This document shows, piece by piece, positions 1 through 53,343 of a DNA stretch of 53,343 nucleotides. The position numbers were made by a program, and so were the translations under genes. Source of the stretch: Bacteroidaceae bacterium (lineage in GTDB: Bacteria; Bacteroidota; Bacteroidia; Bacteroidales; Bacteroidaceae); assembly GCA_017536695.1 (NCBI GenBank), contig JAFXGX010000029.1, forward strand, positions 1 to 53,343, given 5' to 3'. A model generated the notes under the pieces. That model made no database searches. It saw only the letters and a program-made list of their open reading frames with translations, and had not been told where the DNA came from. Position 1 is the first letter of the stretch, and the number at the start of each line of letters is the position of its first letter.

Positions 1-24
1 AATCTCAAACAATACGCGATAACA

Positions 25-97
25 GAGATGTCTCACATACGTTCGACATGACAAAACTATGAAAAAGAGAGATCTCCCGTTCGGTTGACATGACAAA
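25..97. repeat. Two degenerate copies of a dispersed intergenic repeat
   Basis: Positions 25-55 and 69-97 both start with GAGAT and end with GACATGACAAA, with a GTTCG core between. The same kind of sequence, more diverged, recurs at 23499-23535 and in the opposite orientation at 19351-19373 and 19907-19933. It lies downstream of the histidine kinase gene and has no coding potential. Short intergenic repeats of this type are common in Bacteroidetes genomes; their function is not known to me. Confidence 0.55.
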
Positions 98-216
98 TAC
101 ACTCAATTACAGTACCAATTATTATATCGAACTCACGTTAATCTAAGAGGAGCTCCCTGTAAAGGTGAGGAGATAAAAATAAATTCACCGGCACTGATGA
201 AAATATTGTCTATGAC

Positions 217-1485
217 CTATTGCTTGAAAACCACGGCAAAGTGATGTCTCCCGCCAGCAAAGTTGTACTCCAGCTTGAACCTGTAGAACTCGGCGATGGA
301 CTTCACAAGTGCCAGTCCAAGGCCGGTGGAGCCGCTCTTGCCGCTGGTGTAGAAGCGGTCGAACAGGCGGGTGGCGTCAAGTGCTTCCTCTCCGCTGTTG
401 CTTATTGTCATTGCCCCCTGATCTATTGCAATACTTATGCTGCCACCGTCGGCGGTGTGCAGGAAGGCATTCTTTATTAGGTTTGTGACAAGCGTGGTTG
501 CCAGTGACTCATCCATGCTTGCGATGAAACGTGCGGGCAGCTCTGTGCTGCACTTTATCTCCTTGTCGGCATAGATTTCCCTGTATATTTCAATCTCGTT
601 GTTGATGAGCTCTACAATGTCTATGTCATGTCTTTCGTTGAATTGCGCATTCTCAATCTTTGATATGAGCAGCAGGGTGCGGTTAAGACGGGTAAGTCTG
701 TGCAGTGACTGGCGCATTTTGGTAAGCTCGGCGAACTGCTCCTCGGTAAGCGGGGTGTTGTCAATCATCCACTCGATGCGTGTGCCGAGCACAGCAAGCG
801 GTGTCTGCAGTTCGTGTGAGGCGTTGCCGATGAACTGCTTCTGTCGTTCGTAATATTTTTCGGCGCGCTCAATGGTGCTGCGGGCGCTCTCGGTCAACTT
901 CTTGAATTCTGTTATGTGTGTGCATACAGGAAGGTCCTCTACGCCGTTTCCAAGGTTGTAACTGTCGAGCCAGTTGAGCAGACGGTAGAGCGGGCGCATG
1001 CTGTAGTTGAAGATGAGTGCCGTGACAACAAGTATTGTGAGTGTGAGTATGAGATAGAGCGCTACAATGTGCCACAGTACCGAGAGCATGAGGTCCTCGC
1101 GCTCGAAAGTAGGTGTGGAGACGGTAAGCAGGTATGTGTGTTCTTCTTCGTCCCTGAATGTCATTGTTAGGGTGCGCGCGGGCTCTGTCTCCCTCTTCTC
1201 GGGGATGTATACACTCTGGTCCTCGAACTTGATGAACGGGGTGTATTCATTGCCTTCGGGCAACCGTTCAATGCTGTATGTGTTGTTGCTGCCGCTGTTC
1301 ACGCCCGGCAACTCGCCGCCCGTGAGCGTGCGGCGTATGAGCATGGTGGCATAGTCCTCGAGGCTGTCATCGGTCTCATCGTTGATTTCATCAGCCATGG
1401 AGTAGTAGAATACGATTGCCCATATCGCGAGTATGGGGAGCAGCACAACCGAGAGCCTTTTTGTTACGCGGTAGATGAGTTTCAT
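217..1485 (-). CDS. Two-component sensor histidine kinase
   Basis: This is a membrane histidine kinase of 422 residues. An N-terminal membrane helix (about residues 11-30) and a second one (about 138-160) flank a periplasmic sensor region of about 105 residues. The dimerisation/phosphoacceptor motif ASHELQTPL places the phosphorylated histidine at about H224. The ATPase domain has an N box (NLIKNAF), a degenerate D box (SNSGEE) and a G2 box (STGLGLALVK). Its start codon overlaps the stop of the upstream response regulator (ATGA at 1482-1485), so the two are co-translated and form a pair. The architecture resembles RprX of Bacteroides, but the stimulus cannot be read from the sequence. Confidence 0.93.
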   Translation of the reverse strand: MKLIYRVTKRLSVVLLPILAIWAIVFYYSMADEINDETDDSLEDYATMLIRRTLTGGELPGVNSGSNNTYSIERLPEGNEYTPFIKFEDQSVYIPEKRETEPARTLTMTFRDEEEHTYLLTVSTPTFEREDLMLSVLWHIVALYLILTLTILVVTALIFNYSMRPLYRLLNWLDSYNLGNGVEDLPVCTHITEFKKLTESARSTIERAEKYYERQKQFIGNASHELQTPLAVLGTRIEWMIDNTPLTEEQFAELTKMRQSLHRLTRLNRTLLLISKIENAQFNERHDIDIVELINNEIEIYREIYADKEIKCSTELPARFIASMDESLATTLVTNLIKNAFLHTADGGSISIAIDQGAMTISNSGEEALDATRLFDRFYTSGKSGSTGLGLALVKSIAEFYRFKLEYNFAGGRHHFAVVFKQ

Positions 1486-2165
1486 TCTTCGGTGTCGGTA
1501 AATTTGTATCCAAAGCCGTAGACGGCCTTTATGTTTATAGTAGCACCTGCCTCGGAGAGCCTTTTTCGCAGGTTCTTTATCTGTGCATATACGAACTGGA
1601 AGTTGTCTACCATGTCAATGTGGTCGCCCCATACGGCTTCGGCAAGGACGGCCTTGTCGACAATGTGCCCCGGACGCTGCATGAAGTAGAGCAGTATGTC
1701 GAACTCTTTCTTCAGCAAAGCGACATCCTTGCCTGCGACCTTGATTGTACGGCTCCCGAGGTCAAGGGTTATGTTCCCTGCTGTCATGGTGTTGCTTACA
1801 GCACCGATTCCGCGGCGCATGACGCTCTTTATGCGCGCAGAGAGCTCTGCCATGTAGAATGGCTTGGCAAGGTAGTCATCGGCTCCGAGGTCGAGCCCTG
1901 TTATCTTGTCATCAAGGGAGTCGCGTGCCGATATTATGATTACTCTCTCCTCCTTGCCGCTCCTTTTTATCTCCTCGAGCAGCTTGAGTCCGTTGCCGTC
2001 GGGCAGCATTATGTCGAGCATGATACAGTCGTAGCTGTACCCTGCAATCTTGTCGCATGCATCGAAATATGTCGGTGCTGTCTCTACAACGTAACCCTCG
2101 TTCTGGAGCGCACGCTGCATTATCTCGCGCAACGATACATCATCTTCTATAATAAGCAGTTTCAT
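1482..2165 (-). CDS. OmpR/PhoB-family response regulator
   Basis: This DNA-binding response regulator has 227 residues. The receiver domain (about 1-115) carries the acidic pair E7/D8/D9, the phosphoacceptor D51 in the IMLDIMLPDG motif, and K101 in YLAKPF. A winged-helix OmpR-type output domain follows (about 130-225, ending VYGFGYKF). It is the first gene of a two-gene operon with the sensor kinase, which it overlaps by 4 bp. A -7 promoter motif lies just upstream at 2188-2195. It resembles RprY; the target genes cannot be inferred from this window. Confidence 0.95.
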   Translation of the reverse strand: MKLLIIEDDVSLREIMQRALQNEGYVVETAPTYFDACDKIAGYSYDCIMLDIMLPDGNGLKLLEEIKRSGKEERVIIISARDSLDDKITGLDLGADDYLAKPFYMAELSARIKSVMRRGIGAVSNTMTAGNITLDLGSRTIKVAGKDVALLKKEFDILLYFMQRPGHIVDKAVLAEAVWGDHIDMVDNFQFVYAQIKNLRKRLSEAGATINIKAVYGFGYKFTDTEE

Positions 2166-2187
2166 GGTCCTTTCTTGCTGTTTGCTG

Positions 2188-2195
2188 CAAATTTA
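2188..2195 (-). promoter_or_regulatory. Bacteroidetes-type -7 promoter element (TAAATTTG) for the two-component operon
   Basis: Read on the minus strand this is TAAATTTG, an exact match to TAnnTTTG, 23 bp before the response regulator ATG. No clear -33 TTTG lies at the expected distance, so the assignment rests on the -7 motif and its position. Confidence 0.5.
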
Positions 2196-2233
2196 TGCCT
2201 GCTTTCTGAAAAGAAATTGAAATGCGGCGACAT

Positions 2234-4384
2234 CTATTTTTCGACCAACTCGAAGTCGAGTTGCTTGCGGTCGAGGTTGGCGCGGACAATGCGTATGCGT
2301 ACAGGGTCGCCGATAGTGAACTTGCGGTGTGTGCGGCGGCCTATGAGGCAGTAGTTGGCATCATCGAACTCATAGTAGTCATCCTGCAGGGTGCGCATGG
2401 GAATCATGCCCTCGCACTTGTTGACATTGATTTCGGCATACAGTCCCCACTCGGTAACGCCACTGATGACAGCGTCGTACTCCTCGCCTATGTGCTCGCT
2501 CATGAATTCTACCTGCTTGTACTTGATGCTGGCACGCTCGGCATTGGCTGCTACCTGCTCCTGTGCCGAACAGTGGTCGCACATGTCTTCGTATTTGGGC
2601 TTGCTCACCGTTCGCGACTCGAGTGTCAGATAGCGGTGCAGCAGACGGTGTACAAGAAGGTCGGGGTAACGGCGTATGGGCGATGTGAAATGTGAGTAGT
2701 AGGGGAACGCGAGACCATAGTGTCCGATGTTCTCGGTGGAGTAACGTGCCTTTTGCATGGTGCGCAGTGATATCTGCTCGATAACGTTCTGCTCCTTGGT
2801 GCCGTGAATATCCTTGAGCAGGGTGTTGAGCACCGATGCCGATGTGGTGCGTCCTGACGGGCTTTTCATCTTGTATCCGAGCTTTGTAACGAACTTCGAA
2901 AGCATAGCCAGCTTCTCGGGGTTGGGCTGGTCATGTATGCGGTAAACGAATGTCTTCGGATTCTTGTTGGTGGCAGTCTTGCGTCCTATCTTCTCAGCAA
3001 CGGTACGGTTGGCAAGGAGCATGAACTCCTCAATCAGCTGATGCGACTCGTTGCTCTCGGAGAAGTATACCGACAATGGCTTGCCGTTGTCATCGAGACG
3101 GAATCTTACCTCGGCCTGCTGGAAGTCGATTGCACCAGCCTGGAAACGCTTCGCGCGCATCTTCTGTGCAAGTGAGTTGAGGACCTTTATCTCATCATAG
3201 AACTCTCCCTCGCCCTTTTCGATGATTTCCTGTACCTCTTCGTAGCTGAAACGGCGGTCACTCTTGATGATTGAGCGTGTTATATGCGATTTCTTTACCT
3301 CGGCCTTGTCGTTGATTGTGAAGATGACCGAGTATGTCAGTTTCTCCTCATCGGGGCGTAGCGAGCAGAGGAAATTACATAGCCTCTCGGGGAGCATCGG
3401 TATGGTGCGGTCCACAAGGTATATTGATGTGGCGCGTTTGAAAGCCTCCTTGTCTATTATGCTGCCTTCGGTAACGTAGTGCGATACGTCGGCAATGTGT
3501 ACGCCTACTTCCCACAGCCCCTCGCCGAGCGGGCGCAAGGAGAGCGCGTCATCGAAGTCCTTGGCGTCGATAGGGTCTATGGTGAATGTCGTTACCTCGC
3601 GGAAATCCTCGCGCTTGGCAATCTCCTCCTCGGTGATGTCTGTCGGCAGCTTTGCTGCGGCCTCTTCGACAGCCTCGGGGTATTTGTATGGCAGTCCGTA
3701 TTCGGCGAGTATGGCATTCATCTCTGCATCATTCTCGCCGCTCTTGCCCAGAATGTCAATGACCTTGCCGACAGGGTTCTTGCTGTCCATGGGCCATTCA
3801 AGCATCTTTACGACAGCCTTGTCGCCGTTCTTGCCGCCCTTGAGCATATCCTTGGGGATGAAGATGTCGTTGGGCATTATGCGGTTCTCTGTAATGAGGA
3901 AAGCGTAGTGTTTTTCCACGTGCAACTCGCCGACAAATGTGTCGTGCACACGTTTCACAATCTCCACCACCTCTCCTTCGCGTCCACGTCCGCGACGGCG
4001 TGCAAAGAGTGCCACACGCACCAGGTCATCGGTCAGTGCGTGTGCCGAGTTGCGCTCGCTGATGATTACTGGCTCGCTGCCGTCCTCGGGGTAGAACTCG
4101 TTGTATCCGTCCTTGCTGCGCGAGAATGTACCGAGCAGCATTGAAGTGTTGTTCGCCAGGACATATCTGCGGAACTCAGGTTCCATGATGAACCCGTCGA
4201 AGACCATCTCATCAAGAACCTGTACGCATAAGGTCCTCGATGCGGTTGATGTGAGGTTAAGCTCCTTGAAAATCTCCTTGGGGCTCAATGTCCTACCCTC
4301 GTTGTGGTTGAACAACGATACAAGCATCTCTACAAGAACATTCTTGTTTATGCGGCCTTTGCCTTTTCCACCTTTCTTTGCCAT
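2234..4384 (-). CDS. rnr: Ribonuclease R (3'-5' exoribonuclease)
   Basis: RNase R degrades structured RNA processively from the 3' end. The protein has 716 residues from the chosen ATG at 4384, which begins MAKKGGKGKGR; an upstream in-frame start would add 22 hydrophobic/aromatic residues unlike the family. An N-terminal winged-helix region, cold-shock domains, the RNB catalytic domain and a C-terminal S1 domain (from about 630) are visible. The catalytic block DPIDAKDFDDA carries the Mg-binding aspartates at about D270, D276, D278 and D279. It is transcribed alone, from a -7 element at 4448-4455, and converges on nothing; the two-component operon follows on the same strand. Confidence 0.96.
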   Translation of the reverse strand: MAKKGGKGKGRINKNVLVEMLVSLFNHNEGRTLSPKEIFKELNLTSTASRTLCVQVLDEMVFDGFIMEPEFRRYVLANNTSMLLGTFSRSKDGYNEFYPEDGSEPVIISERNSAHALTDDLVRVALFARRRGRGREGEVVEIVKRVHDTFVGELHVEKHYAFLITENRIMPNDIFIPKDMLKGGKNGDKAVVKMLEWPMDSKNPVGKVIDILGKSGENDAEMNAILAEYGLPYKYPEAVEEAAAKLPTDITEEEIAKREDFREVTTFTIDPIDAKDFDDALSLRPLGEGLWEVGVHIADVSHYVTEGSIIDKEAFKRATSIYLVDRTIPMLPERLCNFLCSLRPDEEKLTYSVIFTINDKAEVKKSHITRSIIKSDRRFSYEEVQEIIEKGEGEFYDEIKVLNSLAQKMRAKRFQAGAIDFQQAEVRFRLDDNGKPLSVYFSESNESHQLIEEFMLLANRTVAEKIGRKTATNKNPKTFVYRIHDQPNPEKLAMLSKFVTKLGYKMKSPSGRTTSASVLNTLLKDIHGTKEQNVIEQISLRTMQKARYSTENIGHYGLAFPYYSHFTSPIRRYPDLLVHRLLHRYLTLESRTVSKPKYEDMCDHCSAQEQVAANAERASIKYKQVEFMSEHIGEEYDAVISGVTEWGLYAEINVNKCEGMIPMRTLQDDYYEFDDANYCLIGRRTHRKFTIGDPVRIRIVRANLDRKQLDFELVEK

Positions 4385-4447
4385 AGCTTCATAATTTTTT
4401 TTGTTGCTAAAGTAGTAATAAAAAGGCATTTCACAATATCCTGACAC

Positions 4448-4455
4448 CAAAAGTA
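4448..4455 (-). promoter_or_regulatory. -7 promoter element (TACTTTTG) for rnr
   Basis: On the minus strand this matches TAnnTTTG exactly and sits 64 bp upstream of the rnr ATG at 4384. It also supports the 4384 start, because the longer reading frame would begin inside the promoter at 4450. No good -33 box was found. Confidence 0.45.
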
Positions 4456-4565
4456 AAGAACTGAATGTTTAAAGTTTGTGAAAAAGTTTCTTATGCTCCT
4501 GCAAACAGCTCAATATTGCTGCGCTGATTGTCGTGCTGATTTAGAGAGTGTTGGCATTTTTATTG

Positions 4566-4573
4566 TATCTTTG
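4566..4573 (+). promoter_or_regulatory. -7 promoter element (TATCTTTG) for the epimerase-PAP2 operon
   Basis: TATCTTTG is the commonest form of the Bacteroidetes -7 motif and lies 20 bp before the ATG at 4593. A weak TTTA (4540-4543), 22 bp upstream, is the only -33 candidate. The motif lies inside a longer possible reading frame, which argues for the later start. Confidence 0.55.
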
Positions 4574-4592
4574 CAGCATCAAAAAATCCAAA

Positions 4593-5600
4593 ATGAAAGT
4601 TTTAGTTACTGGAGCAAGCGGGTTTATCGGCAGTTTCATTGTCGAGCAGGGGCTTGAGAAGGGCTATTCAGTATGGGCCGGTATGCGAGGTGGCAGCAGC
4701 CGCAGGTTTCTTGCTGATGAACGCATAAACTTTGTAGAGCTTGATTTCTCTTCAAAGGAGAGGCTTACAGCGCAACTGCTGGCATTCAAGTCTGCTCATG
4801 GCGCGTGGGATTATATCGTACATGCTGCGGGCGTGACCAAGTGTCTCGATAAAAAGGAGTTCTTCAGGGTCAACTATGAGGGTACAAAGAACTTTGTTGA
4901 TGCTCTTTCCGCTACAGGTATGCAGCCCAAGAAGTTCATCTATCTCAGCTCGCTCAGCATCTTCGGTCCTTTGCATGAGGAACAGCCTTACACTCCGATA
5001 ACGGAGAGTGATACTCCTGCCCCTAATACGGCTTACGGCGAGAGCAAGATTCTTGCCGAGCGGTATATAATGGAGCATGTTCAGTTCCCTTATGTGATAT
5101 TGCGTCCGACGGGCGTGTATGGTCCGCGCGAGCGCGATTATTTCCAGATGGCAGTGAGCATAAAGAATCATGTCGACTTTGCCGTAGGGTATAAGCATCA
5201 GGTAATAACATTCATCTATGTCAAGGACCTTGTAAAGGCTGTCTATCTTGCCATGGAGAGTGGGGTGGAGAACCGTTGTTACTTTGTCAGCGAGCCCCGA
5301 GGGTATGACAGCCGCGCCTTCAGTGACCTCATCCAGCGTGAGATGGGCATCAGGCATGTGCTTCACATCAAGGCTCCCGTATGGTTGCTTTGGGTAATAT
5401 CGGCCTGTGCCGAGTGGCTCTCGCATCTGAGCGGGAAACCGAGCACTCTGAATGGCGACAAATATAAGATTATGAAACAACGCAATTGGCTCTGTGACAC
5501 ATCGCCCATTGAGAAGGAACTGGGTTTCAGCATAGATTATCCGTTGGATAGGGGTGTCAAGGAGATGATTGAATGGTATAAACGGGAAAAATGGCTATAG
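4593..5600 (+). CDS. NAD(P)-dependent epimerase/dehydratase (extended SDR family)
   Basis: This 335-residue Rossmann protein acts on a nucleotide sugar or similar substrate. The cofactor motif GASGFIGS is at residues 7-14. The SDR catalytic residues are a Ser in SSLSIFG (about 119-120) and Y148/K152 in the YxxxK motif. The start at 4593 is chosen because the fingerprint MKVLVTGASGFIG begins there and a promoter lies directly upstream. It overlaps the following PAP2-family gene by 10 bp, so the two are probably co-translated. The partner suggests a role in lipid or envelope modification, but the substrate cannot be assigned; 3-beta-hydroxysteroid-dehydrogenase-like members of the same family look similar. 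Confidence 0.9.
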   Translation: MKVLVTGASGFIGSFIVEQGLEKGYSVWAGMRGGSSRRFLADERINFVELDFSSKERLTAQLLAFKSAHGAWDYIVHAAGVTKCLDKKEFFRVNYEGTKNFVDALSATGMQPKKFIYLSSLSIFGPLHEEQPYTPITESDTPAPNTAYGESKILAERYIMEHVQFPYVILRPTGVYGPRERDYFQMAVSIKNHVDFAVGYKHQVITFIYVKDLVKAVYLAMESGVENRCYFVSEPRGYDSRAFSDLIQREMGIRHVLHIKAPVWLLWVISACAEWLSHLSGKPSTLNGDKYKIMKQRNWLCDTSPIEKELGFSIDYPLDRGVKEMIEWYKREKWL

Positions 5601-6547
5601 ACTTTTTAAAACGCGAGGAGGTGCAGGTAAAGTTCCTCGCCGTAGAGAAACTGAACCTTCTCTACAATCTGTTCACGACGCTGCTTATTATCGTGTTTTT
5701 CAATAGGTTGAATGACCCTCAGGAAATGCTCATGGGGCGTTTCTTCATTGCAGCGGCTACTTTTGTGGTTATATATATATACACCAAATATCCCTCAATG
5801 GCCACGCGCCTTGTGAGGATTGTGACGCAGATGTCTCTGCTGAGCTACTGGTATCCCGATACCTTTGAGTTCAACAGGATTTTCCCCAATCTGGACCATC
5901 TGTTCGCCTCAATGGAGTTCAGCCTCTTCGGCTGCCAGCCTGCGATACTCTTCGACCAGGTGTTCAGCAGCATATGGTGGCGTGAGGCGTTCAATATGGG
6001 CTATTGGCTCTATTATCCGATGATTGCGACGGTGTCGTTCTTCTATTTCTTCTGCCGCCCGAAGGATGAGGAGCGCTGCACGTTCGTTATCATGGCATCG
6101 TTCTTCCTCTATTATATAATATATATATTCGTGCCTGTCGCCGGGCCTCAGTTCTATTTTCCTGTCATTGGAGAGGATGTGGCGGCCGCCGGCATCTATC
6201 CCGAGCTTGGAAACTATTTCAACCTGAATCCCGATATAACTATAGCGCAAGAGGGTAAAGGTGCTCTCTTTACGGAACTTGTAGGGGCTGCGCAGAGCAG
6301 CGGCGAGCGTCCTACGGCTGCTTTCCCGAGCTCGCATATCGGCGTCTCTACAATCCTTGTCATGCTTGCCTTCAGGGCAAAGAGGTCGCTTGCCGTAATA
6401 ATGTTCCCAGTCTTTGTGCTTCTTTGCTGTGCGACGGTCTACATCAAGGCGCATTATCTTGTGGATGCCATAGCGGGCCTTCTGTCGGGAATCCTGATAT
6501 ATTACCTTACAACATGGCTGTATAAGAGGTTTTCGAGTGAAGAATGA
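5591..6547 (+). CDS. PAP2-superfamily membrane phosphatase/phosphotransferase
   Basis: This is a polytopic membrane protein of 318 residues with about six hydrophobic segments. The PAP2 signature is present: RP at 240-241, PSSH at 246-249 (histidine acid/base), and H288...D292 in KAHYLVDA (nucleophile His). The upstream stretch with FGCQPAILFDQ and the YWLYYP segment resemble the PAP2_3/Aur1-like branch, which includes inositol-phosphoceramide synthases, rather than the plain undecaprenyl-diphosphatase branch. It may therefore transfer or remove phospho head groups on sphingolipids or phospholipids; that is an inference. It overlaps the upstream epimerase gene by 10 bp and is followed by a terminator at 6555-6592. 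Confidence 0.88.
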   Translation: MAIDFLKREEVQVKFLAVEKLNLLYNLFTTLLIIVFFNRLNDPQEMLMGRFFIAAATFVVIYIYTKYPSMATRLVRIVTQMSLLSYWYPDTFEFNRIFPNLDHLFASMEFSLFGCQPAILFDQVFSSIWWREAFNMGYWLYYPMIATVSFFYFFCRPKDEERCTFVIMASFFLYYIIYIFVPVAGPQFYFPVIGEDVAAAGIYPELGNYFNLNPDITIAQEGKGALFTELVGAAQSSGERPTAAFPSSHIGVSTILVMLAFRAKRSLAVIMFPVFVLLCCATVYIKAHYLVDAIAGLLSGILIYYLTTWLYKRFSSEE

Positions 6548-6554
6548 ATGATAT

Positions 6555-6592
6555 ATACCTGTGCATTTTAGAGTGCATCGGTATTTTTTTTG
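6555..6592 (+). terminator. Rho-independent terminator after the epimerase-PAP2 operon
   Basis: ATACC at 6555-6559 pairs with GGTAT at 6580-6584 and TGCA at 6562-6565 with TGCA at 6574-6577, with a 2x2 internal mismatch and an 8-nt loop. An uninterrupted T run follows to about 6591. It begins 7 bp after the PAP2 stop. Confidence 0.65.
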
Positions 6593-6653
6593 GAAAAAAT
6601 CAACTTTTTTTGAAAATGGAATGAAATTTCAAATTCATTTCAGAATCGTATAT

Positions 6654-6661
6654 AATCTTTG
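6654..6661 (+). promoter_or_regulatory. Probable -7 promoter element (AATCTTTG) for the PepSY-like genes
   Basis: AATCTTTG, preceded by GTATAT, differs from TAnnTTTG at one base and is 90 bp upstream of the ATG at 6752. The region around it is AT-rich. A TTTC 23 bp upstream is a possible, weak -33 box. Confidence 0.35.
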
Positions 6662-6751
6662 CACCGTAGCAAATGAGAAGGCTGCCATGTAAACCATACA
6701 GGAGTTTACGTGTTTAATAAAATATGGTAGAACTTAAAACGACTATGAATT

Positions 6752-7192
6752 ATGAAAAAGATTATGTTTTTATTGACTTTGGTATTCTCCCTCGGTGTAG
6801 TTAATGCTTTTGGTTTCAATGACAAGGTTATCAGCAAGAACCAGTTGCCAGCACAGGCGCAGAGCTTCTTGAACGAGAATTTCGCAGATGTGAAGATTTC
6901 ATACGCAAAGCAGGAGACTGACTTCATTGAGCGCTCTTATGAGGTTGTGCTTGCCGACGGAACGAAGCTCGAGTTCACGAAGAAAGGTAACTGGAAAGAG
7001 GTTGACTGCCGTTACGGCGAGGTACCTTCGGCAATAGTACCTGCTCCAATCAAGAATTACATCAATGAGAACTATTCGGGCAGCAGAGTACTGAAAATTG
7101 AGCGTGACAGCAGAGGCTATGAGGTAAAGCTGTCGAACAAGCTTGAACTGAAGTTCAACAACGATTTCAAGATTGTTGACATTGATGACTGA
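6752..7192 (+). CDS. Secreted PepSY-like protein (single domain)
   Basis: This is a 146-residue exported protein. A signal peptide covers about residues 1-19 (MKKIMFLLTLVFSLGVVNA), with no lipobox cysteine. The mature part follows the PepSY-like (formerly BLIP-like, PF11396-type) pattern: a helix ending in a phrase like SFLNENF, then strands, and a second half-repeat starting at IKNYINENY. It lies 59 bp upstream of a lipoprotein with two related domains, and the two were probably made by duplication and are co-expressed. Members are common as small periplasmic or surface proteins of gut Bacteroidales; their biochemical role is not established. Confidence 0.85.
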   Translation: MKKIMFLLTLVFSLGVVNAFGFNDKVISKNQLPAQAQSFLNENFADVKISYAKQETDFIERSYEVVLADGTKLEFTKKGNWKEVDCRYGEVPSAIVPAPIKNYINENYSGSRVLKIERDSRGYEVKLSNKLELKFNNDFKIVDIDD

Positions 7193-7251
7193 AAATTGAA
7201 CAACTGAGAAAAACTATACAAACAACTTCCAACTTTGAAAAAACAACTGTT

Positions 7252-8073
7252 ATGAAAAAACTATTTTTGATGATTATGCTTTTGCTGCCATTTATTGTAG
7301 CATGTAGCGATGATGACAATGAGATGAAGGTGGACCTGAACAATGCTGTACTACAGTTTATTGACAGCAGGTACCAGGGTGCCAAGCTTCGCAGTTCAGA
7401 GTTTGAGAGCAACGGGCTTCTTGAGGTGGAGATTCTGCACGAAGGAAAGGTTAAGGACCTCTATTTTGACTCTCAGAGCAAGTGGGTCTACACATCGTGG
7501 GATGTGAGACAGAACGAACTGCCTCAGGTTGTCAAGTCTGCCGTTGCCGAGGCTTATCCCGACTATCGCATAGATGATATTGATTTCATCGAGCGTGAGA
7601 CAATAGAGTATTATGCGGTAGAATTGGATAAGGGTAAGCTATCCATTATGGTATACGTTTCGCCCGAGGGTGAGATTCTTGAGAGTACAGCAGGCGAGCC
7701 TGGTGCAAAACCTGTGATAAGCGATGCGGTGCGCCACTTTATCGATGAGCACTATCCCAATGCAAGGATAACAGACTACGGCTACGATGCAAACGGCCTG
7801 CTTGAGGTGGATATCATTGACGGCGTCATAGAGAAGGATGTATATTTTGACAGCAACGACAACTGGGTGCAGACAGACTGGGATGTTCCGGTAGACAATA
7901 TGCCCGATGCAGTGCATAAGGCTCTTGCTGACAACTATCCGCAGTACTTCATCGACAGTGCCGAGTATGTTGAGCGTCCTAATGGTGTGGTCTACTACGA
8001 GATAGAGCTGGAGCGTGTAGGCGGTGCCGAGATAATAGTCAATGTGACTCCCGAGGGCGAGGTGCTGAAGTGA
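7252..8073 (+). CDS. PepSY-like lipoprotein with two tandem domains
   Basis: This predicted lipoprotein has 273 residues. The signal peptide ends at the lipobox cysteine C18 in FIVACSDDD, followed by the acidic stretch typical of Bacteroidetes surface-exported lipoproteins. Two clearly homologous segments follow: roughly 30-143 (from AVLQFIDSRYQGA to SPEGEILE) and 158-273 (from AVRHFIDEHYPNA to TPEGEVLK). Both share the GLLEVEI, DLYFDS/DVYFDS and TSWDV/TDWDV elements. It is linked to the single-domain paralogue upstream and ends at a strong terminator (8095-8126). The function is unknown. Confidence 0.87.
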   Translation: MKKLFLMIMLLLPFIVACSDDDNEMKVDLNNAVLQFIDSRYQGAKLRSSEFESNGLLEVEILHEGKVKDLYFDSQSKWVYTSWDVRQNELPQVVKSAVAEAYPDYRIDDIDFIERETIEYYAVELDKGKLSIMVYVSPEGEILESTAGEPGAKPVISDAVRHFIDEHYPNARITDYGYDANGLLEVDIIDGVIEKDVYFDSNDNWVQTDWDVPVDNMPDAVHKALADNYPQYFIDSAEYVERPNGVVYYEIELERVGGAEIIVNVTPEGEVLK

Positions 8074-8094
8074 TAGCGCGATGATAATACCGGT

Positions 8095-8126
8095 CCGTAC
8101 AGATTCTTGCGAGTCTGTACGGTTTA
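8095..8126 (+). terminator. Rho-independent terminator after the PepSY-like genes
   Basis: CCGTACAGA (8095-8103) pairs perfectly with TCTGTACGG (8114-8122). The stem extends by a T-G, a T-A and a C-G pair to a TTGC loop, giving 12 bp, followed by TTTATTAT. It is 21 bp after the stop. Confidence 0.8.
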
Positions 8127-8234
8127 TTATACCGGTTCTCTCTCTCCTACGATGTGGTTGTGCTTTTTGGCAAATTTAGGATACTTTGTCATTCGTTTTT
8201 CTGTCTTAATGGCGGAAAAACGATTTTTTTTCTC

Positions 8235-8276
8235 TATTTTTGCGTTTTACGCGAGCGCGCGCGATAATGCGCTTGC
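8235..8276 (+). promoter_or_regulatory. Promoter (-7 TATTTTTG) and leader hairpin of the metF operon
   Basis: TATTTTTG at 8235-8242 matches TAnnTTTG and predicts transcription starting near 8249. The leader would then open with a GC-rich hairpin: GCGAGCGC (8251-8258) against GCGCTTGC (8269-8276), with one G-T pair. The leader (about 50 nt) is too short for a known SAM riboswitch. Confidence 0.45.
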
Positions 8277-8299
8277 TGTTTTAGAAAACCAGAAACCAA

Positions 8300-9253
8300 A
8301 TGCGAGTAATAGACTATATAAACTCTTCTGCCGAGACGGCTTTCTCTTTTGAGGTGCTGCCTCCGCTCAAGGGTACGGGTACCGGAAGGCTCTTCGGTAA
8401 CATCGACCGCCTGATGGAGTTCAACCCCGGATACATAAATATAACAACACACCACAGCGAGCCTGTATATCAGGACCTCGGCAACGGAACGTTCAAATTG
8501 GGTACAATACGTCGCCGCCCGGGTACTGTGGCTGTGGCTACTGCAATCCATCACCGATACAATGTGCCTGTGGTACCGCACATCCTTTGTGACGGATACA
8601 CGCTTGAGGACACCGAGTATGCACTCATCGACCTTCAGTTGTCGGGTATAAACGATATACTTGTGCTGCGTGGCGACAGGTGCAAGGGCGACGCGAACAC
8701 AGCCCCTGCCAAGGTGGGCAACAAGCATGCCATTGACCTTGTACGTCAGGTAAACCGTTTCAACGAGGGTTTCTTTGTTGACGGCTCTGCAATGAAGGAG
8801 AAAGGGGTGCCTTTCTCGTTCGGCGTCGCATGCTACCCCGAGAAACACGAGGAGGCTCCGAACATGGAGAGCGACCTTGCCGTGCTCAAACAGAAGGCCG
8901 ATGAGGGTGCAGCGTATGCTGTGACGCAGATGTTCTTCGATAACCGTAAGTACTTCGAGTTCGTGGAGCGTGCGCGAGCAATGGGAATAACAATACCCAT
9001 AATCCCCGGAATAAAGCCCATACACCGTTTGTCGCAGCTGAATATACTGCCAAAGACCTTCCGCGTGGATTTGCCGGGCGACCTTGTGGCGGAGATTGTC
9101 CGTTGCAAGGATGATGCGGCTGTTGCACATGTGGGGCGCGAGTGGGGAATAAACCAATGTCGCGAGCTCAAGGAGTATGGTGTGCCGAGTATTCATTTCT
9201 ATACTCTGAATGCGTTTGACAGTGTGTACGAAATAGCAAAAGCTATATACTGA
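8300..9253 (+). CDS. metF: 5,10-Methylenetetrahydrofolate reductase
   Basis: MetF is an FAD enzyme reducing methylene-THF to methyl-THF for methionine synthesis. The protein has 317 residues and is a single TIM barrel as expected. The N-terminal FSFEVLPP motif (catalytic Glu), the NDILVLRGDR segment, the PFSFGVACYPE loop and GIKPI near the C-terminus are all family signatures. It is the first gene of a run, and its TGA stop overlaps the ATG of holB in ATGA-like fashion at 9251-9255. Members in Bacteroidetes keep PP where E. coli has other residues in the first motif; nothing is missing. Confidence 0.96.
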   Translation: MRVIDYINSSAETAFSFEVLPPLKGTGTGRLFGNIDRLMEFNPGYINITTHHSEPVYQDLGNGTFKLGTIRRRPGTVAVATAIHHRYNVPVVPHILCDGYTLEDTEYALIDLQLSGINDILVLRGDRCKGDANTAPAKVGNKHAIDLVRQVNRFNEGFFVDGSAMKEKGVPFSFGVACYPEKHEEAPNMESDLAVLKQKADEGAAYAVTQMFFDNRKYFEFVERARAMGITIPIIPGIKPIHRLSQLNILPKTFRVDLPGDLVAEIVRCKDDAAVAHVGREWGINQCRELKEYGVPSIHFYTLNAFDSVYEIAKAIY

Positions 9254-10386
9254 TGAGTGTTTTTTTCAAGGATATAATAGGTCAGAAGGGTGTCATCGAG
9301 CAGTTGCGTCGCAGCGTTGATGACAACCGTCTTGCCCATGCACTGTTGATAACAGGGCCACGCGGCAACGGAAAGCTTGCCATTGCCATTGCACTTGCCA
9401 ACTATCTGCTTTGCGGCAGGGGGAAAGGTGATGCTTGCGGTACATGCCCGTCGTGCGTGAAGCTGGGTAAGTTCATCCATAGTGACTTGCACTTTGTTTT
9501 TCCTGTAAAAAAGAAAAAGGGCGGCAGTGACAATCCTGTGAGTGATGATTATATCACTGAGTGGCGTGAGATGCTTTCTAAAGGGGCCTATTTCAGTTAT
9601 GATGACTGGCTCGCAAAGCTTGACCTTGAGAACCAGCAGCCGATGATATATGACCGCGAGAGTGCCGAGATTCTGCATAAGCTCTCGATGCAGTCGCGAG
9701 AGGGTGGCTGGAAGGTTGTTATAATATGGTTGCCCGAGAAGATGAAGGAGGTCGGCTCCAACAAGCTGTTGAAGATAATAGAGGAGCCTCCTAAGGACAC
9801 TCTGTTCCTTCTTGTATCGGAGGAACCAGACAAGATTATAGCCACAATACTGAGCCGCACACAGCGTGTGGATGTTCCGCGTATCGCGCAGGAGGATGTC
9901 GAGCTTGCTCTGCAGTCGCGTCTCGGGCTATCTTTCGATGATGCCAAGATGATTGCGCAGCAGAGTGCAGGCAACTGGGAACAGGCCGAGGAACTGATAT
10001 CGCTCAGCGAGGACAAGGCTCGTTATCTTGAACTGTTCATGCAGCTGATGCGCGTGGCCTATGCCCGCAACATACGTGACATGAAGGCATGGAGCGAGCA
10101 GGTCGCCGCTCTTGGCCGAGAGCGGCAGAAACGTCTGCTCGACTATTGCCAGCGCATGATAAGGGAGAACTTCATAATGAATTTCAAGGAGACCGGAATG
10201 AACTACATGTCGCAGGCCGAGCGTAACTTCTCGGTGCGTTTCTCGCCGTTCGTGAACGAGCGTAACATATTCGGTATCATGGAAGAGCTCTCCGAGGCTC
10301 AAAGGCACATCGAGCAGAACGTGAACGCGAAGATGGTCTTCTTTGACATGTCATTGAGGATGATTGTTTGGATTAAGAACAGATAG
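9253..10386 (+). CDS. holB: DNA polymerase III delta-prime subunit
   Basis: This AAA+ clamp-loader subunit has 377 residues. The P-loop-like sequence GPRGNGKL lacks the usual Ser/Thr after GK, as is common in non-hydrolysing delta-prime subunits. A zinc module follows (Cys residues in CGRG, CGTCPSC, about 55-75), and the sensor region reads LSRTQ where many relatives have SRC. An insert of about 60 residues with a basic KKKKGG stretch lies between the zinc module and the Walker B region. It overlaps metF by one base and is followed 15 bp later by ricT, so it is part of one transcript. Confidence 0.92.
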   Translation: MSVFFKDIIGQKGVIEQLRRSVDDNRLAHALLITGPRGNGKLAIAIALANYLLCGRGKGDACGTCPSCVKLGKFIHSDLHFVFPVKKKKGGSDNPVSDDYITEWREMLSKGAYFSYDDWLAKLDLENQQPMIYDRESAEILHKLSMQSREGGWKVVIIWLPEKMKEVGSNKLLKIIEEPPKDTLFLLVSEEPDKIIATILSRTQRVDVPRIAQEDVELALQSRLGLSFDDAKMIAQQSAGNWEQAEELISLSEDKARYLELFMQLMRVAYARNIRDMKAWSEQVAALGRERQKRLLDYCQRMIRENFIMNFKETGMNYMSQAERNFSVRFSPFVNERNIFGIMEELSEAQRHIEQNVNAKMVFFDMSLRMIVWIKNR

Positions 10387-10401
10387 TTAATAATAAGATA
10401 A

Positions 10402-11586
10402 ATGGACAAAAAATATAAAGAGAACAATGGCTGTGCCGGTATCTGCTGCAAGGGATGCGGCAGGATGGATGCTCCGCTGAACACATTCGACTGGCTCGCA
10501 TGCGTGCCGGGAAACGAGGAGTATACCGACATTGTCGAGGTACAGTTCAAGAATACCCGCAAGGGCTATTACAAGAACAGCAACAACATACCGTTGCAGA
10601 AGGGAGACATTGTTGCCGTTGAGGCTACTCCGGGGCACGATATCGGTAAGGTGACGATGACTGGACGCCTGGTGCTGCTGCAACTGAAGAAGACCCGCCT
10701 AACACCCGAGAGCGAGTTCAAACGTATTTACCGCAAGGCGCGCCCTGTGGATATGGAGAAATATGAGGAGGCCAAGGCGCGCGAGCATGATACCATGATA
10801 CGTTCCCGCCAGATTGCCAAGGACCTCAACCTTGACATGAAGATTGGCGACGTCGAGTATCAGGGCGACGGTCAGAAGGCAATCTTCTACTATATTGCCG
10901 ACAATCGTGTAGACTTCCGACAACTCATCAAGGTGCTTGCCGAGGTGTTCAGGATAAAGATTGAGATGAAGCAGATTGGTGCACGTCAGGAGGCCGGGCG
11001 CATTGGTGGAATAGGCCCATGCGGACGTGAGCTCTGCTGTGCTACGTTTACGACCAACTTTGTGTCGGTATCAACATCGGCGGCACGCTTTCAGGATATA
11101 TCGCTCAACCCGCAGAAACTGGCAGGTCAGTGTGCAAAGCTAAAGTGTTGCCTGAACTACGAGGTGGATGCCTACGTCGAGGCTTCGCGAGGCTTGCCTC
11201 CACGTGATGCCGAACTCGAGACAAAGGACGGTACATACTATTTCTTCAAGTGTGACATAATGCGCGGCGAGGTAACATACTCCACCGACAAGCATATTCC
11301 TGCGAATCTTGTTACCATAACAGGCCGTCGTGCGTTTGCTGTCATAGAGATGAACAAGCGTGGCGAACGTCCCGAGGCTCTTCAGGTAGGTGGTGCACAG
11401 GAGGAGAAACGTCCTGTCGACCTTCTTGAACAGGAGAATATAAACCGCTTCGACAATGCCTCAAAGGGTGGTAAGAAACGCCGTAAGGGCGGGAACCCTC
11501 AGGGTCAGGGCCGTCCCGAACAAAGGAAGAACAATGGCAGAAGGGATAAGGAAAAGTCTGGCAGGAATACTCCTAAGAGCGAGTAA
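10402..11586 (+). CDS. PSP1-domain protein, RicT/YaaT family
   Basis: This 394-residue cytosolic protein is related to Bacillus RicT (YaaT), part of an Fe-S-containing complex that influences RNA processing. The PSP1 domain spans roughly 100-300. It is rich in cysteine pairs: CCKGCG near the N-terminus, GPCGRELCC, and CAKLKCCLNYE, suitable for an Fe-S cluster. The last 50 residues are a disordered, strongly basic tail (KKRRKGG and similar) that could bind nucleic acid. It lies between holB and gldH, an order I believe recurs in this order of bacteria. RicT's Bacillus partners RicA and RicF are not seen here. Confidence 0.9.
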   Translation: MDKKYKENNGCAGICCKGCGRMDAPLNTFDWLACVPGNEEYTDIVEVQFKNTRKGYYKNSNNIPLQKGDIVAVEATPGHDIGKVTMTGRLVLLQLKKTRLTPESEFKRIYRKARPVDMEKYEEAKAREHDTMIRSRQIAKDLNLDMKIGDVEYQGDGQKAIFYYIADNRVDFRQLIKVLAEVFRIKIEMKQIGARQEAGRIGGIGPCGRELCCATFTTNFVSVSTSAARFQDISLNPQKLAGQCAKLKCCLNYEVDAYVEASRGLPPRDAELETKDGTYYFFKCDIMRGEVTYSTDKHIPANLVTITGRRAFAVIEMNKRGERPEALQVGGAQEEKRPVDLLEQENINRFDNASKGGKKRRKGGNPQGQGRPEQRKNNGRRDKEKSGRNTPKSE

Positions 11587-12091
11587 GCTGCTTCTGTCGC
11601 TCTTTGCTCTCTCTCTTGCTTCGTGCAGTGGCACTCTCTTTCATGAGTATCGTGCCCTTGATGACACATGCTGGAGCAGGAGCGATACCCTAATGTTCAT
11701 ATATGACCGTTCGCACGAGAGTGGCGTTGCCGGTTATGAACTGACTTTCGAGGCGCGTGTCGATGCCTCTTATGCCTATAAGAATATTGTCGCCAGCGTT
11801 CAGGTAAACGGAAAGCTGAAAGCTGAAAACGGAAAACTGAAAACGGAAATCTTTGCTGATACGCTTGTGTGCGAGGTCTATGACGGCAACGGCAACCCCA
11901 ACGGAGCTACGGCGGGAATCCTCTATCAGGTGTCGAGCGAGCCGATATATATTGATGCGATTGAAGGTGACACTCTGTTTATGCGTGTATCGCACATAAT
12001 GGATAACGATGAGCTTGGCGGGGTGTACGATGTGGGGCTCAGGATATGCTCTTCGAGCGGTCGCGGTCAGCGTCAATTCTCAGGAATGTAA
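11534..12091 (+). CDS. gldH: Gliding-motility-family lipoprotein GldH
   Basis: This 185-residue outer-membrane-type lipoprotein has a signal peptide ending at the lipobox cysteine C31 (LSLASC). GldH is needed for gliding and type IX secretion in Flavobacterium; non-gliding Bacteroidales also carry it, so motility should not be inferred. The start at 11534 lies inside ricT (53-bp overlap) and is preferred because the basic n-region and signal peptide follow it directly. The middle holds a low-complexity insert (NGKLKAENGKLKTE) encoded by a short tandem repeat. The conserved end YDVGLRI is followed by 14 extra residues that overlap the 3' end of rodA. Confidence 0.85.
   Translation: MAEGIRKSLAGILLRASKLLLSLFALSLASCSGTLFHEYRALDDTCWSRSDTLMFIYDRSHESGVAGYELTFEARVDASYAYKNIVASVQVNGKLKAENGKLKTEIFADTLVCEVYDGNGNPNGATAGILYQVSSEPIYIDAIEGDTLFMRVSHIMDNDELGGVYDVGLRICSSSGRGQRQFSGM
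11807..11850 (+). repeat. Short tandem repeat inside gldH
   Basis: The unit GGAAA(A/G)CTGAAAAC is repeated in slightly varied form about three times across 44 bp and encodes a lysine/glutamate/asparagine-rich stretch. Copy-number changes of the 14-bp unit would shift the reading frame, while changes of three units would not. Confidence 0.7.
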
Positions 12092-13514
12092 AAAGCAGTA
12101 TCGAGAATCCCAGGAACGATGAGCCTCCGTAGCTGATGAATGGCAACGGGATACCTATGACAGGTGTTATTCCAAGTACCATGCCGATGTTAATGGCAAA
12201 GTGGAAGAAGAATATCGATGCCAGTGAGTAGCCGAAAGCGCGTCCGAATCTGTCATCCTGCCGTTCGGCAAGTACCATGAGCCTTAGTATAAAGATAATG
12301 AACACCGTCATCACGAATGTGGCGCCCATGAAGCCCTGCTCCTCGCCTATGGTGCAGAAAATGAAGTCGGTGTCCTGCTCGGGGACATAATCGAGCTTTG
12401 TCTGCGTGCCGTTAAGGAATCCCTTGCCTGTGAGTCCTCCCGAGCCTATCGCTATCATTGACTGGTGTACGTTGTATCCGGCACCGGCAAGGTCCTCCTT
12501 CAAGCCTAACAGCACCTCGATACGTACTCTCTGGTGCGGTTTCAGCACCTCGTGCATCACATAGCTCGACGAGTGGTAGAATGCCACAGCACCGATGATA
12601 TACAGTGCAATCCAGATGTTCTTCAGCTCCTTGCCCAGTCTTATCCTAATTATGAGGTAGATGATATCGAATGCCAGCAGAAGATACTGCACAATCATTA
12701 TGTTGAACTCTATAAGGTATACGGCTGTCCAGTACGATAGCAGCGTGACGGCAGTGTTCACTATGAGCAGTGTGATTGATGTCCTGTCATGCTTGCACCA
12801 GAACTTTACCATGGCGATGGAGAATATCTGTATCAGTACGGTTACGGCATAGGGCCCTATTGCGATTGGCAGCTCCTCGAAATTCTCGCCGCTGTACTTT
12901 ATTCCCACCACGAAATAGACTACAGCACTAACTCCCATGAGCAGGAACAATCCTGTCATGCCTTCGCGGTAGAGCACAAGGAACAGTGCCATGTAGACAA
13001 GTGCGCTTCCTGTCTCCTTCTGTGCAATTATTATGGCCATGGGCAGCAGTATTATCCCTATGCACTTTGCCAGGTCGACATTGTTGCTTATGCTGAAGTC
13101 GCGCCTGTTCATGAATGTAGCCAGCATCAGTGATGTGGAGAACTTCATGAACTCGGCAGGTTGTATCTGGAATGAGCCTATCTTAATCCATGATAATGAG
13201 CCTTTAGTATCATTTGCAATGAATATGGTTAAAATGCCGATAATCATGGTTGCGATATATATTATCCAGGAGAGGTTCAGGTATGTGTGCTTTTTGAAGC
13301 AGAGCAATATGGCTCCAGCCACCAGCGAGATTCCCATCCACATAGCCTGTTTGCCTGTGCGCTCGCCCAGGTCAAGGAATTCCAGGTAGCCGGTTTCCAC
13401 ATAGCTGTAGCTTGCACCGCATATGGCAAGCCACCCCATTACGGCCAATCCGGCAAACAACAGTATTGTCCACCAGTCTATCTTGCCGAAGATGTTACCT
13501 CTCGCTTGTTCCAT
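12039..13514 (-). CDS. rodA: Rod shape-determining protein RodA (SEDS peptidoglycan glycosyltransferase)
   Basis: This 491-residue polytopic membrane protein polymerises lipid II during cell elongation. It has about ten to twelve hydrophobic segments and the SEDS signatures PAEFMKFS, GSGGLTGKGF, PEQDTDFIF and the C-terminal GIPLPFISYGGSS. It is longer than E. coli RodA (about 370) because of extra membrane segments in the middle, a feature I associate with Bacteroidetes RodA. It is the last gene of the purH-mre operon and overlaps mrdA by 20 bp. Its 3' end overlaps the convergent gldH by 53 bp. Confidence 0.96.
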   Translation of the reverse strand: MEQARGNIFGKIDWWTILLFAGLAVMGWLAICGASYSYVETGYLEFLDLGERTGKQAMWMGISLVAGAILLCFKKHTYLNLSWIIYIATMIIGILTIFIANDTKGSLSWIKIGSFQIQPAEFMKFSTSLMLATFMNRRDFSISNNVDLAKCIGIILLPMAIIIAQKETGSALVYMALFLVLYREGMTGLFLLMGVSAVVYFVVGIKYSGENFEELPIAIGPYAVTVLIQIFSIAMVKFWCKHDRTSITLLIVNTAVTLLSYWTAVYLIEFNIMIVQYLLLAFDIIYLIIRIRLGKELKNIWIALYIIGAVAFYHSSSYVMHEVLKPHQRVRIEVLLGLKEDLAGAGYNVHQSMIAIGSGGLTGKGFLNGTQTKLDYVPEQDTDFIFCTIGEEQGFMGATFVMTVFIIFILRLMVLAERQDDRFGRAFGYSLASIFFFHFAINIGMVLGITPVIGIPLPFISYGGSSFLGFSILLFTFLRIDADRDRSKSIS

Positions 13515-15342
13515 AATTGATTACCCTTTTGCTTATCTCATCCGCTTTTGTCTTGCTCTCTTCCGACAGCTCCCCGTTCAGGTACTTTTCCATTAGCAGG
13601 GCACCTATAGGCACTCCGTATGTAGCACCAAAACCGCCGTTCTCTACGTACACGGCAATGGCTATCTTGGGGTTGTCCATCGGTGCGAATCCCATGAAAG
13701 CCGAGTGGTCCTTGCCCCTGTTCTGTGCCGTACCTGTCTTGCCGCACACGTCCAGCCCTGGGATGTTGGCGGCACGGCACGTTCCGTCTGTCACTGCAAG
13801 GCGCATGCCCTCCACGATATGTTCGTATGACTTACGTCCAACCAGTGTACTCTTGGGCGTCAGGTATTCCTGACGTATGGTGTCGCCCTCAATGGCCTTT
13901 ACCATGTGCGGGGTGATATATGTTCCTCTGTTGGCTATTGTGGCTCCAAGATTGGCTATCTGCAGCGGTGTAAGCGTTACCTCTCCCTGTCCGATAGCTA
14001 TGCTTATTACGGTAACGGCGCGCCAGTAGTTGCCGTAGTGCTTTGTATAGTAGTCGGCATTGGGTATCATGCCTCGTGCCTCGCCGGGCAGGTCGACGCC
14101 CAGCCTGTAGCCGAATCCCATTGATACCATGTAGTCTCGCCATCTGTTCATCGCCTCTTTGGTACCGCCCTCATATTTGCTTGAGCCGAACATCCTGTGC
14201 AGTCCCCAGCAGAAATAGGCGTTGCACGATGTCGCAATGGCCGGTTTCAGCGGGGTGGGGGATGAATGTGCGTGGCAGCCGAGCTTGAATCTGTTGAAGA
14301 CAAAGCCGCCGGCACAGGGAAAGCTGGTCTCTGGGGTTATTATCCCCTCTTCGAGGAACGTGAGTGCCTGTGAGGTCTTGAATGTGGAGCCGGGAGGGTA
14401 TGTTCCCATGACGGCGCGGTTCATCAGCGGTTTGCGCTTGTCTTTCGACAGCTCTTTGTGGTTCTTGCCTCGCTGACGACCTGTGAGCAGTGAAGGGTCG
14501 TATGATGGCGCAGATACCATGCATAGGATTTCGCCCGTTGCCGGCTCTATGGCCACGATGCTGCCTATCTTGTTCTCCATGAGTCTCTCGCCGAGCTCCT
14601 GCAGCTCTATGTCAAGGCTCAATGTAAGGTCCTTGCCGCGTATGGCGGGCTGGTCGAACTCGCCGTTGCTGTGGCTGCCCTGTATGCGGCCATGCGCATC
14701 GCGCAGCAGCACCTCGGTTCCCTTCTGGCCTCGCAACGCCTCTTCGTATGATGCTTCGAGCCCCTGCGTGCCTATATAGTCTCCTCTGCCATAGTACGGG
14801 TCTTTCTCAATCTTGGAGCGTGATACCTCGCCGATATCGCCCAAGAGGACACCTGCTGCCTTGTAGTTGTACTGTCTTATCGAACGCTTGCGCAGATAGA
14901 ATCCCGGAAAGCGGAACATGTTTTCCTGGAACCTCGCGAACTCCTCGCCCGACAGCTGTGTGACAAAGTCCTGCTCGGTGTATGAGGAGTAGCCGGGGTT
15001 CAGTTTCCTGTTCTTTATCCTCTCCATCCTCTCATCAAACTCCTCAAGGGTCATTCCGAGCGCGTTGCACAGCTCGGTCGTGTCCACCTTCATTGCCTCT
15101 CGGGGAATGAAGGTGATGTCGTATGAGGGCTGGTTGTATACGAGCAGCTTGCCGTTGCGGTCGTACATGTGGCCGCGGGCAGGGTAGACGGTCTTTGTGT
15201 AGTAGGCGTTGTTCTCGGCAAGGGTCTTGTACTCCTCATTGCGCAGCTGTATGTTGAAGAGGCGGATGACATATGTTACAAGGACAAGAATCACCACTCC
15301 CGCCAATATGAATTTACGGCTTTCAAGGTTGTAGTCTTTCAT
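13495..15342 (-). CDS. mrdA: Penicillin-binding protein 2 (peptidoglycan transpeptidase)
   Basis: PBP2 cross-links peptidoglycan during elongation, together with RodA. The protein has 615 residues: one N-terminal membrane helix (about 12-30), a dimerisation domain, and a C-terminal transpeptidase domain. The active-site serine is S319 in STFK, followed by the TSCN motif and the KTGTAQ motif. The GTQGLEASYE segment and the YPARGHMYDRNG hinge are typical of class B PBPs. It lies between mreD and rodA with a 4-bp gap and a 20-bp overlap respectively, so it is part of the elongasome operon. Confidence 0.97.
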   Translation of the reverse strand: MKDYNLESRKFILAGVVILVLVTYVIRLFNIQLRNEEYKTLAENNAYYTKTVYPARGHMYDRNGKLLVYNQPSYDITFIPREAMKVDTTELCNALGMTLEEFDERMERIKNRKLNPGYSSYTEQDFVTQLSGEEFARFQENMFRFPGFYLRKRSIRQYNYKAAGVLLGDIGEVSRSKIEKDPYYGRGDYIGTQGLEASYEEALRGQKGTEVLLRDAHGRIQGSHSNGEFDQPAIRGKDLTLSLDIELQELGERLMENKIGSIVAIEPATGEILCMVSAPSYDPSLLTGRQRGKNHKELSKDKRKPLMNRAVMGTYPPGSTFKTSQALTFLEEGIITPETSFPCAGGFVFNRFKLGCHAHSSPTPLKPAIATSCNAYFCWGLHRMFGSSKYEGGTKEAMNRWRDYMVSMGFGYRLGVDLPGEARGMIPNADYYTKHYGNYWRAVTVISIAIGQGEVTLTPLQIANLGATIANRGTYITPHMVKAIEGDTIRQEYLTPKSTLVGRKSYEHIVEGMRLAVTDGTCRAANIPGLDVCGKTGTAQNRGKDHSAFMGFAPMDNPKIAIAVYVENGGFGATYGVPIGALLMEKYLNGELSEESKTKADEISKRVINYGTSER

Positions 15343-15346
15343 CTTG

Positions 15347-15850
15347 TCATCTGCGGAACGAGAAACATTCTGTAACTATCACGAAGAACATTGTGAGCAG
15401 AGTGCTGCCCGATATGCTTATGAGAAGAGGGGTAATGTGGCTTACTGTAAAGAGCTCGAGCAAGAACAGGAGTGTGTAGAACAGTGTTATGCACATGAGG
15501 GAGTATACAATATAGCTTCCCCATTTGATGCTGTTAGCTCCCGGGATGAAGTCATCGGGCAATCCCTTGTGCGTGAATGTCGAGAGGAACAGGTTCCTTG
15601 CAAATGCCATGGCTGTTGCCGCAGCAGCGTTTATTCCCGGAGTGTCGCAGAATATGTCCACTGTTATTCCGAAGAGGAATCCCCATAGCATCAGGGCATT
15701 TACCGATGTATGGCGCGGCAGCTTAAGGATGAATATGAGATATATGTACGCAGTGACATAGCCGAACAGGTGTATCCGGCTGAATATGAGTACCTGGGCA
15801 AGTGCTATGAGTACAAAGTTACGTATGTTTATCAGTGTGCCCTGTGTCAT
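15347..15850 (-). CDS. mreD: Rod shape-determining protein MreD
   Basis: This small membrane protein of 167 residues has about five hydrophobic segments and links MreC to the elongation machinery. The sequence is poorly conserved in general; the assignment rests on size, hydrophobicity, the WGFLFGITVDIF stretch, and its place between mreC (4-bp overlap) and mrdA (4-bp gap). Confidence 0.92.
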   Translation of the reverse strand: MTQGTLINIRNFVLIALAQVLIFSRIHLFGYVTAYIYLIFILKLPRHTSVNALMLWGFLFGITVDIFCDTPGINAAAATAMAFARNLFLSTFTHKGLPDDFIPGANSIKWGSYIVYSLMCITLFYTLLFLLELFTVSHITPLLISISGSTLLTMFFVIVTECFSFRR

Positions 15851-16698
15851 TTCTCTCTGTCTATGCTTTTCTCTAACAGTTCCTGCTCCTCCTTTGTGCT
15901 GCTGCCGATGACCGTCACGTTGTCGACACTCGCAAAGTCGACAAAGAGCTTCACTTTCGCGCGGTAGAACATGCCGTCATCAGAGTCCTCAAGGTTCTGT
16001 ATTTCTCCAATGGGTAATCCTGCGGGGAATATTGATGAGAACCCGCTTGTTATTACGGTGTCTCCCGGCTCGAACAGTGCATAGCGTGGCAGGTCGATGA
16101 GGTATGAGTATTGCAGCTCTCCGCCGTCCCATTTGAGCGTGCAGAAACTGTTGCTGCCCTCGACGCGGCAGCTTATCATGCTCTTGCTGTTGAGCAACGG
16201 CATTACAATGGAGAAGTTGTCCGATGTCTGGTATATGATGCCTACGACGCCCTGCTCGTTGAATACGCCCATCTCGGATGTGATGCCGTCAGCGCTTCCC
16301 TTGTCAATGGTAATGTAGTTATTGACCCTGTTAAGGGAGTTGTTCACCACCTTTGCAGTTGCAAAGCTGAACACCTCTTTGTTCCTTTGGACAAAGGCGT
16401 CCCCGGCTATTGCCGTGCTGTCCTTAAGGGCGGATATCTCATCCTTTAGCACTTGCAGTTCCCCTGTCAGCCGGCGGTTGTATTCTACAAGCGCCTCATT
16501 CTCATCCTTCAGACCGAAATATCCGTCTACATCAGCCATGAACGAGTATATGTTGCCCGCGATACCGTTTGCCGAGGTAAAGAACGCTGCACCCTGGTAG
16601 CTGTTGAAACTGAATAGAAGTACAATACTGATTCCTTCCAGTAGAACGAAAAGGAACCAGTGATTGTACTTGACCAGTAGACTCAGTATAGACTGCAC
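15847..16698 (-). CDS. mreC: Rod shape-determining protein MreC
   Basis: This 283-residue protein has one N-terminal membrane helix (about 13-30), a short coiled coil (about 60-95, around NRRLTGELQVLKDEI), and two periplasmic beta domains. Family signatures include GVVGIIY, VITSGFSSIFPAGLPIGEI and a final FVDFASVDNVTVIG. It scaffolds PBP2 and RodA in the periplasm. It lies 37 bp downstream of mreB and overlaps mreD by 4 bp. Confidence 0.95.
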   Translation of the reverse strand: MQSILSLLVKYNHWFLFVLLEGISIVLLFSFNSYQGAAFFTSANGIAGNIYSFMADVDGYFGLKDENEALVEYNRRLTGELQVLKDEISALKDSTAIAGDAFVQRNKEVFSFATAKVVNNSLNRVNNYITIDKGSADGITSEMGVFNEQGVVGIIYQTSDNFSIVMPLLNSKSMISCRVEGSNSFCTLKWDGGELQYSYLIDLPRYALFEPGDTVITSGFSSIFPAGLPIGEIQNLEDSDDGMFYRAKVKLFVDFASVDNVTVIGSSTKEEQELLEKSIDREK

Positions 16699-16735
16699 TT
16701 CTGTCGTTTTTTTATTCAGTTTGCACTACCTTTGA

Positions 16736-17752
16736 TTATCTCATCAGGAAAGGATAGGTAAGGTCGTTGAGGGCAAGCGCTGTACCCTTGGCCACACAGT
16801 AGAGCGGGTTCTCGGCAATGTGGAATGGGATGTTTATCTTGTTTGACAAGCGCTTGTCAAGACCTCTGAGGAGTGCGCCTCCGCCTGCGAGGTATATACC
16901 GTTGTGCACGATGTCGGCATAGAGTTCGGGTGGTGTGTGCTCCAGTGCGCTGATGATGGCATTCTCAATCTTGATGATTGATTTGTCGATGCAGTGCGCA
17001 ATCTCCTGATAGCATACGGGAACCTCAATAGGCATGGCTGTGATACGGTTAGGGCCATGGACAATGTAGTCCTGTGGAGCCTCATCGCCAAGGTCGGTAA
17101 GTGCCGAACCGACGTGAATCTTGATACGCTCGGCCATACGCTCGCTGACACGTACGTTGTGCTGGCGGCTCATGTAGTCCTGAATGTCGGCTGTGAAGTC
17201 ATCGCCCGCTGTGCGCAGTGAACCATTCGATACGATACCGCCCAATGAGATAACTGCAATCTCTGTGGAACCGCCACCTATGTCGACAACCATGTTTCCC
17301 TCTGGTGCTGTGACATCAAGTCCGATACCCAGTGCCGATGCCATAGGCTCATAGATAAGATACACGTCGCGGCCGCCTGCATGCTCGGCAGAGTCGCGTA
17401 CGGCACGCAACTCAACCTCGGTAGAGCCGTAGGGCACGCCAATTACCATGCGCAGTGAAGGTGTGAAGAGCTTACTGCCCATGTTCACCTTGTCGATGAA
17501 ACCGCGCATCATCATCTCGCAGGCATAGAAGTCTGCGATGACACCGTCTCTCAAAGGACGGATTGTCTGTATGTTGGGGTTGGTCTTTTCATGCATCTGC
17601 TTTGCCTTCTCACCAACCGCAATCATCTTCTTCTGTCCGTCGATGGCAACTACCGAAGGCTCATCAACCACAATCTTGCCATTGTACGACACAATGGTGT
17701 TTGCGGTTCCGAGGTCGATAGCAACATCTCTTGTGAATGAAAATAGACCCAT
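16736..17752 (-). CDS. mreB: Rod shape-determining protein MreB (actin homologue)
   Basis: This 338-residue protein forms membrane-associated filaments that orient peptidoglycan synthesis. The actin-fold phosphate motifs are intact: DLGTANTIV (residues 12-20), VVDIGGGSTEIAV, and LAGGGALLRGLD. The amphipathic N-terminus begins MGLFSFTRD. Its presence with RodA and PBP2 points to a rod or ovoid cell. It follows purH after 27 bp. Confidence 0.98.
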   Translation of the reverse strand: MGLFSFTRDVAIDLGTANTIVSYNGKIVVDEPSVVAIDGQKKMIAVGEKAKQMHEKTNPNIQTIRPLRDGVIADFYACEMMMRGFIDKVNMGSKLFTPSLRMVIGVPYGSTEVELRAVRDSAEHAGGRDVYLIYEPMASALGIGLDVTAPEGNMVVDIGGGSTEIAVISLGGIVSNGSLRTAGDDFTADIQDYMSRQHNVRVSERMAERIKIHVGSALTDLGDEAPQDYIVHGPNRITAMPIEVPVCYQEIAHCIDKSIIKIENAIISALEHTPPELYADIVHNGIYLAGGGALLRGLDKRLSNKINIPFHIAENPLYCVAKGTALALNDLTYPFLMR

Positions 17753-17779
17753 TCTGTTTGCTGTTTTTAAAGTCCTTGA

Positions 17780-19303
17780 TTAGTGTTTGAAGTGACGGAA
17801 TCCTGTGATTACCATTGCAACACCGTTTGCATCGCAGTAGTCGACAGACTCCTTGTCTCTGATTGAACCGCCCGGGTGTACCACAGCGGTTACTCCCGCC
17901 TTGTGTGCAATCTCCACGCAGTCGGGGAAGGGGAAGAATGCGTCACTTGCCATTACGCTGCCCTCGAGAGAGAAACCGAAGTTGCCTGCTTTCTCAATGG
18001 CATGTCTCAGCGAGTCTACGCGTGATGTCTGGCCTACACCGCTTGCGATGAGCTGCTTGCCCTTTGCAAGTACGATTGCGTTGCTCTTGCTGTGCTTTAC
18101 AATCTTGTTGGCAAAGAGCATATCCTCAATCTCGCTCTCCTTTGGTGCAACCTTTGACACTACCTGAAGGTCTGCAGCAACCTCGACCTTGCTGTCACGG
18201 TCCTGTACAAGCACTCCGTTCAGCACGCTGCGGAATGTCTTCTCGGGCATGGCTGTCTGTTTCTGGATGAGGATGATGCGGTTCTTCTTCTGCTTGAGTA
18301 CCTCAAGGGCGTCGGCGTCATAGCTTGGAGCGATGATTACCTCGAAGAAAATCTCGTTGACCTTCTCGGCTGTAGCCTTGTCTACATTGGCATTGGCTAT
18401 GAGCACTCCGCCGAAAGCCGATACAGGGTCACCTGCAAGGGCTGCATCCCAGGCCTCGGCAAGTGTAGGACGTGACGCCAGACCGCAAGCGTTGTTGTGC
18501 TTGAGGATAGCGAATGTGGTCTCGCCGGCGAAGTCATTGATGAGCTCAACGGCAGCGTTTATGTCAAGCAGGTTGTTGTACGAAATCTCCTTGCCATGAA
18601 TCTGCTCGAGCATATCGTTGAAGTTGCCGTAGAAAGCGCCCTTCTGGTGTGGGTTCTCGCCGTAACGCAGTGACATCGGGGTGTCGTTTGTCTGGCGGAA
18701 CGCGCTCTTGTCATCCTTGTCGAACCAATTGAAGATTGCCGAGTCGTAAGCCGAAGAGACTGCGAATGCCTCACGTGCGAAGAAACGGCGCTCCTCAAGT
18801 GTTGTCTCGGCGCCCTTGCTCTTGAGAATCTCGTGGAGCGGAGCATACTGTGCCTTGCTTGCGACAATGACAACATCGTTGAAGTTCTTTGCAGCACCGC
18901 GGATGAGCGAGATGCCGCCTATGTCAATCTTCTCGATGATGTCGGCATCGCATGCACCCGAAGCTACAGTCTGCTCGAATGGATAAAGGTCGACAATCAC
19001 GAGGTCAATCTCGGGAATCTCATACTCTGCCATCTGCTGCTGGTCCTTCTCAAGCTCTCTGCGTCCGAGGATACCGCCGAAAATCTTGGGGTGCAGAGTC
19101 TTCACGCGGCCGCCCAGAATTGATGGGTAACCTGTGAGGCTCTCCACTGCAGTGCAGGGAATGCCAAGTGATTCTATGAACTGTTGTGTACCGCCGGTAG
19201 AAATGAGCTGTACGCCTTCTGCATGCAGAAGCTTGATTATCTCATCAAGGCCGTCTTTGTGGAAAACGGAAACCAATGCCGATTTAATTCTTTTTGTAGA
19301 CAT
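17780..19303 (-). CDS. purH: Bifunctional AICAR formyltransferase/IMP cyclohydrolase
   Basis: PurH performs the last two steps of de novo IMP synthesis. The protein has 507 residues. The N-terminal MGS-like cyclohydrolase domain holds ISTGGTQQFIE and the GGRVKTLHPKI loop. The C-terminal transformylase domain carries LRYGENPHQKGAFYG, the KHNNACGLA catalytic Lys-His pair, and the SDAFFPFPD and HPGGSIRD motifs. It is the first gene of the transcript leading into mreBCD-mrdA-rodA, an arrangement I recognise from other Bacteroidales. No promoter motif could be placed with confidence in the repeat-rich region upstream. Confidence 0.97.
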   Translation of the reverse strand: MSTKRIKSALVSVFHKDGLDEIIKLLHAEGVQLISTGGTQQFIESLGIPCTAVESLTGYPSILGGRVKTLHPKIFGGILGRRELEKDQQQMAEYEIPEIDLVIVDLYPFEQTVASGACDADIIEKIDIGGISLIRGAAKNFNDVVIVASKAQYAPLHEILKSKGAETTLEERRFFAREAFAVSSAYDSAIFNWFDKDDKSAFRQTNDTPMSLRYGENPHQKGAFYGNFNDMLEQIHGKEISYNNLLDINAAVELINDFAGETTFAILKHNNACGLASRPTLAEAWDAALAGDPVSAFGGVLIANANVDKATAEKVNEIFFEVIIAPSYDADALEVLKQKKNRIILIQKQTAMPEKTFRSVLNGVLVQDRDSKVEVAADLQVVSKVAPKESEIEDMLFANKIVKHSKSNAIVLAKGKQLIASGVGQTSRVDSLRHAIEKAGNFGFSLEGSVMASDAFFPFPDCVEIAHKAGVTAVVHPGGSIRDKESVDYCDANGVAMVITGFRHFKH

Positions 19304-19350
19304 GATTATTTTGTATTTTGTAGTTTGTTTTCTGAATTAATCCCGATATC

Positions 19351-19373
19351 ATTCTGAACGTAGTGAAGAATCT
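19351..19373 (-). repeat. Dispersed repeat copy
   Basis: ATTCTGAACGTAGTGAAGAATCT here matches GTCATTTTGAGCGCAGCGAAAAATCTC at 19907-19933 in design, and both are inverted relatives of the copies at 25-97 and 23499-23535. Confidence 0.5.
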
Positions 19374-19607
19374 TAAAGAATCAAAATTCCAACCCACTTC
19401 TTTTGATGATTTCCGGAGTATAATGTTTGTTGTCAATCAATTAAATGTAAAAAAGGAGTATGCTCCCCAATTTTTACGCGAAGTTAACTTTTTTTGCTCG
19501 ATTTTGCACTACAAAAAGGGTGTTATTTATCAACAGTTAAATATAAAATATTTAAAAAAACAGCAGTTTGTTGAAGCCTGGTTCTGTGTAATACAATATT
19601 TGCATTG

Positions 19608-19897
19608 TCATTGACTCGTTTTGCCTATCGCAACCCGCTCGGTGTGACTGCTCCACACTGCGAGCGACCTATTGCTGCAAAACTCGCCGATAACAAAAAA
19701 AGGTCATTGACTCGTTTTGCTTTTCGCAACCCAAACGACAAAAGTTAAATTCCTCCTCTGCCTGAGGGGAGGTGCCAGTTTACTGGCGGAGGGGTGGGAG
19801 TGCTACGTTTGACCTGTTGCTGCAAAACTCGCCGATAACAAAACAAAAGAGCATTGGTTCGTTCATTGTTACACTAATGAACTCACCGATAACAAAA
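19608..19897 (+). repeat. Interleaved direct repeats upstream of the TIR genes
   Basis: Repeat A (29 bp, starting TCATTGACTCGTTTTGC and ending TCGCAACCC) occurs at 19608-19636 and 19704-19732 with only a 2-3 bp difference. Repeat B (27 bp, starting TTGCTGCAAAACTCG and ending GATAACAAAA) occurs identically at 19672-19698 and 19817-19843, with a partial third copy at 19880-19897. A and B alternate, so the stretch looks like a duplicated A-B block into which other sequence has been inserted. Confidence 0.8.
19752..19800 (+). repeat. GC-rich inverted-repeat element
   Basis: The element runs from CCTCCTCTGCC to GGAGGGGTGGGAG and contains a perfect GCCAGT-TT-ACTGGC hairpin (19774-19787) beside a CCTC/GAGGGGAGG pairing. 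It is much richer in GC than its surroundings and splits the second A-B repeat block. I recognise its general form as a short dispersed Bacteroidetes intergenic repeat, but cannot name a family. Confidence 0.55.
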
Positions 19898-19906
19898 CGT
19901 TGTTTT

Positions 19907-19933
19907 GTCATTTTGAGCGCAGCGAAAAATCTC
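19907..19933 (-). repeat. Dispersed repeat copy
   Basis: This copy has GTCATTTTGAGCGCAGCG followed by AAAAATCTC and is the closest in the window to the general form GTCATTCTGAGCGnAGCGAAGAATCTC. Related copies are at 25-97, 19351-19373 and 23499-23535. Confidence 0.55.
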
Positions 19934-20025
19934 AAAAATATTATGTCGCTTCATTGATTTGATTGCCTTCTCATGTGAAACACAGCACGTACAGTCATCA
20001 AATACATAGAATAAAATGCCCGATA

Positions 20026-20057
20026 TTTTCTATCTTAATTAAAATAATTTAACTTTG
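20026..20057 (+). promoter_or_regulatory. Promoter of the TIR operon
   Basis: TAACTTTG at 20050-20057 matches the -7 motif TAnnTTTG. TTTTC at 20026-20030 is 19 bp upstream, the expected -33 spacing, though it is not TTTG. The ATG at 20079 is 21 bp downstream. Confidence 0.55.
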
Positions 20058-20078
20058 CGTCATAAGGATAAATTTACT

Positions 20079-21446
20079 ATGAAATACGATATATTTATAA
20101 GTTATTCCAATAAAGACGAGGCTATTGCCAATGATGTGTGCCATGTTTTGGAGGATAGCGGGTTCAAATGCTGGATAGCGCCGCGCAACATCCAACCGGG
20201 CAAGCAGTATGCGCGAGAGATAATCAATGGAATAAACTCATCGAGCATGCTTTTGTTGATATTCACCTCCAATTCAAATGAATCGGAGCATGTAATCAAT
20301 GAAGTCGATCGTGCATTCAATGCCAAAAAGACAATAGTTCCTTTTTTGGCTGAGAATGTTGTCATGAATGAGGAACTTGATTATTATCTTGCCCGCAAGC
20401 AGTGGTTTGTTGCTTATCCACGGTATAGTTCAAGGCTCGGTGAACTAATAACTACCCTTGCCGAGATATTGCAGAAACCTGTTACCGGCAATAACAGGCA
20501 ACAGGTAGAAACGAGGGATGAGGTCGTTGTCAATAGTGTTTATGAGAAAGACGAAGAAGCCCGTTTAAGTTATGAACAAGCGGAGTGCTTGGATTCTGAA
20601 GGAGATGAAGACACAATTAAGTGGTACCGCAAGGCTGCCGAGCAAGGTGATGCAGATGCGCAATGCTGGCTTGGCTATTGCTATGAGAGTGGCCAGGGTG
20701 TTTCCTGTTCAAAATCCGAGGCAGTTAAGTGGTACCGCAAGGCTGCTGAGCAAGGGAATGCAGATGCGCAATTCTGGCTTGGCATTAGCTATTACAACGG
20801 TAACGGTGTTCCACAATCCTATTCGGAGGCCGTAAAATGGTATCGCAAGTCTGCTGAGCAAGGTGATGCAGATGCGCAATGGTGGCTTGGTATTTGCTAT
20901 TACAACGGCAACGGTGTTTCACAATCCTACTCAGAGGCTGCAAAGTGGTACCGCGAGGCCGCTGAACAAGGGCATGTAGATGCGCAATTCTGGCTTGGTT
21001 ATTGCTATTACAACGGCCAAGGCGTTCCCGAGTCCTATTCTGAGGCTGTAAAATGGTATCGCAAGGCTGCCGAGCAAAGAGGTGCAAATGCGCAATTCTG
21101 GCTTGGTTATTGCTATTACAACGGTCAAGGCGTTCCAGAGTCCTATTCTGAGGCTGTAAAATGGTATCGCAAGGCTGCCGAGCAAGGAGATGCAAATGCG
21201 CAATTCTGGCTTGGTATTTGCTATGAAAACGGCAACGGTGTTTCACAATCCTACTCAGAGGCTGCAAAGTGGTACCGCGAGGCCGCTGAACAAGGGCATG
21301 TAGATGCGCAATGGTGGCTTGGCTATTGCTATGAGAGTGGCCAGGGTGTTTCCTGTTCAAAATCCGAGGCAGTTAAGTGGTACCGCAAGGCAGCTGAGCA
21401 AGGGCATCAGGATGCTAAGGATGCTCTTAAGCGTTTGGGGTATTGA
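20079..21446 (+). CDS. TIR domain protein with seven Sel1 repeats
   Basis: This soluble protein has 455 residues and no signal peptide. The TIR domain (about 1-130) starts KYDIFISYSNKDE and has the box-2-like CWIAPRNIQPG loop; E75 in HVINEVDRA is at the position of the catalytic Glu of NAD-cleaving TIR domains. A charged linker (about 135-165) leads to seven 36-residue Sel1-like repeats with the pattern DAQxWLGxCYxxGxGVxxSxSEAxKWYRxAAEQG, preceded and followed by partial units. The start at 20079 is chosen because it gives the same MKYD(I/V)FISYS opening as the next gene. TIR-Sel1 proteins probably use the repeats for protein binding and the TIR as effector or adaptor; NADase activity here is an inference. 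Confidence 0.9.
   Translation: MKYDIFISYSNKDEAIANDVCHVLEDSGFKCWIAPRNIQPGKQYAREIINGINSSSMLLLIFTSNSNESEHVINEVDRAFNAKKTIVPFLAENVVMNEELDYYLARKQWFVAYPRYSSRLGELITTLAEILQKPVTGNNRQQVETRDEVVVNSVYEKDEEARLSYEQAECLDSEGDEDTIKWYRKAAEQGDADAQCWLGYCYESGQGVSCSKSEAVKWYRKAAEQGNADAQFWLGISYYNGNGVPQSYSEAVKWYRKSAEQGDADAQWWLGICYYNGNGVSQSYSEAAKWYREAAEQGHVDAQFWLGYCYYNGQGVPESYSEAVKWYRKAAEQRGANAQFWLGYCYYNGQGVPESYSEAVKWYRKAAEQGDANAQFWLGICYENGNGVSQSYSEAAKWYREAAEQGHVDAQWWLGYCYESGQGVSCSKSEAVKWYRKAAEQGHQDAKDALKRLGY
20650..21430 (+). repeat. 108-bp tandem repeats encoding the Sel1 array
   Basis: Seven units of 108 bp (36 codons) are highly similar at the DNA level. The segment 20655-20756 in the first unit and 21303-21404 in the last are identical except at about two of 102 positions, which is closer than to the units between them. 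The third and sixth units share a second long near-identical block. Confidence 0.85.
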
Positions 21447-21470
21447 TGTGATTTTTGGAAAGTAGTTACT

Positions 21471-23267
21471 ATGAAATACGATGTATTTATAAGTTACAGC
21501 CGCAAGGATTCTGCTATTGTCAAGCGGTTTGCCGATGAGCTGCATAAGGCGGGATATAGATGTTGGTTGGATGTTGATGGTGTGGAGACAGGTGATGAAT
21601 TCAAAAGCAAGATCGTTACTGCTATAAAAGAATCGGAACTGTTCCTCTTTTTCTCTTCACAGGCATCCAATAGGTCACCTTGGACAGTGAAGGAGGTAAA
21701 TGTTGCTGTCAGCCTTAAAAAAACGATTATTCCGATAAAACTTGATGCGAATGTGTACAATGATTCCCTGTTGTTCGACCTTGCAGGGCTTGATTTTATA
21801 CGTTGCGAAGGTAGCAATGATGTGGATGAAGCGATTGCTAAACTGATACGTTCATTGGGTAAAAAAATAGTAGCGGATAAAAAAGATGAGATCGATATAT
21901 ATAAAAAAGAGGAAGGCGCTGCTAAACCGTCAAATAATTTTTGGAATTACTTTGCAAGCTCGACATTCAAAGTAAGTTTCAGGTATTTTGTTGTGTTGTT
22001 GATTGTTGTTTCTGTTGGAGTTGGTGCTTGGTCAAGTTTCATTGTGCAAACAAGTAAGCAACCCGATACTGAACGTGAACAGCAAAGTTTAGAGCGGGAA
22101 CGACTTAAACAGGCTAGTTCTCAACGCGAACAGTACGTGAAAGATTCATTAATGACAGAATTTGAGCGTAAAGAGAAGGCGCGCATTGCCGAGCAACATC
22201 GTTTGGAAAAGGAACCTCTTGCGAAGGAGAACGCAGAGAAAGTGCGTATTGCTGAACAGCAAAGTTTAGAGCGGGAACGACTTAAACAGGCTAGTTCTCA
22301 ACGCGAACAGTACGTGAAAGATTCATTAATGGCAGAATTTGAGCGTAAAGAGAAGGCGCGCATTGCCGAGCAACAGCGTTTGGAAAAGGAACGTCTTGCG
22401 AAGGAGAACGCAGAGAAAGTGCGTATTGCTGAACAGCAAAGTTTAGAGCGGGAACGACTTAAACAGGCTAGTTCTCAACGCGAACAGTACATGAAAGATT
22501 CATTAATGGCAGAATTTGAGCGTAAAGAGAAGGCGCGCATTGCCGAGCAACAGCGTTTGGAAAAGGAACGTCTTGCGAAGGAGGCGGCAGAGAGAGAACG
22601 TCTTGAGAAAATCCTCTCAACGCCTCGCAGTTCAAAAGGTTTGCTCTGCGTTGCTGCTGTAAATAAAAACAGTCATGAAATAGCATATTTTACTGCCGAA
22701 GAGTGGGAAAGTCTCCCGCAGGATGTAAAAACAAATTATGCCCAGCTCGGTGTCTCAATAAGCAAGGACAGTCATGAATTTATTATTGCACCCATGGATT
22801 GCAAAGACCCGGATGATGGCGATTACGAATTGCGGTTTGGGTGCTATGGTATGGAGTTTGACAGAGTAATACAATATAAAAAAATATCAGAGTTTATTAC
22901 AACCGGATATAATGACACCAAGAATATAGTTGAACAGGCCAAGGGTAAAATTGACTCATTGGGAATTAAGGGCGCACCAGCTGCTGAGGCTGCGTGGAAC
23001 TATAAAACAAATGAATATGACAACCTGCAATGGTATCTGCCTTCTGTTTCGGAATTGGAGATGATTTATAGAAACAAGGATGCGATAAATGAATTTATAA
23101 TCAGGTACATTTCACAAGGAGAGGGGGTACTGGATAAATTTTATTGGAGTAGTACTGTGTATGATTACGATTTCTATTGGTACGTGTATATGAGCAATGG
23201 TTATAGCCTCTACTACAATCTTCGTACTTATAGTCTTCGCGTGCGTGCTGTTGCTCTCGCAAAATAA
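21471..23267 (+). CDS. TIR - transmembrane - coiled-coil - Lcl/DUF1566-type domain protein
   Basis: The protein has 598 residues. A TIR domain (about 1-132) has E75 in WTVKEVNVA at the catalytic Glu position. One membrane helix (about 170-192) follows, then a highly charged coiled coil (200-380) built from near-identical 59-residue units starting at about 203, 262 and 321. The C-terminal region (about 386-598) resembles the Lcl/DUF1566 domain: WYLPSVSELEMIY, YWSST and a final LRVRAVA. With the TIR inside the cell, the coiled coil and C-terminal domain would be outside the inner membrane, like a receptor. It starts 24 bp after the TIR-Sel1 gene, so the two form an operon. The ligand and effect are unknown. 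Confidence 0.85.
   Translation: MKYDVFISYSRKDSAIVKRFADELHKAGYRCWLDVDGVETGDEFKSKIVTAIKESELFLFFSSQASNRSPWTVKEVNVAVSLKKTIIPIKLDANVYNDSLLFDLAGLDFIRCEGSNDVDEAIAKLIRSLGKKIVADKKDEIDIYKKEEGAAKPSNNFWNYFASSTFKVSFRYFVVLLIVVSVGVGAWSSFIVQTSKQPDTEREQQSLERERLKQASSQREQYVKDSLMTEFERKEKARIAEQHRLEKEPLAKENAEKVRIAEQQSLERERLKQASSQREQYVKDSLMAEFERKEKARIAEQQRLEKERLAKENAEKVRIAEQQSLERERLKQASSQREQYMKDSLMAEFERKEKARIAEQQRLEKERLAKEAAERERLEKILSTPRSSKGLLCVAAVNKNSHEIAYFTAEEWESLPQDVKTNYAQLGVSISKDSHEFIIAPMDCKDPDDGDYELRFGCYGMEFDRVIQYKKISEFITTGYNDTKNIVEQAKGKIDSLGIKGAPAAEAAWNYKTNEYDNLQWYLPSVSELEMIYRNKDAINEFIIRYISQGEGVLDKFYWSSTVYDYDFYWYVYMSNGYSLYYNLRTYSLRVRAVALAK
22077..22592 (+). repeat. 177-bp tandem repeats encoding the coiled coil
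   Basis: Three units start at 22077, 22254 and 22431; the third is slightly incomplete. They are nearly identical in DNA, differing at a handful of positions (for example M/T and P/R changes in the first unit). The period is exactly 59 codons, so gain or loss of a unit keeps the frame. Confidence 0.9.
23142..23260 (+). other. Candidate variable region: run of codons ending in C or T at the 3' end of the TIR-TM gene
   Basis: From 23160 to 23240, 24 of 27 codons end in C or T; the exceptions are TGG, GTG and ATG. The residues (Y, D, F, S, N, L, R, T) are those obtained when the first two bases of AAC/AAT codons vary. The segment follows a conserved YWSST and precedes a GC-rich end (23238-23260). 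DGR target genes in gut Bacteroidales have this layout, but no template repeat or reverse transcriptase is in the window. Confidence 0.35.
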
Positions 23268-23301
23268 ACCTTTTCAACTATTTATCGATTTATCTATTGA
23301 T

Positions 23302-23333
23302 ACAAGAGGATGACTCAAAAGTCATCCTCTTGT
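23302..23333 (+). terminator. Hairpin downstream of the TIR operon
   Basis: ACAAGAGGATGAC (23302-23314) pairs perfectly with GTCATCCTCTTGT (23321-23333) around a 6-nt loop. There is only TT then AAA after it, so it is a weak intrinsic terminator, but its position 35 bp after the stop fits that role. Confidence 0.6.
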
Positions 23334-23498
23334 TAAACTGGGGTTCAATATAATAATTTATACTTATTTTAGTGTATTTGTTATCTCAAACGAATGTGGA
23401 TTATTGTATCAAGGAGTGTAACAAGAATTCATTTTATGTTACTCTATAAGCGTTAAAATAATCGTCGAAGGTAAAAATCCCTTATTTTGGACATTCTT

Positions 23499-23535
23499 GA
23501 GATCCCTCGTCGCTTCGCTCTGTCGGAATGACAAA
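23499..23535 (+). repeat. Dispersed repeat copy
   Basis: GAGATCCCTCGTCGCTTCGC leads to GGAATGACAAA, matching the design of the two copies at 25-97 and, inverted, those at 19351 and 19907. Confidence 0.5.
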
Positions 23536-23587
23536 TCTGCGATTTGGTTGAGTTTATATCGGATTCACATTAAATAGCTTCCCGTTT

Positions 23588-25159
23588 TCAACTTGTAACT
23601 CTCGGATGGTCGACGTTATAGTGCAGGCCGCGGCTCTCCTTGCGCTCCATGGCCCAGCGCATGATAAGATAACCTACATTTATTACGTTGCGGAGCTCAC
23701 ATAGCTCGCGGCTCACGACGCTCTTCTTGAACAGCTCCTCGGTCTCCTCGTACAACAGGTCAAGGCGGTTCCAGGCGCGTTTGAGGCGCAGGTCGGTGCG
23801 CACTATTCCCACGTATGTGCTCATAATCTGCTGCACTTCCTTGGCATCCTGCGAGATGAGCACCATCTCTTCGTTCATCTTGGTGCCCTCATCGTTCCAC
23901 TCGGGAACCTCTTCCTTGTAGCTGTACTCCGCAAAGTGCGCAAGCGAATGCTTGGCAGCTGCATCGGCATATACCACTGCCTCGATGAGCGAGTTGCTTG
24001 CCAAGCGGTTTCCGCCGTGGAGGCCTGTGCATGAGCACTCGCCCACGGCATACAGCCTGTGTATGCTGGACGCTGCGTTCAGGTCGACCTTTATGCCGCC
24101 GCAAAGGTAGTGCGCTGCCGGGGCAACGGGTATGTAGTCCTTGGTTATGTCAATGCCCAACGAGAGGCATTTCTCGTATATGTTGGGGAAGTGGCGCTTT
24201 GTCTCCTCGGGGTCCTTGTGCGTGACATCAAGGTACACGTGGTCGTCGCCGCGCAGTTTCATTTCGTTGTCAATGGCACGTGCCACAATGTCGCGCGGGG
24301 CAAGCGAGAGGCGCGGGTCGTACTTGTGCATGAACTCCTTGCCGTCTCTGGTGCGCAGTATGCCACCGTAGCCGCGCATGGCCTCGGTAATGAGGAACGA
24401 GGGCCTGTCGCCGGGGTTGTAGAGTGCTGTAGGGTGGAACTGCACGAACTCCATGTCCTGTACTGTTCCTTTGGCACGGTAGACCATTGCTATGCCGTCG
24501 CCCGTAGCTACAAGGGGGTTGGTGGTTGTCTTGTACACTGCACCGCAACCGCCGGTTGCCATCAGTGTCACCTTGCTCAGGAAGGTGTGTACCTCGTTTG
24601 TGGCAATGTCAAGTATGTATGCGCCGTAGCACTCGATGTCGGGGGTCTGGCGTGTCACCTCAATGCCCAAGTGGTGCTGCGTGAGTATCTCAATGGCAAA
24701 ATGGTTGTCGAAAATGGTTATGTTGGGGTGCTTGCGCACTGCCTTTATGAGCGATTCCTGTATCTCGGCACCTGTGTTGTCGGCGTGGTGCAGTATGCGG
24801 AATTCGGAGTGTCCGCCCTCGCGGTGAAGGTCAAAATCGCCATTCTCGTTCTTGTCAAAATCTACACCCCAATCGATGAGGGCCTGAATCTGTGAAGGCG
24901 CCTCGCGTACTACCTTTTCCACTGCTGCGCGGTCGCTTATCCAGTCGCCCGCAATCATGGTGTCTTCAATGTGCTTGTCGAAGTTGTCTACCAGCGTGTT
25001 TGTCACTGAGGCTACTCCTCCTTGGGCAAAGAATGTGTTTGCCTCTTCGAGGGTGGTCTTGCAGATAAGCGCTACGTTTCCTTTGTCGGCAACCTTGAGC
25101 GCGTAACTCATTCCTGCTATGCCGGAACCGATTACAAGAAAATCAAATTTCTTAACCAT
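23588..25159 (-). CDS. nadB: L-aspartate oxidase
   Basis: NadB is a flavoenzyme oxidising L-aspartate to iminoaspartate, the first step of NAD synthesis. The protein has 523 residues from the ATG at 25159; a longer frame upstream lacks homology and runs into the dacB promoter region. The FAD motif GSGIAGMSYA lies at about 10-19, followed by FFAQGGVA, the HTEG-like REGGHSEFRILHHAD segment and the C-terminal GGNRLASNSLIEAVVY motif. It stands alone; partners nadA and nadC are not in this window, though nadD is. Confidence 0.96.
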   Translation of the reverse strand: MVKKFDFLVIGSGIAGMSYALKVADKGNVALICKTTLEEANTFFAQGGVASVTNTLVDNFDKHIEDTMIAGDWISDRAAVEKVVREAPSQIQALIDWGVDFDKNENGDFDLHREGGHSEFRILHHADNTGAEIQESLIKAVRKHPNITIFDNHFAIEILTQHHLGIEVTRQTPDIECYGAYILDIATNEVHTFLSKVTLMATGGCGAVYKTTTNPLVATGDGIAMVYRAKGTVQDMEFVQFHPTALYNPGDRPSFLITEAMRGYGGILRTRDGKEFMHKYDPRLSLAPRDIVARAIDNEMKLRGDDHVYLDVTHKDPEETKRHFPNIYEKCLSLGIDITKDYIPVAPAAHYLCGGIKVDLNAASSIHRLYAVGECSCTGLHGGNRLASNSLIEAVVYADAAAKHSLAHFAEYSYKEEVPEWNDEGTKMNEEMVLISQDAKEVQQIMSTYVGIVRTDLRLKRAWNRLDLLYEETEELFKKSVVSRELCELRNVINVGYLIMRWAMERKESRGLHYNVDHPRVTS

Positions 25160-25279
25160 ATTATGATATCTCTTTTGGAGCCGTGTAAAATTACAAAAAA
25201 ATATAATAATACGCTGCTGTGCGCCATTTTTTCGTAAAATATCTGTAGTTTTACGGAGTATAAGACATTTTTTAGAACG

Positions 25280-26644
25280 ATGAAACTGCACCTTATTATA
25301 TTTCTGCTACTCTTCTCCTTCCCGGTCCCGGCGCAAAGGGCAATGAAGAACTCCATTGATTATCTGCTCAAGGATGAGCTTCTGAGCATCGTCGATGCTT
25401 CGGTCATGGTCTATGACCTTAATGATGATACCCTGCTCTATGCTCATCGCCCCGACAAGCTTGTGCGTCCGGCCTCGGTGCAGAAGATAGTCACATCGGT
25501 TGTGGCTGTTGATAAGTTGGGTGACGGATATACCATCGATACCGAGCTTTTCATAAAAGATAATGGGGAGTGCCGGAACCTTTACGTCAAAGGGCGTATG
25601 GACCCGCTCTTCGGTGTTGATGATATGGTGAAGATGGCATCTTCGGTGCCGGGAGGCTGTGTCGTTGATACTCTTTTTGCCGATTGCTCCTTTATGGATT
25701 CACTCTATTGGGGCAGCGGGTGGATATGGGATGACAATCCCTATGGCTTTCAGCCTTATCTGTCGCCACTCATGGTGTGCGGTGGTGCTGTGGAGGTTGT
25801 GGTTTCGCCTGCGTCAAAGGGCGAGGCTCCGCATTATACTGTAACGCCCGAGTCCTCATTCTATTCCGTTGTGAACGAAGCCCGTAGCGGCGACTCCTCT
25901 TTCGGCAAACTGACAATCCTTCGTGATTGGCTTGAGGACAGTAACCTCATCCGAATCAGAGGCAACTGTACCAAGCGCTACAAAGAGAAGATAAACATGT
26001 ACAAGTCGGCCGATTTCTTCCTTGCCTTGCTTGCCGAGAAACTCGATTCTGCGGGTGTTGAAGTAGGGACAATCTCTTTTGGATGCGCGCCCGATGATGC
26101 GGAACGTATTCATCTTGTCCGCCGTCCTGTTGTCGATGTCGTTGATGAGGCCCTCATGGAGAGCGACAATCTTTGTGCCGAGGCACTTATATATCATCTT
26201 GCTGCGATGGGAAATGAGCCGCCATTGTCAATGGATGAGGGGTGTGAGGTGCTCCGCGGGTTCCTGAACAGGGAGGCCGGGGGATGCAACGGATTCTCCG
26301 TAGCCGACGGCTCGGGGCTGTCGGTCTATGATTATATATCTGCCAGGCAGCTTATAAACACTCTTCGGTATGCATACAAGGATAGCGCTCTTTTTAATGT
26401 AATCTATAACCGTCTGCCTCTGTCGGGTGTGTCGGGTACAATGAAGAACCGCACCAAGGATGGCGTCGCATATAAGAAGGTACGCGCAAAGACTGGAACA
26501 GTGAAGGGTGTGTGTACCCTTGCCGGTTATGCGCATGCGGCAAATGGACACTTGTGCGCATTCGTAATCCTGAACAACGGATTGCAGAAGGCGTCGCTTG
26601 TCAGACGTTGGCAGGATAAAGTACTGGAGGCTATATGTCGATAA
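25280..26644 (+). CDS. dacB: D-alanyl-D-alanine carboxypeptidase/endopeptidase (PBP4, DacB family)
   Basis: This periplasmic penicillin-binding protein trims or cleaves peptidoglycan peptides. The protein has 454 residues with a signal peptide (about 1-19, PVPAQ). The active-site motif SVQK puts the serine at S66. The SDN motif occurs in MESDNLCAE and the KTG motif in RAKTGTVKG. The inserted domains between SxxK and SDN typical of class C PBPs are present. It is divergent from nadB with 120 bp between the starts, and converges on queG across an inverted repeat. Confidence 0.93.
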   Translation: MKLHLIIFLLLFSFPVPAQRAMKNSIDYLLKDELLSIVDASVMVYDLNDDTLLYAHRPDKLVRPASVQKIVTSVVAVDKLGDGYTIDTELFIKDNGECRNLYVKGRMDPLFGVDDMVKMASSVPGGCVVDTLFADCSFMDSLYWGSGWIWDDNPYGFQPYLSPLMVCGGAVEVVVSPASKGEAPHYTVTPESSFYSVVNEARSGDSSFGKLTILRDWLEDSNLIRIRGNCTKRYKEKINMYKSADFFLALLAEKLDSAGVEVGTISFGCAPDDAERIHLVRRPVVDVVDEALMESDNLCAEALIYHLAAMGNEPPLSMDEGCEVLRGFLNREAGGCNGFSVADGSGLSVYDYISARQLINTLRYAYKDSALFNVIYNRLPLSGVSGTMKNRTKDGVAYKKVRAKTGTVKGVCTLAGYAHAANGHLCAFVILNNGLQKASLVRRWQDKVLEAICR

Positions 26645-26681
26645 AGTAAACGACTAAAAAGCGGATTTCTGTGTTATGCCG

Positions 26682-26728
26682 GCCTTAAAAATCCTCATTT
26701 ACTCTCAGTAAACTCCGGTTTTTAAGGC
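26682..26728. terminator. Nested inverted repeat between dacB and queG
   Basis: GCCTTAAAAA (26682-26691) pairs with TTTTTAAGGC (26719-26728). Inside the loop TTTAC (26698-26702) pairs with GTAAA (26708-26712). With A and T runs on both sides of the stem it could terminate both convergent genes. The form suggests a mobile or dispersed intergenic element rather than a simple terminator. Confidence 0.5.
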
Positions 26729-26761
26729 TGCACAAGCCTTGAACTCCATCTTTTTATTCAT

Positions 26762-27682
26762 CTACTTTTTAGAATCCTTGCATTCTTTGATGTTCCGCAT
26801 GAGCTGTTCATATCCGCAGCGCTCTACGGCCGACCCCGAAAAGAGCACATTGTATTGCTCCTTTGTGAGTGTGCGCCATTTCTCGGCATTCATTCGGATG
26901 AGTTCGGGTTTGGGCTGGAGTTCGGCGGTATCGTTAGGGGTTGCGAACCTGTTGTGCGGACATACGGCCTGGCACCTGTCACAACCATAGAAACAGTTTC
27001 CCATCTTTTCACCGATATTTTCAGGCAGCTCTCCGCGGTACTCTATTGTCAGATATGACAGGCATTCACGTGCATCGAAACCCTCTCTCTTGAGCGCTCC
27101 TGTGGGGCAGTTATCTATACACTTGTTGCAGTTGCCGCAGTGGCTCTGCCTGTATGGTTCATCATACTCAAGTTCAATGTCAACAATAAGCTCCCCGATA
27201 AAGAAACAGGAACCTTTGCCGGGGATTATGAGCTGGCGGTTGCGACCAATCCAACCCAGCCCGCTCTGTACGGCCCAGTAGCGCTCAAGAACCGGCGCCG
27301 AGTCGCAGAAGGCGCGTCCTTGGCATGGAATCTTCTCATTTATGCTCTTCAGCAGCATGTACAGGCGCTCTTTGACCGCTTTGTGATAATCGCTGCCTTG
27401 AGCGTAGTTTGATATCCCCTCAATGGCTCTTTTCGGGGTGTAGTTCAGGGCTACGACAATGATACTTCGGCAACCCTCGACAAGCAGGGTGGGGTCGTAT
27501 CTCTTCTCGCAGTTGCGCTCAAGATAGTGCATCGTGCCGTGCTTGCCCTCTTTTGTCCAGCCTTCGATGAATGCAACCGTCTCCTCATCGACGGCTGTTG
27601 CCTTGGCTATCCCGCAAGCGTCAAATCCTACGCGGGCGGCCTCGCTCTTGATGAAAAGGGTAAGCTCCTTTCTCTCCATCAT
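26762..27682 (-). CDS. queG: Epoxyqueuosine reductase
   Basis: QueG makes queuosine in tRNA from epoxyqueuosine using cobalamin and two 4Fe-4S clusters. The protein has 306 residues. The N-terminal part has FDACGIAKA and the catalytic-domain motif RAFCDSAPVLER. The ferredoxin-like motifs CGNCNKCIDNCPTGAL and CDRCQAVCPHN provide the cluster cysteines, with a further Cys in GNCFYGC. It lacks the C-terminal HEAT-like extension of some longer relatives. Its start overlaps the stop of the upstream deacetylase gene, so it is the last member of that operon. Confidence 0.95.
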   Translation of the reverse strand: MMERKELTLFIKSEAARVGFDACGIAKATAVDEETVAFIEGWTKEGKHGTMHYLERNCEKRYDPTLLVEGCRSIIVVALNYTPKRAIEGISNYAQGSDYHKAVKERLYMLLKSINEKIPCQGRAFCDSAPVLERYWAVQSGLGWIGRNRQLIIPGKGSCFFIGELIVDIELEYDEPYRQSHCGNCNKCIDNCPTGALKREGFDARECLSYLTIEYRGELPENIGEKMGNCFYGCDRCQAVCPHNRFATPNDTAELQPKPELIRMNAEKWRTLTKEQYNVLFSGSAVERCGYEQLMRNIKECKDSKK

Positions 27683-28290
27683 TCAAAAACCTTGAAACTG
27701 TATCCTTGTTCAAGAAGCCAGTCGATGGAGCGTGGCAATGCGTATCTCAGGTTGCTCTCGGAGCGCATTGAGTCGTGGAAGGTTATTATGGAGCCGTTGC
27801 GTGTAAACTTCTTGACGTTGGCAAGCACATCCTCTCCGTACAGGCGGAAACTGTAGTCGCGCGTAACGAGGTCCCACATCACAAACTGGTAGCGCTTGCT
27901 CAGCTCCTCATACTGCAGTTGGCGCAGTATGCCGTGTGGCGGGCGGAACAGGTTACTGTGGATGAAGGCATCGGCCTGGTCTACATTCTCGACATACTCC
28001 TTTGTACTTGTGAAAAGCCCTTTCAGGTGGTTGAAAGTGTGGTTGCCCACGCGGTGCCCGTTCTCTACTACCTGCATATACTCCTGCGGGAACTTGTGCA
28101 CGTTGTCGCCTACCATGAAGAATGTGGCTTTTATACCGTATCGCCCAAGCAGGTCAACAACCCATGGGGTAATGACGGGTATGGGCCCGTCATCAAAGGT
28201 CAGGTAGACTGCCTTCTCGTTCGGGTCCATACGCCATAGCGCCTTGGGGTATATCCTGCGGAAAAATTCCGGAATCTGTTCTATAAACAT
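27679..28290 (-). CDS. Polysaccharide deacetylase family protein (NodB domain)
   Basis: This 203-residue protein is little more than a carbohydrate-esterase family 4 domain. All five motifs are present: TFDDGP (catalytic and metal Asp), GNHTFNH (metal His pair), RPPHG, a WDLVTRD segment, and ITFHDS (catalytic His). No clear signal peptide is seen, so it may act in the cytoplasm or be held by an N-terminal anchor region. It is ATGA-coupled to the DUF2723 glycosyltransferase upstream and overlaps queG downstream. A substrate of N-acetylated glycan or peptidoglycan is likely; which one cannot be read from the sequence. Confidence 0.9.
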   Translation of the reverse strand: MFIEQIPEFFRRIYPKALWRMDPNEKAVYLTFDDGPIPVITPWVVDLLGRYGIKATFFMVGDNVHKFPQEYMQVVENGHRVGNHTFNHLKGLFTSTKEYVENVDQADAFIHSNLFRPPHGILRQLQYEELSKRYQFVMWDLVTRDYSFRLYGEDVLANVKKFTRNGSIITFHDSMRSESNLRYALPRSIDWLLEQGYSFKVFE

Positions 28291-31200
28291 CAGCGAAGTT
28301 CTTTCTGGCTGCTTATCAGTATGTCATAAACCTTGTCCAATGAGTGTCCAACGTAGTTGTCGAACTTCTCCCTTAATGAATCCTCGCTCTCTTCCTCATC
28401 GACAAGCATTGCCTGTACACCTTCAAGAAGCTGTTTTGTGCGGTGCTCCTCGATTATCTTGTTACGTTCCCTTGGTCTCAGGGTATTGTACCAGTTCAGA
28501 TATTCGTATTCACTCTTTACCACAATGCTTGCTGTCTTCTGGCAATTCTCCTTGAGCATCTCCAGTGTGTCCTCGCCAAGGAAGAGCTCTGTTCCTGCAG
28601 CTTCCTTCTGACGCAGGTAGAGGTTCTTGTATGTCTTGGCAATCTCTAACGTTCCGTCTCTCAGCGGGTCGTGGCGCACAATGTCGCCCGGTAGCTCAGT
28701 GCTGTACCTGTCGAGCAACATGATGACTTTTCTGGTTAGGTCAAGAACCTTCGTGCTGTCGTTGTCGCTCTCGGCAAGTATCATGTCATTGTGCATGTAC
28801 TGTGCCAGTGTCGCAATCTGTGTACGGTGTGTGCTTACCATGCGGTGTATTGTCTCATCGGCATAGTAATCCTTGTTCTCCTTTATTCCGCCCCACTTGA
28901 AACGGTCCATTACGTTGTTGTAGAACTTTTCGGTGTCGACGGGGTAATCATATATTCCTGTCTGTGAAGACAATTCGGCTATCTGTGTCCAGTTGAAAGG
29001 AGTGATGCGGTAAGCAAGTCCTTCGAGAACAAAGAAGTCCTGAAGAACCTCGGGGTAGTTGTCCGAGCCTACCGTGATAGCCATGTACAACGGACGCTCC
29101 CAGTTGGCATTGGCAAGCATGTCCAGTATCAGCAGTTCATGGCGGTAGATGGCTGTCATCTCTGTCATGTCAATCTCCATGTACTCGGGCATGATGCCGT
29201 TCTCCTTGAATATTCTCGGAATCTTCAGTCCTGAACGTACTATGGCGGCCGAATCGAGCGGGATGCGCATCATGCCGGTCGGGATGATTGCCTTGCCTGG
29301 CGACAACTCCTCGCCGACGCGGAGCATAATCCTGCCGTATGAATCCTGATATGATGCCATGTTCCTCTCCTCCTCGTTGTCCATTGAGCTGTTCCTTGCA
29401 AGCTGAATGAGCCTCTCTCCATCGGCCAGAATCTTGGGCTTGATGTAGGTCAGAATCTCATCCACCACCTTGCGTGCCTCGCTCTTCTCCTTGTCGTTGG
29501 CCTCGGCAATCCAATATTTCGTGATGTTCCTTACATCGTGGATATCGCCGATGAGCGCTGCCTTTTCGGGGTTCCTGCTCAGGAACTCCTTGATGTGTCT
29601 TGTGCCAAGGTCGGGTATTATGAACGTGAGCTGGTTGGTGTCGCCATGGTAATCTTCGCGCTCAAGGCTTATTGGCAGTGCCGGCGACTCATATGCCGGA
29701 CGCTTCATCTGGTCGATGTACCAGTCGGCCTGTATGTATGAGAGGTTGCATACACGTGCATCGGTGCGTTCGCCCTCTACTTCCTGATTGTACCATAGCG
29801 GGAAGGTGTCATTGTCGCCGCATGTGAATATTATCGGCGAGCAGTTGTCGGGCAGTGTCTTCAGGTAGTTCTGGCCGAAGTCACGGCATGCATATCTGCC
29901 GCTGCGGTCGTGGTCGTCCCATGTCTGCGATACCATCTGTACCGGTACCAGGAGGCACACAACCGACACTATGGCATTGAGTACTATGCTTTCTTTCTTT
30001 GTGCGTTTTTCAATGAATTCTACTATGCCTGCCACGGCCATTCCAATCCATATTGTAAAAGCATAGAACGACGCTGCATAAGCATAGTCACGTTCGCGTG
30101 GCTGCATTGGTGTCTGGTTCAGGTAAAGTACAATCGCAAGGCCTGTCATGAAGAACAGCATTCCTACAATGAGCAGTTGTCTCTTGCCCTCTTCGCCTCT
30201 CTTTGCCTGCCATATTAGTCCTATGATACCGAGTATCAGCGGAAGGGCGAAGAATACGTTGCGGCCCTTGTTACTCTTGAGGCTCTCGGGTAACTCATCA
30301 AGATTGCCGAGGCGCAGCTCATCGAGGTACCCGATGCCTGTTATCCAGTTGCCATGCTCTCTTTCGCCATGGCTCTGTATATCATTCTGTCGGCCTACGA
30401 AGTTCCACAGGAAGTATCTCCAGTACATGTGGTTTACCTGGTAGTTGATGAAGAACGCAAGGTTGTCCAATTGTGTCGGCATGGTTACCCTGCCGCTTCT
30501 GTACTGTGAGGGAACGGTGTTGCGTATCTTGTGTCCCACCCATTTTTCGTAGTGGTCTTTGTGGTCGGAACTGTACATGCGGGGGAACAGCATGTTCTGC
30601 GCACGCAGATACTCCTTGTTATACTCAAGTATCCTGTATTCTCCTTTCTCATAGTCACGTGTGTAGACAGGGCTTGTGTCGATGCTCTTTGCCCTGCCGT
30701 TCTCATCGTACATAATCTCGGAACCGAATGAGTATCCATAGAATAGCGGACGTGTGCCGTACTGCTCACGGTTAAGGTAGGTGCCAAGGGTAAAGATATC
30801 CTCGGGTGAGTTCTGGTCCATAGGTGTGTTGGCCGATGAACGGATAACGATAAGTGCATACGAAGAGTATCCTATCATTATGAACATGAGGCTCAGGAAT
30901 ATGGTGTTGAATGCCCTGAAACTCACAAGATAGCTCTTTGTGCTTCTTATTATTCCCGATTTTGTTCCATTGCTCTCGTTGCTGCTCTTCTTGAGCATTG
31001 TAACGAATGCCAGTGCTGCCAGAGCGATTATTCCTATGATAACACTGAAGGTAACATTGTGTCCGTAGAAAGGGATTCCGAGCAGGGCTACCGATGCTAC
31101 AAGGATTGCCGATACGGTTTTCTGTGCTTTGGTTGTCTGCGCCTTGAACTTCTCGGTGCAGATTATGCCTGCTGCAAGCGTACCGAACAGTAAAATCAGG

Positions 31201-31994
31201 TATACATAGAGTCCTGTGTTGAACGGCATACCGAATACGTTGACAAAGAGCAACTCGAACCATCCGCCAACCTTTACCACGCCCGGTACAATGCCGTATA
31301 GCACTATTGCCACGAGTATTGCCGAAACGGCAAGCGCCAGCAACGTGTATTTCCAGTTCTTGCCGGGGAATTTCTTGTAGTATACCACAAGCACGATGGC
31401 AGGGATACAGAGTAGGTTCAGCAGGTGTACGCCGATGGAAAGGCCTACAAGGTATGCTATGAGTATTAGCCAGCGGTCGCTGTGTGGCGAGTCGGCATTA
31501 TCCTCCCACTTGAGGATGAGCCAGAATACTACTGCTGTGAAAAGTGATGAGAAACTGTAAACCTCGCCCTCCACGGCGCTGAACCAGTAGGTGTCGCTCC
31601 AGGTGTATGCGAGTGCTCCTACAAGGCCCGATGCCAGGATTGTTATGGTCTGGGCACCTGTTATCTCCCGGCTGTTACCCACAATGAGCTTGCGTGTGAG
31701 GTGTGTGATGCTCCAGAACAGGAACAGGATGCCTGCGGCACTCATCAGTGCCGACATGATGTTGACCATGTATGCTACATTCCCCGGAGCGGCAAACAGC
31801 GAGAAGAAATTCGCTGCAAGCATGAAGAACGGTGCGCCTGGCGGGTGTCCGACCTCAAGCTTGTTTCCTGAGAGGATAAACTCGGGGCAGTCCCAGAAAC
31901 TTGCGGTAGGCTCAACGGTAAGGCAGTATGTCACGGCTGCGATAATGAATGTGAGCCATCCAAAAGTGTTGTTCAATAATTTGAATCGTTTCAT
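28290..31994 (-). CDS. DUF2723 membrane protein, GT-C-type glycosyltransferase family
   Basis: This very large membrane protein has 1234 residues. About nine to ten hydrophobic segments fill residues 10-360, with another group around 550-700; the rest is soluble and probably periplasmic. The first loop has FWDCPEF and GHPPGAP, placing acidic residues D35 and E38 where GT-C enzymes bind metal and lipid-linked sugar. The family is characteristic of Bacteroidetes and is suspected of protein or lipid glycosylation; the acceptor is unknown. It heads an ATGA-coupled operon with a deacetylase and queG and has a near-perfect promoter at 32047-32079. Confidence 0.9.
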   Translation of the reverse strand: MKRFKLLNNTFGWLTFIIAAVTYCLTVEPTASFWDCPEFILSGNKLEVGHPPGAPFFMLAANFFSLFAAPGNVAYMVNIMSALMSAAGILFLFWSITHLTRKLIVGNSREITGAQTITILASGLVGALAYTWSDTYWFSAVEGEVYSFSSLFTAVVFWLILKWEDNADSPHSDRWLILIAYLVGLSIGVHLLNLLCIPAIVLVVYYKKFPGKNWKYTLLALAVSAILVAIVLYGIVPGVVKVGGWFELLFVNVFGMPFNTGLYVYLILLFGTLAAGIICTEKFKAQTTKAQKTVSAILVASVALLGIPFYGHNVTFSVIIGIIALAALAFVTMLKKSSNESNGTKSGIIRSTKSYLVSFRAFNTIFLSLMFIMIGYSSYALIVIRSSANTPMDQNSPEDIFTLGTYLNREQYGTRPLFYGYSFGSEIMYDENGRAKSIDTSPVYTRDYEKGEYRILEYNKEYLRAQNMLFPRMYSSDHKDHYEKWVGHKIRNTVPSQYRSGRVTMPTQLDNLAFFINYQVNHMYWRYFLWNFVGRQNDIQSHGEREHGNWITGIGYLDELRLGNLDELPESLKSNKGRNVFFALPLILGIIGLIWQAKRGEEGKRQLLIVGMLFFMTGLAIVLYLNQTPMQPRERDYAYAASFYAFTIWIGMAVAGIVEFIEKRTKKESIVLNAIVSVVCLLVPVQMVSQTWDDHDRSGRYACRDFGQNYLKTLPDNCSPIIFTCGDNDTFPLWYNQEVEGERTDARVCNLSYIQADWYIDQMKRPAYESPALPISLEREDYHGDTNQLTFIIPDLGTRHIKEFLSRNPEKAALIGDIHDVRNITKYWIAEANDKEKSEARKVVDEILTYIKPKILADGERLIQLARNSSMDNEEERNMASYQDSYGRIMLRVGEELSPGKAIIPTGMMRIPLDSAAIVRSGLKIPRIFKENGIMPEYMEIDMTEMTAIYRHELLILDMLANANWERPLYMAITVGSDNYPEVLQDFFVLEGLAYRITPFNWTQIAELSSQTGIYDYPVDTEKFYNNVMDRFKWGGIKENKDYYADETIHRMVSTHRTQIATLAQYMHNDMILAESDNDSTKVLDLTRKVIMLLDRYSTELPGDIVRHDPLRDGTLEIAKTYKNLYLRQKEAAGTELFLGEDTLEMLKENCQKTASIVVKSEYEYLNWYNTLRPRERNKIIEEHRTKQLLEGVQAMLVDEEESEDSLREKFDNYVGHSLDKVYDILISSQKELR

Positions 31995-32046
31995 TATTTG
32001 GAATATTTTGTTTCTTCGTGTATTGCGGGGTTTCGTGAAAAACGTG

Positions 32047-32079
32047 CAAATTTACCTAATATATAGGAAATGAACAAAA
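32047..32079 (-). promoter_or_regulatory. Promoter of the DUF2723 operon
   Basis: On the minus strand, TTTTG (32079-32075) is followed after exactly 20 bp by TAAATTTG (32054-32047). Both boxes and the spacing match the Bacteroidetes housekeeping consensus. The ATG of the DUF2723 gene is 53 bp downstream. Confidence 0.75.
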
Positions 32080-32125
32080 TATTATCTCCAAAAAAGAGAG
32101 TGCCAACTGTTTATAGTTGTTAAAC

Positions 32126-34372
32126 TTACATTGGGTCGACGTCGTAGTACATGGTTATTGAGCGGAAACGTGGCTGACTCAGATATGCTTGCTGAAGATT
32201 CTGCAACAGCTCGTTTATCTTGTACTGCGACAGGGTGTTTTCGGCTTTCAGTACAATCTTGCGTATGTACAGCTGCTTTACCTTTGCAACGGGGGGAAGG
32301 TCGGGACCCAGAATACGCTCATCGAAAATCTCGCGCATGTGTCTGCCGAGGATTGTCGAGAACTCCTCGAGCAACTGAACGTCGCGATGCTTTATGTATA
32401 TGTAAATAAGCCGATGAAAAGGAGGATAATGGAACAATAGGCGTTCCCCAATCTGCTGGTCATAGAATGACTGGTAGTCGTTGCTGACAATGAACGGGAT
32501 GACGGGTGCGTCGCTCATCTTTGTCTGCAGGAACACCTTGCCCTGACCGCTCTTTCTTCCCGCACGTCCTGCCACCTGGGCCATCAGCTGAAACGCCCTC
32601 TCAGTAGCGCGGAAATCGGGATAATTGAGCAGCGTGTCGGCATTGATGATGCCTACTACAGCAACATTGTCAAAGTCCAGCCCTTTCGATACCATCTGTG
32701 TGCCTATGAGTATGTCGGTCCTGCCTTGCTGGAAATCGGTTATAATCTTCTCGTATGCGCTTCTTGTGCGTGTAGTGTCAAGGTCCATACGCTCAATCCT
32801 CGCATCGGGGAATATGTTCTGCAGGTCATCCTCTATCTTCTCGGTACCATAGCCCAGATTGATGAAGTTCCGCTCTTCGCAGTTGGGGCAATGTACCGGT
32901 GCCGGGATAGTGTATCCGCAGTAGTGGCATGTGAGTTTGCCTGCACTCTTGTGCAGCGTGAGGCTCACGTCGCAATGCTTGCACTTTGGAACCCATCCAC
33001 AGGTCTTGCACTCCAGCAGGGGAGCATAGCCGCGGCGGTTCTGGAAAAGGATTATCTGCTGCCCGTTCTTCAGCGCTTCGCTCATGGCATCGACAAGCGG
33101 GTCCGAGAAAGGTCCTGTGACAAGCTTGCGGCGTTGGTACTCTACCATGTCAACGACCTCAATCTCGGGCAGCCTGACCGAACGGTGTCTTGTTGTGAGG
33201 CTGACAAGAGCATATTTGCCGGTAGTGGCATTGTAGTAGCTCTCAATTGACGGGGTGGCTGTTCCCAGCAGTGTCTTTGCCCCGAAGAACGATGCAAGGA
33301 CTATGGCTGCATTACGGGCATTGTAGCGTGGAGCGGGCTCCTGTTGCTTGTAGCTGTTCTCATGTTCCTCATCTACAACCACCAGTCCCAGCCGTGTGAA
33401 GGGCAGGAACACTGATGAACGTACTCCCAGAATGATGTCATACGGCTCATCGCTGAGCTGTTTCTTCCATATCTCGACCCTCTCGGCGTCGGAGAACTTC
33501 GAGTGGTACAGGCCAATCCTGTTGCCGAACACTTTTCTCAAGCGCTCGATAATCTGCTTGGTAAGGGCAATCTCGGGTAGCATGTATAGAACCTGCTCGC
33601 CTCTCTTCAGAGCCTCGGCAATGAGGTGTATGTATATCTCGGTCTTTCCTGCCGACGTCACTCCATGCAGGAGTGTGACATTCTTCTCACAGAAACTGTT
33701 CTTTATGTTGTCAAAGGCCTTCTGCTGTGCGGGGTTCAGTGTGTTGCAGGGCGTAACGTCATTCTCCTCACGATTCAGGCGTCCAATCTCGACCTCATAT
33801 GTCTCGAGAATGCCTTTGTCCTTCAGTTCCTTGTATATGTTAGGCGATACCTGGGCTGCTTCGATGAGCCTGTGCTTGCTTATCTCTGCCGGCTTTTCCG
33901 CGAATGGGGTAGTAAGGGCGACAAGCGTGCTAAGCAGCCTTTTCTGCCGTGGGGCCCTTGAGAGTGTCTGCATGAGCAGGTTCACGTCGCTCTCCTTCTT
34001 CCATTTTGCGGCAAGCCTTGTCCTCTGTTCGGTGCGTGGCCTGAACTCGCCTTTGAGCCCTTGCGGCACAGCTGCTTTGTATATGTCGCCGAGCGAGCAG
34101 AGGTAATACCTTGCTATCCAGTTCCACAACTTCAGCTGTATCTCTGTTACAACCGGCTCTTCATCAAGCAGTTCCTTTATCGGCTTTGCCTTGTAGCCCT
34201 GTGGCTCCCTGTCGTGAATCTCGCTGACAAGGGCTGTATAACTCCTCTTTTCGCCGAGGGGTACCGACACGCGGCAACCGACAGCGATTCTCTCCTTCAG
34301 CGGGGCGGGTATGCTGTATGTGTATGTCCCGGGTAAAGGAAGGGGCAGTATGGCTTCGATGAATTTGCTCAT
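32126..34372 (-). CDS. priA: Primosomal replication protein N' (PriA helicase)
   Basis: PriA restarts stalled replication forks. The protein has 748 residues. An N-terminal DNA-binding domain is followed by a superfamily-2 helicase core with Walker A GVTSAGKT, the DEEH box, and the GTATPS motif. A zinc-binding insert with eight cysteines (CKTCG, CKHC, CHYC, CPNC) precedes the helicase C-terminal lobe, which has IGTQMVSKGLDF and QVAGRAGR. The protein is full-length. It is transcribed alone, divergent from the lipoprotein cluster, and precedes the DUF2723 operon on the same strand. Confidence 0.97.
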   Translation of the reverse strand: MSKFIEAILPLPLPGTYTYSIPAPLKERIAVGCRVSVPLGEKRSYTALVSEIHDREPQGYKAKPIKELLDEEPVVTEIQLKLWNWIARYYLCSLGDIYKAAVPQGLKGEFRPRTEQRTRLAAKWKKESDVNLLMQTLSRAPRQKRLLSTLVALTTPFAEKPAEISKHRLIEAAQVSPNIYKELKDKGILETYEVEIGRLNREENDVTPCNTLNPAQQKAFDNIKNSFCEKNVTLLHGVTSAGKTEIYIHLIAEALKRGEQVLYMLPEIALTKQIIERLRKVFGNRIGLYHSKFSDAERVEIWKKQLSDEPYDIILGVRSSVFLPFTRLGLVVVDEEHENSYKQQEPAPRYNARNAAIVLASFFGAKTLLGTATPSIESYYNATTGKYALVSLTTRHRSVRLPEIEVVDMVEYQRRKLVTGPFSDPLVDAMSEALKNGQQIILFQNRRGYAPLLECKTCGWVPKCKHCDVSLTLHKSAGKLTCHYCGYTIPAPVHCPNCEERNFINLGYGTEKIEDDLQNIFPDARIERMDLDTTRTRSAYEKIITDFQQGRTDILIGTQMVSKGLDFDNVAVVGIINADTLLNYPDFRATERAFQLMAQVAGRAGRKSGQGKVFLQTKMSDAPVIPFIVSNDYQSFYDQQIGERLLFHYPPFHRLIYIYIKHRDVQLLEEFSTILGRHMREIFDERILGPDLPPVAKVKQLYIRKIVLKAENTLSQYKINELLQNLQQAYLSQPRFRSITMYYDVDPM

Positions 34373-34464
34373 AACTGTCGCGAAGTTACTTTTATTATGT
34401 CAAATTCCATTCAATCCGGCGTGTATTTTTTTAAAACTTGAACTGCTTCTTGATTATTTCATAT

Positions 34465-34472
34465 TATCTTTG
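34465..34472 (+). promoter_or_regulatory. -7 promoter element (TATCTTTG) for the lipoprotein cluster
   Basis: This exact TAnnTTTG match lies 27 bp before the ATG at 34499. TTG at 34438-34440 is 24 bp upstream, slightly too far for a consensus -33 box. Confidence 0.55.
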
Positions 34473-34498
34473 CAAGGAAAGACAACAACAGGATTATT

Positions 34499-34852
34499 AT
34501 GAAGAAATTTTTTATATATGTGGCTGTGGTCGCGTTTGTGGCGGCTTGTGGCGGTTCTGCGAGCGATAAGGCCATATTGGCTCTTGAACAGAATACACGG
34601 GTGTATGACAATGCCATCGAGGAGATAAAGAATGCGGAGTCTGAGGATGATATCGCTGCGATTGTTGAGAATACGGCACACAGTATAGACTCTCTCCGTG
34701 AGACAGAGGAGTGGGAGGCGTATGTCTCGGTCGTTACGGGCGATGACAGTCTGGAGATTGAGAAAATCGTTCCTATGCAGGATGCTATGCGCGAGGCTGC
34801 CCTCGAGTTCTCGGATATTCTTGCCGAGAAGGTCATCTCCTTTATCGAGTAA
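34499..34852 (+). CDS. Small lipoprotein, single-unit member of a local family
   Basis: I do not recognise this 117-residue protein. It has a signal peptide with the lipobox cysteine C17 (FVAACGGS). The mature part is acidic and almost all helical by composition, with a short middle rich in Thr and Asp. It shares with the next gene the order: helix around residues 30-45 (EQNTRVYDNAIEEI), a QI/DDI stretch, an acidic middle, then a helix ending in DILAEKV. The same layout occurs in the genes at 34885, 35373 and 36472. It is the first gene of the cluster. Confidence 0.8.
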   Translation: MKKFFIYVAVVAFVAACGGSASDKAILALEQNTRVYDNAIEEIKNAESEDDIAAIVENTAHSIDSLRETEEWEAYVSVVTGDDSLEIEKIVPMQDAMREAALEFSDILAEKVISFIE

Positions 34853-34884
34853 TTCCGTCATCAATAATATAACAGCTATTGAGT

Positions 34885-35226
34885 ATGAGAAAGTTCTTGC
34901 CAGCGATTATCTTCCTCTCTCTCCTTGCCGCTTGCGGTGGCTCCGGAGAAAACGGGATGAACATCTTTGAACAGGCTGCCGAAGCGTACACCAAGGCAAC
35001 GGATGAGGTGCAGAAAGCAAATAGCCTGTCCCAGATAGAGGATATTGTCATTGAGTTGCAGGAGACCATTGCCGACATCGAGGAGAGTGATGAAATGAAG
35101 GTACTTATGGAGAATGAGGATACCATTGCACTCGAAGAGTATGAAGAGTCTCTGGAACTTGTACAGGAGGCGGCTTCAAGATATGCAGATGTCCTTGTGG
35201 ATAAATGTGCCGAACTCGGTATGTGA
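34885..35226 (+). CDS. Small lipoprotein, single-unit member of a local family
   Basis: This predicted lipoprotein has 113 residues, with the lipobox cysteine C17 in LLAACGGSG. The ATG at 34885 is preferred over an in-frame TTG two codons earlier. After the linker the sequence reads IFEQAAEAYTKATDEV, then SQIEDI, an acidic helix, and EEYEESLELVQEAASRYADVLVDK. It is most like its upstream neighbour (32 bp away), and the two are probably a tandem duplication. A strong terminator follows at 35247-35273. No function can be assigned. Confidence 0.8.
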   Translation: MRKFLPAIIFLSLLAACGGSGENGMNIFEQAAEAYTKATDEVQKANSLSQIEDIVIELQETIADIEESDEMKVLMENEDTIALEEYEESLELVQEAASRYADVLVDKCAELGM

Positions 35227-35246
35227 AACAACCGCCAGTGATAGGT

Positions 35247-35273
35247 AAAAACGCAGGTATCTGCGTTTTTTTT
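35247..35273 (+). terminator. Rho-independent terminator after the first two lipoprotein genes
   Basis: AAAAACGCAG (35247-35256) pairs with CTGCGTTTTT (35261-35270) around a 4-nt GTAT loop, continuing into a T run to 35273. This separates the first two lipoprotein genes from the later three. Confidence 0.85.
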
Positions 35274-35372
35274 ATCTTCTTATTCTTCGTGTTCTTGAAA
35301 TTATATACTATTTTCGCAGTGCTATAAGAACATTCGGGAGATAATATGTATATATATAGGAATATCAGGACA

Positions 35373-36437
35373 ATGAGGTCTGCTGCAAGAAACATTCTCG
35401 TGGCAATGTCGGCAGTGGTGCTTATTGCATCATGCGGTGACATCTACGAGGCTCAGGCAGACATATATGATGAGTATAAGGCGAAGATCGATACCGCTAC
35501 CTCGCATAAGAGCCTTAAGGAACTGAACGATGCCCTTGAGTATGAGATTGTTGCGCTTCTCAAGGAGGAGAGGGAAAGGGTTGTGGATGCAGCCAAGGAG
35601 GGCAAGAAATTCAAGGATAGTGAGAAGGCTCTTGCAAAGGCCGAGGCGAATTATGTGAATGCTTATCTTGACAAAGTCGTCAGGATGATTGTATCGGAGC
35701 AAAAGGATAAATTCATTGAATATACCCAAAAGCTCGATGATGCTGCGACATATGATGAACTTGCTGCCTTGAACCGTTCTCTGAACGGCTTCGTTACGGA
35801 AATCAATACAAAATATGCCGATGAACTTAAGAGGGTGAACGCGAGGAATATGTTGAAAGAACAGCTGGCTGAGCTTGAAAAGGCAAGGAGTGCCTACCTT
35901 AATGCATATGTGGCAAGAGTGTCTCCTCTGTTCCATGCCCATGAGAAAGGCATATATGACAAGTATGCCTCAAAGGTAAGTGCCGAGACTGAGTATGAGC
36001 ATCTTAAACTGGCCAACCAGTACTGTAAGGGCGAGATTGCCATTTTCTATAATGAGAATGCTGTCGTGTTGCAGAGGATGACGGCCGGCGATTATGCCGG
36101 GGAGAAGGCTGCCGTCACTGCCGCAAAGGAGAGTTTTGAGCAATCTTATTTAAAGAAAGTCTCTTTCCCTGTGCTTGAATACCAGAAGAAGATTTATACA
36201 GGTGCCGTAGAGCTATTTGCCGATATAAATAATGCCGATGAGCTTGACAAGGCCAACAGGGCATTCATTGATATCAACAACATATTCACAAGGGAGAACA
36301 GCGAGGAACTCCAGTGGATTACAGCTGCTGCGGAAAATGATAAGGAATACAGGAATGCTATGGATGAGGTAAAGGCATGCTATGAGAAGGTGCTGGATGC
36401 TTCGGACAATAAGGCATCGGAACTCGGGTTGAGATGA
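35373..36437 (+). CDS. Lipoprotein with four tandem helical units
   Basis: This 354-residue predicted lipoprotein has the lipobox cysteine C21 (VVLIASCGD); the ATG at 35373 is preferred over one 27 bp upstream because it puts the signal peptide at the N-terminus. The mature protein consists of four units of about 75-80 residues, roughly 31-108, 113-187, 194-267 and 274-350. Each has an aromatic start (IYDEY, FIEYTQK, IYDKYASK, IYTGAVE), a short L-N repeat helix (LKELNDAL, LAALNRSL, LKLANQYC, LDKANRAF), and a final helix with YxNAYxxxV or similar. Single copies of the unit make up the neighbouring lipoproteins. No known domain is recognised. Confidence 0.8.
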   Translation: MRSAARNILVAMSAVVLIASCGDIYEAQADIYDEYKAKIDTATSHKSLKELNDALEYEIVALLKEERERVVDAAKEGKKFKDSEKALAKAEANYVNAYLDKVVRMIVSEQKDKFIEYTQKLDDAATYDELAALNRSLNGFVTEINTKYADELKRVNARNMLKEQLAELEKARSAYLNAYVARVSPLFHAHEKGIYDKYASKVSAETEYEHLKLANQYCKGEIAIFYNENAVVLQRMTAGDYAGEKAAVTAAKESFEQSYLKKVSFPVLEYQKKIYTGAVELFADINNADELDKANRAFIDINNIFTRENSEELQWITAAAENDKEYRNAMDEVKACYEKVLDASDNKASELGLR

Positions 36438-36471
36438 AAATGATTGGTTCGGATTTTAAAGTGTGATATAT

Positions 36472-36846
36472 ATGAAGAAGATTAATTCTATTTTGGTTTC
36501 TTTGGTTGCTGTTGCAGCTCTCTTCCTTGCCTCATGTGCAGGGGCCGGCAAGCCGGAGAATGTGTTTGACAAGAAAATTTCAGCATATAATGGTGCTGTA
36601 GAGAAGGTTTTGGCAGCAAAGGAGATATCGGAGCTCAATGGAATAAACGAGGCGCTCGAGAATGAGATTGCCGGCATTGAGGAACTTTGTGCCGATGAAC
36701 TTAACAAGGTCTTTGAGGAGAAAGCCGTGAATGTTGATGCGTACAAGAGTGATGAGGATTCGCTCAAGAAGGCGCAGACAGCCTATGATGATGCCTACAT
36801 ATCAAGGTATCTTGAGCTGGCTGATGCTGCGGCTCCCCAGCTGTAA
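36472..36846 (+). CDS. Small lipoprotein, single-unit member of a local family
   Basis: This 124-residue lipoprotein has its lipobox cysteine at C22 (LFLASCAGAG). The ATG at 36472 is chosen over an in-frame GTG three codons earlier. The mature part matches one unit of the preceding four-unit protein: FDKKISAYNGAVEKV, then ELNGINEALENEI, and a C-terminal SLKKAQTAYDDAYISRY helix. It is 34 bp downstream of that gene and probably in the same transcript. The function is unknown. Confidence 0.8.
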   Translation: MKKINSILVSLVAVAALFLASCAGAGKPENVFDKKISAYNGAVEKVLAAKEISELNGINEALENEIAGIEELCADELNKVFEEKAVNVDAYKSDEDSLKKAQTAYDDAYISRYLELADAAAPQL

Positions 36847-36875
36847 AAAGAACAATAACCTATTTGAACGATATT

Positions 36876-37061
36876 ATGAAGAAGATTTTGTTTGCACTCT
36901 CTCTGCTGTTCGTGCTCACGGGTTGCATGGGCGGACAGACTGTAGAGAAGGTTGATGAGAAGGGCTGCAACCCTGCTCCCGAGCAGATAATAGATATGAA
37001 CGGACCGGTACAGGAAGCAGAGACAGCCGTAGAGGAGGCTGTCGACTCTTTGGCTATCTGA
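36876..37061 (+). CDS. Very small lipoprotein
   Basis: This 61-residue predicted lipoprotein has its lipobox cysteine at C17 (FVLTGCMGG). The ATG at 36876 follows the previous stop by 29 bp; an in-frame TTG four codons earlier is less likely. After the lipobox only about 44 residues remain, acidic and without the helical unit of its neighbours, so it may be a small anchor, a decayed family member, or unrelated. It ends just before a long inverted repeat. Confidence 0.65.
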   Translation: MKKILFALSLLFVLTGCMGGQTVEKVDEKGCNPAPEQIIDMNGPVQEAETAVEEAVDSLAI

Positions 37062-37077
37062 TACACCGTAGAACTTT

Positions 37078-37123
37078 TATACACCGAAGGCGCACATCAT
37101 TTGATGTGCGCCTTCGGTGTATA
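37078..37123. terminator. Long perfect hairpin between convergent genes
   Basis: A 22-bp arm (37078-37099) pairs without mismatch with 37102-37123 around a 2-nt loop; the core is ACACCGAAGGCGCACATCA. It lies between the small lipoprotein gene and the convergent alkaline phosphatase gene. There is no U-tract on either side, so termination would depend on the stem alone or on other factors. Confidence 0.6.
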
Positions 37124-37137
37124 TGAGCCATTATGCT

Positions 37138-38454
37138 TTACTTGACTCCTTTCAGCTGTCTAATGATTTTCGGGATATCCGTGTTGTCAATTACACCGTT
37201 GAACATGTCGGCGCCTTTGCCGATTGCGAACAGAGGTACGAATGTGCCCGAGTGGTTGCCGCTTGCCCATGAGAGGGCTGCACTGCGGTTGAGGTCATAC
37301 ACAGCGTTGTATGCAATCTCCCTCGCAAGGTCATAGTCTACAGTGACTCTCTCTCCGTTGGCTTTCTTGTTGCGTATGCCCACACCTATGTTCTCCTTTA
37401 CCAACTGCTCGAGTCTCTCCCATGTAGTCTCTTTCTCGGCCTGGAGAATCTCAATCATTCTCTCGACACTTACCTTCTGCGATGAGAGTGCCTTCAGGTT
37501 GAGTGTATAATCTCCTCTGTAACCCAGTACAAGACCACCTGTCTCGTGATCGGCAGTGACAATAATCAATGTCTCGTCCTTGTGCTTCTTGTAGAATTCG
37601 TATGCCACAGCGACAGCTGCGTCAAAGTCAAGTACCTCCTGGAATACTGTAGCACCGTCATCGTTGTGTGCCGCGTAGTCAATCTTGCCGCCCTCAATCA
37701 TCATGAAGAAGCCCTTCTTGCTCTTTTCCTCAAGGAAGTCGATTCCTGCCGCTGTAATCTGTGCAAGGGTCAGGTCTTTTTCTGTGCGGTTGATTGCATA
37801 GGGGAGCTCTGTGGCTACATCCTTCTGGTACAGCATAATCTTCTCTGCACCTTCGGCCTTTGCAAGGTAGTCGTTATAACCGCGTGCTATTGCATAGCCC
37901 TGCTCCTTGGCCTTGCCGTAGACGTTTTTACGTGTCTCGTCGTTGCCTTTCACATCGCCGCCTGCATAGAAGTCGTATCCAGCTTCAAGCATCCATGGAG
38001 CAATCTCATCGTAGTTGTGACGGCTCATGTTGTGCGCATAGAATGCTGATGGTGTCGCGTGGTTTATGGGTACGGTGGTTGCAACACCAATTGCCATGCC
38101 CTTGTCTGCGAGGTCGGCAGCGACGCTGTACACCTCAACCGTGTCGCGTCCGATACCGATGGCTGCGTTATATGTCTTGTTACCTGTTGAGAGGGCTGTG
38201 CCCGATGCTGCCGAGTCGGTAACACCGTTTGTGGCCGAATAGGTCGTGACAAAAGCACTCTCGGGGAACTGGGTAAAGCATAGCTTCTGTGGACGTCCTA
38301 TGACTCCCTGCAACTCTCCAAGGTAAAGCTCTGTGCCGAGCACGTGTGACAGGCCCATTCCGTCGCCTATGAAGTAAAAGATGTACTTCGGGCCTTTTGC
38401 ATAGCCGACTGCTACAATGAGTAACAGCAGCATTGTTCCGAATAAGCGTTTCAT
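37138..38454 (-). CDS. Alkaline phosphatase (PhoA family)
   Basis: This exported phosphomonoesterase has 438 residues with a signal peptide (about 1-19). The first metal-binding Asp is in FIGDGMG (about D31), the nucleophile is S81 in TDSAASGTALSTG, and the distal metal site is in VTADHETGG. It is the last gene of the long minus-strand run starting at tsaB, only 20 bp after the serpin gene. No phosphate-regulation box was recognised, so phosphate control is not shown by the sequence. Confidence 0.94.
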   Translation of the reverse strand: MKRLFGTMLLLLIVAVGYAKGPKYIFYFIGDGMGLSHVLGTELYLGELQGVIGRPQKLCFTQFPESAFVTTYSATNGVTDSAASGTALSTGNKTYNAAIGIGRDTVEVYSVAADLADKGMAIGVATTVPINHATPSAFYAHNMSRHNYDEIAPWMLEAGYDFYAGGDVKGNDETRKNVYGKAKEQGYAIARGYNDYLAKAEGAEKIMLYQKDVATELPYAINRTEKDLTLAQITAAGIDFLEEKSKKGFFMMIEGGKIDYAAHNDDGATVFQEVLDFDAAVAVAYEFYKKHKDETLIIVTADHETGGLVLGYRGDYTLNLKALSSQKVSVERMIEILQAEKETTWERLEQLVKENIGVGIRNKKANGERVTVDYDLAREIAYNAVYDLNRSAALSWASGNHSGTFVPLFAIGKGADMFNGVIDNTDIPKIIRQLKGVK

Positions 38455-38474
38455 AATATCTGTTTTATTTGTTG

Positions 38475-39701
38475 TTATTCGTTGGGGTTACCTACCTTAC
38501 CGATGAAAAGTACATTCTCGGGCTGATAATTTGTTATAAGGTATATGAATGGCCTGTCGAGTTTGACGGTCCTCTTCTCCGGTTTCTGGTTCGATGCGAG
38601 ATATCCTACCCTCATGACTGTAAGGGCGGCAGCCTCGGCACCGGTCTCATCTACCTTTATGAATGTCTTCTGGAATGCATCGTCAATGTACAGAGGCTCG
38701 CGGGATATTCCGTCAAACTGTGCATCCGGGCCGAATGCACGTGGCATGCCCATCTTTTTCAGCGGGTTCTTGAGGCTTGTGGCAAAATCACTCTGGAACC
38801 TTGGCATTGAGAGTGTAACCTGATAGATGGACATCTCGCCAAGGATTTTATCATAATTGGCCGAGAGATGTGCCGCTGCCTCTTCGGTTGTTACGCCTTC
38901 AGCCGGCAGTACGAGCAGCATCTGATAGGTGTCATCAAACAGCTTTACCACTATCTGAAGAATGTCATCCTCGTAATACTGTGTCTTTATGCTCTGGTTC
39001 ATCATGGGCACTTCTACGACAGTGCCGTCCTCTTTTGTGAAAGGCGCCTCCTTTGTCTTGCCCTTGTTGAACTCATCTTTCCAGCCGCCTTTGAAGTAGA
39101 GGGCGTTGATGAGGTACATCCTGTCGTTCTTCTTTATCTCATCAAGTGCCGATTTAATTTTGCCTTTTGTGTTCTCGCTGCACCATTCGTTGATTCTCTG
39201 TAATGTTTCCTTGTTGAACGGTGCTGTTGTCACGAGTGCGTTGAAGTACTCTTTGTTGGTGTCAATGAACTCCTGCTTTACATCAAGTTTTTCATTTACC
39301 CATATTGAATTTGCAATGTTTACTTCGCAACCGTATCTGTTAGCGGAAAGTTGCTCTATTGTCTCCTTGGCTTTTGCGTTGACATCATCTGCAAGGCCCA
39401 TGGTGCCGTACATCTGCTGCTGTGTCTCGCCTGTGGCACCGTTGGCAGTCATCGAGAGTGTCAGCTGCGCACTGAGTGGTGAGATGCAAACATTCTCCTG
39501 CTTGCTCTCTTTGCACACTGTGTTAAAGAGGCTGCCCCAGAAAGGCAGTTTCTTCTCTTCGCCGTTTACGGTATATGTAGTGCCGTTGTTTACAATCATA
39601 CTCTCTCCTTTAATCTCCGGGTTGAGGTTCTGTCTTCCTGTTGAGCAGGAGATAAGTGCCGCAACCATGAAAAATGGTGTGATAAACTTTTTAATGTCCA
39701 T
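38475..39701 (-). CDS. Serpin (serine/cysteine protease inhibitor) lipoprotein
   Basis: This is a full-length serpin fold of 408 residues. An N-terminal signal peptide and lipobox (LISCSTG, about C19) suggest attachment to the outer membrane. Serpin signatures include ISPLSAQLTLSM, the NALYFKGGW strand, and the hinge VDETGAEAAALTV. The hinge keeps small residues at P14-P10, as in inhibitory serpins. Counting from the hinge, the scissile bond is near L368-A369, so an elastase- or chymotrypsin-like target is possible. The gene lies 1 bp after rseP, before a phosphatase gene, and is probably co-transcribed. Gut bacterial serpins are thought to protect against host or neighbour proteases. Confidence 0.95.
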   Translation of the reverse strand: MDIKKFITPFFMVAALISCSTGRQNLNPEIKGESMIVNNGTTYTVNGEEKKLPFWGSLFNTVCKESKQENVCISPLSAQLTLSMTANGATGETQQQMYGTMGLADDVNAKAKETIEQLSANRYGCEVNIANSIWVNEKLDVKQEFIDTNKEYFNALVTTAPFNKETLQRINEWCSENTKGKIKSALDEIKKNDRMYLINALYFKGGWKDEFNKGKTKEAPFTKEDGTVVEVPMMNQSIKTQYYEDDILQIVVKLFDDTYQMLLVLPAEGVTTEEAAAHLSANYDKILGEMSIYQVTLSMPRFQSDFATSLKNPLKKMGMPRAFGPDAQFDGISREPLYIDDAFQKTFIKVDETGAEAAALTVMRVGYLASNQKPEKRTVKLDRPFIYLITNYQPENVLFIGKVGNPNE

Positions 39702-39702
39702 A

Positions 39703-41055
39703 TCAGAATACGAATTTCATCAGGTCGTTATACATGGCAAGAATAAATAATCCCAGGATGATGAGCATGCCGACCATCTGTGCACGCTCCATGAACTTGT
39801 CGCTTGGCTGTTTGCCTGTAATCATCTCCACAATGAGGAAGAGCGCGTGTCCTCCGTCGAGGGCGGGAATGGGCAATATGTTCATGAATGCAAGGATTAT
39901 CGAAAGGAATGCTGTCATCAGCCAGAACTCGTGCCAGTTCCACTCTGCAGGGAAAAGGCTGCCTATTGAAGCGAACATGCCGACGGACTGTGCTCCCTCG
40001 GCCGAGAATACATACTGGAAGTCGCTTACGTAGCCACGCAGTACGTTGAGCCCGAAACCGACACCGGCAGGGAACGACTCAAAGAAGCCGTACTCGTTGT
40101 GTATAAGCGGGTAGTTGTTGCTCTTCGAGAATATGCCTAACTGTAGCGGCTCGCCATTTCCGGTATGATTTACCGTAGCGGTAAGTGTCACTATGCTGTC
40201 GCGCATTACCTCAATGGTAAAGCTCTCCTTCCTCTCGCTACTTATGCGCTCTGCCACGCCTTTTATCTTCGACCATGATGCAATGGCAGTACCGTCGATT
40301 GAGATAATGCTGTCGCCTGCCAGGACACCTGCATTGTGGGCTATCCCTCCTATGACAAGGCTGTCGACAACGGGTAGGCTTCTAATGCTCATGAATATGC
40401 CCCCGCTGTTCATGTTGAGCAGTCCGAGCGTGTCGGGTATGGCTATTGCAACCTCTTTGCCCTCTCTCTGGACTGTCACCTCATCGGCGTCACAGATGCT
40501 GCGGAAGATATTCGTGCCACGAACCTTGTCGAGATAGAGCTTATGTGCCTCCTCGCCATCGAACTTTATGATTTTGTCACCGTCCTTGAAACCGATGCTC
40601 TTCGCTGTCTCGTTGAACTCGAAGCCTTTGTCCATGGTGTGCAGGTCTACGTAGTAGTCGCCCCATGTGAAAAGTACCATAGAGTAGATGAGGATTGCCA
40701 GTATGAGGTTGAACATCACGCCGCCCACGATGATGAGCAGACGCTGCCATGCGGGCTTTGAACGGTATTCCCACTCCTGGGCAGGCTGTTTCATCTGCTC
40801 GGTATCCATCGACTCGTCAATCATGCCGGCAATCTTACAGTATCCGCCAAGGGGTACCCAGCCGATACCGTACTCTGTATCGCTGTTCTTGGGCTTCCAC
40901 TTGAAGAGCGAGAACTTCCAGTCGAAGAAAAGGTAGAATTTCTCCACCCTTACTTTGAATATCCTCGCGAAAAGAAAATGTCCGAACTCATGTATAAGCA
41001 CCAGCAGACTCAACGCCATGATGAGCTGCAGTGCACGTACAAAAAATATTTCCAT
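39703..41055 (-). CDS. rseP: Site-2 intramembrane zinc metalloprotease RseP
   Basis: RseP cleaves transmembrane anti-sigma factors and remnant signal peptides. The protein has 450 residues. The zinc motif HEFGH is at H22-H26 in the first membrane helix. A central PDZ-like region follows (around AGVLAGDSIISIDG, with a second one nearer the N-terminus), and the third zinc ligand motif PALDGGH is close to the C-terminus. It lies 60 bp downstream of dxr, the order usual in Bacteroidales, and directly precedes the serpin gene. Confidence 0.95.
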   Translation of the reverse strand: MEIFFVRALQLIMALSLLVLIHEFGHFLFARIFKVRVEKFYLFFDWKFSLFKWKPKNSDTEYGIGWVPLGGYCKIAGMIDESMDTEQMKQPAQEWEYRSKPAWQRLLIIVGGVMFNLILAILIYSMVLFTWGDYYVDLHTMDKGFEFNETAKSIGFKDGDKIIKFDGEEAHKLYLDKVRGTNIFRSICDADEVTVQREGKEVAIAIPDTLGLLNMNSGGIFMSIRSLPVVDSLVIGGIAHNAGVLAGDSIISIDGTAIASWSKIKGVAERISSERKESFTIEVMRDSIVTLTATVNHTGNGEPLQLGIFSKSNNYPLIHNEYGFFESFPAGVGFGLNVLRGYVSDFQYVFSAEGAQSVGMFASIGSLFPAEWNWHEFWLMTAFLSIILAFMNILPIPALDGGHALFLIVEMITGKQPSDKFMERAQMVGMLIILGLFILAMYNDLMKFVF

Positions 41056-41115
41056 AATATTCTATAATGTATTTGTTTTCATAGGTTATTGTTCTGCCGG
41101 ATTCATCCCGTCATG

Positions 41116-42276
41116 TCAAATCCATTCCTCTACTGTCCGGCGCACCTCTTTGTCGGTCTCGAGGTAATCCTCAAGGGTTGGGGCGAGGATGTAGGGTGTG
41201 TTCTGCATGGCACGCTCTATGAGTCTTGGCATCTCTGTGAACTTGATTCTATCTTTGAGGAATGCTGCAACGCACACCTCGTTGGCTGCGTTTACTACGC
41301 ATGGCATGTTGCCTCCCTGTGATAGCGCCGTATATGCATGTTGCAGGTTGGGGAAAAGCTCCAGGTCGGGGCGCTCGAAGGTCAGTTCCTTGAGTGTGTC
41401 CCAGTTGATGCGGTCAAATGATGAAGAGAGACGCTGCGGGTATGTGAGGGCGTACATGATTGGCAGACGCATGTCGGGTGTTCCCAGTTGTGCCTTTATC
41501 GCTCCGTCCTCGAACTGCACCATGGAATGTATTACCGACTGCGGGTGTATGACAACCTCAATATCCTCGGCTCCTACTCCAAAGAGCCACTTGGCTTCCA
41601 TAACCTCGAAACCTTTGTTCATCATGGTTGCCGAGTCGATGGTAATCTTTGCTCCCATGCTCCAATTGGGGTGCTTGAGTGCCTGCTCTTTGGTCACATT
41701 CTCCAGTTGCTCCTTGGTGAATGTGCGGAAAGGGCCTCCCGATGCAGTGAGGATAAGTTTCTCGACCTTGTTGTGCATTTCTCCTGCAAGGCACTGGAAT
41801 ATTGCCGAGTGCTCCGAATCTACAGGCAGGATTGGTGTCCTGTATTGGTTGGCGAGGGCGTTGATGAGCTCTCCTGCGACAACCATGGTCTCCTTGTTGG
41901 CAAGAGCAATTGCCTTTCCTGCTTTTATGGCATTGATTGTCGGTCGCAGTCCCGAGAAACCCACCATTGCCGTAACTACAATGTCAATAGGTGATGATTC
42001 GACAATCTGGCAAATGGCCTCGTAGCCTCCGTATGTCTTTATGGGCAGGTCGCTCAGAGCCTCCTTCAACTGCCGGTATTTCGTCTCATCGGCAATGACC
42101 GCGGCCTCGGGCATGAATTTGCGCGCCTGGGCAATGAGGTCATCGACACGGCTTCCTGCTGTTATTGCATACACCTCGAAGCATTCGGGGTGCTCCTCCA
42201 CTACCTGTAGGGTCTGGGTGCCTATTGAACCGGTTGAACCAAGTATGGCAAGTCGCCTTTTTCTGTTCTCTTCCAT
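41116..42276 (-). CDS. dxr: 1-Deoxy-D-xylulose 5-phosphate reductoisomerase
   Basis: Dxr commits the MEP pathway to isoprenoid precursors, including undecaprenyl phosphate. The protein has 386 residues. The NADPH motif GSTGSIGTQTL is at about 13-23. The substrate and metal residues are in LPVDSEHSAIFQCL and the SMGAKITIDSATMMNKGFEVMEA region (catalytic Asp/Glu/His). It sits between an M23-type gene and rseP on the same transcript. It shows the organism uses the MEP route. Confidence 0.97.
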   Translation of the reverse strand: MEENRKRRLAILGSTGSIGTQTLQVVEEHPECFEVYAITAGSRVDDLIAQARKFMPEAAVIADETKYRQLKEALSDLPIKTYGGYEAICQIVESSPIDIVVTAMVGFSGLRPTINAIKAGKAIALANKETMVVAGELINALANQYRTPILPVDSEHSAIFQCLAGEMHNKVEKLILTASGGPFRTFTKEQLENVTKEQALKHPNWSMGAKITIDSATMMNKGFEVMEAKWLFGVGAEDIEVVIHPQSVIHSMVQFEDGAIKAQLGTPDMRLPIMYALTYPQRLSSSFDRINWDTLKELTFERPDLELFPNLQHAYTALSQGGNMPCVVNAANEVCVAAFLKDRIKFTEMPRLIERAMQNTPYILAPTLEDYLETDKEVRRTVEEWI

Positions 42277-42330
42277 CTCTTCTGGTTGGCTATATTGTAT
42301 TTGTTGTTCTTTATTCTTTTCGGGTATGAA

Positions 42331-43185
42331 TCAGAATGCGATATATACATTCGGGTCAAGAGGCTTGCCTCTATGCCACAACTCGAAATGCAGATAATCG
42401 CGTCTGTTGCTCATCGTGTCCGTGACGTTCCTCAGTGTGCCTATGGCCTCTCCGGCAACAACCTTGTCGCCAACGGACTTCAGCAGTCTGTGGCAGTTCC
42501 TGTATATCGATGCCATGTTCTCCCTGTGCTGTATTACTATCGTGAATCCGTCATTTGCGGTGTAGTCGCTCATGATTACGGTGCCGTCATGTATGGCAAG
42601 AATGTTCTCTCCTGGAATCTCGGCAATGTCAACACCATAGTGCTGTTCCTGTATGTCGTACTTGCGCAGCACCTCGCCCTGTGTCGGACGGAACAGGTTC
42701 AGCTCCTGAAGCTCTGCAATGTTCGTAGCCTGTGAAGTGATGTTGTACTTCTCTCTCTCTTCCCACTCCTTTGCGAACTGCTCCTCGGCAGGTGTGGCCT
42801 CCAATGAGATGTTTTCGGCATTTATCGGCTGCGGGGAGTTCTTTGCCGAGTCGGGTACGATGTCGCCGCTTAGCAGTGCCTTTATGTTCGCAAGGTGTCG
42901 CTCCTGTTTGTCCACCTCGTTCAGCAGTGAGTCCATGCGTATGTGGCTGCGGATAAGTTCCTCCTTGTCGGTCTCGTTCATGTAGCCCGGGAGCAGACTG
43001 CCTACAGGTGTGAATACCACAATCAGGTAGAGCACTCCTGCTACAAGCAGGAACGAGAAGAAGAGCGACAGTATTACCCACAGGGGCGAAATGTAGAAAC
43101 CGAGAACATTCTTGAGCTTGTTCTCATTGTGTATCGTGAGTCTGTACTTTCGTGACAGTTTGCTGCCGAATTTTTTTTCTTTCAT
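42331..43185 (-). CDS. M23 (LytM)-family membrane-anchored protein with altered active site
   Basis: This 284-residue protein has one membrane helix (about 31-58), a short coiled region (70-105), and a C-terminal LytM domain (about 165-284). The zinc ligands H182 and D186 (HYGVD) and H266 (LHFEL) are present. The first histidine of the usual HxH motif, which activates water, is a tyrosine (Y264 in DYLHFELW). This may make it a non-enzymatic activator like EnvC or NlpD, or a weaker enzyme. It lies between rimM and dxr in the run from tsaB. Confidence 0.88.
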   Translation of the reverse strand: MKEKKFGSKLSRKYRLTIHNENKLKNVLGFYISPLWVILSLFFSFLLVAGVLYLIVVFTPVGSLLPGYMNETDKEELIRSHIRMDSLLNEVDKQERHLANIKALLSGDIVPDSAKNSPQPINAENISLEATPAEEQFAKEWEEREKYNITSQATNIAELQELNLFRPTQGEVLRKYDIQEQHYGVDIAEIPGENILAIHDGTVIMSDYTANDGFTIVIQHRENMASIYRNCHRLLKSVGDKVVAGEAIGTLRNVTDTMSNRRDYLHFELWHRGKPLDPNVYIAF

Positions 43186-43199
43186 CTTCGTGGACTGTT

Positions 43200-43709
43200 T
43201 TAAAGTGTTACAAGGCCTTCGGGAAGGTTGAACAGAATCTCCCTGTTCTCCTGGTCGATGCCTATGATGAACTCTTCCTGTGCAGGTACTAGAATCTCCT
43301 CTCCGTCATTGTCTATCACGAACAGGGTGTTTATGGTGCTCTCGTCGATGTCGGTTATCTCGCCCAGCTCTCCAAGGTTCTCATCGACAGCGATGAACCC
43401 CCGGAAAAAGCTCCAAGAGAGAGCCTCGCTATCCTCGGTCCACTCTCTTGGAATGTATGCCTCGCGGTTTGTGAGGAAACGTACCTCCTCGGCGCTCTCC
43501 ATGCGTTCAATCTTTACAATGAGCGTGTCGCTGTTCTTCGTGCGGCGCGTCTCGAAGAAGAATGGCACCAGTATGCCGTCGATGTCACAGGCTACGAAAT
43601 CGCACTCCTCGCCAAGGAGTATGCTGTCGCCTTCAAGACCAATCTCGCCCTTTGTGCCATGGGGCTTGAGGAACTTGCCGTAATATACAAAATCTTCTTT
43701 CCTGAGCAT
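43200..43709 (-). CDS. rimM: Ribosome maturation factor RimM
   Basis: RimM helps 16S rRNA maturation at the head of the 30S subunit by binding S19. The protein has 169 residues, the usual length. The N-terminal RimM domain starts GKFLKPHGTKGEI and the PRC-barrel part includes ITDIDESTINTLFVI and GEEILVPAQEEFI. The gene follows murA after about 30 bp. The usual neighbours rpsP and trmD are not in this window, so in this organism rimM is part of an envelope gene cluster. Confidence 0.95.
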   Translation of the reverse strand: MLRKEDFVYYGKFLKPHGTKGEIGLEGDSILLGEECDFVACDIDGILVPFFFETRRTKNSDTLIVKIERMESAEEVRFLTNREAYIPREWTEDSEALSWSFFRGFIAVDENLGELGEITDIDESTINTLFVIDNDGEEILVPAQEEFIIGIDQENREILFNLPEGLVTL

Positions 43710-43738
43710 TTGTCGGAAGTTGTTAGGTGTTTCTGTCC

Positions 43739-45043
43739 TTATGAACGTGTTATCTTCGCGCCTATCTGGTTCAGTCTCTCTTCAAGATTCTGATATCCGC
43801 GGTCAATCTGCTCGATGTTATCGATGCGGCTCACTCCGTCGGCGCTCATGGCGGCGATGAGAAGTGCGATACCCGCCCTGATGTCGGGCGAGCTCATAGA
43901 GCGTGGCTTCAGCGTGAAACGTCTGTCGTGTCCAATGACTACGGCGCGGTGCGGGTCGCAGAGTATTATCTGTGCTCCCATGTCAATGAGCTTGTCGACA
44001 AAGAACAGGCGGCTCTCGAACATCTTCTGGTGTATGAGCACGCTGCCTTTTGCCTGTATGGCCGTTACGAGCAGCACGCTCAAGAGGTCGGGCGTCAGGC
44101 CCGGCCATGGTGCGTCGCTTATGTTCATGATTGAGCCGTCGATGAACGAGTCAATCTCATAATGCTCCTGTGATGGGATGAAGATATCATCTCCGCGCTG
44201 CTCGAACTTTATTCCAAGCTTGCGGAAACTGTCGGGTATGATTCCCAGGTTCTCGAACGATACATCCTTTATGGTCAGTTCGCTCTGTGTCATTGCAGCC
44301 ATGCCTATGAAACTGCCGACCTCAATCATGTCGGGCAATGCGCGGTGCGTGCATCCTCCCAGTTCCTTCACGCCCTCAATAGTGAGCAGGTTGCTGGCAA
44401 TGCCCGATATCTTCGCGCCCATCTTGTTGAGCATGCGGCACAACTGCTGTATGTATGGCTCGCAGGCAGCATTGTAGATTGTTGTCGTGCCCTCGGCAAG
44501 TACTGCTGCCATGATGATGTTCGCTGTACCTGTAACCGACGCCTCATCAAGCAGCATGGTGCATCCTTTCAGTTTCCGGGCCTTCATCTTGTACACCCTT
44601 CTCTCTGTGTCGAAGGAGAACTCCGCTCCGAGCTTCTGCAGTCCAATGATGTGCGTGTCGAGTCTGCGGCGGCCAATCTTGTCGCCTCCGGGCTCGGACA
44701 TCGTGGCCTTGCCGAAACGTCCCATTAGCGGGCCGATGAACATTACCGAGCCCCTGAGACGCGAGCAACCGTTGATGTACTCCTCACTCTCGATATAGTC
44801 GAGGTTTATCTCATTCGCCTGGAATGTGTAGCAGCCTACTCCGTTGCGGGTCACTGACACTCCCATGTTCATGAGCTGGCTTATGAGGTTGTTTACATCT
44901 GCAATGTCGGGGATATTCTCTATCGTAACTTTCTCGGGCGTGAGCAGTGTGGCGCAAATCTCCTGCAGCACCTCGTTTTTCGCTCCTTGGGGAGTGATGG
45001 TGCCGTTGAGCTTGTGTCCGCCCTCTATAATGAATGATGCCAT
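43739..45043 (-). CDS. murA: UDP-N-acetylglucosamine 1-carboxyvinyltransferase
   Basis: MurA adds enolpyruvate to UDP-GlcNAc, the first step of peptidoglycan precursor synthesis. The protein has 434 residues. The catalytic K22/N23 pair is in QGAKNEV. The mobile active-site loop reads EPGGDKIG, so D121 replaces the Cys that is normally attacked by fosfomycin (codon GAC at 44681-44683). The C-terminal domain has DLLSVLLVTA and RPRSMSSPDIRAG-like segments. It lies between the DUF4290 gene and rimM. Confidence 0.96.
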   Translation of the reverse strand: MASFIIEGGHKLNGTITPQGAKNEVLQEICATLLTPEKVTIENIPDIADVNNLISQLMNMGVSVTRNGVGCYTFQANEINLDYIESEEYINGCSRLRGSVMFIGPLMGRFGKATMSEPGGDKIGRRRLDTHIIGLQKLGAEFSFDTERRVYKMKARKLKGCTMLLDEASVTGTANIIMAAVLAEGTTTIYNAACEPYIQQLCRMLNKMGAKISGIASNLLTIEGVKELGGCTHRALPDMIEVGSFIGMAAMTQSELTIKDVSFENLGIIPDSFRKLGIKFEQRGDDIFIPSQEHYEIDSFIDGSIMNISDAPWPGLTPDLLSVLLVTAIQAKGSVLIHQKMFESRLFFVDKLIDMGAQIILCDPHRAVVIGHDRRFTLKPRSMSSPDIRAGIALLIAAMSADGVSRIDNIEQIDRGYQNLEERLNQIGAKITRS

Positions 45044-45054
45044 GATGTCTCTCT

Positions 45055-45672
45055 TTAGAATTTACGTTTGAAGTTCTTCTTGCCGTTGCCGTTGCGCTTG
45101 GCATTGCCTGCATAGCGTTGGGCATTGCCGCCCTGGTTTATCCTTATCTCGCGGTCGGTTATGTCAATGGCTCCCTTTGAGTAGAGGCGAAGGTCATCGA
45201 AGATTTTCTTGTCCTCGACTCCGTCCTTGTTCCATGCGATGTAGTTCTTCTTCATCTGTATGATTATGAACTCGATGAGGCAATCGCGCTCTTCGCCCTC
45301 CTCAAGGGTACATGCATGTTCAATCATCTGCTCCACTATGCGCCCGTAGTGCCGGTTCCTTATTTCTCCTGTCTGGTAGGGGACTCTCTCGGGTGCTACA
45401 TTGAACTCTTCCTTCTTGATAACCTCATATGGGTAGTCGATGTCGAGCATGAAGTCGGACATTATTGCCAGATGGTCCCAAAGCTTACGCTCGTAATCAG
45501 GCTGGTTGCGGGTGTTCGGGAACATGCTTGCCATTATCTCCACAATGGTAACGGCGCATCGTTGCCTCTCCTCGCGGTCCTCTATGGTAAGCGCGTGGTC
45601 AACCATTTTCTGTACCGAGCGTCCGTACTCGGGTAGTGGCAGTCTCTTCTGCCGGGTATTGTATTCCATCAT
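45055..45672 (-). CDS. DUF4290 domain protein
   Basis: This 205-residue cytosolic protein is of a Bacteroidetes-specific family with unknown function. The start MMEYNTRQKRL at 45672 is preferred over a TTG 18 bp upstream that would overlap tsaB. The helical core (about 1-170) contains two similar segments, each with YGRxVxxMxxHAxxxEExEER, suggesting an internal duplication. The last 30 residues are basic and disordered (NAKRNGNGKKNFKRKF), fitting RNA or ribosome contact. It lies between tsaB and murA. Confidence 0.88.
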   Translation of the reverse strand: MMEYNTRQKRLPLPEYGRSVQKMVDHALTIEDREERQRCAVTIVEIMASMFPNTRNQPDYERKLWDHLAIMSDFMLDIDYPYEVIKKEEFNVAPERVPYQTGEIRNRHYGRIVEQMIEHACTLEEGEERDCLIEFIIIQMKKNYIAWNKDGVEDKKIFDDLRLYSKGAIDITDREIRINQGGNAQRYAGNAKRNGNGKKNFKRKF

Positions 45673-45686
45673 TGTCGTATGCGGTT

Positions 45687-46391
45687 TCAAAAATTCTTCA
45701 ATAGTTCTTTAGGCTTCGTTGCAACGAAGTTTTTGAGGTAGAATGGCTCAAAGTAGGCAATGTCCTCGAACCTCTCATCGAACCATGCCCTTTCGCCGAG
45801 CGGCATCATGTTCTTCGCCAACGGGTTCCTGTAACCGTCAAGGAAACGGGCGTTGGGGTGGCTTATTATGCTCTTGCACTTTTCGGCGCCGTTGCCGAAG
45901 AAGAATACCGGGCCGCGGTCAAGGAACTCCTTGAAACTCTCCTCGGTAACCACCTCGGCATGTGTCTCTTTCTCTACTCCCAATGCCCTGTCATATACCG
46001 TGGCGTACACCTCGTTGCGGCGGGCATCTATCATCGGGCAGAGCAACGCATCCTCGGGCAGGTCATCGCGGAAAAGTACTGGCACGCACATTATAGCTGT
46101 CGTTGGAATGGCAATCAACGGTATGTTGCGGCCGTAGCATACTCCTTTTGCTGTCGATGAGGCAATCCTGAGACTTGTGTACGAGCCCGGGCCGCAGCTC
46201 AGCGCCACTGCGTTGATTTTCGCGCCCTGCTCATCGGCTACTTTTATCGCCTCCTCGACAAACGGTGCGAGCACCTTTGCGTGGGAGTGTTCCTCCCTGT
46301 CTACTCTCTCAAAAAACACATGGCCGTCCTGGCTCAGTGCCACGGAACAGCAATCTGTTGATGCTTCGATATGCAGTATTATTGTTGTCAT
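45687..46391 (-). CDS. tsaB: tRNA threonylcarbamoyladenosine biosynthesis protein TsaB
   Basis: TsaB is the non-catalytic partner of TsaD in t6A37 tRNA modification. The protein has 234 residues. It has the actin-like N-terminal motif IEASTDCCSVAL and ALSCGPGSYTSLRI, the family signature. It is the first gene of the minus-strand run to alkaline phosphatase, with a -7 element at 46443-46450. Confidence 0.95.
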   Translation of the reverse strand: MTTIILHIEASTDCCSVALSQDGHVFFERVDREEHSHAKVLAPFVEEAIKVADEQGAKINAVALSCGPGSYTSLRIASSTAKGVCYGRNIPLIAIPTTAIMCVPVLFRDDLPEDALLCPMIDARRNEVYATVYDRALGVEKETHAEVVTEESFKEFLDRGPVFFFGNGAEKCKSIISHPNARFLDGYRNPLAKNMMPLGERAWFDERFEDIAYFEPFYLKNFVATKPKELLKNF

Positions 46392-46442
46392 CCTTTGTTT
46401 TTTTTAGTCTGCGCGTATTAAGGCAGAATATCTATTTTAGTG

Positions 46443-46450
46443 CAAATGTA
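46443..46450 (-). promoter_or_regulatory. -7 promoter element (TACATTTG) for the tsaB run
   Basis: The minus strand reads TACATTTG, an exact TAnnTTTG match, 52 bp upstream of the tsaB ATG. The sequence beyond is very AT-rich and has no clear -33 box. Confidence 0.5.
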
Positions 46451-46519
46451 CGAATTTATCGGTTAACATACTATTAAATAATATTTTTTAATATAAGTAT
46501 ACAAAAAAAGCGCTTTTGC

Positions 46520-46552
46520 TTGGATGTATTTCCGAATAATTGAGTAATTTCG
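46520..46552 (+). promoter_or_regulatory. Probable promoter of the yicC-gmk-nadD operon
   Basis: TAATTTCG (46545-46552) differs from TAnnTTTG at one base and TTGG (46520-46523) lies 21 bp upstream. The yicC ATG is at 46628. Confidence 0.4.
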
Positions 46553-46627
46553 CAATATTGTGGGTGGAGTACACCCTTGTGTCATGTATAACGGATGGCA
46601 GCATGCTGCCGCAATATTTTTAAAGGA

Positions 46628-47503
46628 ATGATATACTCAATGACGGGCTATGGCAAGTCTGTAACCCTTTTTCAGGATAGGAAGATATGTGTTGAAATCC
46701 GTTCTTTGAACGGAAAGGCGATGGATTTGTCTACCCGCATCGCACCCCAGTTCAAATGTAGGGAGATGGAGATAAGGACTCTGCTCTCTACGCAACTCGA
46801 GCGTGGAAAGGTCGATTTCTCCATTTGGGTGGAGCAGGGCGAGAAGGCCGATACTCCATCAATCAACCAGGCTGTGATGCAAGGCTATCTTGAGCAGATG
46901 ACCGAGGTCTCGAGGACAACAGGCATCCCCATGCCCGAGAACCTCTTCGAGGTGCTGCTCCGTCTGCCCGAGAGTGTCGCGCGCAAGGAGGTCTATGATG
47001 TTACCGATGATGAGTGGAGCGTGGTTCTCGAGAGCGTAAAGGCGGCCATTGCCGACCTGTTGGCTTTCCGCAAGCAGGAGGGCGAGGCGCTCGAGGCGAA
47101 GCTGCGTGGCAACATTTCGGCAATAACATCTCTGTTGGCATCGGTAGAGCCTTATGAGAAGGAACGTGTCGAGAAAATCCGTGCAAGAATCACCGAGTCG
47201 CTCGAGAAGATGGTAGGCGTGGAGTATGACAAGAACCGTCTTGAGCAGGAACTTATCTTCTACATTGAAAAACTCGATATTAACGAGGAAAAGCAGCGTT
47301 TGACCAATCATCTGAAATATTTCATCGAGACAATTGAAGGCCCGATAGGCCAGGGCAAGAAACTCGGTTTTATAGCTCAGGAAATGGGCCGCGAGATAAA
47401 TACTCTCGGCAGCAAGAGCAATCATGCCGAGATGCAGAATATTGTAGTGAAAATGAAAGATGAACTTGAGCAGATAAAGGAGCAGGTTCTCAATATAATG
47501 TAA
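46628..47503 (+). CDS. YicC/YloC-family endoribonuclease
   Basis: The protein has 291 residues, the typical length. It starts MIYSMTGYGKS, the conserved YicC opening, with an AAAGGA ribosome-binding-like stretch immediately before; an upstream start would add 11 unrelated residues. The N-terminal YicC-like domain and the C-terminal DUF1732 domain (ending HFLKYF-like and GKKLGFIAQEMGREINTLGSKSN) are complete. Members in E. coli and B. subtilis are RNA endonucleases affecting small RNA or mRNA decay. It is 6 bp upstream of gmk, a pairing conserved widely in bacteria. Confidence 0.94.
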   Translation: MIYSMTGYGKSVTLFQDRKICVEIRSLNGKAMDLSTRIAPQFKCREMEIRTLLSTQLERGKVDFSIWVEQGEKADTPSINQAVMQGYLEQMTEVSRTTGIPMPENLFEVLLRLPESVARKEVYDVTDDEWSVVLESVKAAIADLLAFRKQEGEALEAKLRGNISAITSLLASVEPYEKERVEKIRARITESLEKMVGVEYDKNRLEQELIFYIEKLDINEEKQRLTNHLKYFIETIEGPIGQGKKLGFIAQEMGREINTLGSKSNHAEMQNIVVKMKDELEQIKEQVLNIM

Positions 47504-47509
47504 AGAAAT

Positions 47510-48076
47510 ATGAGCAAAGGAAAAGTTGTCATTTTTTCAGCCCCGTCAGGTTCGGGAAAGTCAACGCTGGTTCATTTCCTTATGGACAGGGACCCGTCAT
47601 TCGGCTTTTCGGTGTCGGCGACAAGCCGTCCTCCACGTGGCGAGGAGAAGCATGGGGTCGATTATTTCTTCTTCACTCCCGAGGAGTTCCGCGCACGTAT
47701 CGCGGCCGATGAATTCGTGGAGTACGAAGAGGTCTACCCCGGCCGTTACTATGGAACACTTAAATCGCAGGTAGAACGTCAGTTGGAGCAACAGAACATC
47801 CTTTTTGACGTAGATGTCAAGGGTGGTTGCAGCCTCAAGAAATATTATGCCGAGCGTGCGCTCTTCATCTTCGTACAGGCGCCTTCGATAGCGGCACTCC
47901 GAGAGCGTCTCGTGCGTCGTGGCGATACTGCTCCCGACGAGATTGAGAAACGTGTGAGCAAGGCCGAGTATGAGATGACATTCGCGCAGTTCGCCGACAG
48001 GGTGATTGTAAACGATGACCTTGATAAGGCAAAGGCCGAATTGGTGGAGGTTGTAAACAAGTTTCTTAATGACTAA
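47510..48076 (+). CDS. gmk: Guanylate kinase
   Basis: This enzyme makes GDP from GMP with ATP. The protein has 188 residues. The P-loop SAPSGSGKST is at about 9-18; the GMP-binding segment with TSRPPRGEE and HGVDYFF and the Lid region with RRGD follow. It overlaps nadD by 8 bp. Confidence 0.97.
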   Translation: MSKGKVVIFSAPSGSGKSTLVHFLMDRDPSFGFSVSATSRPPRGEEKHGVDYFFFTPEEFRARIAADEFVEYEEVYPGRYYGTLKSQVERQLEQQNILFDVDVKGGCSLKKYYAERALFIFVQAPSIAALRERLVRRGDTAPDEIEKRVSKAEYEMTFAQFADRVIVNDDLDKAKAELVEVVNKFLND

Positions 48077-48641
48077 AAGAACGGTTATCTTCGGCGGTAG
48101 CTTTGACCCCATACATGTGGGGCATCTGGCTCTTGCACGTGAGGCATGTGCCCGCGGGCTTGCCGATGAGGTGTGGTTCATGGTCTCGCCTCAGAACCCG
48201 CACAAGCAGGACCGTATGCTGACCGATGAGAACCTGCGCCTGAGAATGGTGCAGCTGGCTGTCAAGGAGAATCCTGTGTTCAAGGCATGCGACTTCGAGT
48301 TCGCTCTTCCGCGCCCTTCGTATACGCTAAATACCCTTGCGGCTCTTGAGCAGCAATACCCTGAAAGGAGTTTCAGGCTTCTCATAGGTGCCGACAACTG
48401 GGAAAAGTTCGACCGTTGGTACAAGGGCGATGAGATTCTTGAGCGTTACGGTGTTATTGTCTACCCGCGTGGCGGCGAGGATGTGCCAGGGTTGCCTGCG
48501 AATGCCGTGTGGATGCCCGCCGAACTTTACGACATAAGTTCCACTATGATACGCGAGGCTGTGGCTGCCGGCAAGGAAATCACAGGGCTTGTTCCGGCCG
48601 AGGTGGAGCAATTTATAAACGAAAACAGATTATATCGATGA
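48069..48641 (+). CDS. nadD: Nicotinate-nucleotide adenylyltransferase
   Basis: NadD transfers AMP to nicotinate mononucleotide in NAD synthesis. The protein has 190 residues. The nucleotidyltransferase motif GGSFDPIHVGH is at the N-terminus and the second motif ISSTMIR is near the C-terminus. It overlaps gmk by 8 bp, and its stop shares bases with the ATG of the MORN-repeat gene (48638-48641). The same organism has nadB at 25159. Confidence 0.97.
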   Translation: MTKRTVIFGGSFDPIHVGHLALAREACARGLADEVWFMVSPQNPHKQDRMLTDENLRLRMVQLAVKENPVFKACDFEFALPRPSYTLNTLAALEQQYPERSFRLLIGADNWEKFDRWYKGDEILERYGVIVYPRGGEDVPGLPANAVWMPAELYDISSTMIREAVAAGKEITGLVPAEVEQFINENRLYR

Positions 48642-49285
48642 AAAAGATAATGTTGCTGCTTTTTATCGCGTTGTTGTCGCACTCGTTCGCGACGGCACAG
48701 GTAAAACTCTATGATGAGATGTGCGACCCGTTGCAGGCGGTATTCTGCGATTATGTCGAGAACGAGTCTTCGCAGAACTTCCTTTCAAGCGCGTCGGGAC
48801 AGTATACGGGTACCCTTATTGACAATAAGATATACGGTTGGGGCTTTATACTTGCCTCGGACGGAACCCGCTCGTTCGGACAGTTCCGTAACGGCAAGAA
48901 TATCTTCGGCATCTCTATCACCGACAAGATTGCAAAGGTGGGCGGCGAGAAACATTATGTCCTTTATGACCTTGCCACAGGCGAGATTCTGCGCCTGTAT
49001 ACCCGTGAGGGCGATATCCCTCTTGAGTATCCGCTTGTCTCTTCAAGCAAGGAGGGCGAGTCGCCATATAGTTTCAAGAAAGAGATTTATGCCAATGGCG
49101 ATGTGTATATCGGCGAGTTCTACAAGGGCAAGCGTCATGGCTATGGTGTCTACTATTGGGAGAATGGCGATATATGGTATGGCAGATACGAAGGCGGCTA
49201 CCGCAATGGATACGGCATGCTCATAAATGTTGACCATCACATATATTATGGCAAATGGCTCGGTGACAGCAGGGTAGATGAGTGA
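48638..49285 (+). CDS. Secreted MORN-repeat protein
   Basis: This 215-residue protein has a signal peptide (about 1-20, HSFATAQ). It carries MORN-type repeats, with YxGxxxxGxxxGxGxxxxxxG spacing: one diverged set around residues 50-85 (YTGTLIDNKIYGWGF) and a clear set in the last 70 residues (YIGEFYKGKRHGYGV, WYGRYEGGYRNGYGM, YYGKWLGDS). The start at 48638 is chosen because the signal peptide follows and it overlaps the nadD stop by ATGA. MORN proteins often contact membranes or scaffold; the role of this one is unknown. Confidence 0.86.
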   Translation: MKKIMLLLFIALLSHSFATAQVKLYDEMCDPLQAVFCDYVENESSQNFLSSASGQYTGTLIDNKIYGWGFILASDGTRSFGQFRNGKNIFGISITDKIAKVGGEKHYVLYDLATGEILRLYTREGDIPLEYPLVSSSKEGESPYSFKKEIYANGDVYIGEFYKGKRHGYGVYYWENGDIWYGRYEGGYRNGYGMLINVDHHIYYGKWLGDSRVDE

Positions 49286-49372
49286 AAAAAGGGAAATCCC
49301 GCACCCGTGTCCTGATATTCTGCCTGTTGTGGTATGTGTGGTTGAATTACGCTTATAACTAAAGATTATTAT

Positions 49373-50650
49373 ATGAAAAAGAGAATTTTGTATTTGGTGT
49401 CAATGCTCGTGGCTTCGTTTATGGCGTTGCCGGCAGCAGCACAGAGTGAGAGTGTCGTTACCCTTTCGGCCAACGGATATGTGACAGCCGGCCCCGAGAA
49501 AAATGCGTCCATTGATGAACAGCGCTGCGAACTGCGTAACTGGAATAGTACGGAGACAGTGGTAAGCTTCTACTTCAGGGCCGAACAGAGCGGCAAGATG
49601 AATGTCGCGCTCCAGGCTAAAGGACATTCAAAGATTGAGGTTTCCCTCTTGGGCAAGAAAAAGAAGGTAAAGCTCGACAGCGATGAACCAGTGCGCGTTG
49701 AGCTTGGAACATTCAAAGTGAAGGAACCCGGTTACATCAGAATGGATATCCGTGGCCTTAAAATAAAGGAGGGCGAAGGCTTCGGCAATGTCGCTGCCGT
49801 TTATGTAGGTGGCGAGGTGGCTCCTGTCGTTTGTGTAGCTCCTGAGTTCAGTACCCATTTCGGCCGTCGTGGTCCGTCGGTACATTTGGGTTATGGTCTT
49901 CCCGAGGAGAATGTCGAGTGGTTCTATAACGAGGTTGTAGTGCCCGAGGAGGGCGATATCCCAAGCAGCTATTATATGGCTTGCGGATTCGGTCAGGGAT
50001 ACTTCGGTATGCAGAACAACAGCCCTCACAAAAGAAGGATTCTCTTCTCGGTGTGGAGCCCGTTCAACACCGACAATCCGTCCGAGATTCCCGATTCATT
50101 GCGTGTTACACTTGTGAAGAAGGGCGACGGTGTAAAGGTAAATGATTTTGGCAATGAGGGTTCAGGCGGTCAGAGCTATATGTACTATGACTGGAAAGCT
50201 GGAGAGCGTTGCCGTTTCCTCATGGGAGTAAGACCCGACGGCAATGGCAATACGGTATATACTGCCTACTTCTTCGACAACCACAAGGGCAAGTGGCAGC
50301 TCGTTGCATCTTTCCGTCGTCCGCAAATCACTACATGGTATACAGGCGCGCACTCATTCCTGGAGAACTTCAATCCTGTGATGGGTTACATCAACCGCAA
50401 GGCATGTTATAGCAACCAGTGGGCGCGTACCGTTGACGGCAGGTGGCTTCCGGTGACACATGCACGTTTCACCTGTGATGCCACGGGACATCAGCGACAG
50501 CGTCTTGACTATTGCGGCGGAGTGGAAGGTGAAGGTTTCTTCCTCACAATGGGAGGTTTCTTCGATGATTATCTGAAGTCGGGTACTTGGTTCGAGCGTA
50601 CAGGTAATGTGACGGAGGCCCCGGATATTGATTTTTCAACACTTGAATAA
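49373..50650 (+). CDS. Secreted DUF5077/DUF3472 protein
   Basis: This 425-residue exported protein has a signal peptide (about 1-23, ALPAAAQ). The N-terminal half (25-150) is beta-rich and resembles a DUF5077 carbohydrate-binding-like module. The C-terminal half (165-400) resembles DUF3472, with HFGRRGPSVHLGY, YYMACGFGQGYFG, ILFSVWSPFNTD and GVRPDGNGNTVYTAYFF. Such proteins occur near glycan-degradation genes in Bacteroidetes. Here the next gene is a GH109-like protein, so a joint role in host- or self-glycan processing is plausible but unproven. Confidence 0.85.
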   Translation: MKKRILYLVSMLVASFMALPAAAQSESVVTLSANGYVTAGPEKNASIDEQRCELRNWNSTETVVSFYFRAEQSGKMNVALQAKGHSKIEVSLLGKKKKVKLDSDEPVRVELGTFKVKEPGYIRMDIRGLKIKEGEGFGNVAAVYVGGEVAPVVCVAPEFSTHFGRRGPSVHLGYGLPEENVEWFYNEVVVPEEGDIPSSYYMACGFGQGYFGMQNNSPHKRRILFSVWSPFNTDNPSEIPDSLRVTLVKKGDGVKVNDFGNEGSGGQSYMYYDWKAGERCRFLMGVRPDGNGNTVYTAYFFDNHKGKWQLVASFRRPQITTWYTGAHSFLENFNPVMGYINRKACYSNQWARTVDGRWLPVTHARFTCDATGHQRQRLDYCGGVEGEGFFLTMGGFFDDYLKSGTWFERTGNVTEAPDIDFSTLE

Positions 50651-50686
50651 GAAGGTGCTTAAAATTTTGAAATTTTTATAACAAAA

Positions 50687-50717
50687 TTGTGAAGGTATAT
50701 TATTTTAGCTATCTTTG
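50687..50717 (+). promoter_or_regulatory. Promoter of the GH109-like gene
   Basis: TTG (50687-50689) and TATCTTTG (50710-50717) are separated by 20 bp, matching the Bacteroidetes consensus. The untranslated leader would be about 100 nt and contains a hairpin, GCGTCA/TGACGC (50741-50755). Confidence 0.7.
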
Positions 50718-50824
50718 CATTTGTATCCTATTATAAAGATGCGTCATTATGACGCGGTGCATATTTGGGAACATTAGCTTTGGAGATATTTACAAACAAT
50801 ATTTATTTAAAAACACACTGTAAT

Positions 50825-52498
50825 ATGAACTTGAAGAAATTTTTCGGTCTTGCCTTGTGTGGTATCATGGCTCTCGCGGGCTCTACAGCACAGGCACAGT
50901 CACTTTCTCCATCGACAAAGTGGCATTGGGACAAGGGTACTATTGTAGTTGAGACACCTGAGCGTCCTGCTGGTCAGGAGCACGCTCTGAACCTCGCAGT
51001 TGCTCCAATCAAGACTGTACGCGTTGCATTCGTGGGTCTTGGCATGCGTGGTCCCGGTGCGGTTGTACGTTTCTGCCGTATCCCCGGTGTTGAGATTGTA
51101 GCTCTTTGCGACTATGAGTATGAGCGCGCAGAGAAGTGCCAGGAAGAGCTTCGCAAGCAGGGTCTTATCCCGGCAGACATCTACTATGGCGAGAAGGGTT
51201 ACGAGGAGCTTTGCAAGCGCCCCGACATTGACCTCGTTTATGTAGCAGCCGACTGGAACCACCACTATCCTGTAGCAAAGTGCGCTCTTGAGAACGGCAA
51301 GCACACAGCTATCGAGGTGCCTTCAGCAATGAACCTCGAGCAGTGCTGGAGTCTTATCGACCTTGCAGAGAAGACACGTCTCCACTGCTTCATCCTCGAG
51401 AACTGCTGCTACGATGACTATGAGATGAACGCTCTTGCAATGGCTCAGGACGGCGTATTCGGCGAGATTATCCGCGCTGAGGGTGCTTACATCCACAGCC
51501 TCGAGTGGTTCTGGGATGCATACTGGAAGGATCCTGCCGACAACGATGTTGACAACCTCCACTGGCGTCTGAAGTACAACAAGGAGAACCGTGGCGACCT
51601 CTACGCTACTCACGGCCTTGGCCCCGTTGCACAGTGCCTCAACATTCACCGTGGCGACCGCTTCACAACATTGGTTGCAATGGATACAGATCCTTTCTTC
51701 GGTAAGGAGCTCGTAAAGGAGAAGACAGGTAAGGAGTGCAAGGAGTTCCGCAATGGTGACCACACTACCACTCTCATGCGTACAGCAAAGGGTAAGGTTG
51801 TTGAAATCCAGCACAACGTTATGACTCCTCAGCCATACAACCGTTTGTTCAAGCTCACTGGTACAAAGGGTTATGCTACAAAGTATCCCGAGCCAAAGCT
51901 TGCCCTCTCGGGTGACGCTCTCAAGGGTACAGGTGCACCTCAGGTTGACAACCTCAACGCTCACGGCTTCATGAGCGATGCTCAGAAGGATGCCATGATG
52001 GCAAAGTACTACCACCCAATCCTCAAGAAGTATGTTGAGAAGGGTCGCGACCTCGGTCACGGTGGTATGGACTTCGTAATGGATTCACGTCTCGTTTACT
52101 GCTTGCAGAACGGTCTTCCACTCGATATGGACGTTTATGACTTGGCAGAGTGGTGCTGCTTGGCAGAGCTCGGTACATTGTCAATGGACAACAACTGCGC
52201 AGCTGTGACATTCCCCGACTTCACACGTGGTTACTGGGATGTTCAGAAGGGTTACAAGCACGCTTATGCTGCTCCCGAGGCTGAGGCTGCTGCTGAGGCA
52301 TACGCCGAGGCTTACAGCGCTGCACAGAAGGAGGTAACTGCAAAGAAGAACCTTTGGGCTCTCTACGATGCAGTTAAGGCTGCCAAGGCTGCCGGCGATG
52401 CAAAGGCTCAGGCAAAGGCTCAGAAGAAGCTCGACGCTGCCAAGGCATCAGCAGACAAGGCTATTGCAAAGGCAATGAAGAAGGCTGAGAAGAAGTAA
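50825..52498 (+). CDS. Gfo/Idh/MocA-family protein, GH109-like glycosidase/oxidoreductase
   Basis: The exported protein has 557 residues from the ATG at 50825, where a signal peptide begins (about 1-24, GSTAQAQ). A Rossmann NAD-binding region has AFVGLGMRGPGAV (68-80), and the C-terminal active-site part has DLGHGGMDF (409-417). GH109 enzymes use bound NAD to hydrolyse alpha-N-acetylgalactosaminides; other members oxidise sugars. The last 75 residues are an unusual Ala/Lys-rich helical tail. Codons are strongly biased toward a few (GCT/GCA, AAG, GAG, CTC), unlike the neighbours, suggesting very high expression. It has a good promoter and a strong terminator. Confidence 0.88.
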   Translation: MNLKKFFGLALCGIMALAGSTAQAQSLSPSTKWHWDKGTIVVETPERPAGQEHALNLAVAPIKTVRVAFVGLGMRGPGAVVRFCRIPGVEIVALCDYEYERAEKCQEELRKQGLIPADIYYGEKGYEELCKRPDIDLVYVAADWNHHYPVAKCALENGKHTAIEVPSAMNLEQCWSLIDLAEKTRLHCFILENCCYDDYEMNALAMAQDGVFGEIIRAEGAYIHSLEWFWDAYWKDPADNDVDNLHWRLKYNKENRGDLYATHGLGPVAQCLNIHRGDRFTTLVAMDTDPFFGKELVKEKTGKECKEFRNGDHTTTLMRTAKGKVVEIQHNVMTPQPYNRLFKLTGTKGYATKYPEPKLALSGDALKGTGAPQVDNLNAHGFMSDAQKDAMMAKYYHPILKKYVEKGRDLGHGGMDFVMDSRLVYCLQNGLPLDMDVYDLAEWCCLAELGTLSMDNNCAAVTFPDFTRGYWDVQKGYKHAYAAPEAEAAAEAYAEAYSAAQKEVTAKKNLWALYDAVKAAKAAGDAKAQAKAQKKLDAAKASADKAIAKAMKKAEKK

Positions 52499-52519
52499 TC
52501 AATAACTGATTATATATGA

Positions 52520-52552
52520 GCGAGGCACCCAGACGGATGCCTCGCTTTTTTT
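52520..52552 (+). terminator. Rho-independent terminator after the GH109-like gene
   Basis: GCGAGGCA (52520-52527) pairs with TGCCTCGC (52538-52545) around a 10-nt loop, followed by seven T. It begins 22 bp after the stop. Confidence 0.9.
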
Positions 52553-52661
52553 GGTCTGCAACAAAAGGCATGCACGGCTTTGACAACTTTCGGCAGGTTA
52601 GCTCTAGGACAAAAATTCTTTGAATAAACAAGTTTATTTTACGCTAAGATGTGCAGAAATA

Positions 52662-53111
52662 CTATTCTTTGTATAAATGAATATTCCTTTTCTTGTCCAT
52701 TATAAACTTCTGGTCTATTGGAAAAATGTAATTATTTTCCAATTCTCTCGTAACAAAATCTGCCTTATACCTTTCAGCAACGGTATATGCCTCAACTCTA
52801 TTATCTTTAATGAATAGAATGGTTGATATTGTTTCTGAAGCACTATTTATACTGCAAACACTTTTTAATCCGTTTGACATACAAATATTTGTGAAAACCT
52901 CTTTGTTTGTATCAAAGTATGGTTGAACAATAAATATGCTATCATATTTTTCTCCACAATGTTCCTTTAATGTGAATGGTTCTTCAATGGTTACATCATT
53001 AAAATTTAGTTCAACAATCGGTTCACTAGGGGTGTCAGGTGTGCACCCGATGAATAACAATAATAGTGTGAAAAGCAAAATAGTTTTACTTGATAATTTT
53101 AAGTTTCCCAT
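52662..53111 (-). CDS. Low-GC predicted lipoprotein of unknown function
   Basis: This predicted lipoprotein of 149 residues has its lipobox cysteine at about C23 (LLFIGCTPD) followed by a Pro/Ser/Glu-rich linker. The remainder shows no family I recognise; it contains EKYDSIFIVQPYF, a central ISTILFIKDNRV strand, and a C-terminal FIMDKKRNIHLYKE. The base composition is clearly more AT-rich than the preceding 50 kb. It is about 40 bp downstream of another AT-rich reading frame. Likely accessory DNA. Confidence 0.6.
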   Translation of the reverse strand: MGNLKLSSKTILLFTLLLLFIGCTPDTPSEPIVELNFNDVTIEEPFTLKEHCGEKYDSIFIVQPYFDTNKEVFTNICMSNGLKSVCSINSASETISTILFIKDNRVEAYTVAERYKADFVTRELENNYIFPIDQKFIMDKKRNIHLYKE

Positions 53112-53151
53112 TGTCTGATTGACTTAAAGAAGTGCGATGTAATCTGTGATG

Positions 53152-53343
53152 CTACTTTGTTGAATTGTTATTATTGAAATCCGACATAAACAGTACCCCA
53201 TTGTTGAAATACTCAAACGCGATTGACATTGTTTTCATTAGATTTGGATATTTTTCTTTATTGATATTATAAAGAACCTCAAACTCTTTTTCTTGGCTTT
53301 TGCCATCTACTATATTTGACCAAAAGAATTGCCAGAATTGCAT
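53152..53343 (-). CDS. Partial reading frame at the window edge
   Basis: Sixty-three residues run to the right edge, with an ATG exactly at the last three bases; the true start may lie beyond the window. The sequence is AT-rich, acidic/aromatic (QFWQFFW, EFEVLYNINKEKY), and ends in an asparagine-rich tail. No family was recognised. It is probably in the same small operon as the lipoprotein. Confidence 0.4.
   Translation of the reverse strand: MQFWQFFWSNIVDGKSQEKEFEVLYNINKEKYPNLMKTMSIAFEYFNNGVLFMSDFNNNNSTK

Follow-up and report, generated by a model that had tools for sequence, protein, structure and literature searches.

A membrane TIR receptor of a Bacteroidaceae bacterium with a sensor domain probably diversified in trans by a prophage-borne DGR

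Both immune sensors diversified by a diversity-generating retroelement (DGR) and DGR targets remote from their reverse transcriptase (RT) are already known. In the putative antigen sensors of Thiohalocapsa PB-PSB1, the variable repeat (VR) falls within a CLec domain at the C-terminus, to which immune effector domains are fused; according to the accessible part of that paper, one target combines CHAT and TIR domains and some targets have membrane segments (PMC10907252). The protein studied here, the product of gene 2 of the locus described below, has a similar layout, with an end domain that is putatively of C-type lectin type, and shares the idea of a DGR-diversified antigen sensor. It differs in being one TIR-TM-Lcl chain encoded on another contig than the prophage cassette, whereas the Thiohalocapsa targets lie inside the DGR loci of multicellular bacteria and have STAND or MoxR partners. 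Remote variable proteins of cyanobacteria, found by homology to the template (TR) at gene 3' ends, are likewise encoded far from the RT, and TIR-like domains are among their less common features; they belong to a different group of bacteria, and the accessible text describes no prophage DGR that diversifies a TIR receptor of its host (PMC7517822).

Other systems resemble the present one in parts. A Bacteroides prophage DGR (PMC6199706) and the C-lec targets of gut phages (PMC10743442) are alike in RT, accessory gene and C-type lectin VR, but the targets described in the available portions of these papers are phage proteins. The ternary and bDLD conflict systems combine FGS domains with DGRs whose TR sometimes lies elsewhere in the genome, and their authors propose an analogy to hypermutated adaptive immune receptors; these systems differ in being NTPase-based and multi-gene, and a membrane TIR receptor is not described in the excerpts available (PMC7159879, PMC8195603). 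SpbK, a single-protein TIR defence, offers another parallel as a TIR NADase that acts by abortive infection and contacts a phage protein, but the accessible text mentions no DGR (PMC12847820). Among the literature matches listed, which cover few subscription journals, none describes a membrane TIR receptor of one chain that is supplied by the DGR of a prophage.

The window, by which we mean the whole contig of 53,343 nt analyzed here, comes from a bacterium related to animal-gut species, and the parts of its TIR locus described below lie on the plus strand. Two TIR genes follow each other on the same strand, 24 nt apart, with near-identical starts (MKYDIFISYS in gene 1, MKYDVFISYS in gene 2) and Glu at residue 75 in each, just as the first-pass annotation of this DNA had described them. 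Gene 1 (20079..21446) encodes a TIR-Sel1 protein of 455 aa, in which Pfam recognizes TIR_2 at residues 5-111 (E 3.4e-20) and eight Sel1 stretches, in agreement with the repeats reported earlier. Its 108-nt Sel1 repeat array (20619..21458) consists of in-register copies, the last of which overruns the stop, and the protein lacks a strong membrane helix, its best hydropathy stretch being 0.97. A candidate promoter box seen in the sequence at 20050..20057, TAACTTTG, is one that we take to fit the Bacteroidetes -7 promoter box TAnnTTTG. The leader TAACTTTGCGTC is also kept at a sister locus in another genome (L009:5972), there ahead of a TIR-TM-Lcl gene instead of TIR-Sel1.

Gene 2 (21471..23267) encodes the putative remote DGR target, a TIR-TM-coil-Lcl_C protein of 598 aa characterized by ORF, Pfam and VR/TR comparison. 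Its TIR domain occupies residues 5-126 (21483..21848; Pfam TIR_2, E 2.2e-24, and alignments), and a single membrane helix is predicted at residues 174-192 (21990..22046; mean hydropathy 2.45). The charged linker, previously termed a stiff coiled coil, was resolved by repeat search into three tandem 177-nt units (22076..22606), which encode near-identical stretches of 59 residues, the other two copies being 98% and 93% identical to the reference; this array is absent from gene 1 of the sister locus. The Lcl_C-type sensor domain (22629..23264) is homologous to the target protein of the prophage DGR, with 44% amino-acid identity. The Lcl_C match covers residues 510-594 (E 2.1e-7) and scores 31.7 bits, below the 34.9 cut-off and approximately at the cut-off in the genome search; the profile is above cut-off for the C109 and C91a proteins. 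The helix and the Lcl_C match support the earlier proposal that the TIR protein sits in the membrane and ends in a domain of the ligand-binding type. In a tree of Lcl domains built without the VR, seven cellular and seven phage domains part at 99/98 support. The first-pass annotation had missed that the 3' end of gene 2 is a DGR variable repeat, which is the main point of the present analysis.

Glu75 is invariant among 70 aligned TIR proteins (the 72 TIR loci without L062, L070 and L080, and with the second gene of L009 added). By sequence profile it aligns with the Glu of SARM1, tir-1 and AbTIR, a column that we take to hold the catalytic Glu of NADase TIRs, and the position assigned to it earlier therefore appears to be correct. 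The TIR_2 domain and Glu75 place both genes within the TIR-domain definition of immune TIRs, and we infer a TIR NADase output and an anti-phage role for gene 2. Assignment to Thoeris is not supported: ThsB models match the TIR part weakly, and no ThsA-like gene was recognized by eye in the ORFs at 17-27 kb, where those flanking the TIR genes appear to be purH, nadB and other household genes. Nor is a known PADLOC system supported, as each protein gives 12 partial matches, nearly all to TIR parts, and no full-length match; outside the TIR parts, gene 1 has one match to PtuA, and the charged linker of gene 2 has one to a type II restriction enzyme. No Rfam family reaches its gathering score in the window.

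The TIR locus looks like an insertion because the purH–nadB spot is empty in 7 of the 12 same-genus genomes, the interval there being < 700 bp without a TIR match; of the remaining five, one has two other genes between purH and nadB, and four are without nadB in the stretch read. The inserted module suggested by the first-pass annotation remains likely, but its proposed bounding by repeats was rejected: the sequence upstream of the TIR genes (19600-19960) belongs to an intergenic repeat that is dispersed over the genome, where it has 70 matches, and therefore marks no module boundary.

The TR, Avd and RT that concern gene 2 are located on contig C109 of the same genome, apart from the window contig, inside a prophage with genes for integrase, tape measure, head protease and primase and with host-type genes to its left. 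The RT (43579-44835) matches RVT_1 and carries IGNLPSQ, which is presumably a DGR-type RT motif, and the accessory gene matches bAvd PF22296 at 41.8 bits (cut-off 40) as well as phrog_3206, 'Avd protein of DGR'. The cis VR belongs to an Lcl_C protein encoded by the prophage itself, and a second TIR-Lcl gene, on a third contig (C91), carries another remote VR of the same TR. This RT is present in 2 of the 12 genomes searched, its own and G004. No phage with a closer TR was found by a 22-mer search of viral contigs, a close-relative search or a search of plasmids (0 matches each); among wider TR searches, a profile search returned three distant phage loci and the phages collection one record with 52.9% identity.

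The VR core of gene 2, approximately 86 nt at its 3' end (23176..23261), matches the TR at G000:C109:44818-44903, minus strand. Mismatches fall at 13 of the 30 template A positions and at 3 of the 56 others (p = 3.7e-5), 17 A and 53 non-A positions being kept. The same bias is seen in the VRs of the C91 gene (18/30 at A, 3/56 elsewhere; p = 4.3e-8), the prophage in cis (12/30, 2/56; p = 3.1e-5) and the second gene of the sister locus, L009g2 (15/30, 5/56; p = 3.5e-5), and template C, G and T positions have no mismatch excess. A DGR criterion given in the accessible part of PMC8144416 is that at least 75% of mismatches lie at TR adenines; the share is 81% (13/16) for the window gene, which falls within it, 86% each for C91 and the cis prophage VR, and 75% for L009g2, which barely reaches it. 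In-cassette TRs served as controls over 70-nt stretches: the phage loci L142, L143 and L145 have 0 non-A mismatches against 10, 8 and 11 at A, G004 has 2 against 7, and C109 itself 2 against 9. The three non-A mismatches of the window VR point either to a template that differed slightly or to some drift after homing last took place. Codons with a changed amino acid keep the TR third base in 11/11 cases in the window, 14/14 in C91, 13/13 in the cis prophage VR and 12/13 in L009g2. Third bases match at 27 of 28 positions in the VR; outside it, in the rest of the domain, they match at 60/173 between window and prophage and at 83/181 between window and C91.

Sequence comparison shows that the last 22 nt of the VR (23240..23261) are identical to the TR and stand in the place of an IMH (initiation of mutagenic homing) site; by analogy with the system in the available portion of PMC12875486, they may constitute an IMH-like site. 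A pattern search located the ATTTATCNRTTTATCTNTT box at 23280..23298; the 2.63-Mb genome contains it three times as an exact match, once behind every one of the three VRs at a distance of 17-27 nt on the 3' side, and a reversed-pattern control gave 0, but the pattern was drawn from these three sites and therefore only the absence of other copies is informative. A 14-bp stem-loop (23302..23333; folding z -5.5) lies about 40 nt 3' of the VR and may be a terminator or a DGR target-recognition hairpin; the equivalent z scores are -1.7 at C91, where the 84-nt stretch that was folded stops within the stem, and -2.9 at the prophage.

The closest relative found, L009, occupies the same chromosomal spot in the sister genome and has two adjacent TIR genes, both TIR-TM-Lcl. 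Around the VR, the window and L009g2 are 97% identical (146/150 nt upstream, 115/119 downstream), while the VRs themselves differ at 17 of 30 A sites and 5 of 56 others (p = 2.9e-6). The RT was not found in the sister genome, which is 87% complete, so its VR must come from an element since lost, unassembled or elsewhere. Gene 1 of L009 was rejected as a DGR target, as it has no A bias (19/29 vs 25/55, p = 0.064).

Taken together, the A-biased mismatches, the kept third bases, the other VRs and the differing sister VR lead us to conclude that gene 2 is very probably a TIR receptor with a sensor domain diversified by a DGR in trans. Its 3' end, the C91 gene and the prophage Lcl_C gene are shown, at the level of sequence, to carry VRs of one TR/Avd/RT cassette, and the writer of the gene 2 VR is most likely the prophage-borne element acting in trans.

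TIR-Lcl proteins of other genera are not supported as general DGR targets and, judging from their sequences, appear to be independent of DGRs. Of 16 genomes selected by eye because they carry TIR-Lcl or similar TIR genes, 2 have an RVT_1 match. The motif is QGAPTSP (not DGR-like) in one of the two RTs and IGNLTSQ (DGR-like) in the other; in neither RT locus (3.6 kb each) was the end of the TIR gene matched by a TR-like stretch, the best stretches being no better than swapped controls. In the PEGA-Lcl genes of G016 the bias toward A is no more than weak (13/29 vs 9/55, p = 0.0058; 11/29 vs 9/53, p = 0.034). The Lcl genes near a caspase on contig C50 of the window genome were rejected as VRs, having generic ends by eye and being absent among DNA matches to the VR.

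A different origin of the A-biased differences would be gene conversion, in which the prophage target is diversified in cis and ordinary recombination carries VR-sized pieces of it over to the TIR genes. The prophage and window domains are indeed homologous (291/512 nt), and domains have been shuffled among the two L009 genes and the window gene at this spot. However, the boundaries of the conversion tracts would have to fall at those of the VR at each separate locus, only 83/146 nt (prophage) and 93/150 nt (C91) match the window just upstream of the VR, and the 3' box that the three VRs have in common has no further exact match in the genome; we consider conversion very unlikely. It is rather unlikely, in our judgment, that the writing of the TIR VRs has ended and their sequences no longer change, leaving an ordinary static sensor. 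The non-A mismatches in the window and the RT not found in the sister genome would agree with such a relic, but the frame is open, the cis VR is hardly cleaner, and the divergence of the VRs between nearly identical flanks makes the writing recent on that scale.

Two further alternatives concern function. The first-pass annotation had proposed a fixed two-gene system of a TIR sensor and a TIR partner, and TIR genes do stand side by side here and again in L009, with TIR-Lcl pairs also on C91 and in L015. The fixed pairing of TIR-Sel1 with a TIR receptor did not hold up, since TIR-Sel1 is absent from L009. In a scan for start motifs, 4 of 72 TIR loci (L009, L010, L015, L046) have another TIR start no more than about 1.5 kb farther downstream, and none of the four, read through, is a Sel1/Lcl pair; another TIR-Sel1, on the 3.7-kb contig C106, has no second TIR gene matched there. 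We regard a fixed system as doubtful. It is also unlikely that the receptor serves no defence and senses host glycan, a neighbor or envelope state, with the DGR tracking a changing environment. Weak PDB profile matches of the Lcl domain, to the hypothetical protein 4eps (E 0.0044), which we take to be of Bacteroides origin, and to 8q4e HbP1 (E 0.0045), would suit such a role. Bacteroides DGRs also diversify pilus tips, according to work cited in the accessible text of PMC12632263. On the other side stand the TIR with its conserved Glu and the occurrence of the same sensor module by a caspase gene in two same-genus genomes, both common in conflict systems.

For a DGR-diversified TIR receptor we propose that the RT would copy the TR RNA with errors at A, and that the cDNA would be substituted for the VR in the 3'-terminal part of the TIR gene. 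The changed, C-type-lectin-like Lcl_C surface could then bind varying ligands, in the case of gene 2 on the periplasmic side, and ligand binding would cluster the TIR domains. Clustered TIRs may cleave NAD+ or make a nucleotide signal, leading to a growth stop during infection, and the TIR-Sel1 neighbor could be a co-assembling TIR partner. In a broader model, for and against which we see about equal reason, prophage and host would share one mutagenic machine: the DGR would rewrite its own Lcl_C tip and, in trans, host TIR sensors with the same domain, providing the population with a repertoire of Toll-like receptors ahead of infection. Diversification would cease where the prophage is lost and start where it is gained, and caspase-linked sensors would use the same kind of template.

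The locus may thus represent, in a bacterium, the equivalent of a purposely mutated receptor, and it would tie a prophage to the diversification of a host receptor. DGR surveys restricted to targets adjoining the RT, a limit stated in the accessible part of PMC8144416, miss such receptors. As the same module also occurs by caspases, it may be a sensor that can be exchanged among several death effectors. Gene 2 would be a compact example, open to testing, of an immune-type receptor whose sensor is mutated by design, and its template, enzyme and hypervariable end have all been located in sequence.

The soluble and the membrane-bound TIR protein described side by side in the first-pass annotation are indeed encoded by adjacent genes, TIR-Sel1 (gene 1, 20079-21446) and TIR-TM-coil-Lcl_C (gene 2, 21471-23267), which are separated by 24 nt and each retain Glu75. 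This residue is invariant in all 70 aligned TIR proteins (72 loci less L062, L070 and L080, plus the second gene of the sister-genome locus L009), and in a profile comparison it shares a column with the Glu of tir-1/SARM1 and AbTIR, which we take to be catalytic. The membrane helix proposed for gene 2 corresponds to its one segment of strong hydrophobicity (residues 174-192), a feature that gene 1 lacks. The charged linker of gene 2 contains three near-identical 177-nt units of 59 residues (22076-22606). Since these units are absent from the first gene of L009, receptor length may change quickly. An intergenic repeat at 19600-19960 has 70 matches in the genome.

Based on sequence matches and names assigned by eye, the TIR locus lies between purH and nadB. 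The spot was read in 12 genomes of the same genus. In seven of them fewer than 700 bp separate purH from nadB and nothing matches TIR, in four nadB is missing from the 6.3 kb read, and one (G009) carries two other genes, so that the spot takes different inserts. The two G009 genes, which follow purH on contig C35 (L155, 340-1517), are Pfs-like and LuxS-like by eye. In the sister genome, taken as G019, this position is occupied by L009, where the leader is the same and is followed by two TIR-TM-Lcl genes instead of the fixed TIR-Sel1 partnership that had been proposed, which was not borne out. The first gene has 97% DNA identity to gene 2 over the TIR and membrane part, the Lcl end of the second (L009g2) is the counterpart of the window Lcl end, and, by eye, the TIR of L009g2 and the TIR of the window TIR-Sel1 belong to one kind. 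Judged from this gene layout, pieces have been shuffled and Sel1 is no fixed partner.

Gene 2 ends in WYVYMSNGYSLYYNLRTYSLRVRAVALAK, a stretch rich in Y, S, L and N that occupies the position expected for the variable repeat (VR) of a diversity-generating retroelement (DGR) and was missed in the first-pass annotation. A DNA search of the source genome (G000, 2.63 Mb in 109 contigs) with window positions 23060-23270 returned, besides itself, three other places, all on the minus strand: C109:44818-44901, C109:45473-45560 and C91:4583-4711. The minus strand of contig C109 encodes a complete cassette composed of a first Lcl gene, a VR-bearing Lcl gene (258 aa), an Avd-like accessory gene, the template repeat (TR) and a reverse transcriptase (RT). 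Pfam and PHROGs name the cassette genes as bAvd / Avd protein of DGR and reverse transcriptase; the RVT_1 match is at C109:43945-44598, and the RT contains IGNLPSQ, a DGR signature. The left side of C109 reads as chromosome (TonB receptor, Wzi, glycosyltransferase, RlmN and ArsP-type genes among eight proteins scanned) and phage genes start with an integrase at 40.7 kb (endolysin, head maturation protease, tape measure, primase), a gene content that places the cassette inside an integrated prophage. Both gene 2 (on contig C1) and the C91 target are on contigs other than C109.

Further elements were observed in the same genome. A second DGR (L098, C98:5500-11500, minus strand) has a 658-aa target protein (5992-4016, minus) and an RT with IGLRSSQ (3568-2258, minus), and its 60-nt VR/TR pair has five A and no non-A mismatches. 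On C91, a second TIR-TM-Lcl gene (L097, 7047-5803, minus) directly adjoins the DGR target; its end contains no VR of the C109 TR. Another TIR-Sel1 gene (L102, 2982-1846, minus) is found on the 3.7-kb contig C106.

The TR core is 86 nt long, with 30 A and 56 other positions. Mismatches to it fall at 13/30 A and 3/56 non-A positions in the window VR (p 3.7e-5), 18/30 and 3/56 in the C91 TIR-Lcl gene (p 4.3e-8), 12/30 and 2/56 in the prophage cis VR (p 3.1e-5), and 15/30 and 5/56 in L009g2 (p 3.5e-5), with no excess at template bases other than A in these comparisons. Control TR/VR comparisons spanning 70 nt gave 10, 8 and 11 A mismatches and no non-A mismatch for in-cassette phage pairs (L142, L143 and L145, respectively), seven A and two non-A for the G004 prophage, and nine A and two non-A for C109 itself. 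Because conserved residues coded by non-A bases could mimic an A bias, we used a third-codon-base test as a check on protein constraint. The amino acid differs from the TR in 11 (window), 14 (C91), 13 (cis VR) and 13 (L009g2) of 28 codons, and the third base of these changed codons is kept in 11/11, 14/14, 13/13 and 12/13, respectively. Third bases agree at 27/28 VR codons but at only 60/173 in the rest of the domain between window and prophage (p 1.9e-10), and at 27/28 versus 83/181 between window and C91 (p 8.3e-8). The window and L009g2 (26/28 versus 160/181, p 0.38) are too close for this test to inform, so the evidence there is one of position: identity is 146/150 nt before the VR and 115/119 after it, while the VRs differ at 17/30 A sites and 5/56 others (p 2.9e-6).

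A tree of 14 Lcl domains with the VR removed separates seven cellular domains (four TIR, two PEGA, and one beside a caspase, this last domain being only 40% filled) from seven phage ones by a branch of length 0.43 with support 99/98. Despite these separate sides, the window and C91 VRs each keep 53/56 non-A positions of the C109 TR, as predicted for homing from one TR; the PEGA genes lack such conservation (9/55 and 9/53 non-A mismatches). Each of the three VRs in the genome is followed, 17-27 nt further 3', by a 19-nt box, ATTTATCNRTTTATCTNTT, for which the genome gave no further exact match, the pattern itself being derived from these three sites. A stem-loop is also found 3' of each of the three, the strongest in the window. 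In BPP-1 a stem-loop 3' of the initiation of mutagenic homing site is described as aiding homing (PMC12875486); those seen here may be terminators. Taken as sequence evidence, gene 2 is very probably a remote target of the C109 DGR. The remote VR, the template, the enzyme genes and A-directed divergence between two close relatives are directly observed, and present-day diversifying activity seems somewhat likely.

Lcl domain matches occur in 11 of 61 surveyed genomes, with strong matches (E below 1e-20) in five (G000, the source genome, G004, G016, G019 and G032), and at E 1e-10 or better in 6 of 399 genomes of the family. An RT of the C109 kind is present in 2 of 12 genomes (G000 and G004). 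Of the 70 TIR proteins, 15 carry Lcl_C and 11 carry Sel1. Evidence against a general link between TIR-Lcl genes and DGRs is that, among 16 genomes chosen because they carry TIR-Lcl or similar genes, only 2 have an RVT_1 match, and in neither of these does the RT locus show TR-like similarity to the genome's own TIR gene. G065 encodes an RT with IGNLTSQ (L130, C4:69658-70242 region) and a TIR-Lcl gene (L031), between which no TR-like match was found. A tandem TIR-Lcl pair in an Alistipes MAG (L015, 6001-8362) is, by eye, without a membrane helix, and this MAG gave no RVT_1 match. In G032, an Lcl sensor gene cut by the contig end (L124 on C1, 5475-5098, minus) has caspase C14 (Peptidase_C14) as its next gene and bears a VR of the C109 TR type (A 11/27, non-A 3/54; p 1.9e-4). 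In G016 (L121 on C45, 1-6366), one intervening gene separates the sensor module from a caspase C14 gene, and another gene there matches sigma-70 region 4 weakly, at a score under the cut-off.

We propose that the prophage TR would home in trans into the VR of the TIR gene, and that the C-terminus of gene 2 would lie outside the inner membrane, with Lcl_C as its exposed binding surface. TIR clustering would be followed by NAD+ loss, potentially used against phages. The C91 TIR-Lcl sensor would be cytoplasmic, since it has no strong membrane helix (best hydropathy 1.64, within its TIR). Immune-type signalling through TIR is modestly favored, and a role in phage defence is an even call.

Conflict-system sensors diversified by DGRs, among them one target bearing both CHAT and TIR, have been described (PMC10907252, PMC7159879, PMC8195603), as have remote DGR targets in cyanobacteria, some with TIR-like domains (PMC7517822), and a prophage DGR in Bacteroides (PMC6199706). 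Among the papers listed by the literature searches, no account of host TIR receptors as targets of a prophage DGR was found; the system is therefore described as a variant of known DGR-diversified sensors. What appears new here is best described as a one-chain Toll-like membrane receptor in a Bacteroidales genome that would be diversified from a prophage.
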